Position numbers and translations under genes: made by a program. From Stenotrophomonas maltophilia (GTDB lineage Bacteria > Pseudomonadota > Gammaproteobacteria > Xanthomonadales > Xanthomonadaceae), in NCBI RefSeq assembly GCF_013464915.1, contig NZ_RAVT01000061.1, positions 11 to 33,450 of the forward strand: DNA of 33,440 nt. Direction: 5' to 3'. Of this stretch, positions 1-33,440 are shown one piece after another; the stretch's first letter is position 1, and the number at the start of each line of letters is the position of its first letter. The notes beneath the pieces were generated by a model. The model did not search any database, was not told where the DNA came from, and saw nothing but the letters and a program-made list of their open reading frames with translations.

Positions 1-60
<60 letters not shown>

Positions 61-163
61 GCCACTACCGGCGCTGTGCCCGCCATTACCCCGCACCGCG
101 CAACGCCTGCGTGGCCCGGGGGAGGTACCATTGGGGGTCTGATCCCCGTAACGGTCCCGATTC

Positions 164-2092
164 ATGCGTAATCCGCTGATGCTCCTTCCGCTGGCCGTGG
201 CCCTGGCCGCCGGCTGCTCCCAGGAGGCGGCCGCGCCCGCCGCCGCACCGACTGCCGAAAAGGCCCCCGCCGCCCCCGTGAACGCCGAGAACCGCAGCCA
301 CGACGAAAGCTCGTACGCCGAGCCGGACAAGGTCGCCATCAAGGACATCGCGCTGGACCTGAAGCTGGACTTCGACCAGAAGCAGATCGGCGGCACCGCC
401 ACCTACACCCTGGAATGGAAGCAGAAGGACGCCAGGCAGCTGGTGCTCGACACCCGCGAGCTGACCGTGTCCAAGGTCGAGGCCGTTGCCGCCGATGGCG
501 CGCGCAGCCCGCTGAAGTTCGAGCTGGCCGCCGCTGACAAGGTGTTCGGCAGCAAGCTGACCATCGAGGCCCCGGAACAGCCGGCCAAGGTGGAAGTGAC
601 CTACCACACCGCGCCGACCGCCTCGGGCCTGCAGTGGCTGGCACCGTCGATGACCGAGGGCAAGAAGCTGCCCTTCATGTTCAGCCAGTCGCAGGCCATC
701 CACGCCCGCTCCTGGGTGCCGCTGCAGGACACCCCGAGCGTGCGCTTCACCTACAGCGCGCACGTGGTCTCGCGCCCGGACGTGATGGTGCTGATGAGCG
801 CCGACAACGATCCGAAGGCCGCGCGTGATGGTGACTACACCTTCAAGATGCCGCAGCCGATTCCGTCCTACCTGCTGGCCATCGCCGCCGGCGACCTGGT
901 GTTCGAGCCGATCTCCGGTCGCTCCGGCGTCTGGGCCGAGCCGACCATGGTCAACAAGGCCGCCAAGGAATTCGAAGACACCGAGAAGATGATCGGTGCC
1001 GCCGAGAAGCTGTACGGCGAATACCGCTGGGGCCGCTACGACATGCTGGTGCTGCCACCGTCGTTCCCGTTCGGCGGCATGGAAAACCCACGCCTGACCT
1101 TCGCCACCCCGACCGTGATCGTCGGCGACAAGTCGCTGGTCTCGCTGGTCGCCCACGAACTGGCGCACAGCTGGTCGGGCAACCTGGTGACCAACGCCAG
1201 CTGGAAGGACATCTGGCTCAATGAAGGCTTCACCACCTACGTCCAGGGCCGCATCACCGAAGCCCTGTACGGCAAGGAGATGGCCGAGATGGAGAAGCAG
1301 ATCGACCAGACCGACCTGCTGGCCGAAGTGAAGGACATGAGCCCGGCCGACCAGGCGCTGGCGCTGCCGCCGCTGAACGAGCGCGACCCCGACGAAGCCC
1401 TCAGCCAGGTCGCCTACGTCAAGGGTTCGTGGTTCCTGGAGTTCCTGGAACAGCGCTTCGGCCGCGAGACCTTCGACCCGTTCCTGCGTGGCTGGTTCGA
1501 TGACCATGCCTTCCAGAGCGCGAACACCGACCAGTTCGTCGACTACATGAAGAAGAACCTGCTGCCGAAGAATCCGTCGGCAGTGACCGAAGCCGAACTG
1601 AAGGCATGGCTGGACGAGCCGGGCATCCCGGCGTTCGCGGCCAAGGCGCAGTCGCGCAACTTCAGCAGCGTCGATACCGCGCGCATCGCGTTTGCCAGCG
1701 CCGGCACCGTGCCGAGCAGCCAGGTCATCGCCGACTGGAGCACGCAGGAATGGGTGCGCTTCATCGACGGCCTGGGCGCGACCCAGCCGCTGGACAAGCT
1801 GGCCACGCTGGACAAGGCCTTCCACTTCACCGGCACCCCGAATGGCGAGATCGCCATGCGCTGGTACCCGCTGGCGATCCGCAGCGGCTACGAGCAGGCC
1901 AATGAAGGCGCAGCCGCGTTCATCGAGCGGGTCGGCCGTCGCAAGCTGATCATGCCGATCTACGCCGAACTGGTGAAGACCCCGAAGGGTCTGGAGTTGG
2001 CCAAGCAGGCCTTCGAGAAGGCCAAGCCGGGCTACCACCCGATCACCACCGCCTCGGTGCAGGACATGCTGGCCAAGGCCGAAGCCAAGTAA
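164..2092 (+). CDS. M1 family zinc aminopeptidase, lipoprotein
   Basis: This 642-residue protein is a metallopeptidase of family M1 that should remove N-terminal residues from peptides in the periplasm. It begins with a lipoprotein signal (hydrophobic stretch, then LAAGC, lipidated Cys near residue 18). The M1 substrate motif GGMEN lies at residues 304-308. The zinc site is HELAH at 331-335 with the third ligand E354, the HEXXH-X18-E spacing of M1 enzymes, and E332 as general base. The last ~150 residues fit the helical C-terminal domain of leukotriene A4 hydrolase-type members, and the length suits that subgroup. No good Shine-Dalgarno precedes the ATG, but the signal peptide starts right after it. 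A strong terminator follows the stop. Family is certain; substrate is inferred. Confidence 0.93.
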   Translation: MRNPLMLLPLAVALAAGCSQEAAAPAAAPTAEKAPAAPVNAENRSHDESSYAEPDKVAIKDIALDLKLDFDQKQIGGTATYTLEWKQKDARQLVLDTRELTVSKVEAVAADGARSPLKFELAAADKVFGSKLTIEAPEQPAKVEVTYHTAPTASGLQWLAPSMTEGKKLPFMFSQSQAIHARSWVPLQDTPSVRFTYSAHVVSRPDVMVLMSADNDPKAARDGDYTFKMPQPIPSYLLAIAAGDLVFEPISGRSGVWAEPTMVNKAAKEFEDTEKMIGAAEKLYGEYRWGRYDMLVLPPSFPFGGMENPRLTFATPTVIVGDKSLVSLVAHELAHSWSGNLVTNASWKDIWLNEGFTTYVQGRITEALYGKEMAEMEKQIDQTDLLAEVKDMSPADQALALPPLNERDPDEALSQVAYVKGSWFLEFLEQRFGRETFDPFLRGWFDDHAFQSANTDQFVDYMKKNLLPKNPSAVTEAELKAWLDEPGIPAFAAKAQSRNFSSVDTARIAFASAGTVPSSQVIADWSTQEWVRFIDGLGATQPLDKLATLDKAFHFTGTPNGEIAMRWYPLAIRSGYEQANEGAAAFIERVGRRKLIMPIYAELVKTPKGLELAKQAFEKAKPGYHPITTASVQDMLAKAEAK

Positions 2093-2099
2093 GAAAAAC

Positions 2100-2127
2100 G
2101 CGCCGGGCATCCCCCGGCGCTTTTTTT
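2100..2127 (+). terminator. Rho-independent terminator after the M1 peptidase
   Basis: A perfect 8-bp stem (GCGCCGGG at 2100-2107, CCCGGCGC at 2113-2120) with a 5-nt loop is followed by seven T (2121-2127). It lies 7 nt after the stop codon. Confidence 0.92.
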
Positions 2128-2188
2128 GTAGAGTCGAGCCATGCTCGACTGGCTGTTGAATGGTCAGTCGAGCATGGCTCGACTCTAC
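2128..2188. repeat. SMAG-type GTAG palindromic repeat pair
   Basis: Two inverted half-elements begin GTAG and end CTAC. Each half is itself a palindrome around GTCGAGCCATGCTCGAC. It abuts the T tract of the preceding terminator. This is the REP type abundant in Stenotrophomonas. Confidence 0.9.
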
Positions 2189-2218
2189 AAGAATGCGAAT
2201 ACACCAAGGACCTCCGCC

Positions 2219-2950
2219 ATGAAACGACTGATCCTGCTCACCGCCTGTACCCTGGCCCTGGCCGCCTGCAGCAACCCTGAGGAAGAGCGCAAGGCGCAGG
2301 AAGCCGCCGCGGCGGCCGTGCAGGCGCAGAAGGAGGCCAAGGCCGAGGACGTCGCCAAGCAGTACGACATGGCCGTAGCCGCGCAGGACTGGGAGCGCGC
2401 GCGCCTGCATGGTGCCTCGCTGCTGGACCAGTACAAGGACACCGCCGCCGCTGAGCGCATCGCGGCCGGTTTCGATGAAGTAAAGGCCAAGGGCGATGCC
2501 GCGCGCGACCTGCGCCGCATGCAGGGGCTGTGGCAGTACAACCAGATTCCGGTCGGCAGCAAGGGCAATCAGGTCTCGGCGCAGATCTACAGCAAGGAAC
2601 GCGTGGACGTGGATGGCAGCGGCGCCAAGCCGGTGCAGCTGGTGTTCCGCGATCATCCGGAGTGGAAGCGGCATGCCTACCTGGTGCTGCAGGCCGGCGA
2701 TTTCCGCTGCCCGCAGTGCACGGTGAAGGTGACAGTGGACGACGGCAAGCCGGTGTCGATGGCCGCCTGGCGGCCAAAGACCGATGAAGCCATTGCGATG
2801 TTCATCACCGACCAGAAGGCGCTGTGGAAGCTGGCGCGCAAGGGCAAGTCGATCAGCATCGAGTTCCCGGTCAAGGCCGGCGGCACGCGCACGGCCGTGT
2901 TCGAGACCGGCGGTGTCGACGCCAGCCGCATGCCGCAGTGGTGGCAGTGA
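2219..2950 (+). CDS. Predicted lipoprotein of unknown function
   Basis: The protein has 243 residues. The N-terminus is a clear lipoprotein signal: MKR, a hydrophobic run, then LAAC with the lipidated Cys near residue 17. A charged Glu/Ala/Lys-rich segment follows (about residues 20-60), probably a helical spacer. The rest is a mixed globular domain with a CPQC pair, which could form a disulfide or bind metal. I do not recognise a named domain. An in-frame ATG at 2141 lies inside the SMAG repeat; the start at 2219 is preferred because it gives the signal peptide at the N-terminus and follows a purine-rich AAGGA. The stop overlaps the start of the HAD gene by one base, so the two are probably translated together. 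Confidence 0.82.
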   Translation: MKRLILLTACTLALAACSNPEEERKAQEAAAAAVQAQKEAKAEDVAKQYDMAVAAQDWERARLHGASLLDQYKDTAAAERIAAGFDEVKAKGDAARDLRRMQGLWQYNQIPVGSKGNQVSAQIYSKERVDVDGSGAKPVQLVFRDHPEWKRHAYLVLQAGDFRCPQCTVKVTVDDGKPVSMAAWRPKTDEAIAMFITDQKALWKLARKGKSISIEFPVKAGGTRTAVFETGGVDASRMPQWWQ

Positions 2951-3573
2951 TGATCGCAACGGGCAGCGCAGTGCACGCGTTGTCCGCGATCCGGCACTGG
3001 GTGTTCGACATGGACGGCACGCTGACGGTAGCCGTGCATGATTTCGCCGCGATCCGCCGCGCACTGCAGATCGCGGCCGAGGAAGACATCCTCGACCATA
3101 TCGCGGCGCTGCCGGAGGCACCGGCGCAGGCCAAGCGGGCCTGGCTGCTGGATCACGAGCGCGCGCTGGCCGAGGACGCGCTACCGGCGCCGGGCGCGGT
3201 GAAGCTGCTGCGCGCGCTGGCGGCCGCGGGCTGCCGGCTGGGCATCCTCACCCGCAACGATCATGCGCTGGCGAAGCTGACGCTGGACGCGATCGGGGTT
3301 GGGGGACTGTTCGACGATGCCGACATCATCGGCCGCGATGAAGCGGTGCCCAAGCCCTCACCGGATGGCCTGCAGCAGCATCTGCGGCGTTGGGGCATCG
3401 GGCCTGCCAAGGCGGTGATGGTCGGTGACCACGCCTACGATCTGGAGTGCGGCCGTGCCGCGGGCACCCACACCGTGCTGGTCAACCTGCCGGAGAACCC
3501 GTGGCCGGGCCATGCCGACTGGCATTTCGCTGATTGCCGCGACCTGTTGGCCGCCTGGCAGCGCAGAGGGTAG
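2950..3573 (+). CDS. HAD-family hydrolase (phosphatase, subfamily IA-like)
   Basis: A 207-residue haloacid dehalogenase-type phosphatase. The nucleophile motif is DMDGTL close to the N-terminus, motif II is the LTRND segment, the motif III Lys is in PKPS, and motif IV is GDHAYD. The helical cap between motif I and II suits small phosphoesters such as phosphoglycolate or sugar phosphates, but the substrate cannot be read from sequence. The frame is open upstream to 2824; the ATG at 2950 is chosen because it sits in a TGATG overlap with the upstream lipoprotein stop and places motif I at the usual distance. The stop TAG is part of the GTAG that begins a REP half-element, so the extreme 3' end coincides with a repeat. 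Confidence 0.88.
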   Translation: MIATGSAVHALSAIRHWVFDMDGTLTVAVHDFAAIRRALQIAAEEDILDHIAALPEAPAQAKRAWLLDHERALAEDALPAPGAVKLLRALAAAGCRLGILTRNDHALAKLTLDAIGVGGLFDDADIIGRDEAVPKPSPDGLQQHLRRWGIGPAKAVMVGDHAYDLECGRAAGTHTVLVNLPENPWPGHADWHFADCRDLLAAWQRRG

Positions 3574-3647
3574 TGCCGGCCGCTGGCCGGCAGTGTCGAC
3601 CAAGGTCGACACCTACCAGGGCACAGCGTGTCGACCAGGGTCGACAC
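3570..3647. repeat. REP half-element plus two GTGTCGACC hairpins
   Basis: A GTAG half-element (3570-3592) with a CCGGC-type palindrome starts at the HAD stop codon. Two near-identical hairpins follow: GTGTCGACC/GGTCGACAC at 3593-3612 and again at 3628-3647, each a perfect 9-bp stem with a 2-nt loop. They lie between converging genes and may act as a bidirectional transcript end, though T tracts are absent. Confidence 0.75.
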
Positions 3648-3675
3648 CCACCGAGCGGGTGCGCGGGCAGTTCGT

Positions 3676-4614
3676 TTACGCGCCCAGCGCGTAACCGAAC
3701 TGCTGCTTGAACTGCTCGTTGAACTCGTCAAAGGTGAAGCGCTGGTTCTGCGTGCCCGGGTGCTCGACCTTCAGCGCGCCCATCAGGTTGCCCATGCGGC
3801 CGATGGTCAGCCAGTCGTAGCCCTTCTGGATGCCGTAGATCAGGCCGGCGCGGAAGGCGTCGCCACAGCCGGTCGGGTCGACCACGCGGCGCTCGTGCGC
3901 CGGCGGGATGTCGTAGCTCTTTTCCGGGGTGTGGATGACCGCGCCCTTCGGGCCGCGGGTGGTGATGTAGGCCTTGACCCGGCTGACGATCTCCTTTTCG
4001 TCCCAGCCGGTGCGCTCCTGCAGCAGGTTCGACTCGTAGTCGTTGACCACCACGTAATCGGCCTGGTCGATGAAGGCGCGCAGCTCCGGGCCGTTGAACA
4101 GCGGCATGGCCTGGCCCGGGTCGAAGATGAACGGGATGCCGTCTTCGTGGAATTCCTGCGCGTTCTGGATCATGCCTTCGCGGCCATCCGGGCCGACCAG
4201 GCCCAGGGTCACGCCCGGCACGCCACGCACGTGGTTCTCGTAGGAACGCATCATCGCGCCCGGGTGGAAGGCGGTGATCTGGTTGTTGTCGTGGTCGGTG
4301 GTGATGAACGCCTGCGGGGTGAACAGCTCATCGATCACGCGCACGCGCGTCAGGTCGATGCCCAGGCCTTCGAAGTATTCGCGGTACGGGCCGAAGTCCG
4401 AACCCACGGTGCCCATCGGGATCGGCTGGCCGCCCAGCAGGTGCAGGTTGTAGGCGATGTTGCCGGCGCAGCCGCCGAACTCGCGGCGCATGCGGGGGAC
4501 CAGGAACGACACGTTCAGGATGTGCACCTTGTCCGGCAGGATGTGATTCTTGAACTGGTCCGGGAACACCATGATGGTGTCGAAGGCAAGAGAACCACAG
4601 ATCAGAGCGGACAT
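3676..4614 (-). CDS. PfkB-family kinase, probable adenosine kinase
   Basis: A 312-residue ribokinase/PfkB-fold kinase that phosphorylates a sugar or nucleoside with ATP. The substrate-side signature GGCAGNIAYNL is near residues 48-58. The anion-hole and catalytic-base motif DPTGCGDAFRAG lies near residues 237-248, with the second Asp as base. Length and the N-terminal start (MSALICGSLAFD) are typical of the group annotated as adenosine kinase in proteobacteria, which would salvage adenosine to AMP; a carbohydrate substrate is the alternative. It is divergent from mreB. No Shine-Dalgarno precedes the ATG, and a -10-like hexamer lies 7 nt upstream of it, so the mRNA may be leaderless. Confidence 0.87.
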   Translation of the reverse strand: MSALICGSLAFDTIMVFPDQFKNHILPDKVHILNVSFLVPRMRREFGGCAGNIAYNLHLLGGQPIPMGTVGSDFGPYREYFEGLGIDLTRVRVIDELFTPQAFITTDHDNNQITAFHPGAMMRSYENHVRGVPGVTLGLVGPDGREGMIQNAQEFHEDGIPFIFDPGQAMPLFNGPELRAFIDQADYVVVNDYESNLLQERTGWDEKEIVSRVKAYITTRGPKGAVIHTPEKSYDIPPAHERRVVDPTGCGDAFRAGLIYGIQKGYDWLTIGRMGNLMGALKVEHPGTQNQRFTFDEFNEQFKQQFGYALGA

Positions 4615-4786
4615 CGATGTAAGCCTATGCGGTGAATTTTGGGATGGGCCGGCCCGGTTCAGCGGGCAAGCAAACGGCGCCCTTGGGCGCCCGACGGCGC
4701 AAAGGTTACCCGCTGGTGCCGCTCAGGGCCAGAACCGGGTGATGCCCGATCAGGCCGAAAGCCTGTGAAGACGCGGGTTCAGCTAG

Positions 4787-5944
<1,158 letters not shown>

Positions 5945-5986
5945 GCCGTCCCGGCCGTTCCTGCCCGCCGCGCCCTTCCGGGGTGC

Positions 5987-6007
5987 GGCCCGCCGCGATG
6001 GCGGGCC
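5987..6007 (+). other. GC-rich hairpin between mreB and mreC
   Basis: GGCCCGCC (5987-5994) pairs perfectly with GGCGGGCC (6000-6007) around a 5-nt loop. No T tract follows. It could attenuate or process the transcript so that mreB is expressed above mreCD, but that is inference. Confidence 0.4.
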
Positions 6008-6065
6008 GGCACCGGCGGGGCGTCCGCGTGTTTCCCCTCCGCCTTCTGCCAGTTGAATCGTTGCC

Positions 6066-7442
6066 GTGCCGCCCTACGCCGGTCCTCCCGTTGCCTCCCG
6101 ATCCGGTGATGCCGCCAGCCCCCTGCGGTTGCTGGCCTACCTTGCATTGGCCATCACCCTGATCGTCCTTGACGATCAGGCGGGTTGGCTGGCGCGCCTG
6201 CGTGAGCAGGCCAACAGCCTGGTGCAGCCTGTGTGGGCGCTGGCCGGCCTGCCCGGCAAGCTCGGCAACCAGGTCAAGGATTCCGCGGCCAGCCACACCC
6301 AGCTGGTCACCGAGAACCGCGAACTGCGCAACCAGCTGCTGCTGGCCAACGCGCGCCTGACCCGCCTGCAGACCGCCGCGCTGGACAACGCCCAGCTGCG
6401 CGAACTGCTGAACGTGGCCGAGCGCAGTGGCCTGGACGTGCAGCTGGCGCCGATCCTGGATATCGACCTGGATCCGGTGAAGCAGCGCCTGGTGCTCGAC
6501 GCCGGCAGCCGCGAAGGCGTGCATGTCGGCCAGGCGGTGATCGATGCCGGTGGCCTGATGGGGCAGGTGATCAGCGTCACCGGCGGCACCTCCACCGTGC
6601 TGCTGCTGACCGACCCCGACCACGCGGTGCCGGTCACCGTGGCCCGCAACGGCGTACGCCTGATCGTCTACGGCCGCGGTGACAAACTGGAACTGCGCGA
6701 CATCCCGCTCAGCGCCGGCGTGGAAGTGGGGGATGAGATCGTCACCTCCGGCCTCGGCGGCCGCTTCCCGGCCGGCTTCCCGGTCGGCACCATCACCGGC
6801 CTGCGCCCGGACGACACCCATGCCTTCCTGGTCGGTGAACTGAAGCCGGCCGCCCAGCTGGACCGCGGCCGCGATGTGCTGCTGCTGCGCCCGGGTGCGG
6901 CAATTCGCTTGCCGCAGGCAGGCGAATTGCCTCAGCCTGGTTTGCCTTCGGCAAACCAGGCTGCCGGGGGGGCATCCCACCTTACCCCCGCGCCTTCGGC
7001 GCGCGCCCCTCAACAAGAGGGGGGCTCCACCCCAGCCAGCTCTACGGTAGTGCCGGCCGCTGGCCGGCAACAGCCCTCGTCGCAAACGAGGACTGTTGCC
7101 CCCGCATCCTCCCTTGACCCCGCGCCGTTGGCGCGCCCCCTTGAGCCGACTGCACCTTCGGCGCAACCGGCCCGCGCATCCTCCCTTACCCCCGCGCCTT
7201 CGGCGCGCCCCCCTCGACAAGAGGGGGGCTCTCCCCCAGCCGGCTCCACGGTAGTGCCGGTAGTGCCGGCCGCTGGCCGGCAACAGCCCTCGTCGCAAAC
7301 GAGGACTGTTGCCCCCGCATCCTCCCTTAACCCCGCGCCGTTGGCGCGCCCCCTTGAACAACAAGGGGGCTCCACCCCAGCCAGCTCTACGGTAGTGCCG
7401 GCCGCTGGCCGGCAACCGACCACGCCGGAGGCACAGCGATGA
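6066..7442 (+). CDS. mreC: Rod shape-determining protein MreC with repeat-encoded tail
   Basis: MreC links cytoplasmic MreB to periplasmic PBP2. The 458-residue product has a transmembrane helix at about residues 20-40, a coiled coil at about 70-115, and the beta-domain core ending near residue 275. Family members are usually 280-370 residues, so the protein is long. Residues 279-458 form a low-complexity Pro/Ala/Ser/Gly tail encoded almost wholly by palindromic repeats, including three SMAG half-elements that each translate as VVPAAGR. The frame stays open through all of them. The start is GTG at 6066, which sits just before the conserved N-terminal region. The stop overlaps mreD (ATGA). The tail should be periplasmic and probably disordered. 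Confidence 0.93.
   Translation: MPPYAGPPVASRSGDAASPLRLLAYLALAITLIVLDDQAGWLARLREQANSLVQPVWALAGLPGKLGNQVKDSAASHTQLVTENRELRNQLLLANARLTRLQTAALDNAQLRELLNVAERSGLDVQLAPILDIDLDPVKQRLVLDAGSREGVHVGQAVIDAGGLMGQVISVTGGTSTVLLLTDPDHAVPVTVARNGVRLIVYGRGDKLELRDIPLSAGVEVGDEIVTSGLGGRFPAGFPVGTITGLRPDDTHAFLVGELKPAAQLDRGRDVLLLRPGAAIRLPQAGELPQPGLPSANQAAGGASHLTPAPSARAPQQEGGSTPASSTVVPAAGRQQPSSQTRTVAPASSLDPAPLARPLEPTAPSAQPARASSLTPAPSARPPRQEGGSPPAGSTVVPVVPAAGRQQPSSQTRTVAPASSLNPAPLARPLEQQGGSTPASSTVVPAAGRQPTTPEAQR
6900..6963. repeat. Two adjacent hairpins inside mreC
   Basis: The first is GCAATTCGC (6900-6908) with GCGAATTGC (6922-6930). The second is a perfect 14-bp stem, CAGCCTGGTTTGCC (6933-6946) with its complement at 6950-6963 and a TTC loop. 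They mark the junction where the conserved MreC core ends and the repeat tail begins. Confidence 0.85.
6969..7428. repeat. Tandem hairpin/SMAG modules within the mreC 3' end
   Basis: Three related units lie near 6969-7115, 7188-7328 and 7329-7428, with a shortened variant at 7116-7187. A full unit carries GCGCC-TTC-GGCGC, a CCTC/GAGG hairpin, a GTAG half-element with the CCGGCCGCTGGCCGG palindrome (7047-7069, 7260-7282, 7392-7414), and a CAACAG/CTGTTG hairpin. The second unit has an extra 9-nt GTAGTGCCG duplication at 7251. Reading frame is kept throughout. Confidence 0.85.
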
Positions 7443-7924
7443 GCCGCCTGCGCGACAACCCGTGGGTATTGCCGGCCAGCCTGGTGGTGGCCCTGCTGCT
7501 GGGCCTGCTGCCGCTGCCGGCGCTGCTGCAGCCACTGCGCCCGTACTGGCTGGCGCTGGTGCTGGCGTACTGGGTGATCGAGACGCCCGAGCGCGTCGGC
7601 CTGGGCATCGCTTTCGCCAGCGGCGTCATCGCCGACCTGCTGTACGGCGGCGTGCTCGGTGAACAGTCGCTGCGGCTGGTGATGCTGGCCTTCATCCTGC
7701 AGCGCTTCCGCGCCCGTATCCGCTTCTTCCCGATGTCGCAGCAGATGCTGGCCATCGGCGGCCTGCTGTTCAACGACCGCATCGTCAGCGCGCTGGTGCA
7801 TATCCTGGTGGGCGAGCCGACCCTGCCGTGGTCGTACTGGTGGGCGCCGCTGCTGGGCATGGGCCTGTGGCCGCTGGTATTCGTGCTGCTGGACGCGGTG
7901 CGCTTCGGCAAGCGCGGGCGCTGA
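7439..7924 (+). CDS. mreD: Rod shape-determining protein MreD
   Basis: A 161-residue, highly hydrophobic inner-membrane protein with about five predicted membrane segments, the usual size and character of MreD. It works with MreC in the elongasome and affects activation of PBP2 and RodA. The ATG overlaps the mreC stop by ATGA, and mrdA begins 3 nt after its stop, so the block is tightly coupled. The sequence keeps the central GVIADLLYGGVLGE region typical of the family. Assignment rests on both sequence and position. Confidence 0.94.
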   Translation: MSRLRDNPWVLPASLVVALLLGLLPLPALLQPLRPYWLALVLAYWVIETPERVGLGIAFASGVIADLLYGGVLGEQSLRLVMLAFILQRFRARIRFFPMSQQMLAIGGLLFNDRIVSALVHILVGEPTLPWSYWWAPLLGMGLWPLVFVLLDAVRFGKRGR

Positions 7925-7927
7925 GCC

Positions 7928-10003
7928 ATGATCCCGCGTCGCCAGGTCAAGAATCCGCACGCTGAAGCCGAACAGTTCCGCCGCCGTGCGGCGCTGGGTT
8001 TCCTGGGCGTGCTGGTCTGCCTGCTGGGCCTGGGCGGCTGGTACTTCAAGCTGCAGGTGCTGGACCACGACGTCTACGCCACGCGTTCGGAAGCCAACCG
8101 CATCAAGCCGCGACCGGTGGTGCCCGGGCGCGGCATGATCTACGACCGCAACGGCCGCCTGCTGGCCGAGAACGTGCCGGCCTTCCGCCTGGACGTGACC
8201 CCGGACAAGGTCAAGGACATGGACGCCACCCTCGAAGGGCTGGCGAAGATCATCAGCATCAGCCCGGAAGAGCTGGAAGCGTTCAACAAGTCGCGCAAGG
8301 CGCGCCGCAAGTTCCTGCCGGTCACGCTGAAGCTGCGCATGAGCGACGAGGAGATGGCGCGTTTCGCCGTCGACCGCTGGCGCTTCCCCGGCGTCGAGCT
8401 GGAGCCTTACCTGACCCGGCGTTATCCGTACGGCGACCTGTTCGCGCACATCATCGGCTACGTCGGCCGTGTCGACGACAAGGATCTGGAGATCCTCGGC
8501 GAAGGCAATGCCGCGCTGACCCACATCGGCAAGTCCGGCCTGGAGCGCTATTACGAGCAGCAGCTGCGCGGCAAGGTCGGCTACGAGCAGGTCGAGACCA
8601 ACGTGCAGGGCCGTGCCATCCGCACCATTGGTCGTGTCGCTGCGCAGTCCGGTGCCGACCTGCGCCTGTCCATCGACGCCGACCTGCAGCGGGCCATGGT
8701 CGCCGCCTTCGGTGACCAGGAAGGCTCGGCGGTGGCGATGGACCCGCGTACCGGCGAAGTGCTGGCCATGGTCAGCCTGCCGTCGTACGACCCGAACCTG
8801 TTCGTCAACGGCATCTCCCATGCCGACTTCAAGGCGCTGAACGAGAACCCGTCGCGGCCGCAGTTCAACCGGCTGGTGCTGGGTGGCGTCGCCCCCGGTT
8901 CCACGCTGAAGCCGCTGATCGGCCTGGCCGGGCTGGATTCGGGCGTGCGCCGCCCGGAAGACAAGGTGCTGTCCACCGGCATGTTCTACCTGCCGGGCAC
9001 TTCGCGCGGCTGGGGTGACGCCCACCGTGGCGGCCACGGCTGGACCGACCTGCGCAAGTCCATCGCCGAATCGGTCAACACCTACTACTACAAGCTGGCG
9101 CTGGACCTGGGCATCGAGCGCTTCGACCATTACATGGAGTACTACGGCTTCGGCCAGCCGACCGGCATCGACCTGACCGGCGAGATCGGCGGCATCCTGC
9201 CGTCGCCGGCCTACAAGCGGAAGAGCCGCAAGGAAGCCTGGTACCCCGGCGACACCGTCAACATCAGCATCGGCCAGGGCGACTGGAAGGTCACCCCGCT
9301 GCAGCTGGCGCGGGGCGTCAGCGGGCTGGCCGACGGCCAGCTGCGCACCCCGCACCTGGTGATCCAGCAGCGCGAGGGCTTCGACAGCGACTGGACGGCG
9401 ACGCCGCCCGGCGAAAGCAAGCCGGTCAGCCCCAATGCCAACAACGTGCAGGCCGTGCGCGAGGGCATGATGGCGACCATGCGGCCCGGTGGCAGTGGCT
9501 GGCGCGTGGCGGTCGGTGCGCCGTACGTGATGGCCGGCAAGACCGGTACCGCGCAGGTCATCAGCCGCAAGGGCACCGCTGCCGTGAACCCGAAGAGCCT
9601 GCCGATGCACCTGCGCCACCGCGCGCTGTTCGTCGGCTTCGCGCCGGTCGAAAACCCGGTGATCGCGATTGCGGTGGCGGTGGAAGGTGGTGGCTACGGT
9701 GGTTCGGCTGCTGCGCCGATCGCACGCAAAGTGTTCGACGCCTACCTGCTGGGCAAGATGCCCGAAGGCATGCAGCCGCTGGACAGCGAGCGTGGCACCA
9801 CCGCCATCGGCGCCACCGCGTTCGACAACGAAGACGCCGGCGCACGCCAGGCCGGTGACCTGGCTGCCGCGCAGCTGGGCGAACACCCGGTGCTGGTCGG
9901 CGTGCCTGCGCCGGAACCTGCACCTGCGCCGCAGCCGGGTACGCCGGCCGCCGCCGCACTGCCGGCCACGCCACGCCCGACGGTTGCGGAGCCCGCACGA
10001 TGA
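7928..10003 (+). CDS. mrdA: Penicillin-binding protein 2 (elongation transpeptidase)
   Basis: PBP2 crosslinks new peptidoglycan during side-wall growth and pairs with RodA. The 691-residue product has a short cytoplasmic N-terminus, one membrane helix at about residues 24-44, the non-catalytic pedestal domain (PGRGMIYDRNGRLLAEN near residue 65) and the transpeptidase domain. Active-site motifs are STLK at 325-328, SVN at 382-384 and KTG at 538-540. It is longer than the E. coli protein (about 630) because of a C-terminal Pro/Ala-rich tail of about 70 residues, which is not repeat-derived as far as I can see. The start lies 3 nt after the mreD stop; the stop overlaps rodA by ATGA. It is a beta-lactam target. 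Confidence 0.97.
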   Translation: MIPRRQVKNPHAEAEQFRRRAALGFLGVLVCLLGLGGWYFKLQVLDHDVYATRSEANRIKPRPVVPGRGMIYDRNGRLLAENVPAFRLDVTPDKVKDMDATLEGLAKIISISPEELEAFNKSRKARRKFLPVTLKLRMSDEEMARFAVDRWRFPGVELEPYLTRRYPYGDLFAHIIGYVGRVDDKDLEILGEGNAALTHIGKSGLERYYEQQLRGKVGYEQVETNVQGRAIRTIGRVAAQSGADLRLSIDADLQRAMVAAFGDQEGSAVAMDPRTGEVLAMVSLPSYDPNLFVNGISHADFKALNENPSRPQFNRLVLGGVAPGSTLKPLIGLAGLDSGVRRPEDKVLSTGMFYLPGTSRGWGDAHRGGHGWTDLRKSIAESVNTYYYKLALDLGIERFDHYMEYYGFGQPTGIDLTGEIGGILPSPAYKRKSRKEAWYPGDTVNISIGQGDWKVTPLQLARGVSGLADGQLRTPHLVIQQREGFDSDWTATPPGESKPVSPNANNVQAVREGMMATMRPGGSGWRVAVGAPYVMAGKTGTAQVISRKGTAAVNPKSLPMHLRHRALFVGFAPVENPVIAIAVAVEGGGYGGSAAAPIARKVFDAYLLGKMPEGMQPLDSERGTTAIGATAFDNEDAGARQAGDLAAAQLGEHPVLVGVPAPEPAPAPQPGTPAAAALPATPRPTVAEPAR

Positions 10004-11112
10004 AAGTATTCCTGCGCTGGGCCGGCGACATGCTGCGCCGCTTCTTCAGCACGCTGGACTGGGTGCTGTGCCTGGCCCTGGGCGCGCTGATGGTGATCGG
10101 CCTGGCCACCTTGAAGAGCGCCGGTGGCGATGGCCTGGTGATGGCGCAGGGCGCGCGCTTCGCAGTGGGCATGGCCGCGCTGTGGGGTATCTCGCGGGTG
10201 CCGATCCTGCGCATCCGCTCGGCCACGCCGATGATCTATGCGATCTCCATGATTCCGCTGCTGGCGGTGTTCGTGCTCGGCACCGGCAAGTACGGCCGGC
10301 AGTGGCTGGACCTGAAATTCTTCTACCTGCAGCCGGCCGAGCTGCTGAAGGTGAGCCTGCCGATGATGGTGGCCTGGTACCTGCACAGGATGCCGCTGCC
10401 GCCGCGCTTCAACACCGTGCTCGTGGCGCTGGTCATCATCGGCGTGCCGACCGGCCTGGTGATGCTGCAGCCGGACTTCGGTACCGGCGTGCTGATCGCC
10501 GCCAGCGGCGTGTTCGTGCTGCTGCTGGCGGGCCTGCCGTGGTGGTGGGTCGGCCTGGGCGTGGGCGGCGTGGCTGCGGTCGCGCCGGTGGCCTGGTTCT
10601 GGCTGCTGCGGCCGTACCAGAAGGACCGCATCATGATGTTCCTGGACCCGGAGATGGATGCGCTGGGGGCCGGCTGGAACATCATCCAGTCGAAGATCGC
10701 GATTGGTTCCGGCGGCTTCGATGGCAAGGGCTGGGGCGAGGGCTCGCAGTCGCACCTGAACTTCATTCCCGAGCAGACCACCGACTTCGCGTTCTCGGTG
10801 CTGAGCGAGGAATTCGGCTGGATGGGCGTGGCCCTGGTGCTGACCCTGTACCTGGTGGTGATCGGGCGCTGCCTGTGGATTGCCAGCCAGTCGCGCGATT
10901 CCTATTCGCGCCTGCTGGCCGGTGCCACCGGCCTGGCCTTCTTCGTCTACGTACTGGTGAACGGCGGGATGATTTCCGGCCTGCTGCCGGTGGTGGGCGT
11001 GCCGATGCCGCTGATCAGCTACGGCGGCACTTCGGCCGTATCGCTGCTGGCCGGCTTCGGACTGGTGATGGCGGTGCGCAGCCACAACCCGGTGCACGGC
11101 GGCTACGGCTAG
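10000..11112 (+). CDS. rodA: Peptidoglycan glycosyltransferase RodA
   Basis: A 370-residue SEDS-family polytopic membrane enzyme that polymerises lipid II during elongation, with PBP2 as partner. It has the usual length, around ten membrane helices, and the conserved late region NGGMISGLLPVVGVPMPL followed by ISYGGTSA. The Asp of QPDFGTG and the WNIIQSKIAIGSGG loop are also SEDS landmarks. The ATG overlaps the mrdA stop by ATGA, so the cognate PBP2-RodA pair is translated together. The next gene is a second rodA-like copy, separated by a SMAG pair. Confidence 0.96.
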   Translation: MKVFLRWAGDMLRRFFSTLDWVLCLALGALMVIGLATLKSAGGDGLVMAQGARFAVGMAALWGISRVPILRIRSATPMIYAISMIPLLAVFVLGTGKYGRQWLDLKFFYLQPAELLKVSLPMMVAWYLHRMPLPPRFNTVLVALVIIGVPTGLVMLQPDFGTGVLIAASGVFVLLLAGLPWWWVGLGVGGVAAVAPVAWFWLLRPYQKDRIMMFLDPEMDALGAGWNIIQSKIAIGSGGFDGKGWGEGSQSHLNFIPEQTTDFAFSVLSEEFGWMGVALVLTLYLVVIGRCLWIASQSRDSYSRLLAGATGLAFFVYVLVNGGMISGLLPVVGVPMPLISYGGTSAVSLLAGFGLVMAVRSHNPVHGGYG

Positions 11113-11139
11113 CCGCCGCGCTTCCTGCTCCTGACTCCT

Positions 11140-11205
11140 GTAGAGCCGAGCCATGCTCGGCTGCTTCTGCTGTATGAAAGGCAGTCGAGCATGGCTCGAC
11201 TCTAC
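11140..11205. repeat. SMAG-type GTAG palindromic repeat pair
   Basis: Inverted half-elements run from GTAG (11140) to CTAC (11205), each with an AGCCATGCT centre. It lies between the two rodA-like genes. Confidence 0.88.
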
Positions 11206-11260
11206 AAATGCGGCGCCGCGCTGACAGCTTCACGCAAGCGCGCGTTGCTACCGTGCCCGC

Positions 11261-12355
11261 GTGGAATGGAAACGACTGCTTGGCGGCTGCCGTGAGGCAG
11301 TGCGCACGATTGATCTGCCGTTGCTCGTCGCGCTGTTGATCCTGATGGGCGCCGGCCTGGCGGTGCTGCATAGCGTGTCCGGCCCGGTGGCCGGGCAGGC
11401 GGCGCGTTTTGCCGGTGGCCTGGCGTCGATGTGGCTCCTGTCGCGCGTTTCGCTGCTCCGACTGCGCGCGTGGACCCCTGCGATCTACGCGCTGTCGATG
11501 CTGCCGCTGATGGCGGTGTACGTGATCGGCACCGGCAAGTATGGGCAGCGCTGGCTCAATCTCGGCGTGTTCTACCTGCAGCCGTCCGAGCTGCTCAAGC
11601 TCAGCCTGCCGCTGATGATGGCCTGGTACCTGCATCGGCAGCCGCTGCCCCCGTCACCGCGCACGGTGCTGATCGCTGCCGTCCTGATCGGCGTACCCGC
11701 CGTGTTGATCCTGATGCAGCCCAACCTCGGCACCGCCACCCTGGTCACCGCCAGCGGCGTGTTCGCGCTGCTGTTGGCCGGGCTGCACTGGGGCTGGGTG
11801 GCGACCGGCGCGACGGGCCTGGCAGTGGCCGCGCCGCTGGCCTGGTTCGGCCTGTTGCGGCAGTACCAGAAGGATCGCGTGCTGACCTTCCTCGACCCGG
11901 CGGCCGATCCACTCGGTACCGGCTGGAACATCCTGCAGTCGCGCATCGCGATCGGATCCGGTGGCTGGGACGGGCGTGGCTGGGGGCAGGGCACGCAGGC
12001 CACGCTGGATTTCCTGCCCGAGTACACCACGGACTTTGCGTTCTCGGTTCTGGCCGAAGAGTTCGGCTGGATCGGCGTGGCCAGCGTGTTCGCGCTGTAC
12101 CTGTTCGTGGTCGGGCGCTGCCTGTGGATCGCGGTGCATGCGCGCGACACGCACGCGCGGTTGCTGGCCGGCAGTCTGGGGCTGGCGTTCTTCGTCTATG
12201 TACTGGTGAATGGCGGGATGATTTCCGGCCTGCTGCCGGTGGTGGGCATTCCGATGCCCTTGATCAGTTATGGCGGCACCTCGGCGGTCTCGCTGCTGGC
12301 CGGCATCGGACTGGTGATGGCGGTACGTGGGCACCGTCCCGTGCACGGGGGATAG
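11261..12355 (+). CDS. Second RodA-like SEDS glycosyltransferase
   Basis: A 364-residue SEDS protein that is clearly a paralogue of the gene just upstream. It shares the same length, helix pattern, the GTGKYG segment, the LQPSELLKLSLPLMMAWYLH region, the WNILQSRIAIGSGG loop and the ISYGGTSAVSLLAG end. One difference is at the first landmark: QPNLGTA replaces the QPDFGTG of the upstream copy. The start is taken as GTG at 11261, with no Shine-Dalgarno visible. No second PBP gene lies beside it, so it either shares PBP2 or partners one encoded elsewhere. All conserved regions look intact, so it does not appear to be a pseudogene. Its stop is 3 nt before a large inverted repeat. Confidence 0.92.
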   Translation: MEWKRLLGGCREAVRTIDLPLLVALLILMGAGLAVLHSVSGPVAGQAARFAGGLASMWLLSRVSLLRLRAWTPAIYALSMLPLMAVYVIGTGKYGQRWLNLGVFYLQPSELLKLSLPLMMAWYLHRQPLPPSPRTVLIAAVLIGVPAVLILMQPNLGTATLVTASGVFALLLAGLHWGWVATGATGLAVAAPLAWFGLLRQYQKDRVLTFLDPAADPLGTGWNILQSRIAIGSGGWDGRGWGQGTQATLDFLPEYTTDFAFSVLAEEFGWIGVASVFALYLFVVGRCLWIAVHARDTHARLLAGSLGLAFFVYVLVNGGMISGLLPVVGIPMPLISYGGTSAVSLLAGIGLVMAVRGHRPVHGG

Positions 12356-12358
12356 GGT

Positions 12359-12912
12359 TTCCAGCCAACGGCGCAGCCCCTCGTGGGTGGGGTTGGTCGC
12401 TGAAAGCCGGAGTGCTGAGGGCTGGCCGGGCGGGTGGGCAGTGCGGGGACGCCGTGAACCCATCCTTGGGGGCTTGGCCGCGGCATCCATGCCGCGGACA
12501 CCCCGCACTACCCACCCACCCGGCCGCTGACAGGTTCCTGGGTCGTCCACCCACGGAGAAGAAAGAGAAGATCAACAGCGGATCGCAGCGCTGCGCTTGC
12601 TCGTGTAGAGCCGAGCCCACGCTCGGCTTCGCGGACCGGGCGGAAATGAGCCGAGCGTGGGCTCGGCTCTACAAATAGCGGCCTGCCAGGCTGCTTTTGC
12701 GTTTGATCTTCTCTTTCTTCTCCGTGGGTAGACGCGCACGGAACCTGTCCATGGCCGGGTAGATGGGCTGCGCAGGGGCGTGAGCCGCATGGATGCGGCG
12801 ACCGAGCTTACATGGACGTACTTGCAGCGTCCCCTGCGCAGCCCATCTACCCGGCCCCACCCATGAACTGCTTTGCGCGGCCACCCACGAGGGGCTGCGC
12901 CGTTGGCTGGAA
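12359..12912. repeat. Large nested inverted repeat built from two hairpin modules around a SMAG
   Basis: Two inverted copies of a ~240-bp module (12359-12603 and 12673-12912) face each other across a SMAG pair. The outer 32 bp are identical (12359-12390 and 12881-12912), as are the inner 27 bp (12549-12575 and 12703-12729). Each module holds its own internal hairpin: 12424-12448 with 12501-12525 (23 of 25 paired) in the left copy, and 12753-12778 with 12831-12856 (26 of 26) in the right. Each internal hairpin has a smaller hairpin at its centre (12478-12497; 12784-12799). No transposase or plausible gene is inside. I do not recognise this module. Confidence 0.88.
12604..12672. repeat. SMAG-type repeat pair at the centre of the large inverted repeat
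   Basis: GTAG at 12604 and CTAC at 12669-12672 bound two half-elements with AGCCGAGCCCACGCTCGGCT-type palindromes. It forms the axis of the surrounding 554-bp inverted repeat. Confidence 0.88.
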
Positions 12913-13028
12913 CCTTCCTGACTCTGCGCAACGCCTGTTGTGGAAGCGTTCTCACAACAACGCGCGGGAGCACTGCAACTGACCAAAGTCCATAAAAATT
13001 GTTAAAGAGCTCACACTTTTACGCCGCG

Positions 13029-13042
13029 TTGATCCTGATCAA
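13029..13042 (+). promoter_or_regulatory. FNR/Anr-type operator
   Basis: TTGATCCTGATCAA is a perfect match to the FNR consensus TTGAT-N4-ATCAA. A -10-like hexamer CACAAT (13065-13070) predicts a start near 13077, which places the box centre at about -41.5, the spacing of class II FNR-activated promoters. The binding protein would be an oxygen-responsive CRP/FNR regulator encoded elsewhere. Confidence 0.6.
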
Positions 13043-13319
13043 TGGACTTGTCGTAATCGGCCTGCACAATGGCGGCCCGTTCGGCACGGCGCGCCGTCAA
13101 TCGTTGCAGCGCGAGGGGGCGTCGGGCGGGAGCAGTACTGATCCAACGGATACAAGGAGCGCGGGGCACTGCCACTGGGGAGCGGCAGCCGCGCAGGTAT
13201 CGACCGGATCCGGTCGCCGGTTGCGTCTGCGGGGATGGGGACGCAACCGGCCACCTCTATCTGAATGGGGAAACACGATCACGACGTCTTCACATTTCCC
13301 GCTGAACGCGGGCAAATCG

Positions 13320-13348
13320 TTGTGATTCATGGTGTTAGGGGTTTTAAT
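13320..13348 (+). promoter_or_regulatory. Probable sigma70 promoter of mltB
   Basis: TTGTGA (13320-13325) and TTTAAT (13343-13348) are separated by 17 nt, matching four and five consensus positions. The predicted start near 13355 leaves a 21-nt leader before the ATG at 13376. Confidence 0.55.
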
Positions 13349-13375
13349 TCATCCATGACCTGCTAACCTGCGACG

Positions 13376-14521
13376 ATGATTCGACGCACTCTGGCCTGCA
13401 TGCTCACCCTCGGCCTGGTCGCCTGCGCGACCCAGCCGAAGTCCCCACCGTCTTCGCCCCAGGCCAGCAGTACGCCGCGCCAGCCCGCCACCAAGGCCCA
13501 TGGCCCGGCCGAGGCTGCACCCGAAGCCACCGCCGCCAGCGCGCCGCCGGTTGATCTCACCCCGGTGCCGTTCGAGACCGCGCGGGCCCGCTTCGTTGCC
13601 GATACCGCCAAGCGCTATGGCCTGAAGCCGGAGCAGATCAGCAGCGTGCTGGACCAGGCGCAGGTGCGCCAGCCGATCATCGCCGCGATGTCGCGCCCGG
13701 CCGAGCGGGTCAAGCCGTGGAACGAATACCGGCCGATGTTCATCAGCAAGGCACGCATCGATGGCGGTCGCGCGTTCCTGGCCGAGCACCGCGCCGAACT
13801 GGATCGCGTGCAGCAGCGCACCGGCGTGCCGGCCGAAGTGATCGTGGCCATCATCGGCGTGGAAACCAGCTACGGAAAGAATGCCGGCAGCCATCGCGTG
13901 CTCGATGCGCTGTACACGCTGGCGTTCTACTACCCGCGCAGCGGCGACCCGGCCAAGCTGGAACGCGAAGTGCGGCGCGAACTGTTCTTCCGCGATGAGC
14001 TGGCCAAGCTGTTCGAGCTGGGCCGCGAAGAACAGCTGGACATCACCACGCTCAAGGGCAGTTATGCCGGTGCGATGGGCATGGGCCAGTTCATGCCGTC
14101 CAGTTACCTCGATTACGCGGTGGATGGCAACGGCGATGGTCGTCGCGACCTGTTCAACAGCTACGATGACGTGTTCTCGTCCATCGCCAACTACTTCGTG
14201 AAGAAGGGCGGCTGGGTGCGTGGTGGCCAGGTGGCCGTACCGGCCACGCTGGCGCCGGGCCGCGAAGAGTTCAACCCGACCGAATGGATGCCCACCTGGT
14301 CGCTGGCCGACCTGGCGCAGCGCGGCTACCAGCCCAGCGCAGCAGTGCAGCCGGGCGCCACGGCCACGCCGATCACGCTTGAAGGCAGCACCGGCAAGCA
14401 GTACTGGCTGGGCTTCCAGAACTACTACGCGATCACCCGCTACAACCTCTCGAAGATGTACGCGATGGCCGTGTTCCAGCTGTCCCAGGCCATCGCCGGA
14501 CAGGAGCTGCCCCCGGCATGA
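13376..14521 (+). CDS. mltB: Lytic murein transglycosylase, MltB family
   Basis: The enzyme cleaves peptidoglycan glycan strands to 1,6-anhydro ends from the inner face of the outer membrane. The 381-residue protein begins with a lipoprotein signal (LVAC, lipidated Cys near residue 17), then a Pro/Ala/Ser linker to about residue 60. The catalytic Glu is E163 in GVETSYGKN, and the MltB-specific GMGQFMPSSY segment follows near residue 238, together with a DGNGDGRRDL calcium-loop-like stretch. Length and motif order fit the membrane-bound lytic transglycosylase B family (GH103). The stop overlaps rlpA by ATGA, so the two wall-cleaving enzymes are made together. Confidence 0.94.
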   Translation: MIRRTLACMLTLGLVACATQPKSPPSSPQASSTPRQPATKAHGPAEAAPEATAASAPPVDLTPVPFETARARFVADTAKRYGLKPEQISSVLDQAQVRQPIIAAMSRPAERVKPWNEYRPMFISKARIDGGRAFLAEHRAELDRVQQRTGVPAEVIVAIIGVETSYGKNAGSHRVLDALYTLAFYYPRSGDPAKLEREVRRELFFRDELAKLFELGREEQLDITTLKGSYAGAMGMGQFMPSSYLDYAVDGNGDGRRDLFNSYDDVFSSIANYFVKKGGWVRGGQVAVPATLAPGREEFNPTEWMPTWSLADLAQRGYQPSAAVQPGATATPITLEGSTGKQYWLGFQNYYAITRYNLSKMYAMAVFQLSQAIAGQELPPA

Positions 14522-15786
14522 ACATCAGATGGCTGGTCCCGAGCTTGATCGTCCTCGCGCTGGCGGCCTGCAGCAGCGCGCCGAAGAAGCCGGCCACGGC
14601 CGGCCATGGCGGCAAGTCCAGCGGTACGCTGGTGCAGGGGCGTGGTTCGCGACCGGCGCACTGCCCGGAGGGTTCGCCGTATGCGGCGGCCAAGGAAGAC
14701 CTCAGCACCCGCGGCAATTACACCGCCGGTGGCCTGTACAAGCCCGGGGTGAAGGACAGCACGCCCACCTACATTCCGAACGTGGCCTGCATTCCCGAGC
14801 CGGAAGTGACCGCCGAGGAACGCTCGGCGATCGGCAACAAGACGCCGTACGTGGTGCTGGGCAAGTCGTACAACGTGCTTGACGACACGCGTAACTATGT
14901 CGAGCGTGGCACCGCCTCGTACTACGGCGCCAAGTTCCATGGCCGCCTGACCTCCAACCGCGAGGTCTACGACATGTACCAGTTCACCGCCGCGCACAAG
15001 ACGCTGCCGCTGCCCAGCTTCGCCCGCGTGACCAATCTGGACAACGGCGAGTCTGTGATCGTGCGCGTCAATGATCGTGGCCCGTTCCACGATGGCCGCG
15101 TGGTCGATCTCAGCTACGCCGCCGCCGTGCGCCTGGGCATCACCCAGCGCGGTACCGGCAATGTCGAGGTGCGCGCGCTGCAGCCGGGCGAGAGCAACCT
15201 GATGGCGCAGAAGCCGTCGCGTCGCGAGCGTCGCGCTGCCGAAGCTGCCGCTGCCACCGCCGTGGCCAGTGCGCGCCCGGTGCCGGCTCCGCGTGCTTCC
15301 ACCGACAGCGACATCGATCGCCTGGTCAACCGCCTGCCGACCGATGGCGCCCCGGCGCGCGGCCAGCCGGCCACCACCCAGGGCGTGGCCAGCACCGCGC
15401 CGGACGTGGCGGTCAGCAGCCTGCCGCCGAGTGCGCCCGTGGTGCGCAACCCCGCGCCGGCCCCGGCCGTTGTCGCCAGCACGGCCCCGCGCACGGTTGC
15501 ACCGGCACCGGTGCGTGCCGCCCCGGCGGCGCCCAGCCTGTCGCAGCAGATGGTCGGCGCGGTGATGGTGCAGGTCGCCAGCTTCTCCAACCGCGACAAC
15601 GCCAACCGTGCGATGGGCCAGCTCAGTGCCGCCGGCATCGTCGGCGCGACCATCAGTGACATCGCCGCCGGCGGCCGTACCCTGTTCCGCCTGCGTGTTC
15701 CCGCCAGCGACCATGCCAGTGCTGCGGAACTTGTCGGTCGCATCGCCGGTCTTGGCCTGGGTTCGCCGCAGATCGTCAAGGATTGA
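14518..15786 (+). CDS. rlpA: RlpA, septal ring lytic transglycosylase
   Basis: RlpA cuts stem-less (denuded) glycan strands and acts at the septum and in daughter-cell separation. The 422-residue protein has a lipoprotein signal (LAAC, Cys near residue 19), a double-psi beta-barrel domain at about residues 125-225 (GTASYYGAKFHGRLTSNRE, then VNDRGPFHDGRVVDLS), a long Ala/Pro/Val-rich linker, and a C-terminal SPOR domain at about residues 345-421 that binds denuded glycans. In E. coli rlpA also follows rodA and precedes dacA, the same neighbourhood as here. The start overlaps the mltB stop by ATGA. Confidence 0.95.
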   Translation: MNIRWLVPSLIVLALAACSSAPKKPATAGHGGKSSGTLVQGRGSRPAHCPEGSPYAAAKEDLSTRGNYTAGGLYKPGVKDSTPTYIPNVACIPEPEVTAEERSAIGNKTPYVVLGKSYNVLDDTRNYVERGTASYYGAKFHGRLTSNREVYDMYQFTAAHKTLPLPSFARVTNLDNGESVIVRVNDRGPFHDGRVVDLSYAAAVRLGITQRGTGNVEVRALQPGESNLMAQKPSRRERRAAEAAAATAVASARPVPAPRASTDSDIDRLVNRLPTDGAPARGQPATTQGVASTAPDVAVSSLPPSAPVVRNPAPAPAVVASTAPRTVAPAPVRAAPAAPSLSQQMVGAVMVQVASFSNRDNANRAMGQLSAAGIVGATISDIAAGGRTLFRLRVPASDHASAAELVGRIAGLGLGSPQIVKD

Positions 15787-15827
15787 TCCGCCCGGGCCGG
15801 TGCTGCCGGCCCATGCTCCCCCGGCCT

Positions 15828-15833
15828 TACAAT
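15828..15833 (+). promoter_or_regulatory. Possible -10 element of dacC
   Basis: TACAAT matches five of six -10 positions, 53 nt before the dacC ATG and after the rlpA stop. No good -35 lies at the expected distance. Confidence 0.35.
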
Positions 15834-15886
15834 GGCCGTTACGTTCCACCCTCCATTCCCGGCCGTCCCCTGGAGCCTGCTGTCCA

Positions 15887-17107
15887 ATGAATTTCCGTTC
15901 CGCCGCCACCGCCCTGGCCGCCACCCTGGTGGTGGGCCTGGCTTCCGCCCAGACGCCGCTGCCGACTCCGGCCACGCCGGCGCCCGCCGCCGCCGCTGCC
16001 GCCCCGGCCACCGTCGCCACTCCGCCGGCCCCGGCGCCGAGCGTGTCCAAGGCCTGGGTGCTGATGGATTACGCCACCGGCCAGGTGCTGGCTGGCGAAA
16101 ACGTCCACGAGCAGCTGGCCCCGGCCAGCATCACCAAGGTGATGACGTCCTACGTGATCGCCGCCGAGGTCAAGAACGGCAAGGTCCGTGCAGATGACCA
16201 GGTGATGATGAGCGAGCGCGCCTGGCGCGAAGGTGGCGCCGGTACCGATGGCAGCTACAGCGGCTTCCCGGTCAACCAGACTGCACGCCTGGAAGACATG
16301 GAAAAGGGCATGGCGATCCAGTCCGGCAATGACGCCGCGATCGCCCTGGCCGAACATGTGGCTGGCAGCGAAGAGGCCTTTGCCTCGCTGATGAACAGCT
16401 ACGCCGCCAAGATCGGCATGAAGGACTCGCACTTCGTCAACGCCCATGGCCTGACCGCGCAGGGCCACCACAGCACCGCCTACGACCTGGCGCTGCTGGG
16501 CCGCGCGATGGTGCGCGATTACCCGGAAACCTACGCGTACAACAAGATCAAGGAATTCCAGGTCGGCAACATCAAGCAGCCGAACCGCAACCTGCTGTTG
16601 TGGCGCGATGGCAGCGTGGACGGCATCAAGACCGGCCACACCTCCGAGGCCGGCTACTGCCTGATGAGCTCGGCCCAGCGCGGCGACCAGCGCCTGATCG
16701 CCGTGGTGCTGGGCGGTGCGTCTGAGAAGCAGCGTGCCGATGACAGCCTGGCCCTGCTGAACTGGGGCTTCCGCTTCTTCGAGACTCACCGCCTGTACGA
16801 ACCGGGCAAGGCCGTGGCCGAGCACAAGGTCTGGAAGGGCACCACCGACAAGGTGCAGCTGGGCGTGGCGCAGCCGATGCTGGTCAGCGTGCCGCGCGGC
16901 CGCTACAACGACCTGAAGCCGAGCATCGACGTGCCCAAGACCCTGGAAGCACCGTTCACCGCCGGGCAGCAGATCGGCACCGTGAAGGTCACCCTGGATG
17001 GCAAGGTCATCGCCGAGGCACCGCTGGTGGCCGTGGCTGCCGTCGAGCAGGCCGGCTTCTTCAAGCGCCTGTGGGACAGCTTCTGGATGTGGTGGGAATC
17101 GGAATGA
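15887..17107 (+). CDS. dacC: D-alanyl-D-alanine carboxypeptidase (PBP5/6 type)
   Basis: The enzyme removes the terminal D-Ala from peptidoglycan pentapeptides and so limits crosslinking. The 406-residue protein starts with a cleavable signal peptide, then an Ala/Pro-rich spacer. Active-site motifs are SITK at 81-84, SGN at 146-148 and KTG at 248-250. A PBP5-type C-terminal beta domain follows, and the last residues (GFFKRLWDSFWMWWE) form the amphipathic helix that anchors these enzymes to the outer face of the inner membrane. The frame is open upstream to 15608 inside rlpA, but the ATG at 15887 gives the signal peptide and has GGAG upstream. It could equally be named dacA. Confidence 0.95.
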   Translation: MNFRSAATALAATLVVGLASAQTPLPTPATPAPAAAAAAPATVATPPAPAPSVSKAWVLMDYATGQVLAGENVHEQLAPASITKVMTSYVIAAEVKNGKVRADDQVMMSERAWREGGAGTDGSYSGFPVNQTARLEDMEKGMAIQSGNDAAIALAEHVAGSEEAFASLMNSYAAKIGMKDSHFVNAHGLTAQGHHSTAYDLALLGRAMVRDYPETYAYNKIKEFQVGNIKQPNRNLLLWRDGSVDGIKTGHTSEAGYCLMSSAQRGDQRLIAVVLGGASEKQRADDSLALLNWGFRFFETHRLYEPGKAVAEHKVWKGTTDKVQLGVAQPMLVSVPRGRYNDLKPSIDVPKTLEAPFTAGQQIGTVKVTLDGKVIAEAPLVAVAAVEQAGFFKRLWDSFWMWWESE

Positions 17108-17130
17108 GCCACGCCCCGGCGTGGTGAATG

Positions 17131-17156
17131 AAAAGGCCGGCGAATGCCGGCCTTTT
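17131..17156 (+). terminator. Rho-independent terminator after dacC
   Basis: AAAAGGCCGGC (17131-17141) pairs with GCCGGCCTTTT (17146-17156) around a 4-nt loop. A-rich and T-rich flanks make it able to work in both directions. Confidence 0.9.
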
Positions 17157-17175
17157 TGTTTCGGGCGGGATGTCG

Positions 17176-17249
17176 GTAGTGCCGGCCGCTGGCCGGCTCC
17201 CCATGAACCCATCCGGAGATGGCAGCAGCCGGCCAGCGGCCGGCACTAC
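17176..17249. repeat. SMAG-type GTAG palindromic repeat pair
   Basis: Half-elements with the CCGGCCGCTGGCCGG palindrome run from GTAG (17176) to CTAC (17249), between dacC and the converging LpxR-like gene. Confidence 0.9.
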
Positions 17250-17250
17250 C

Positions 17251-17423
17251 CTCAGCCCCTCGCTTACAGCGAGCGATGCAATAGCCGGTGTGCCGACCAA
17301 CGGTCGGCACCTACCCGCTTCACCCTCAGCCCCTCGCTTACAGCGAGCGATGCAATAACCGGTGTGCCGACCAACGGTCGGCACCTACCCGCTTCACCCT
17401 CAGCCCCTCGCTTACAGCGAGCG
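17251..17423. repeat. 74-bp tandem repeat reaching into the lpxR-like 3' end
   Basis: Two nearly identical 74-bp units (17251-17324, 17325-17398; one visible difference, AATAG versus AATAA) are followed by a 25-bp partial unit (17399-17423). Each unit has a CTCGCT/AGCGAG hairpin and a GTGCCGACC/GGTCGGCAC hairpin. The partial unit contains the stop codon (17412-17414) and last three codons of the minus-strand gene. Confidence 0.88.
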
Positions 17424-18485
17424 GCTGATGGTGAAGCTGCCGAAAACCGGCGACTGGCGCTGGCCATTGAACTCGCGGGTGCTGTGGTAGCGCGCCACTG
17501 CGAACTTCCAGCGCCCGCGCATCACCGCGATGCCGTAGCCGCCCTGGGCGACCACGTGGCGCTTGTCCACGCTGTGGCTGTTGCGGAAGGTATTGCCGTC
17601 CAGGGTGATGTCGCGGATCACCCATGCCGCGTCGGTGGTCGCAAACAGGTGCCAGGACCAGCCGCTGGGGCGGCCACCACGGGTCGGCGCGGTGTTCTCG
17701 CCGGCCGGGCGCAGCGGCGTGCTGCCGAAGTCGTCGGGCAGCTTCCAGCCGAAGCGCACTTCGCCACCGGCGTTGGCCTTGGTTTCCAGGTTGCCGATCG
17801 CACCACCATAGTGGCTGATCGCATCCCAGCCCCAGCCGCCGGCATTGACGCTGGCATCGGCCGGCCAGCGGCGCATGCGCTCGTGGGTCAGCATGAACAC
17901 CGGCTCGTTGTGCAGCTGGTTGTCCCAGCCCTCGAACTTCTTGTCGTTGAGGATGTTGTGCACGGCATCCTGCACCTGCTTGCCCTGCGCCCAGGGCCCG
18001 ACCACGCCCACGGCCAGCTGGGTGGTCTGCAGGCGGTCGCCGCTGCGTGCGTTGAAACCGAAGCTGGCCAGCAGCACGCCGGCATACGGGCGGTCATCCT
18101 CGATCAGGTCGCGGCGGGTCGGGTCGGTCGGGGTGAAGATGCCCTGGCCGATGCTGAAGATCATGTTCTGCTGCTCGAACTTGCCGGGGTGCAGGCCTTC
18201 CAGGTACTGGTTCACCCAGCGCGCCATGCGCGGCAGGCAGGGGTCGTCGGTGTAGTCGACCAGGTTGGGCGAGACCAGGGTCAGCTGCGCGCCGTTGGTA
18301 TAGCCCTGGTCCTGGTGGCGGCCACCAAACAGGTCGTTGTCGACGCGGAAGTTGATCTGCGGCGGGTGGTCGCGCATCGCGTCCGGGCCACATTGTTCGG
18401 CCGCCTGGGCGACAAGGGGGAGGGTGGCGGCCAGCAGGCCGGACAGCCCGAGGACTGCGACGCTACGCATGGATGGAATGCTCAT
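17412..18485 (-). CDS. lpxR: LpxR-like outer-membrane lipid A deacylase (DUF2219)
   Basis: The family removes the 3'-acyloxyacyl group from lipid A at the outer membrane, usually with calcium, which changes how the envelope reacts to antimicrobial peptides and host receptors. The 357-residue product has a signal peptide (cleavage after AQA near residue 28), then the family's N-terminal pattern with NDLFGG and QGYTNG, and the DRPYAG motif near residue 129. The remainder is consistent with a 12-strand beta-barrel and ends FGSFTISRSL. Two close ATG starts (18485, 18470) are possible; neither has a clear Shine-Dalgarno. It is the only minus-strand gene within the rlpA-dac-lip cluster, so it looks like an insertion into that order. 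Substrate is inferred from family. Confidence 0.82.
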   Translation of the reverse strand: MSIPSMRSVAVLGLSGLLAATLPLVAQAAEQCGPDAMRDHPPQINFRVDNDLFGGRHQDQGYTNGAQLTLVSPNLVDYTDDPCLPRMARWVNQYLEGLHPGKFEQQNMIFSIGQGIFTPTDPTRRDLIEDDRPYAGVLLASFGFNARSGDRLQTTQLAVGVVGPWAQGKQVQDAVHNILNDKKFEGWDNQLHNEPVFMLTHERMRRWPADASVNAGGWGWDAISHYGGAIGNLETKANAGGEVRFGWKLPDDFGSTPLRPAGENTAPTRGGRPSGWSWHLFATTDAAWVIRDITLDGNTFRNSHSVDKRHVVAQGGYGIAVMRGRWKFAVARYHSTREFNGQRQSPVFGSFTISRSL

Positions 18486-18788
18486 GGGGAAGGGGGCGGT
18501 TGTCTGTCGTTCTATGCAACGACACGGTACGCGTGAGTACGTGACGGAACGAGCGCTTTCCGATCACTTGTCTGTTCCGAAAACAACATTGTCCGGCGGA
18601 CACAATTCGTTACATGCGTGCGATCGGTGCCATGCCCGGATCCGGCCGGCAGGGTGCCGGTTCCAGTCAGCTGGTGTTTGGCCACCACAGGGCGCCGCCG
18701 CTCCCCGCAACGCAGCGGCTCGCCCGTGCCGCCTTTGACTTTGATGAATACTCTTGGGTTTGTTGCCCTGCGGCCCGATAATGGGTCC
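18486..18788. other. Divergent intergenic region, lpxR-like and ybeD
   Basis: 303 bases separate two divergent starts. An AT-richer patch near 18555-18615 could hold the lpxR-side promoter, and there is an imperfect inverted repeat (ATTGTCC...GGACACAAT, about 18588-18607). The ybeD promoter is listed separately. No gene is evident. Confidence 0.5.
18754..18782 (+). promoter_or_regulatory. Probable promoter of ybeD, possibly leaderless
   Basis: TTGGGT (18754-18759) and GATAAT (18777-18782) are 17 nt apart; the -10 matches five of six positions. The predicted start falls on or next to the ATG at 18789, and no Shine-Dalgarno is present. Confidence 0.45.
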
Positions 18789-19067
18789 ATGGAAATCAAG
18801 TCCGACAACCCCGACCACGGCTTCCAGTTCCCCGGCCAGTTCGAGCTCAGCGCCATGGGCCCGGCCAACCGCGGCCTGGAACATGAGCTCCCCCGCCTGC
18901 TGCTGGCTGCCGGCATCGATGTCGTCAATGAACGCATCAGCTGGAAGCATTCCTCCAACGGCAAGTACGTGTCCGTCCGCATCGTGTTCAAGGCCGAGAG
19001 CCGCGAACAGTACGACCTGGCGCACCAGGCGCTGCGCGACCATCCGGAAGTGAAGTGGACGCTGTAG
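18789..19067 (+). CDS. ybeD: DUF493 family protein YbeD
   Basis: A 92-residue ACT-like-fold protein of the YbeD/DUF493 family, whose molecular role is not settled. The start [16 protein letters not shown] and the end HPEVKWTL are typical of the family, and the position between dac and lipB is conserved with E. coli. The frame is open upstream to 18618; the ATG at 18789 gives the family length. The 3' end overlaps the lipB start by 13 bases. The link to lipB points to a connection with lipoylation, by context only. Confidence 0.92.
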
Positions 19068-19765
19068 CCGACAGCTGCCCGGCCGATGCCGCCCCGGAAG
19101 ACCGCGCGCCGCGTCCGGCGGTGGTCCGTGACCTCGGCCGCCAGGCGTACGAGCCGGTGTGGCGCGCCATGCAGCGCTTCACCGACCAGCGCAGTGACAC
19201 CGATGCCGACGAACTGTGGGTGGTCGAGCACGACCCGGTGTTCACCCTGGGCCAGGCCGGCAAGGACGAGCACGTGCTGGCGCCGGGCGATATCCCCGTG
19301 CTGCACGTGGACCGTGGCGGCCAGGTGACCTATCACGGCCCCGGCCAGATCGTGGTCTATCCGTTGCTGCGCCTGCCGCGGCTGGGCATCGGCGTGCGCG
19401 ACTACGTGTGCCGCATCGAGCAGGCCCTCATCGATACCCTGGGCGAGTGGAACATCGGCGCCGAACGCCGCGAGGGCGCCCCGGGCGTCTACGTCGGTGG
19501 CGCCAAGATCGCCGCGCTCGGCATCCGCGTGCGCCGCGGCTGCACCTTCCATGGCCTGGCCTTCAACGTGGCCATGGATCTGGAACCCTTCCACCGCATC
19601 AACCCCTGTGGCTACCAGGGGTTGCAGGTGACCTCGGTGGTAGACTTGGGCGGCCCCTCCGGGATGGAGGCCGTCAAGCCGGTGCTGCTGGACCACCTGG
19701 CCCGCCAGTTCGGCCTGCTGCTGCAGCACACCCCCGAACTGCCCGATCTTTCTGCGGCCGCCTGA
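19055..19765 (+). CDS. lipB: Octanoyl transferase LipB
   Basis: LipB moves octanoate from acyl carrier protein to the lipoyl domains of 2-oxoacid dehydrogenases and GcvH, the first step of lipoate synthesis. The 236-residue protein has the signature [12 protein letters not shown], the catalytic Lys K151 in GGAKIAALG, and the catalytic Cys C185 in INPCGY. The start is GTG at 19055, inside ybeD, which gives a slightly extended acidic N-terminus; no later ATG or GTG lies before the conserved region at a better site. lipA follows after 18 nt. Confidence 0.95.
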
Positions 19766-19783
19766 CCGCCCCCCGGAACTGCC

Positions 19784-20794
19784 ATGACTGAAACCACCGC
19801 CCGTTCCATTCCCCTGCAGATCGTGCAGGGCGACTCCCCGTCCGCCGCGCCTTTGCAGGCCGGGGTCAAGCAGCTGGGCGGTGACAAGATCAACCGCTCG
19901 CCGGTGCAGTTCGCCGACGCACCGGTGCTGCGCAAGCCGTCCTGGATCCGCGTGCGCATTCCTTCGGGCAATGCCGTGCAGAACCTGAAGGCCAAGCTGC
20001 GCGAGAACCGCCTGGTGACCGTGTGCGAGGAAGCCAGCTGCCCGAACATCCACGAGTGCTTCGGCCACGGCACCGCCACCTTCATGATCCTGGGCGAGGT
20101 CTGCACCCGCCGCTGCTCGTTCTGCGACGTGGCCCACGGCCGCCCGAAGCCGCCGGATGCCAACGAACCGGCCAGCCTCGGCCAGACCGTGGCCGACATG
20201 GGCCTGAAGTACGTGGTGGTGACCAGCGTCGACCGCGATGACCTGCGCGACGGCGGTGCCCAGCACTTCGTCGACTGCATCACCGCCATCCGCGAGAAGT
20301 CGCCGGGCACCCGCATCGAGGTGCTGACCCCGGACTTCCGTGGCAAGGGCCGCATGGAGCGCGCGCTGGAGATCCTGGCGCAGAACCCGCCGGATGTGTT
20401 CAACCACAACATCGAGACCGTGCCGGACCTGTACCGCAACGTGCGCCCGGGTGCGGACTACCAGTGGTCGCTGAACCTGCTGAAGAACTTCAAGGCACAG
20501 CACCCGGACGTGCCGACCAAGAGCGGCATCATGCTGGGCCTGGGCGAAGACTTCGAACAGATCAAGGCCACCATGCGCGACCTGCGCGCGCACGATGTGG
20601 ACATGATCACCATCGGCCAGTACCTGCAGCCGACCGCGCACCACCACCCGGTGCTGAAGTACTGGACCCCGGAAGACTACAAGGCGCTGGAAGACTACGG
20701 CTACGAGCTGGGCTTCAGCCACGTGGCCTCCGGCCCGATGGTGCGCTCGTCGTACCACGCCGACGTACAGGCCAAGGGCGCAGGGGTCTCCTGA
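19784..20794 (+). CDS. lipA: Lipoyl synthase LipA
   Basis: LipA is a radical SAM enzyme that inserts two sulfurs into protein-bound octanoyl groups made by LipB. In the 336-residue protein the auxiliary cluster ligands are C81, C86 and C92 (CX4CX5C), and the radical SAM cluster ligands are C107, C111 and C114 (CX3CX2C in CTRRCSFC). The C-terminal region contains the RSSYHA segment whose Ser ligates the auxiliary cluster in known LipA structures. It is cotranscribed with ybeD and lipB. A GGCGGGC/GCCCGCC hairpin (20802-20818) follows without a T tract. Confidence 0.97.
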
Positions 20795-20881
20795 CGCCCC
20801 AGGCGGGCGCGGCCCGCCACCTTCGGTGGGTGCAAACCGCCCTGGTGGGTGCGAACCTTGGTTTGTACACCTCTGCCTGCC

Positions 20882-20943
20882 GTAGAGCCGAACCCATGCT
20901 CGGCTGCTTGCTGCCGGCCAGCCGAGCATGGGCTCGGCTCTAC
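20882..20943. repeat. SMAG-type GTAG palindromic repeat pair
   Basis: Inverted half-elements with AGCCGAGCCCATGCTCGGCT-type palindromes run from GTAG to CTAC between lipA and prc. The rest of 20795-21089 shows small hairpins and no clear promoter for prc. Confidence 0.88.
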
Positions 20944-21089
20944 ATGCATTCACAATTTGCTACACCGGCCCCGCTAGGCTGGTTTTCCACCGAGCGCGGC
21001 CGGGTGACAAACCCGGCAACTTTCGGCACTGTCGCGGTGTCTGAACACCACGCAGTCTCCCCCTTGGCAAGGCGCCTCCGAGCACGTCA

Positions 21090-23267
21090 ATGAAATTCAA
21101 AGCCCCCGCATTCCTGATGGCCCTGGCGCTGGTCGCGCCGCTGGCGTTGGCGGCCAAGGCCGACTCGCCCGCGTTGCCCGCGGCGGCCACCGCCGACCAG
21201 GTGACCACCTCCAAGCTGGTCTACGGCCTGCTGTCCGACAGCCGCTACGCCTACCGCCCGCGCGCGCTGGACGAGGCCACCTCCAAGGACGTGTTCAAGC
21301 GCTATCTGGAAACGCTGGACGGCGGCAAGCAGTATTTCACCCAGGCCGACGTGGCGCGCTTCGCGCCCTTCGAAGCCAATATCTCTTCGGCCATCCGTGG
21401 CGGCGAGCTGGAGCCGGCGTTCCAGGTGTTCGCCGTCTACAAGCAGCGCGTCGGCGAGCGTGTGGCCTATGCGCGCAAGCTGCTCAAGCAGGAGCCGGAC
21501 TTCACCACCGACGAGCGCTTCGAGTACGACCGCAAGAAGGTGCCGTGGGCGGCCAGCAGCGCCGAACTGGACGAGCTGTGGCGCAAGTCGGTCAAGAACG
21601 ACTGGCTGCGCCTGAAGCTGGCCGGCAAGAAGCCGGATGACATCCGCAAGACGCTGGACAAGCGCTACGCGACGCTGGAGAAGTCGGTCAATGAACTGAA
21701 GGGCGAAGACGTCTTCCAGTTCTTCATGAACTCGTACACCAGCGCGGTCGATCCGCACACCGATTACTTCACCCCGCGCACCGCCGAGAACTTCAACCAG
21801 GCGATGTCGCTGTCGCTGGAAGGTATCGGTGCGCAGCTGCAGCGCCAGGACGACGTGGTGGTGATCCGCGAGATCATCGCCGGTGGCCCGGCGGCGGTGG
21901 ACGGCACGCTGAAGCCGGGTGACCGCATCGTCGGCGTTGGCCAGGGCAAGTCCGGCCTGGTCGAAGACGTGATCGGCTGGCGCATCGACGATGTCGTGGC
22001 CAAGATCCGCGGCGCCAAGGACACCCAGGTCAAGCTGGAGTTCATTCCGGCCGCCGAAGGTGCCGACGGCAAGCACCACACGCTGGTGCTGACCCGGCAG
22101 AAGGTGCGCCTGGCCGAACAGGCCGCCAAGGGCGAGACCATGACCATCCCGGCCGCCAACGGCGAGCCGGCGCGCAAGATCGGCGTGATCAAGCTGCCGA
22201 CCTTCTACCAGGACTTCGAAGGCCGTCGCCGCAATGCCGCCGACTACGCCTCGGCCACCCGCGACGTGGCCAAGCTGCTGGCCGGCTTCAAGAACGACAA
22301 GCTGGACGGCGTGGTGCTGGACCTGCGCAACAATGGCGGTGGTTCGCTGGATGAAGCGATTGAACTGACCGGACTGTTCATCGAACAGGGCCCGGTGGTG
22401 CAGGTGCGCGAGTCCGGTGGCCGCGTCACCGTCAACAGCGACCGCAACCAGGGCGTGGCGTGGGATGGCCCGCTGGCGGTGCTGATCAACCGTGGTTCGG
22501 CCTCGGCCTCGGAAATCTTCGCCGGCGCCATCCAGGACTACGGCCGTGGCCTGGTGATCGGTGAAACCAGCTTCGGCAAGGGCACCGTGCAGAACATCGT
22601 CGACCTCGACCGTTGGCCGAGTGGCGAGACCCAGCGCTTCGGCCAGGTCAAGCTGACCATTGCCCAGTTCTTCCGCATCAGCGGCAGCAGCACCCAGCAC
22701 AAGGGCGTGGTGCCGGACCTGGCCTTCCCGGCCAGCGTCGATGCCACCGAATTCGGCGAGAGCACCTACGACAACGCGCTGCCGTGGACCCGCATCGCCG
22801 CCGTGCCGCACACCCAGTACGGCAACTTCGCGCCGCTGCTGCCGAAGCTGGAAACCCGCCACGACACCCGTATCGCCACCGACAAGGAATTCCAGTGGTG
22901 GAATGAGGACGTGCAGCAGTTCCGCACCGAAGCGGCGAAGAAGTACATCTCGCTCAACGAGGCGACCCGTCGCGCTGAACGCGAGCGCCAGGACACCCAG
23001 CGCAAGGAGCGCCAGGTGCAGCGCAAGGAACTGGGCCTGGCCCTGGACCCGCTGGCCGATGACAGCAGCGATGACGGCCTGACCGGCAACGAGCGCGACA
23101 TCGTCAAGGATGCCGCGCGCGAGAAGGCTGCCGAGAAGCGTCCGGACCCGCTGCTGCGCGAGTCGGCCTCGATCCTGGCCGACGCGGTGAACCTGCTGGC
23201 CAACGACCGACCGCTGTCGGCGCAGGTGCTGCCGCAGTCCACCGGTGCCGGCCGCTGGGCTGACTGA
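21090..23267 (+). CDS. prc: Carboxy-terminal (tail-specific) protease Prc
   Basis: Prc is a periplasmic S41 serine protease that degrades or trims proteins from the C-terminus; known targets include murein hydrolases and penicillin-binding proteins, which suits this cell-wall neighbourhood. The 725-residue product has a signal peptide (cleavage after about residue 22), a helical N-terminal domain, a PDZ domain at about residues 230-330, and the S41 core. By alignment with E. coli Prc the Ser-Lys dyad is S472 (in GSASASE) and K497 (in FGKGT), keeping the 25-residue spacing. A charged Arg/Lys/Glu-rich C-terminal domain follows, as in long Prc proteins. It is a single gene closed by a terminator. 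Confidence 0.95.
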   Translation: MKFKAPAFLMALALVAPLALAAKADSPALPAAATADQVTTSKLVYGLLSDSRYAYRPRALDEATSKDVFKRYLETLDGGKQYFTQADVARFAPFEANISSAIRGGELEPAFQVFAVYKQRVGERVAYARKLLKQEPDFTTDERFEYDRKKVPWAASSAELDELWRKSVKNDWLRLKLAGKKPDDIRKTLDKRYATLEKSVNELKGEDVFQFFMNSYTSAVDPHTDYFTPRTAENFNQAMSLSLEGIGAQLQRQDDVVVIREIIAGGPAAVDGTLKPGDRIVGVGQGKSGLVEDVIGWRIDDVVAKIRGAKDTQVKLEFIPAAEGADGKHHTLVLTRQKVRLAEQAAKGETMTIPAANGEPARKIGVIKLPTFYQDFEGRRRNAADYASATRDVAKLLAGFKNDKLDGVVLDLRNNGGGSLDEAIELTGLFIEQGPVVQVRESGGRVTVNSDRNQGVAWDGPLAVLINRGSASASEIFAGAIQDYGRGLVIGETSFGKGTVQNIVDLDRWPSGETQRFGQVKLTIAQFFRISGSSTQHKGVVPDLAFPASVDATEFGESTYDNALPWTRIAAVPHTQYGNFAPLLPKLETRHDTRIATDKEFQWWNEDVQQFRTEAAKKYISLNEATRRAERERQDTQRKERQVQRKELGLALDPLADDSSDDGLTGNERDIVKDAAREKAAEKRPDPLLRESASILADAVNLLANDRPLSAQVLPQSTGAGRWAD

Positions 23268-23291
23268 TCCGGCAAGTGCATGTGTAACGGA

Positions 23292-23316
23292 GGGGCCGGC
23301 ATTGCCGGCCCCTTTT
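23292..23316 (+). terminator. Rho-independent terminator after prc
   Basis: GGGGCCGGC (23292-23300) pairs perfectly with GCCGGCCCC (23304-23312) around ATT, followed by TTTT. Confidence 0.88.
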
Positions 23317-23337
23317 CGTTTGGGCGCCTCGTTCACG

Positions 23338-23405
23338 GTAGCGCCGGGCCATGCCCGGCGGAAGCGCACGATCCACTTCGCTCGCCGGGCATGGCCCGGC
23401 GCTAC
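23338..23405. repeat. SMAG-type GTAG palindromic repeat pair
   Basis: Half-elements GTAGCGCCGGGCCATGCCC... and their inverse run from 23338 to CTAC at 23402-23405, between the prc terminator and the next gene. Confidence 0.88.
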
Positions 23406-23511
23406 CGGCGCATGAACCGCCAGCAACGTGGCAGGCGCGTGGCGCCGGTTTCGACCTGCCGCACACGGCTGCGGGACTACCCTTGGCGGTACCGTCCTCG
23501 CAGGAGTACCC

Positions 23512-24102
23512 ATGCGGGCCTCCCGTCTTTCCAGTGCTGTTGTGGCGCTTGGCAGCGCCCTGATCCTGTCGGCCTGTGGTGGCCGTGCCGCCGACAGTAC
23601 CCTGCTGCGCGAATCCTTCGATTCCGGCGATACCTTCTCGCGCACCGTCGATGGCCGCCCGGGGGATGCGTGTGAGGCTGCGCGGCGCACCCTGCTCAGC
23701 CAGGGCTATGCCATCGCCCGTTCCGACGCGGCGCAGGTGGAAGGCAACAAGAATTTCCAGCCGCGCGAGGACGATCACGAGCAGCTGGTGCTGCGTATTT
23801 CCTGCGCACCGCGGGGGAACCAGACGCTGGTATTCGTCAGTGCCGTGCAGGATCGCTACGCGTTGAAGAAGAGTCCGACCTCGGCCAGTGTCGGTGTCGG
23901 TGCGCTCGGATCCGTATCGCTGCCGTTCGGCAGCAATGACGACTCGCTGGTGAAAGTGGCCAGCAGCACGGTCACCGACGCCGAGTTCTATCGTCGCTTC
24001 TTCCAGCGCCTGCAACAGTACCTTCCGGCGGAGGCAGGCAAGCCCGTGCCGCCCGCGGCCACACCCCCGGAGCCCACACCGGCCAGCACGGACCAGGGTT
24101 GA
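23512..24102 (+). CDS. Predicted lipoprotein, DUF2242-like
   Basis: A 196-residue predicted lipoprotein: MRAS, hydrophobic run, LSAC with the lipidated Cys near residue 22. The segment with FDSGDTFSRTV and the ACEAARRTLLSQGY stretch resemble what I recall of the DUF2242 family in Xanthomonadaceae and Pseudomonas, whose function is unknown. The C-terminus is a Pro/Ala/Thr-rich tail. The frame is open upstream to 23428, but the ATG at 23512 has a good AGGAG 7 nt before it and yields the signal peptide. Its stop lies just before or within the start region of the next gene, so they probably form an operon. Confidence 0.78.
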   Translation: MRASRLSSAVVALGSALILSACGGRAADSTLLRESFDSGDTFSRTVDGRPGDACEAARRTLLSQGYAIARSDAAQVEGNKNFQPREDDHEQLVLRISCAPRGNQTLVFVSAVQDRYALKKSPTSASVGVGALGSVSLPFGSNDDSLVKVASSTVTDAEFYRRFFQRLQQYLPAEAGKPVPPAATPPEPTPASTDQG

Positions 24103-24104
24103 TC

Positions 24105-25355
24105 GTGCGCGGCAGATGGATGGGCGTGGCCCTGCTGCTGCCCGCGCTGGGCGCGGCTGCCGCGCCACTGGACTGTACGGAAGGCCTTCTGCAGCGGTTG
24201 GGATGGCGCTTCGAAGTGCGTGCGATTGGTGCACCGCAGGTGCACGGTGGCCCGGTGTGCACGCGCGCGTCGCTGGCCGAGGCGCACGCGGCGGGCGATC
24301 TGCGCGTGCAATGGCCGGCGCAGATGCCCGCTGCAGCGCGCAAGGCGGCGCTGCAGCAGGTGCTGGACGATCCGGCTACGGTTTGCGCCTACGCCTTCGA
24401 ACTGGGTGCAGCCACGCAACGTGCCGCTACTGCGCTGCAGGGCAATCCAGGATTCCGTTTCTCTGGGTTGCAGCTCGGTTGGATCGGCTTCGGCCTGCAC
24501 GGCGCACAGGCGCAAGGCTGGCAGCGCACGCGAAGCTTCGGCCGCGGTTTCGTGCCCACTGCGCGCAACAGCCAGGCGCTGCAGGCGTTCTACAGCGGCA
24601 ATGTGCGCGCCGAATGCGGGGTCGGGCGCCAGGTCGCACAATTGGCCACCCAGCGTGAACTGTATGGCGACACGGCATTCGATGCTGAATTTGCCGCAGG
24701 TGAACTGTCGATCGGCACCTTCCTCGCGCTGCACGTTACCGACAGCATCCTGCTCGGCGCGCATGCGGGTGATTTCCTTGCCGATGGCAAGGCCGTGCGC
24801 ACGTCGGCGATGGGGCGCCAGGCTTTCGTCGGCGTGCCCGGTTTCATCGAGCACGTGTATGACAAGAGCACGCTGGATGATCTGAGCAACCAGGCCGAGA
24901 ACTTCGTCGTGGTTTCAGTGGGCGGGGACGCTGCGCAGGCCCTGGCGCTGCACGGCGGCCTGGCCTGGTATGACCAGCGCAATGCCGAGCTGTGGAAACT
25001 GGCGCAGGACATCCCGCGCGTTGGCCAGCGCTACTTCGAGCGCCTGCTGTTCGAACGCGACCCGGACCTGCGCGCGCGGCTGGAACCACGCTACCACGTC
25101 ACGCTGGCACGCATGGACCAGCTGCTGGACGATCCGTTCTACCAGCAGTTCGTGATCTATGTGCACCCGCGCGGTATACGTCCCATCGGCTACCACGTCG
25201 CCCGGCTGCTCGACCGCAACCCGCGAACGCCGTTTTCGATCGACCTGGCAGTGCACAATCTGCATACCACGCTCTACCGGCGTTGGCGCGAGGCGCAGCT
25301 GCGCCACTGCGCGGCTACCGGCAGGCCAGGCAGCCTGACCCTAGACCCCAACTGA
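24105..25355 (+). CDS. Exported protein of unknown function
   Basis: I do not recognise this 416-residue protein. It begins with a plausible signal peptide (MRGRWMG, hydrophobic run, then AAAAP) and has a Cys just after it. The middle contains a Cys, C171, in the segment RAECGVGRQ, followed by segments rich in Ala, Phe and His. Conserved-looking stretches such as VGVPGFIEHVYDKSTLDDLSNQAEN suggest a folded enzyme rather than a structural protein. A Cys-dependent hydrolase or transglutaminase-like fold is one guess only. The start is set at GTG 24105 because AGGG lies 6 nt upstream; TTG 24099 and ATG 24120 are alternatives. It follows the DUF2242-like lipoprotein by 2 nt and precedes gnd by 10 nt. 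Confidence 0.75.
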   Translation: MRGRWMGVALLLPALGAAAAPLDCTEGLLQRLGWRFEVRAIGAPQVHGGPVCTRASLAEAHAAGDLRVQWPAQMPAAARKAALQQVLDDPATVCAYAFELGAATQRAATALQGNPGFRFSGLQLGWIGFGLHGAQAQGWQRTRSFGRGFVPTARNSQALQAFYSGNVRAECGVGRQVAQLATQRELYGDTAFDAEFAAGELSIGTFLALHVTDSILLGAHAGDFLADGKAVRTSAMGRQAFVGVPGFIEHVYDKSTLDDLSNQAENFVVVSVGGDAAQALALHGGLAWYDQRNAELWKLAQDIPRVGQRYFERLLFERDPDLRARLEPRYHVTLARMDQLLDDPFYQQFVIYVHPRGIRPIGYHVARLLDRNPRTPFSIDLAVHNLHTTLYRRWREAQLRHCAATGRPGSLTLDPN

Positions 25356-25365
25356 AGGTGAAACA

Positions 25366-26271
25366 ATGGATATTGCAATGATCGGCCTCGGCCGCATGGG
25401 TGCCAACATGGCCCAGCGCCTGCATCGCGGCGGCCACCGCGTGGTCGGCTACGACCCGGGCGAAGGTGCCCGCCAGCGCGCCGCCGAGGCCGGCCTGGAG
25501 GTGGTTGATTCGCTGGCCGCCGCGGTTGCTGCGCTGCCGGTGCCGCGCGTGGTGTGGCTGATGGTGCCGGCCGGCGAAACCGTCGACCAGACCCTGGGCC
25601 AACTGACCCCGCACCTGGCCGAAGGTGACATCGTCATCGATGGCGGCAACTCCAACTACCAGGACTCGATCCGCCGTGCGAAGGCGCTGGCCGAGGATGA
25701 CCTGGGCTACGTCGACTGCGGCACCAGCGGTGGCGTGTGGGGCCTGCAGGAAGGCTACAGCCTGATGGTCGGTGGCGAAGCGTCGGTGGTGGAGCAGATC
25801 GCACCGCTGCTGCGCACGCTGGCTCCGGCCGAAGATCGCGGCTGGGCACGTGTCGGTCCGTCTGGCGCCGGCCACTTCACCAAGATGGTCCACAACGGCA
25901 TCGAATACGGAATGATGCAGGCCTACGCCGAAGGCTTCGCGCTGATGGAGCGCAAGCAGGAGATGGAGCTGGACCTGGCCCAGGTGGCCGAAGTGTGGCG
26001 CCACGGCAGCGTGGTGCGTTCGTGGCTGCTGGACCTGAGCACCGAAGCACTCAAGCGAAATCCTTCGCTGGATGGCATCGCACCGTATGTCGAGGATTCC
26101 GGCGAAGGTCGCTGGACCGTGGCCGAAGCGATCGCGCTCGATGTGCCGGCACCGGTGATCACCTTGTCGCTGCTGGAGCGCCTGCGCTCGCGTGAATCCA
26201 ATTCGTTCACCGATCGCCTGCTGTCGGCGATGCGCAACGAATTCGGCGGCCACGCCATCAAGAAGTCGTAG
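25366..26271 (+). CDS. gnd: 6-phosphogluconate dehydrogenase, decarboxylating, short form
   Basis: The enzyme oxidises 6-phosphogluconate to ribulose 5-phosphate and CO2 in the pentose phosphate pathway. The 301-residue length marks the short bacterial form (the E. coli type is about 468), which lacks the second C-terminal helical half; some short forms prefer NAD+. The Rossmann motif IGLGRMGANM is at the N-terminus, GGNSNYQDS lies near residue 94, the GTSGGVWG substrate loop near residue 120, and the catalytic Lys in GHFTKMVHNGIEYG near residue 170. A GAAGGTGAAACA ribosome site precedes the ATG. Neither zwf nor edd is in the window. Confidence 0.94.
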   Translation: MDIAMIGLGRMGANMAQRLHRGGHRVVGYDPGEGARQRAAEAGLEVVDSLAAAVAALPVPRVVWLMVPAGETVDQTLGQLTPHLAEGDIVIDGGNSNYQDSIRRAKALAEDDLGYVDCGTSGGVWGLQEGYSLMVGGEASVVEQIAPLLRTLAPAEDRGWARVGPSGAGHFTKMVHNGIEYGMMQAYAEGFALMERKQEMELDLAQVAEVWRHGSVVRSWLLDLSTEALKRNPSLDGIAPYVEDSGEGRWTVAEAIALDVPAPVITLSLLERLRSRESNSFTDRLLSAMRNEFGGHAIKKS

Positions 26272-26287
26272 GCACTGTGGTGGGGTA

Positions 26288-26361
26288 AGAGCCCTTCGTT
26301 GCCGAGGGGATCCGACCCCAGGCAGATCGGGGTCGGATCCCTTTCCGCAGGAAAGGGCTCT
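26288..26361. repeat. Composite hairpin after gnd
   Basis: An inner perfect 13-bp stem (GGGATCCGACCCC at 26307-26319 with 26329-26341) is enclosed by an outer AGAGCCCTT/AAGGGCTCT pair (26288-26296 and about 26353-26361). There is no T tract. It may end the gnd transcript or be a repeat family different from SMAG. Confidence 0.7.
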
Positions 26362-26375
26362 GACCCCATGCAGCC

Positions 26376-26449
26376 AGTCGAGCATGACTCGACTCTACAA
26401 AAGCCTTCTCCGATCGTTGCCACGTCATCCACGCATGGCGTGGATCTAC
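26376..26449. repeat. Two solitary SMAG-type half-elements
   Basis: Both end in CTAC on the plus strand (26395-26398 and 26446-26449) and carry their own palindromes (GTCGAGCATGACTCGAC; ATCCACGCATGGCGTGGAT). They are in the same orientation, unlike the inverted pairs elsewhere, and sit just downstream of the minus-strand oxidoreductase stop. Confidence 0.75.
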
Positions 26450-26452
26450 TGG

Positions 26453-27496
26453 TCAGTCCAACGCGATTCGCCGCCCTTCGCGCGCGCTGTCCATGCCGGC
26501 CTGCAGCAACCGCATCAGCTGCAGCGCCTGCACCGGGCTGACCGTCGGCTCGCCTTCGCCGTGCATCGCGGTGGCGAACTGCGCATACAACCGCCGGTAG
26601 TCGCCGGGCAGATTGTCGACCGTCCTGCGCTGCACGTTGTCTTTGGCGTCGCAGCGCACCAGCTCGCCATGCCGCGGGTCGATGCCCCAGCCCGGCGCAC
26701 CGGGTGCCACTCCGCGTCGCAGCTGGGCTTCCTGCACATCCAGGCCATGTTTGATCCAGCTGGCTTTGCTGCCATGCACGCTGAAGTGCGGCGTCTGTGC
26801 TGCCACCAGAGAACCGGAATGCACGATCGCGCGATGCCGCGCGTAGTGCAGTACCGCGTGGAAGTAATCGATGCCGCTGCCGCCTTCGCGCTGCACGGCC
26901 AGATCAGCATCGATCGCTTCGGGCCAACCGAACAGCATCAGCATCTGGTCCAGCAGGTGCGGGCCCAGGTCGTACCACAGGCCACTGCCGGGACCGTCCT
27001 GTTCGCGCCAGCGCTCGCGCACCTGCGGGCGATAGCGATCGAAGTGCGCATGGCACTCGGCAATGTCGCCCAGCGTCCCGTCCGCAAGCAGCGCCTGCAG
27101 CGTGAGGAAGTCGGCATCGAAGCGCCGGTTCTGGAACACGGTGGCGATGCGTCGGGCATCGCGCGCCGCAGCCAATACCGTTTCCGCTTCGGCCACGTCC
27201 AGCGCGAACGGCTTGTCGACCAGCACATGCTTGCCCGCCGCCAGTGCCGCGATTGCCAGCGGCGCATGCTGTTCATTCGGCGTGGCGATCACTACGGCAT
27301 CCACGGCCGGATCGTCGAACACCTCCTGCGGCGTGGCACGCACGTGCACGTCGCTGAACGCGCGCAGCAACGTGTCGCGCTGCGAACTGACGATGCTGTG
27401 CAGCGCCAGGCCGGCTGTGTGCTGGATCAGCGGTGCGTGGAAGACACGGCCGGCGAGGCCGTAGCCGATCAGGGCCAGTTGCAGGTCGGGGCGCAT
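26453..27496 (-). CDS. Gfo/Idh/MocA-family oxidoreductase, YdgJ-like
   Basis: A 347-residue NAD(P)-dependent oxidoreductase with an N-terminal Rossmann domain (ALIGYGLAGRVFHAPLI) and the C-terminal alpha/beta domain of the family. The EKP-type motif appears here as VDKPFALD near residue 97, with the catalytic Lys. Long stretches such as HFDRYRPQVRERWREQ and GSGLWYDLGPHLLDQ closely resemble E. coli YdgJ, so it is probably its counterpart; the sugar or cyclitol substrate is unknown. The frame extends to 27544, but the ATG at 27496 has GGAG 7 nt upstream and gives the family N-terminus. It converges with gnd and is divergent from the BON gene. Confidence 0.9.
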   Translation of the reverse strand: MRPDLQLALIGYGLAGRVFHAPLIQHTAGLALHSIVSSQRDTLLRAFSDVHVRATPQEVFDDPAVDAVVIATPNEQHAPLAIAALAAGKHVLVDKPFALDVAEAETVLAAARDARRIATVFQNRRFDADFLTLQALLADGTLGDIAECHAHFDRYRPQVRERWREQDGPGSGLWYDLGPHLLDQMLMLFGWPEAIDADLAVQREGGSGIDYFHAVLHYARHRAIVHSGSLVAAQTPHFSVHGSKASWIKHGLDVQEAQLRRGVAPGAPGWGIDPRHGELVRCDAKDNVQRRTVDNLPGDYRRLYAQFATAMHGEGEPTVSPVQALQLMRLLQAGMDSAREGRRIALD

Positions 27497-27555
27497 GACA
27501 GAGCTCCGGCAGGGGGAAGGGCAGGGTAAACGACGCGGGGTCACGGGCCAAAGCT

Positions 27556-27582
27556 GAACGGTTTTCGTTGCAGATGCTCCGA
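27556..27582 (+). promoter_or_regulatory. Weak sigmaE-like promoter for the BON gene
   Basis: GAACGG (27556-27561) and TCCGA (27578-27582) are 16 nt apart, a loose match to envelope-stress ECF promoters. Periplasmic BON proteins are often stress-induced. This is only suggestive. Confidence 0.2.
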
Positions 27583-27666
27583 TTCACAACGGCATGACCG
27601 CAACGCCACGCCTGCTCTACGTCGGTCTGTCCAGACTGGCAGCACATTCCGAAGGAGTACGACACG

Positions 27667-28050
27667 ATGAGCAATACGACCCGCACGCTGATTGCCTCCG
27701 CCCTGACGCTGGGCCTGGCGCTGTCCTCCTCGGCCGCATTCGCCAAGGATCCGGCCGCAAAGAGCCCGCCGACCAGCGCGCATCCGGCGACCCATGCTGA
27801 TCGCCACGATTCCAACGAGCCGGTGACCGATACCTGGATCACCACCAAGGTGAAGGCCGACCTGCTCGCCAGCAGCAACGTTCCGGGCACCGAGATCAAG
27901 GTGGAAACCGTGAACGGCGTGGTCAGCCTGAGCGGTGCCGTGGCCACCCAGGCCGAGAAGGACAAGGCGGTCACCACCGCCAAGGGCATCAAGGGCGTGA
28001 CCCGCGTCGATGCCGCCGCATTGAAGGTCAGTGCTGCCGCCAAGCGCTGA
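27667..28050 (+). CDS. BON-domain periplasmic protein (OsmY-like)
   Basis: A 127-residue exported protein with a cleavable signal peptide (cleavage after AFA near residue 26), a His/Ala/Pro-rich spacer, and one BON domain at about residues 52-122 (DTWITTKVKADLLAS, then VVSLSGAVATQAEKDKA). BON domains bind phospholipid and are linked to envelope protection under osmotic or other stress; OsmY has two such domains and this protein one. A strong ribosome site, AAGGAG, lies upstream of the ATG. An 11-bp GC hairpin (28056-28082) follows the stop without a T tract. Confidence 0.88.
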   Translation: MSNTTRTLIASALTLGLALSSSAAFAKDPAAKSPPTSAHPATHADRHDSNEPVTDTWITTKVKADLLASSNVPGTEIKVETVNGVVSLSGAVATQAEKDKAVTTAKGIKGVTRVDAAALKVSAAAKR

Positions 28051-28055
28051 CCCCG

Positions 28056-28082
28056 GCGGGCGCCCCGATGCGGGGCGCCCGC
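28056..28082 (+). terminator. Hairpin after the BON gene, possible terminator
   Basis: GCGGGCGCCCC (28056-28066) pairs perfectly with GGGGCGCCCGC (28072-28082) around a 5-nt loop. The absence of a T tract makes intrinsic termination uncertain. Confidence 0.45.
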
Positions 28083-28088
28083 TGATCT

Positions 28089-28150
28089 GTAGAGCCGGGG
28101 CCCATGCTCGGCTGGAACTCCAAGACAGCCGAGCGTCGGCTCGGCTCTAC
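28089..28150. repeat. SMAG-type GTAG palindromic repeat pair
   Basis: Inverted half-elements run from GTAG (28089) to CTAC (28150). The two halves differ slightly (GGGGCCCATGC versus GCGTCGGC), so one has drifted. Confidence 0.85.
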
Positions 28151-28214
28151 AGATGTGATTGCCAACCCGTTCAGCCAACCGGGCCGGAAAGCCCAGTGTT
28201 GTGACCGCCTGCGC

Positions 28215-28220
28215 TATATT
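28215..28220 (+). promoter_or_regulatory. Possible -10 element of the sensor kinase operon
   Basis: TATATT matches five of six -10 positions, 64 nt before the kinase ATG. No convincing -35 is at the right spacing. A GTCGGG/CCCGAC hairpin (28236-28252) lies in the predicted leader. Confidence 0.35.
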
Positions 28221-28283
28221 GCCGGTTCCGCCGCCGTCGGGTTCGTCCCGACCACCGATGCGCGGCTCGGCTGACGAGGAACC

Positions 28284-30101
28284 ATGGCGCTGGTTTTCAG
28301 TGACGACATCTGGGACCGCTGGCGGTTGCCGGCCCTGGCGCTGGCGGCCGCCGCGATCATCGTGGTGCCGTGGTTGACCCTGCGCAAACTGCAGCAGGAC
28401 AACGAGCAGGCGATGGCCTGGGTGAACCATACCCAGGCTGTCGGCGTGGCCCTGCAGCAGCTGCAGGCCGATGTGCGTGATGTCGAGTCGGCGGCGCTGA
28501 CCCTGTCAAAGGGCGTGGACGCACCGGGCCTGCGCGAGCGCATGGCCAAGGCCAACGACATTCCCGGGCGCCTGGCCGAGCTGGGCCGGATGACCCGCGA
28601 CAATCCCGACCAGCTGATCCGGATCGGGCGCATCGAATCGATGCTGGAAGGGCGCATGGCACTTGCCCGTGAGCTCGCGAAATCCGAGCCCAACAGCGAT
28701 CAGCGCGAGCTGGTCCAGGACCTCAGCACGCGCTACCCGATTCGTGGACTGGTTGAAGAACTGCAGGCCAGCGAGCAGAAACTGCTGACATTGCGTGCCG
28801 AGCAGGCTGCGCGCCAGCGCAAGCAGACCGAGCTGGTGTCGTGGAGTTCGCTGGTGGTGCAGCTGGCGCTGCTTGGCCTGGTGCTGTGGCTGCTGCAGCG
28901 ACAGATCGGCCGCCGCCTGCATGCCGAACGACAATCGCTGCGTTCGGCCGCACGTGCGGCCTCGGTGCTGCAGACCGTGCGCGAGCCCATCGTGCTGCTC
29001 GACGGCGACCTGCGCGTGCAGCTGCACAATCCGGCCTTCGCCGAGCTGTACGGGCTGCAGGACGAACGTGCCGATGGCCTGCTGCTGGAAACGGTCGGCG
29101 ACGGCGCCTGGAACGACGCCGTAGTGCGCCAGCGCCTGTCCGACGTGCTGCTGCGCGGCCGCGAGCTGTGGGATTTCGAGCACGAACAGCGCACCGCCGA
29201 TGGCATGGCGCGTTACATGCTGCTCAATGCGCGGCGCATGCCGTTGCCGGATACCGATGACGAAGTCGTGCTTCTGACCATCAGCGATGTGACGGTGCAG
29301 CGTGCCGTGCAGATGCGCGTGGAAGAGCTGAACCGCCAGTTGGAGGGCAAGGTTGCCCAGGTATCCGAAGTCAACCGCGAGCTGGAAGCCTTCAGCTACT
29401 CGGTTTCGCACGACCTGCGCGCACCGTTGCGCCACGTTGCTGGTTTCTCCGACAAGCTGTCGCGTCACCTCGGTGATGGCGCCGACGACAAGAGCCGTCA
29501 TTACCTGGAGGTGATCTCCAGTTCAGCGCGGCGCATGGCGGCATTGATCGACGACCTGCTGGTCTACTCGCGGCTGGGCCGGGTGGCGATGCGCCAGCAG
29601 GCGGTGGACATGCAGTCACTGGTGGCCGATACCCGCGCCATGCTCGATTCCAACCTGCAGGCCGAGGCCGAGAACAGCGGCCATGTGCACCAGGTGGAGT
29701 GGAACATCGCCCCGCTGCCGATCGTGGTGGGCGACGAGAACATGATCCGCCAGGTCTGGCTGAACCTGCTCGGCAATGCAGTGAAGTATTCGGGCAACCG
29801 CGAGCCGGCGAAGATCCGCGTGGACTACCAGCCACAGCCCGATGGCGGTCATCAGTTCACGGTCAGTGACAATGGTGCAGGCTTCGACATGGCGTACGCC
29901 GGGAAACTGTTCGGCGTGTTCCAGCGCCTGCACAAGGCCAGTGACTACCCGGGTACCGGCATCGGCCTGGCCAGCGTGCGTCGCGTGCTGACCCGCCATG
30001 GCGGCCGTATCTGGGCCGAGGCCGAACCGGACGTCGGCGCCACCTTCCACTTCTACCTGCCTCCCGCGATCGACGCGGACAAACAAGGGCCTTCTGCATG
30101 A
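28284..30101 (+). CDS. Membrane sensor histidine kinase with PAS domain
   Basis: A 605-residue kinase. Membrane helix 1 spans about residues 13-32 and helix 2 about 187-207; the ~150 residues between form a helical periplasmic sensor resembling CHASE3. A PAS domain follows (about 230-345), then HisKA with the phosphoacceptor H376 in SYSVSHDLRAPLRH, and an HATPase domain with N, G1 (DNGAGFD) and G2 (GTGIGLASV) boxes. The HisKA sequence is of the type found with bacteriophytochromes, but no chromophore-binding GAF/PHY region is present, so light sensing is not supported. The ATG follows GAGGAA. Its stop overlaps the next response regulator by ATGA, which makes that its probable partner. Confidence 0.92.
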   Translation: MALVFSDDIWDRWRLPALALAAAAIIVVPWLTLRKLQQDNEQAMAWVNHTQAVGVALQQLQADVRDVESAALTLSKGVDAPGLRERMAKANDIPGRLAELGRMTRDNPDQLIRIGRIESMLEGRMALARELAKSEPNSDQRELVQDLSTRYPIRGLVEELQASEQKLLTLRAEQAARQRKQTELVSWSSLVVQLALLGLVLWLLQRQIGRRLHAERQSLRSAARAASVLQTVREPIVLLDGDLRVQLHNPAFAELYGLQDERADGLLLETVGDGAWNDAVVRQRLSDVLLRGRELWDFEHEQRTADGMARYMLLNARRMPLPDTDDEVVLLTISDVTVQRAVQMRVEELNRQLEGKVAQVSEVNRELEAFSYSVSHDLRAPLRHVAGFSDKLSRHLGDGADDKSRHYLEVISSSARRMAALIDDLLVYSRLGRVAMRQQAVDMQSLVADTRAMLDSNLQAEAENSGHVHQVEWNIAPLPIVVGDENMIRQVWLNLLGNAVKYSGNREPAKIRVDYQPQPDGGHQFTVSDNGAGFDMAYAGKLFGVFQRLHKASDYPGTGIGLASVRRVLTRHGGRIWAEAEPDVGATFHFYLPPAIDADKQGPSA

Positions 30102-30538
30102 CCACTCTGCGCACCATTCTTCTCGCCGAAGACAGCCCGGCTGATGCCGAAATGGCGATCGACGCCCTGGAAGAGGCGCGTCTGGCCAACCCCATCGTGC
30201 ACGTCGAGGATGGCGTGGAAGTGATGGACTACCTGCTGCGCCGCGGCGCCTTCGCCAACCGCGAGGAAGGCCTGCCGGCGGTGCTGCTGCTGGATATCAA
30301 GATGCCGCGCATGGATGGCCTGGAAGTGCTGCGGCAGATCCGCGAACACGAAGAACTCAAGCGCCTGCCGGTGGTGATCCTGTCGTCCTCCCGCGAGGAA
30401 AGCGATCTGGCCCGTAGCTGGGACATGGGCGTGAACGCATACGTGGTCAAGCCGGTGGACGTGGACCAGTTCTTTGGTGCGGTGCAGACCCTGGGCAAGT
30501 TCTGGGCGTTGATCAACCAGGCACCGGAACTCGAGTGA
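30098..30538 (+). CDS. Single-domain response regulator, Rcp1-like
   Basis: A 146-residue receiver with no output domain. The acidic pair is in AEDSPAD, the phosphoacceptor is D66 in LLLDIKMPRMDG, and the conserved Lys is in VVKPVD near residue 118. The long insertion around EEARLANPIVHVEDGVEVMDYLLRRG is typical of the Rcp1/CheY-like regulators paired with phytochrome-type kinases. Without output it would signal by protein contact or pass phosphate onward, most simply to the following hybrid protein. ATGA overlap with the kinase gene; 4 nt to the next gene. Confidence 0.93.
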   Translation: MTTLRTILLAEDSPADAEMAIDALEEARLANPIVHVEDGVEVMDYLLRRGAFANREEGLPAVLLLDIKMPRMDGLEVLRQIREHEELKRLPVVILSSSREESDLARSWDMGVNAYVVKPVDVDQFFGAVQTLGKFWALINQAPELE

Positions 30539-30542
30539 GCCC

Positions 30543-32054
30543 ATGCCCTTGACCGGTCCCGCCCTGGGGGCGCTGCGCATCCTGCTGGTGGAGGACTCAC
30601 CGGAAGATGCCGAGCTGATGTCCGAACAGATGCTCGATGCGGGCCTGGAGGCCCGCTTCGAGCGTGTCGAGAGCGAGGCTGAACTGCGCCAGGCGCTGGC
30701 CAGGTTCCAGCCGGACATCGTGCTGTCCGACCTGAGCATGCCGGGGTTCTCCGGTGACGACGCGCTGCGCATCGTGCGCGAGACCTCGCCGGAAGTGCCC
30801 TTCATCTTCGTCTCCGGCACCATGGGTGAGGAGAACGCGGTGGCGGCGCTGCAGAAGGGCGCCAACGATTACATCATCAAGCACCTGCCGGCGCGCCTGC
30901 CGTCGGCGGTAGCACGTGCGATCCGCGATGCACGCAGCGCGATCGAGCGTGCACGGGTGGAAACCGAATTGATGCGCGCGCAGCGTCTGGAAAGCCTGTC
31001 GCTGCTCGCTGCCGGCCTCAGCCACGACCTGCGCAACATCCTGCAGCCGCTGCTGATCATGCCGGATCTGCTGAAGGCGCGCACCGACGATCCGCAGCTG
31101 CATCATCTGGCCGATGTCATCGCCGAATGCGGCCGCCGTGGCCATGAGATGGCCGAATCGATGCTGTCGTTCGTGCGCGGTTCGCGCAAGCCGAGCGAGC
31201 GCATCGAGATCGATGGCCTGTTCGATGCGGTGGCGCTGCTGTTGCGCAGCAACGTGCCCGACGCCGTGCGCCTGGAACTGCAGGTGCAGGACGAAGGCCT
31301 GGTGGTCGATGCCAACTACACCGAACTCCAGCAGGTGATGCTGAACCTGGCGCTCAATGCGATCCAGGCGATGCCCAATGGCGGCCGCCTGAGCCTCACC
31401 GCCAGCCATGCCGGCCAGCGCGATGGCGTGGACTGGATGCATATCCGCGTGGCCGACGAAGGCATCGGCATGGATGCGGACACGCTGTCGCACCTGTTCA
31501 ATCCGTTCTTCACCACCAAGGCCGACGGCACCGGGCTGGGGCTGATTTCCTGCAAGCGCATCGTCGAGGGCGCCGGCGGCAGCATTCATGTCAGCAGCCA
31601 GCCGGGGCAGGGTACCTGCTTCGAACTGCGCCTGCCGATGCACGAAGCCGTCGACGGCAGCGAGCCCATCGAGCAGCTGGTGGCACTGGGCAGTGGCCAG
31701 TCGATCCTGGTGGTCGATGGCGAGGCCACGCGTCTTTCGCTGCTGGGCAATGCGCTGTCCAGCCAGGGTTACCAGCTGCAGCTGGCGTCCGACGGCCCGG
31801 CCGCGCTGCGCTGGATGCAGCAGGAGGCGATGCCTGCGCTGGTGATCGCCGATGCCGGCTCCAAGCTGCTGCCGGCCAGCCAGCTGCTGGGCGAGATGGC
31901 CACGCTGGGCTATCGCGGCCCGGCACTGGTACTGGAGGACCCGGCAGTGCCGGTCGCGGCCGATGCATTCCCGGACGGCGTGGAGGTGCATGTGCTGCAC
32001 AAGCCGCTGCAGATGCAGCAGGTGTTCCGCGCGGTGGCCGAAGCGCTGGGCTGA
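30543..32054 (+). CDS. Hybrid receiver-histidine kinase with degenerate C-terminal receiver
   Basis: A 503-residue soluble protein with no membrane segment. A receiver is at about residues 10-130 with acidic residues in VEDSPED and phosphoacceptor D63 in LSDLSMPGFSG. A HisKA domain has H161 in GLSHDLRNIL, and the HATPase domain has NLALNAIQAM, DEGIGMD and GTGLGL boxes, in the style of NtrB-type kinases. A second receiver-like domain (about 385-500) keeps an Asp in VIADAG and the KP near the end, but the acidic pocket reads VVDGE and the usual MP after the Asp is missing, so it is probably degenerate. As third gene of the operon it may integrate the signal from the upstream kinase. The output target is not in the window. 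Confidence 0.9.
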   Translation: MPLTGPALGALRILLVEDSPEDAELMSEQMLDAGLEARFERVESEAELRQALARFQPDIVLSDLSMPGFSGDDALRIVRETSPEVPFIFVSGTMGEENAVAALQKGANDYIIKHLPARLPSAVARAIRDARSAIERARVETELMRAQRLESLSLLAAGLSHDLRNILQPLLIMPDLLKARTDDPQLHHLADVIAECGRRGHEMAESMLSFVRGSRKPSERIEIDGLFDAVALLLRSNVPDAVRLELQVQDEGLVVDANYTELQQVMLNLALNAIQAMPNGGRLSLTASHAGQRDGVDWMHIRVADEGIGMDADTLSHLFNPFFTTKADGTGLGLISCKRIVEGAGGSIHVSSQPGQGTCFELRLPMHEAVDGSEPIEQLVALGSGQSILVVDGEATRLSLLGNALSSQGYQLQLASDGPAALRWMQQEAMPALVIADAGSKLLPASQLLGEMATLGYRGPALVLEDPAVPVAADAFPDGVEVHVLHKPLQMQQVFRAVAEALG

Positions 32055-32062
32055 CCGTGGCT

Positions 32063-32081
32063 CGCCGGGCCATGCCCGGCG
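32063..32081. repeat. Palindrome between converging genes
   Basis: CGCCGGGC (32063-32070) and GCCCGGCG (32074-32081) form a perfect 8-bp stem around CAT, the core of a REP half-element without a clear GTAG. It may block read-through between the hybrid kinase gene and the protease gene. Confidence 0.6.
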
Positions 32082-32086
32082 GCACG

Positions 32087-32836
32087 TCAGGTCGGTCGAT
32101 CCGTGGTTTCCCACGGGAACCGTGGCAGGCTGTCCACCGCCTGTTCCAGCCGCCGCGACCAGTTCTGGTGGATGTCCGCATACAACGCTGAATCCGCGCC
32201 GAGCCGCAGCTGCTGGCCGATGCGCAGTTCACCATCGCGCAGCAGCGCCAGGTCGATCGGCAGGCCTACCGACAGGTTGGAGCGGATGGTCGAATCCAGC
32301 GACACGATTGCCGTGCGCGCCGCGTCCTCCAGGCGTGTGGCCGGGCTGAGGATGCGGTCGAGGATCGGCTTGCCGTACTTGGACTCACCGATCTGCAGAT
32401 AGGGCGTCTCCGGCGAAGCAGCGATCGCGTTGCCGAGTGGATAGACCATGTACAGACCCGGCCGCTCGCCGGCGATCTGGCCGCCGAAGATCAGCGTGGC
32501 CTGGGTGTTGACCCCGTCATGGCCGTGCTCGCTGTGGCTGCTGTGTACCTGGCTGTCCACCAGCAGCTGGCCGACATACTCGGCAGCCTCGAACAGGTGG
32601 GTCATGTCGCGCAGGTTGGGCGTGCGCCGTTCCCCTGCGTCGCGCCCCAGGCGTGACACCAGCAGCTGGGTGGTGGCCAGGTTGCCGGCCGCCATCAGCA
32701 CGTACGCTGCCTGGCCGGGGTACTCGAACACGTGCAGCTTGCGGTGCACGCGCACATCGTCCAGCGAGGCATTGGTCCGGGTGTCGGCAGCGAAGACCAG
32801 GCCCTGGTCCACCTCGATTCCAACGCAATAGGTCAT
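32087..32836 (-). CDS. Proteasome-type protease, Anbu-like
   Basis: A 249-residue Ntn-hydrolase of the bacterial proteasome-like group called Anbu. The protein begins MTYCVGI, and removal of Met would expose Thr2 as nucleophile. FAADTRTNASLDD near residue 15 and the Lys of HRKLHVF near residue 33 match the Ntn active-site pattern. SLDSTIRSNLSVGLPIDLALL near residue 180 is the late family signature. Anbu assembles into large open rings or helices; its natural substrates are not known. In many bacteria it sits beside a transglutaminase-like gene, an alpha-E (DUF403) gene and an ATP-grasp gene, none of which is here. It is divergent from folK. Confidence 0.9.
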   Translation of the reverse strand: MTYCVGIEVDQGLVFAADTRTNASLDDVRVHRKLHVFEYPGQAAYVLMAAGNLATTQLLVSRLGRDAGERRTPNLRDMTHLFEAAEYVGQLLVDSQVHSSHSEHGHDGVNTQATLIFGGQIAGERPGLYMVYPLGNAIAASPETPYLQIGESKYGKPILDRILSPATRLEDAARTAIVSLDSTIRSNLSVGLPIDLALLRDGELRIGQQLRLGADSALYADIHQNWSRRLEQAVDSLPRFPWETTDRPT

Positions 32837-32927
32837 GTCGGTGCCCTATCATGTGCGTCCCGGATTGTAGGCAGGCCGCCGTGACGACGGCATGTCCACG
32901 CCCCCCAAGTGCCGTCACCTGAACCGC

Positions 32928-33413
32928 ATGACCACCGTGCTCCTGAGCCTGGGCAGCAACGTCCAGCCCCGCCGCTACCTCCACGCCGCGGTGACGGCCC
33001 TGCGCGAGCGCTTTGGCGCACTGCAGGTGTCGCCCGCCTACCGTACCGCCGCGGTCGGCTTCGATGGCCCGGCCTTCCTCAACAATGCGGTAGCGATCGA
33101 GACCGACCTGCCGCTGCAGGAACTGGACGACTGGCTGCATGCGCTGGAAGACGCGCACGGCCGCGACCGCAGCGGGCCGCGCTTTTCCGACCGGACCCTG
33201 GACATCGACGTGGTGTTCTACGGCGACCTGGTGGTGGAAGGCCCTGGCCACCTGCGAATCCCGCGCCCGGAACTGAAGCATGCCTTCGTGCTGAAGCCGC
33301 TGGCGGACATCGCGCCGGGCTTCGTCGACCCGGTCAGTGGGCAGGACCTGGCCACGCTGTGGCGTGCACACAGGCAGTTTGGCGAGGCGTTCGAGGTGGT
33401 GGACCTCGGATGA
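32928..33413 (+). CDS. folK: 6-hydroxymethyl-7,8-dihydropterin pyrophosphokinase, FolK family
   Basis: The enzyme transfers pyrophosphate from ATP to hydroxymethyl-dihydropterin in folate synthesis. The 161-residue form starts MTTVLLSLGSNVQPR, matching the family N-terminus. The magnesium-binding Asp pair is in RTLDIDVVFYGD, and the late motif is IPRPELKHAFVLKPLADIAPG. These differ a little from the usual RTLDLDLLLYG and PHPR forms, so it could be a divergent paralogue rather than the housekeeping copy. An upstream in-frame ATG at 32892 would add 12 residues; neither start has a clear Shine-Dalgarno. No folate or pantothenate neighbours are visible. Confidence 0.85.
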   Translation: MTTVLLSLGSNVQPRRYLHAAVTALRERFGALQVSPAYRTAAVGFDGPAFLNNAVAIETDLPLQELDDWLHALEDAHGRDRSGPRFSDRTLDIDVVFYGDLVVEGPGHLRIPRPELKHAFVLKPLADIAPGFVDPVSGQDLATLWRAHRQFGEAFEVVDLG

Positions 33414-33420
33414 CGGAGGT

Positions 33421-33440
33421 TGCCGGCCAGCGGCCGGCAC
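33421..33440. repeat. REP half-element cut by the window end
   Basis: TGCCGGCCAGCGGCCGGCAC is the CCGGC palindrome of the SMAG type seen elsewhere here; the expected closing CTAC would lie just outside. Confidence 0.7.

What the first reader, a model, noticed from the sequence alone, without database searches (positions are those of the whole stretch)
6900..7439. MreC tail of 180 residues encoded by tandem palindromic repeats
The conserved MreC core stops near residue 278. The remaining 180 residues are read through two hairpins and three tandem hairpin modules, each including an intergenic-type SMAG half-element that translates as VVPAAGR. The frame remains open and the mreD ATGA overlap is kept. 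It looks as if non-coding repeats were turned into a Pro/Ala/Ser periplasmic tail on an essential elongasome protein. Unit number could vary between strains and alter MreC length.
Basis: partly seen in the sequence, partly recalled or inferred. Interest (0 to 1): 0.72.

Follow-up and report, generated by a model that had tools for sequence, protein, structure and literature searches.

The report
Genomic repeats built MreC's protein tail
In this group of bacteria the cell-shape protein MreC ends in a long, probably floppy tail whose gene is assembled, always in a readable frame, from short repeats that normally lie between genes, so the tail differs widely between species while the rest of the protein hardly changes.

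Summary
After the MreC core (Pfam barrel to residue 274) the window's mreC runs on for 183 codons through two hairpins, four GC-rich hairpin elements and three exact copies of the published 23-nt SMAG repeat, keeping the ATGA overlap with mreD. In the 89 of 91 genus genomes used, the core is conserved but the tail is not: 32-183 residues in 88 intact tails, the window's the longest. 58 of 89 tails carry forward SMAG-type repeats; all 89 forward copies sit in one phase (VVPAAGR-type), 4 reverse copies in one other. For SMAG these are the only two of five open frames without Cys or aromatic residues; the 88 tails hold 5 such residues in 7,731. A second hairpin element always has the 3-nt loop that keeps the frame open. 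The mreD overlap is kept in 88 of 88. Tail type shows no signal on the core tree. Two related genera build tails partly from heptamer repeats. Best reading: a loosely constrained tail, anchored by mreD's ribosome-binding site, takes up genomic repeats that pass a filter of frame and composition. Known kind (repeats inside ORFs), unusual variant; translation and function of the tail are untested.

The parts
6066..7442 (+). mreC ORF (458 aa, mechanical GTG start)
   Evidence: the ORF before it (4814-5944) is MreB by eye, not by a family search
6066..6890 (+). conserved MreC core (to VLLLR, residue 275); codon-usage signal ends about here
   Evidence: Pfam PF04085 residues 133-274; invariant columns to R275 in 32 aligned species; codon-usage segment ends at L012:2328, about residue 276
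6891..7439 (+). hypervariable tail, 183 codons
6890..6940 (+). first hairpin (imperfect 24-nt arms)
   Evidence: I1
6933..6963 (+). second hairpin (14 of 14 bp), reads QPGLPSANQAAGG; this peptide type found in 10 of 89 tails, 10 changes on the core tree
   Evidence: I6
6986..7025 (+). GC-rich double hairpin element, copy 1, reads PAPSARAPQQEGG
7118..7139 (+). GC-rich hairpin element, copy 2, not followed by a SMAG
7190..7229 (+). GC-rich double hairpin element, copy 3
7331..7371 (+). GC-rich double hairpin element, copy 4
7047..7069 (+). SMAG copy 1 (exact published consensus), reads VVPAAGR
7251..7282 (+). 9-nt SMAG stub (7251-7259) and SMAG copy 2 (7260-7282)
7392..7414 (+). SMAG copy 3; ends 24 nt before the mreD start
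7068..7098 (+). linker hairpin CAACAGCCCTCGTC..GACTGTTG, copy 1
7281..7311 (+). linker hairpin, copy 2
7427..7431 (+). GGAGG, likely Shine-Dalgarno of mreD, inside the last mreC codons
   Evidence: SD-like word at this place in 72 of 88 intact species, against 0-8 of 88 at eight other offsets
7439..7442 (+). ATGA overlap: mreD start and mreC stop
   Evidence: ATGA in 85 and GTGA in 3 of 88
7439..7924 (+). mreD
   Evidence: Pfam PF04093

Best explanation
MreC in this genus ends in a loosely constrained, probably disordered periplasmic tail whose coding DNA is a landing strip for the lineage's own intergenic repeats. The junction has two fixed points: the end of the conserved core, and a short last stretch that carries mreD's Shine-Dalgarno and the ATGA stop/start, so mreD translation is probably coupled to mreC (inferred from the sequence). 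Between them, REP units (SMAGs) and other hairpin repeats are gained, copied in tandem, exchanged and lost (turnover is shown by comparison; the routes, and insertion by RAYT transposases, are inferred). The variants seen keep the frame to the ATGA and read as peptides nearly free of Cys and aromatic residues (the pattern is shown; selection as its cause is inferred). The tail probably serves as a spacer of free sequence and loose length; REP content adds no essential function (inferred).
For: MreC core in 91 of 91 genomes, 69-100% identical in the rows with a full match; the tail ranges over 32-183 aa in 88 intact species. All 89 forward GTAG-REP copies in 58 of 89 tails are in one phase; 4 reverse copies in 3 tails share one other phase. 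For SMAG these two of five open frames alone lack C/F/W/Y; for all six REP forms used, the forward phase is clean, and the only other clean frame, in 5 of 6, is that same reverse one. 5 C/F/W/Y among 7,731 tail residues, against 4.33% in nucleotide shuffles, 1.68% in codon-position shuffles and 6.2-10.9% in the other five frames. The CGCGCC-loop-GGCGCG element has a 3-nt loop in 37 of 37 mreC matches; of 9 places outside mreC in the window's genome 7 have 4 nt, which puts TGA in frame. ATGA/GTGA kept in 88 of 88, SD-like word in 72 of 88 (elsewhere 0-8). Median tail 90 aa with and 86.5 aa without REPs. Tail-root type needs 14 changes on the core tree, 30 shuffles 13-16; two distant species share a tail start 95.8% alike with cores 88.8% alike. 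Pooled pN/pS 0.47 in tails, 0.07 in cores. 20 sampled SMAG loci (24 copies): none in a codon-usage coding segment, none an in-frame 3' extension. Six Y1-transposase matches in the genome.
Against: The copies share ancestry, so 89 of 89 is not 89 independent events; REP presence changes at least 11 times on the tree, and gains cannot be told from losses. Five of the 7 four-nt loops lie in two tandem arrays at contig ends, so they are not independent either. Hairpin stems in mreC are at least as intact (77 of 89 perfect) as other copies (12 of 16 and 6 of 12), which also fits a kept nucleic-acid function or recent origin. No proteomic or ribosome-profiling data. One genome (L088) has lost the frame. 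The structure model was too poor to test disorder. Alignable tail pairs were picked for at least 60% identity, which lowers pN/pS.
Confidence: 0.7

Rival explanations
1. The repeats are kept for an RNA- or DNA-level job at the mreC-mreD junction (hairpins that protect mRNA or set the MreC:MreD ratio), and their translation is a tolerated by-product.
For: Strong folding of the window's tail, z -10.4. In the last up to 150 nt before mreD, 29 of 58 REP tails have z below -2, against 1 of 58 for a core stretch of the same genes. The last REP ends 24 nt before mreD in 29 of 58 species. Stems are well kept (77 of 89). In the four relatives' tails printed outside the genus, heptamer repeats stand in opposite orientations towards the two ends of the tail.
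Against: 30 of 88 intact tails have no REP and mostly no structure there (median z -0.37, 3 of 30 below -2, core control 4 of 30). The distance of the last REP to mreD ranges from 18 to 99 nt. A pairing of the terminal SMAG arm with early mreD codons, seen in the window, is missing in 15 of 32 species with a REP that close. An RNA role does not explain the near absence of Cys and aromatic residues.
Confidence: 0.17
2. The repeated peptides form a functional, selected tail (for example a length-tunable tether towards peptidoglycan or partner proteins), with unit number as the adaptive variable.
For: Frame and composition are strictly kept; REP number varies from 0 to 6 per tail; tails with and without REPs are Pro/Ala-rich.
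Against: No shared tail sequence beyond the repeats by eye, and no invariant column after R275 among 32 species (one nearly invariant P310); tail type has no phylogenetic signal; pN/pS 0.47; 31 of 89 tails hold no REP; similar median length with and without REPs.
Confidence: 0.09
3. Assembly artefact: the unit number in the window is wrong.
For: The genome is in 114 contigs, and some listed SMAG places in it carry N in the loop or lie at contig ends.
Against: No N in the window's mreC. Multi-unit tails occur in genomes held as one contig: 126, 132, 151 and 159 aa in G090, G038, G068 and G040. The longest near-identical repeat is about 100 nt, short enough for ordinary reads (inference).
Confidence: 0.04

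Closest known systems
SMAG / GTAG-tagged REP elements (PMC2613905, PMC3733652)
   Same: Exact consensus, GTAG tag, hundreds of copies, tandem arrays with flanking DNA that vary between strains; REPs inside ORFs are reported, including tRNA pseudouridine synthase A and B genes of S. maltophilia.
   Different: Here such repeats make up part of the C-terminus of one gene in 58 of 89 species of a genus, in one phase. No word beginning with mre stands in the main text of PMC3733652; its additional files were not read. None of the 24 MLVA primers of PMC2613905 matches the window or the 90 mreC loci with up to 3 mismatches.
Rickettsia palindromic elements (RPE-1 and others) in protein genes
   Same: Palindromic repeats within conserved protein genes; PMC3733652 (section 15 read) cites expression in vivo of RPE-1-decorated proteins.
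   Different: RPEs are found in many genes; here the same C-terminal site is refilled again and again by several repeat families, with an RBS anchor behind it. No RPE paper itself was opened (listing only).
GGGAATC-type heptamer repeats of Xanthomonas (PMC4692102)
   Same: Heptamer-type hexamers stand in the mreC tails of two related genera (12 of 12 loci of g18, one of them with a single hit; 2 of 2 of g7).
   Different: The paper calls them mainly intergenic, 7-11% overlapping ORFs; its main text holds no word beginning with mre.
MreC proteins of solved structure (PDB 7eft, 6zlv, 6zm0, 2j5u, 9dvb, 2qf4)
   Same: Same core family.
   Different: 5 of the 6 matched sequences align only up to core residue 246-276; 7eft aligns to residue 371. 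Whether tails are visible in any of them was not examined.

Membership tests
SMAG (GTAG REP) | 23-nt consensus with GTAG tag and palindrome | tested here: met
   three exact copies
SMAG (GTAG REP) | high copy number in the genome | tested here: met
   190 + 200 places, control 0
SMAG (GTAG REP) | extragenic location | tested here: not met
   these copies lie inside mreC; 0 of 24 sampled copies elsewhere lie in a codon-usage coding segment
SMAG (GTAG REP) | RAYT transposase in the genome | tested here: inconclusive
   6 PF01797 matches over the cut-off; RAYT-specific motifs not checked
MreC | MreC barrel domain | tested here: met
   PF04085, E 3.5e-40
MreC | gene order mreB-mreC-mreD | tested here: met
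   MreD by Pfam; MreB by eye only from the ORF at 4814-5944
Protein-coding palindromic elements (RPE-like) | palindrome in frame in a conserved gene, absent from some relatives | tested here: met
   31 of 89 species have no REP in mreC
Protein-coding palindromic elements (RPE-like) | insert present in the mature protein | not testable with these tools
   needs proteomics
Contingency / VNTR locus | unit number varies between strains of one species | not tested
   the genomes searched are one per species

The most novel reading that the evidence does not exclude
The mreC 3' end in Xanthomonadaceae is a recurrent protein-birth site: whatever repeat family dominates a lineage (SMAG REPs in Stenotrophomonas, heptamer repeats in some related genera) is turned in frame into the periplasmic tail of an essential elongasome protein, and recombination between units changes MreC length within a species, with effects on cell-wall growth.
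Probability: 0.15. Interest if true: 0.8.

Novelty: new variant of a known kind. Interest (0 to 1): 0.56.

Why it matters
It is a clear natural case of non-coding repeats becoming protein sequence in a core cell-shape gene, seen in many species at once, so that the rules of what is tolerated can be read off: the frame must reach the mreD start, and the peptide avoids Cys and aromatic residues. It makes testable how disordered tails are born and how REP elements pass into genes. It also offers a possible typing locus, and a caution for annotation and for constructs of MreC.

Tried and rejected
Rfam search of the window: 0 matches. AlphaFold with a 32-row alignment: mean pLDDT 51.6, the barrel itself poorly predicted; no secondary structure assigned after residue 263, but this is no test of disorder. 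RNA pairing of the terminal SMAG arm with mreD codons: present in the window, not general. A hairpin before mreD as a general requirement: not seen in most REP-free tails. MLVA loci of PMC2613905: none is mreC by primer match. A long ORF elsewhere in the genome with tail-like sequence (L102) is, by inspection, convergent intergenic sequence beside a threonine-dehydrogenase-like gene (gene recognised by eye). An attempt to place the lost frame of L088 was inconclusive, because its tail is too different from its sister's. A looser hairpin scan gave a few extra hits (L088, L097, L037, L039, and one more reverse REP-like hairpin in L074) that are not in the counts. Paper searches on MreC tails gave no paper on this subject in their listings; two listed papers that hold 'mrec' were opened at those passages: an ethics committee's initials and a reference title. 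The other listed papers were not opened.

Full report
What is there. The window's mreC (6066-7442) encodes 458 aa. The Pfam MreC barrel covers residues 133-274, and in an alignment of 32 species the invariant columns end at R275. Codon-usage signal also stops there (control row L012). The remaining 183 codons run through two hairpins (6890-6940, 6933-6963), four GC-rich CCCCGCGCC hairpin elements (6986, 7118, 7190, 7331), two linker hairpins (7068, 7281) and three exact SMAGs (7047, 7260, 7392) with a 9-nt stub at 7251. SMAG is the published S. maltophilia repeat GTAGTGCCGGCCGCTGGCCGGCA (PMC2613905: abstract and section 4 part 1 read). The genome has 390 places of a SMAG-type pattern and 0 of the control.

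The genus. MreC was found in 91 of 91 genomes. I used 89: G054 holds a fragment, G067 lies at a contig edge and was not fetched, and a second copy in G008 (L100), at the other end of the same contig, was dropped from the counts. One genome (L088) has lost the tail frame; 88 tails are intact, 32-183 residues long, median 89, the window's being the longest. In all 88 the stop overlaps the mreD start (ATGA 85, GTGA 3), and in 72 an SD-like word of 4-5 letters lies in the last codons, 61 of them with a 5-letter word; the same search at eight other offsets upstream gives 0-8 of 88. The species nearest in core DNA (96.5, 96.4 and 96.2% identical) have tails of 101, 91 and 118 residues of different make-up. 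A species with an identical core protein over 279 residues (L011) has a different 93-residue tail.

The frame rule. Allowing 4 mismatches to six REP consensus forms, I found 89 forward copies in 58 of 89 tails, all in phase 0, and 4 reverse copies in 3 tails, all in one phase. Controls: 0 hits in 20 rounds of codon-shuffled tails and 0 in the 88 cores. SMAG has five open frames; VVPAAGR (forward) and AGQRPAL (reverse) alone contain no Cys or aromatic residue, and these are the two used. For all six forms the forward phase used is clean, and the only other clean frame, in five of six, is the same reverse one. Translating each of the 89 copies in its other frames gives a clean reading in 87 for that reverse frame but only in 0-9 for each of the other four. 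The GC-rich element has one clean frame among its four open ones, and that is the one used; the linker hairpin has two clean frames, and one is used. The GC-rich element has a 3-nt loop in 37 of 37 mreC matches, whereas 7 of the 9 places outside mreC in the window's genome have the 4-nt TGTC, which by my reading puts TGA in frame; 5 of these 7 belong to two tandem arrays at contig ends. The 88 tails contain 5 C/F/W/Y in 7,731 residues; nucleotide shuffles give 4.33%, shuffles within codon positions 1.68%, and the other five frames 6.2-10.9%. Tails without REPs (30) share the Pro/Ala-rich make-up, so the composition does not come from the repeats alone.

How it changes. On the core tree REP presence changes at least 11 times, and the tail-root type (16 of 89 tips, assigned by me) changes 14 times, against 13-16 for 30 shuffles of the labels. 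In 12 of 91 pairs of one tail type the tail start is more alike than the core; for example L031 and L050 are 95.8% against 88.8%. 38 REP copies in 24 species are letter-for-letter SMAG, although the cores of those species average 80% identity at third positions. Together this means turnover by recent insertion, conversion, tandem duplication or exchange; I cannot apportion these. pN/pS is 0.47 in alignable tails and 0.07 in cores over 234 pairs chosen for at least 60% tail identity.

Is mreC special? The tail as a protein query finds no second intact coding match in the window's genome: 4 matches at E up to 10, of which one is mreC, two contain a stop, and one is intergenic by inspection. Of 20 SMAG loci chosen from the first 100 listed of 390 places (24 copies), 16 copies lie outside any gene frame and 8 in open frame upstream of a gene's coding segment; none lies within a coding segment or as an in-frame 3' extension. 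This is a simple codon-usage caller trained on seven window genes, and the sample is small; PMC3733652 reports some REPs inside ORFs of S. maltophilia, so mreC is not alone in the genus.

Beyond the genus. Of 247 family genomes searched (13 of them of the genus), 238 matched; I fetched 20 more loci, chosen for long frames or other genera. 19 of 20 keep the 4-nt mreD overlap; L123 does not. 12 of 12 loci of one genus (g18), and both of another (g7), hold heptamer-type hexamers in the tail (L110 a single one; 10 of the 12 and both g7 loci in both orientations); in the cores of the 20 there are two hits in all. Three such genomes have 273, 361 and 395 places of a three-unit pattern, against 27-35 in the control; the fourth genome searched, one of the window's genus (G081), has 0. 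These fit the G-rich repeats described for Xanthomonas (PMC4692102: abstract and passages seen); calling g18 Xanthomonas is my inference. Six of the 20 loci, from other genera, have tails without such repeats.

Mechanism. Shown by sequence: fixed ends, variable middle, the frame and composition pattern, turnover. Inferred: translation coupling of mreD through ATGA, disorder and periplasmic place of the tail, REP insertion by RAYT-type enzymes (6 PF01797 matches), selection as the cause of the pattern. That MreC is essential is general knowledge, not tested here. The RNA rival is real: the tail folds strongly (z -10.4), stems are intact in 77 of 89 copies, against 12 of 16 and 6 of 12 elsewhere, and half of the REP tails show structure before mreD (29 of 58; core control 1 of 58). 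But most REP-free species do without it (3 of 30; core control 4 of 30), so it is unlikely to be a general need.

Literature. REPs inside ORFs are known and have been proposed to be neutral where they sit in flexible parts (PMC3733652: abstract, section 15 and the first part of the discussion read). That paper has no word beginning with mre in its main text; its additional files were not read. PMC3686654 and PMC2817692 (passages only) hold none either. Searches whose listings showed no paper on MreC tails of this kind; two listed papers with 'mrec' were checked and are unrelated. The library lacks most subscription papers, so this is no proof of absence.

Verdict. A real and interesting variant of a known kind: a repeat-fed tail on a core cell-shape protein, with a rule of frame and composition.

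Noticed in passing
window 17248-17423: 74-nt tandem repeat, 2.4 copies, 99% matches, each unit with a REP-like palindrome (GTGCCGACCAACGGTCGGCAC); looks like an ordinary SMAG-type array, a possible typing locus.
   Followed up: no
window 3570-3592: A single forward SMAG whose GTAG tag supplies the TAG stop codon (3571-3573) of the ORF at 2824-3573, a habit of GTAG REPs noted in PMC3733652.
   Followed up: no
window 23338 and 23383: A pair of SMAG-type repeats in opposite orientation.
   Followed up: no
window 3-31: Run of 29 C at the very start of the window, close to the contig start; possibly an assembly artefact.
   Followed up: no
L002 and L004 (ends of contigs C3 and C10 of the window's genome): 67-nt tandem units of the same GC-rich hairpin element with a 4-nt loop at both contig ends; the two contigs may adjoin in the genome.
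   Followed up: partly
L088 (G002): The only one of 89 genomes used in which the mreC frame is lost before the mreD start; the ORF runs on to 653 aa. Sequencing error or real, not settled.
   Followed up: partly
L057 and L100 (G008): mreC occurs near both ends of one 4.49-Mb contig with the same tail; probably an untrimmed circular overlap.
   Followed up: no
L069 and L073: Tails with six and five REP units at 33-42 nt spacing (VVPGSARQPQP-type), a simpler tandem array than the window's.
   Followed up: partly
L114 (G153:C1:943177-943203): A heptamer repeat also lies just upstream of mreC in this relative, on the other strand.
   Followed up: no
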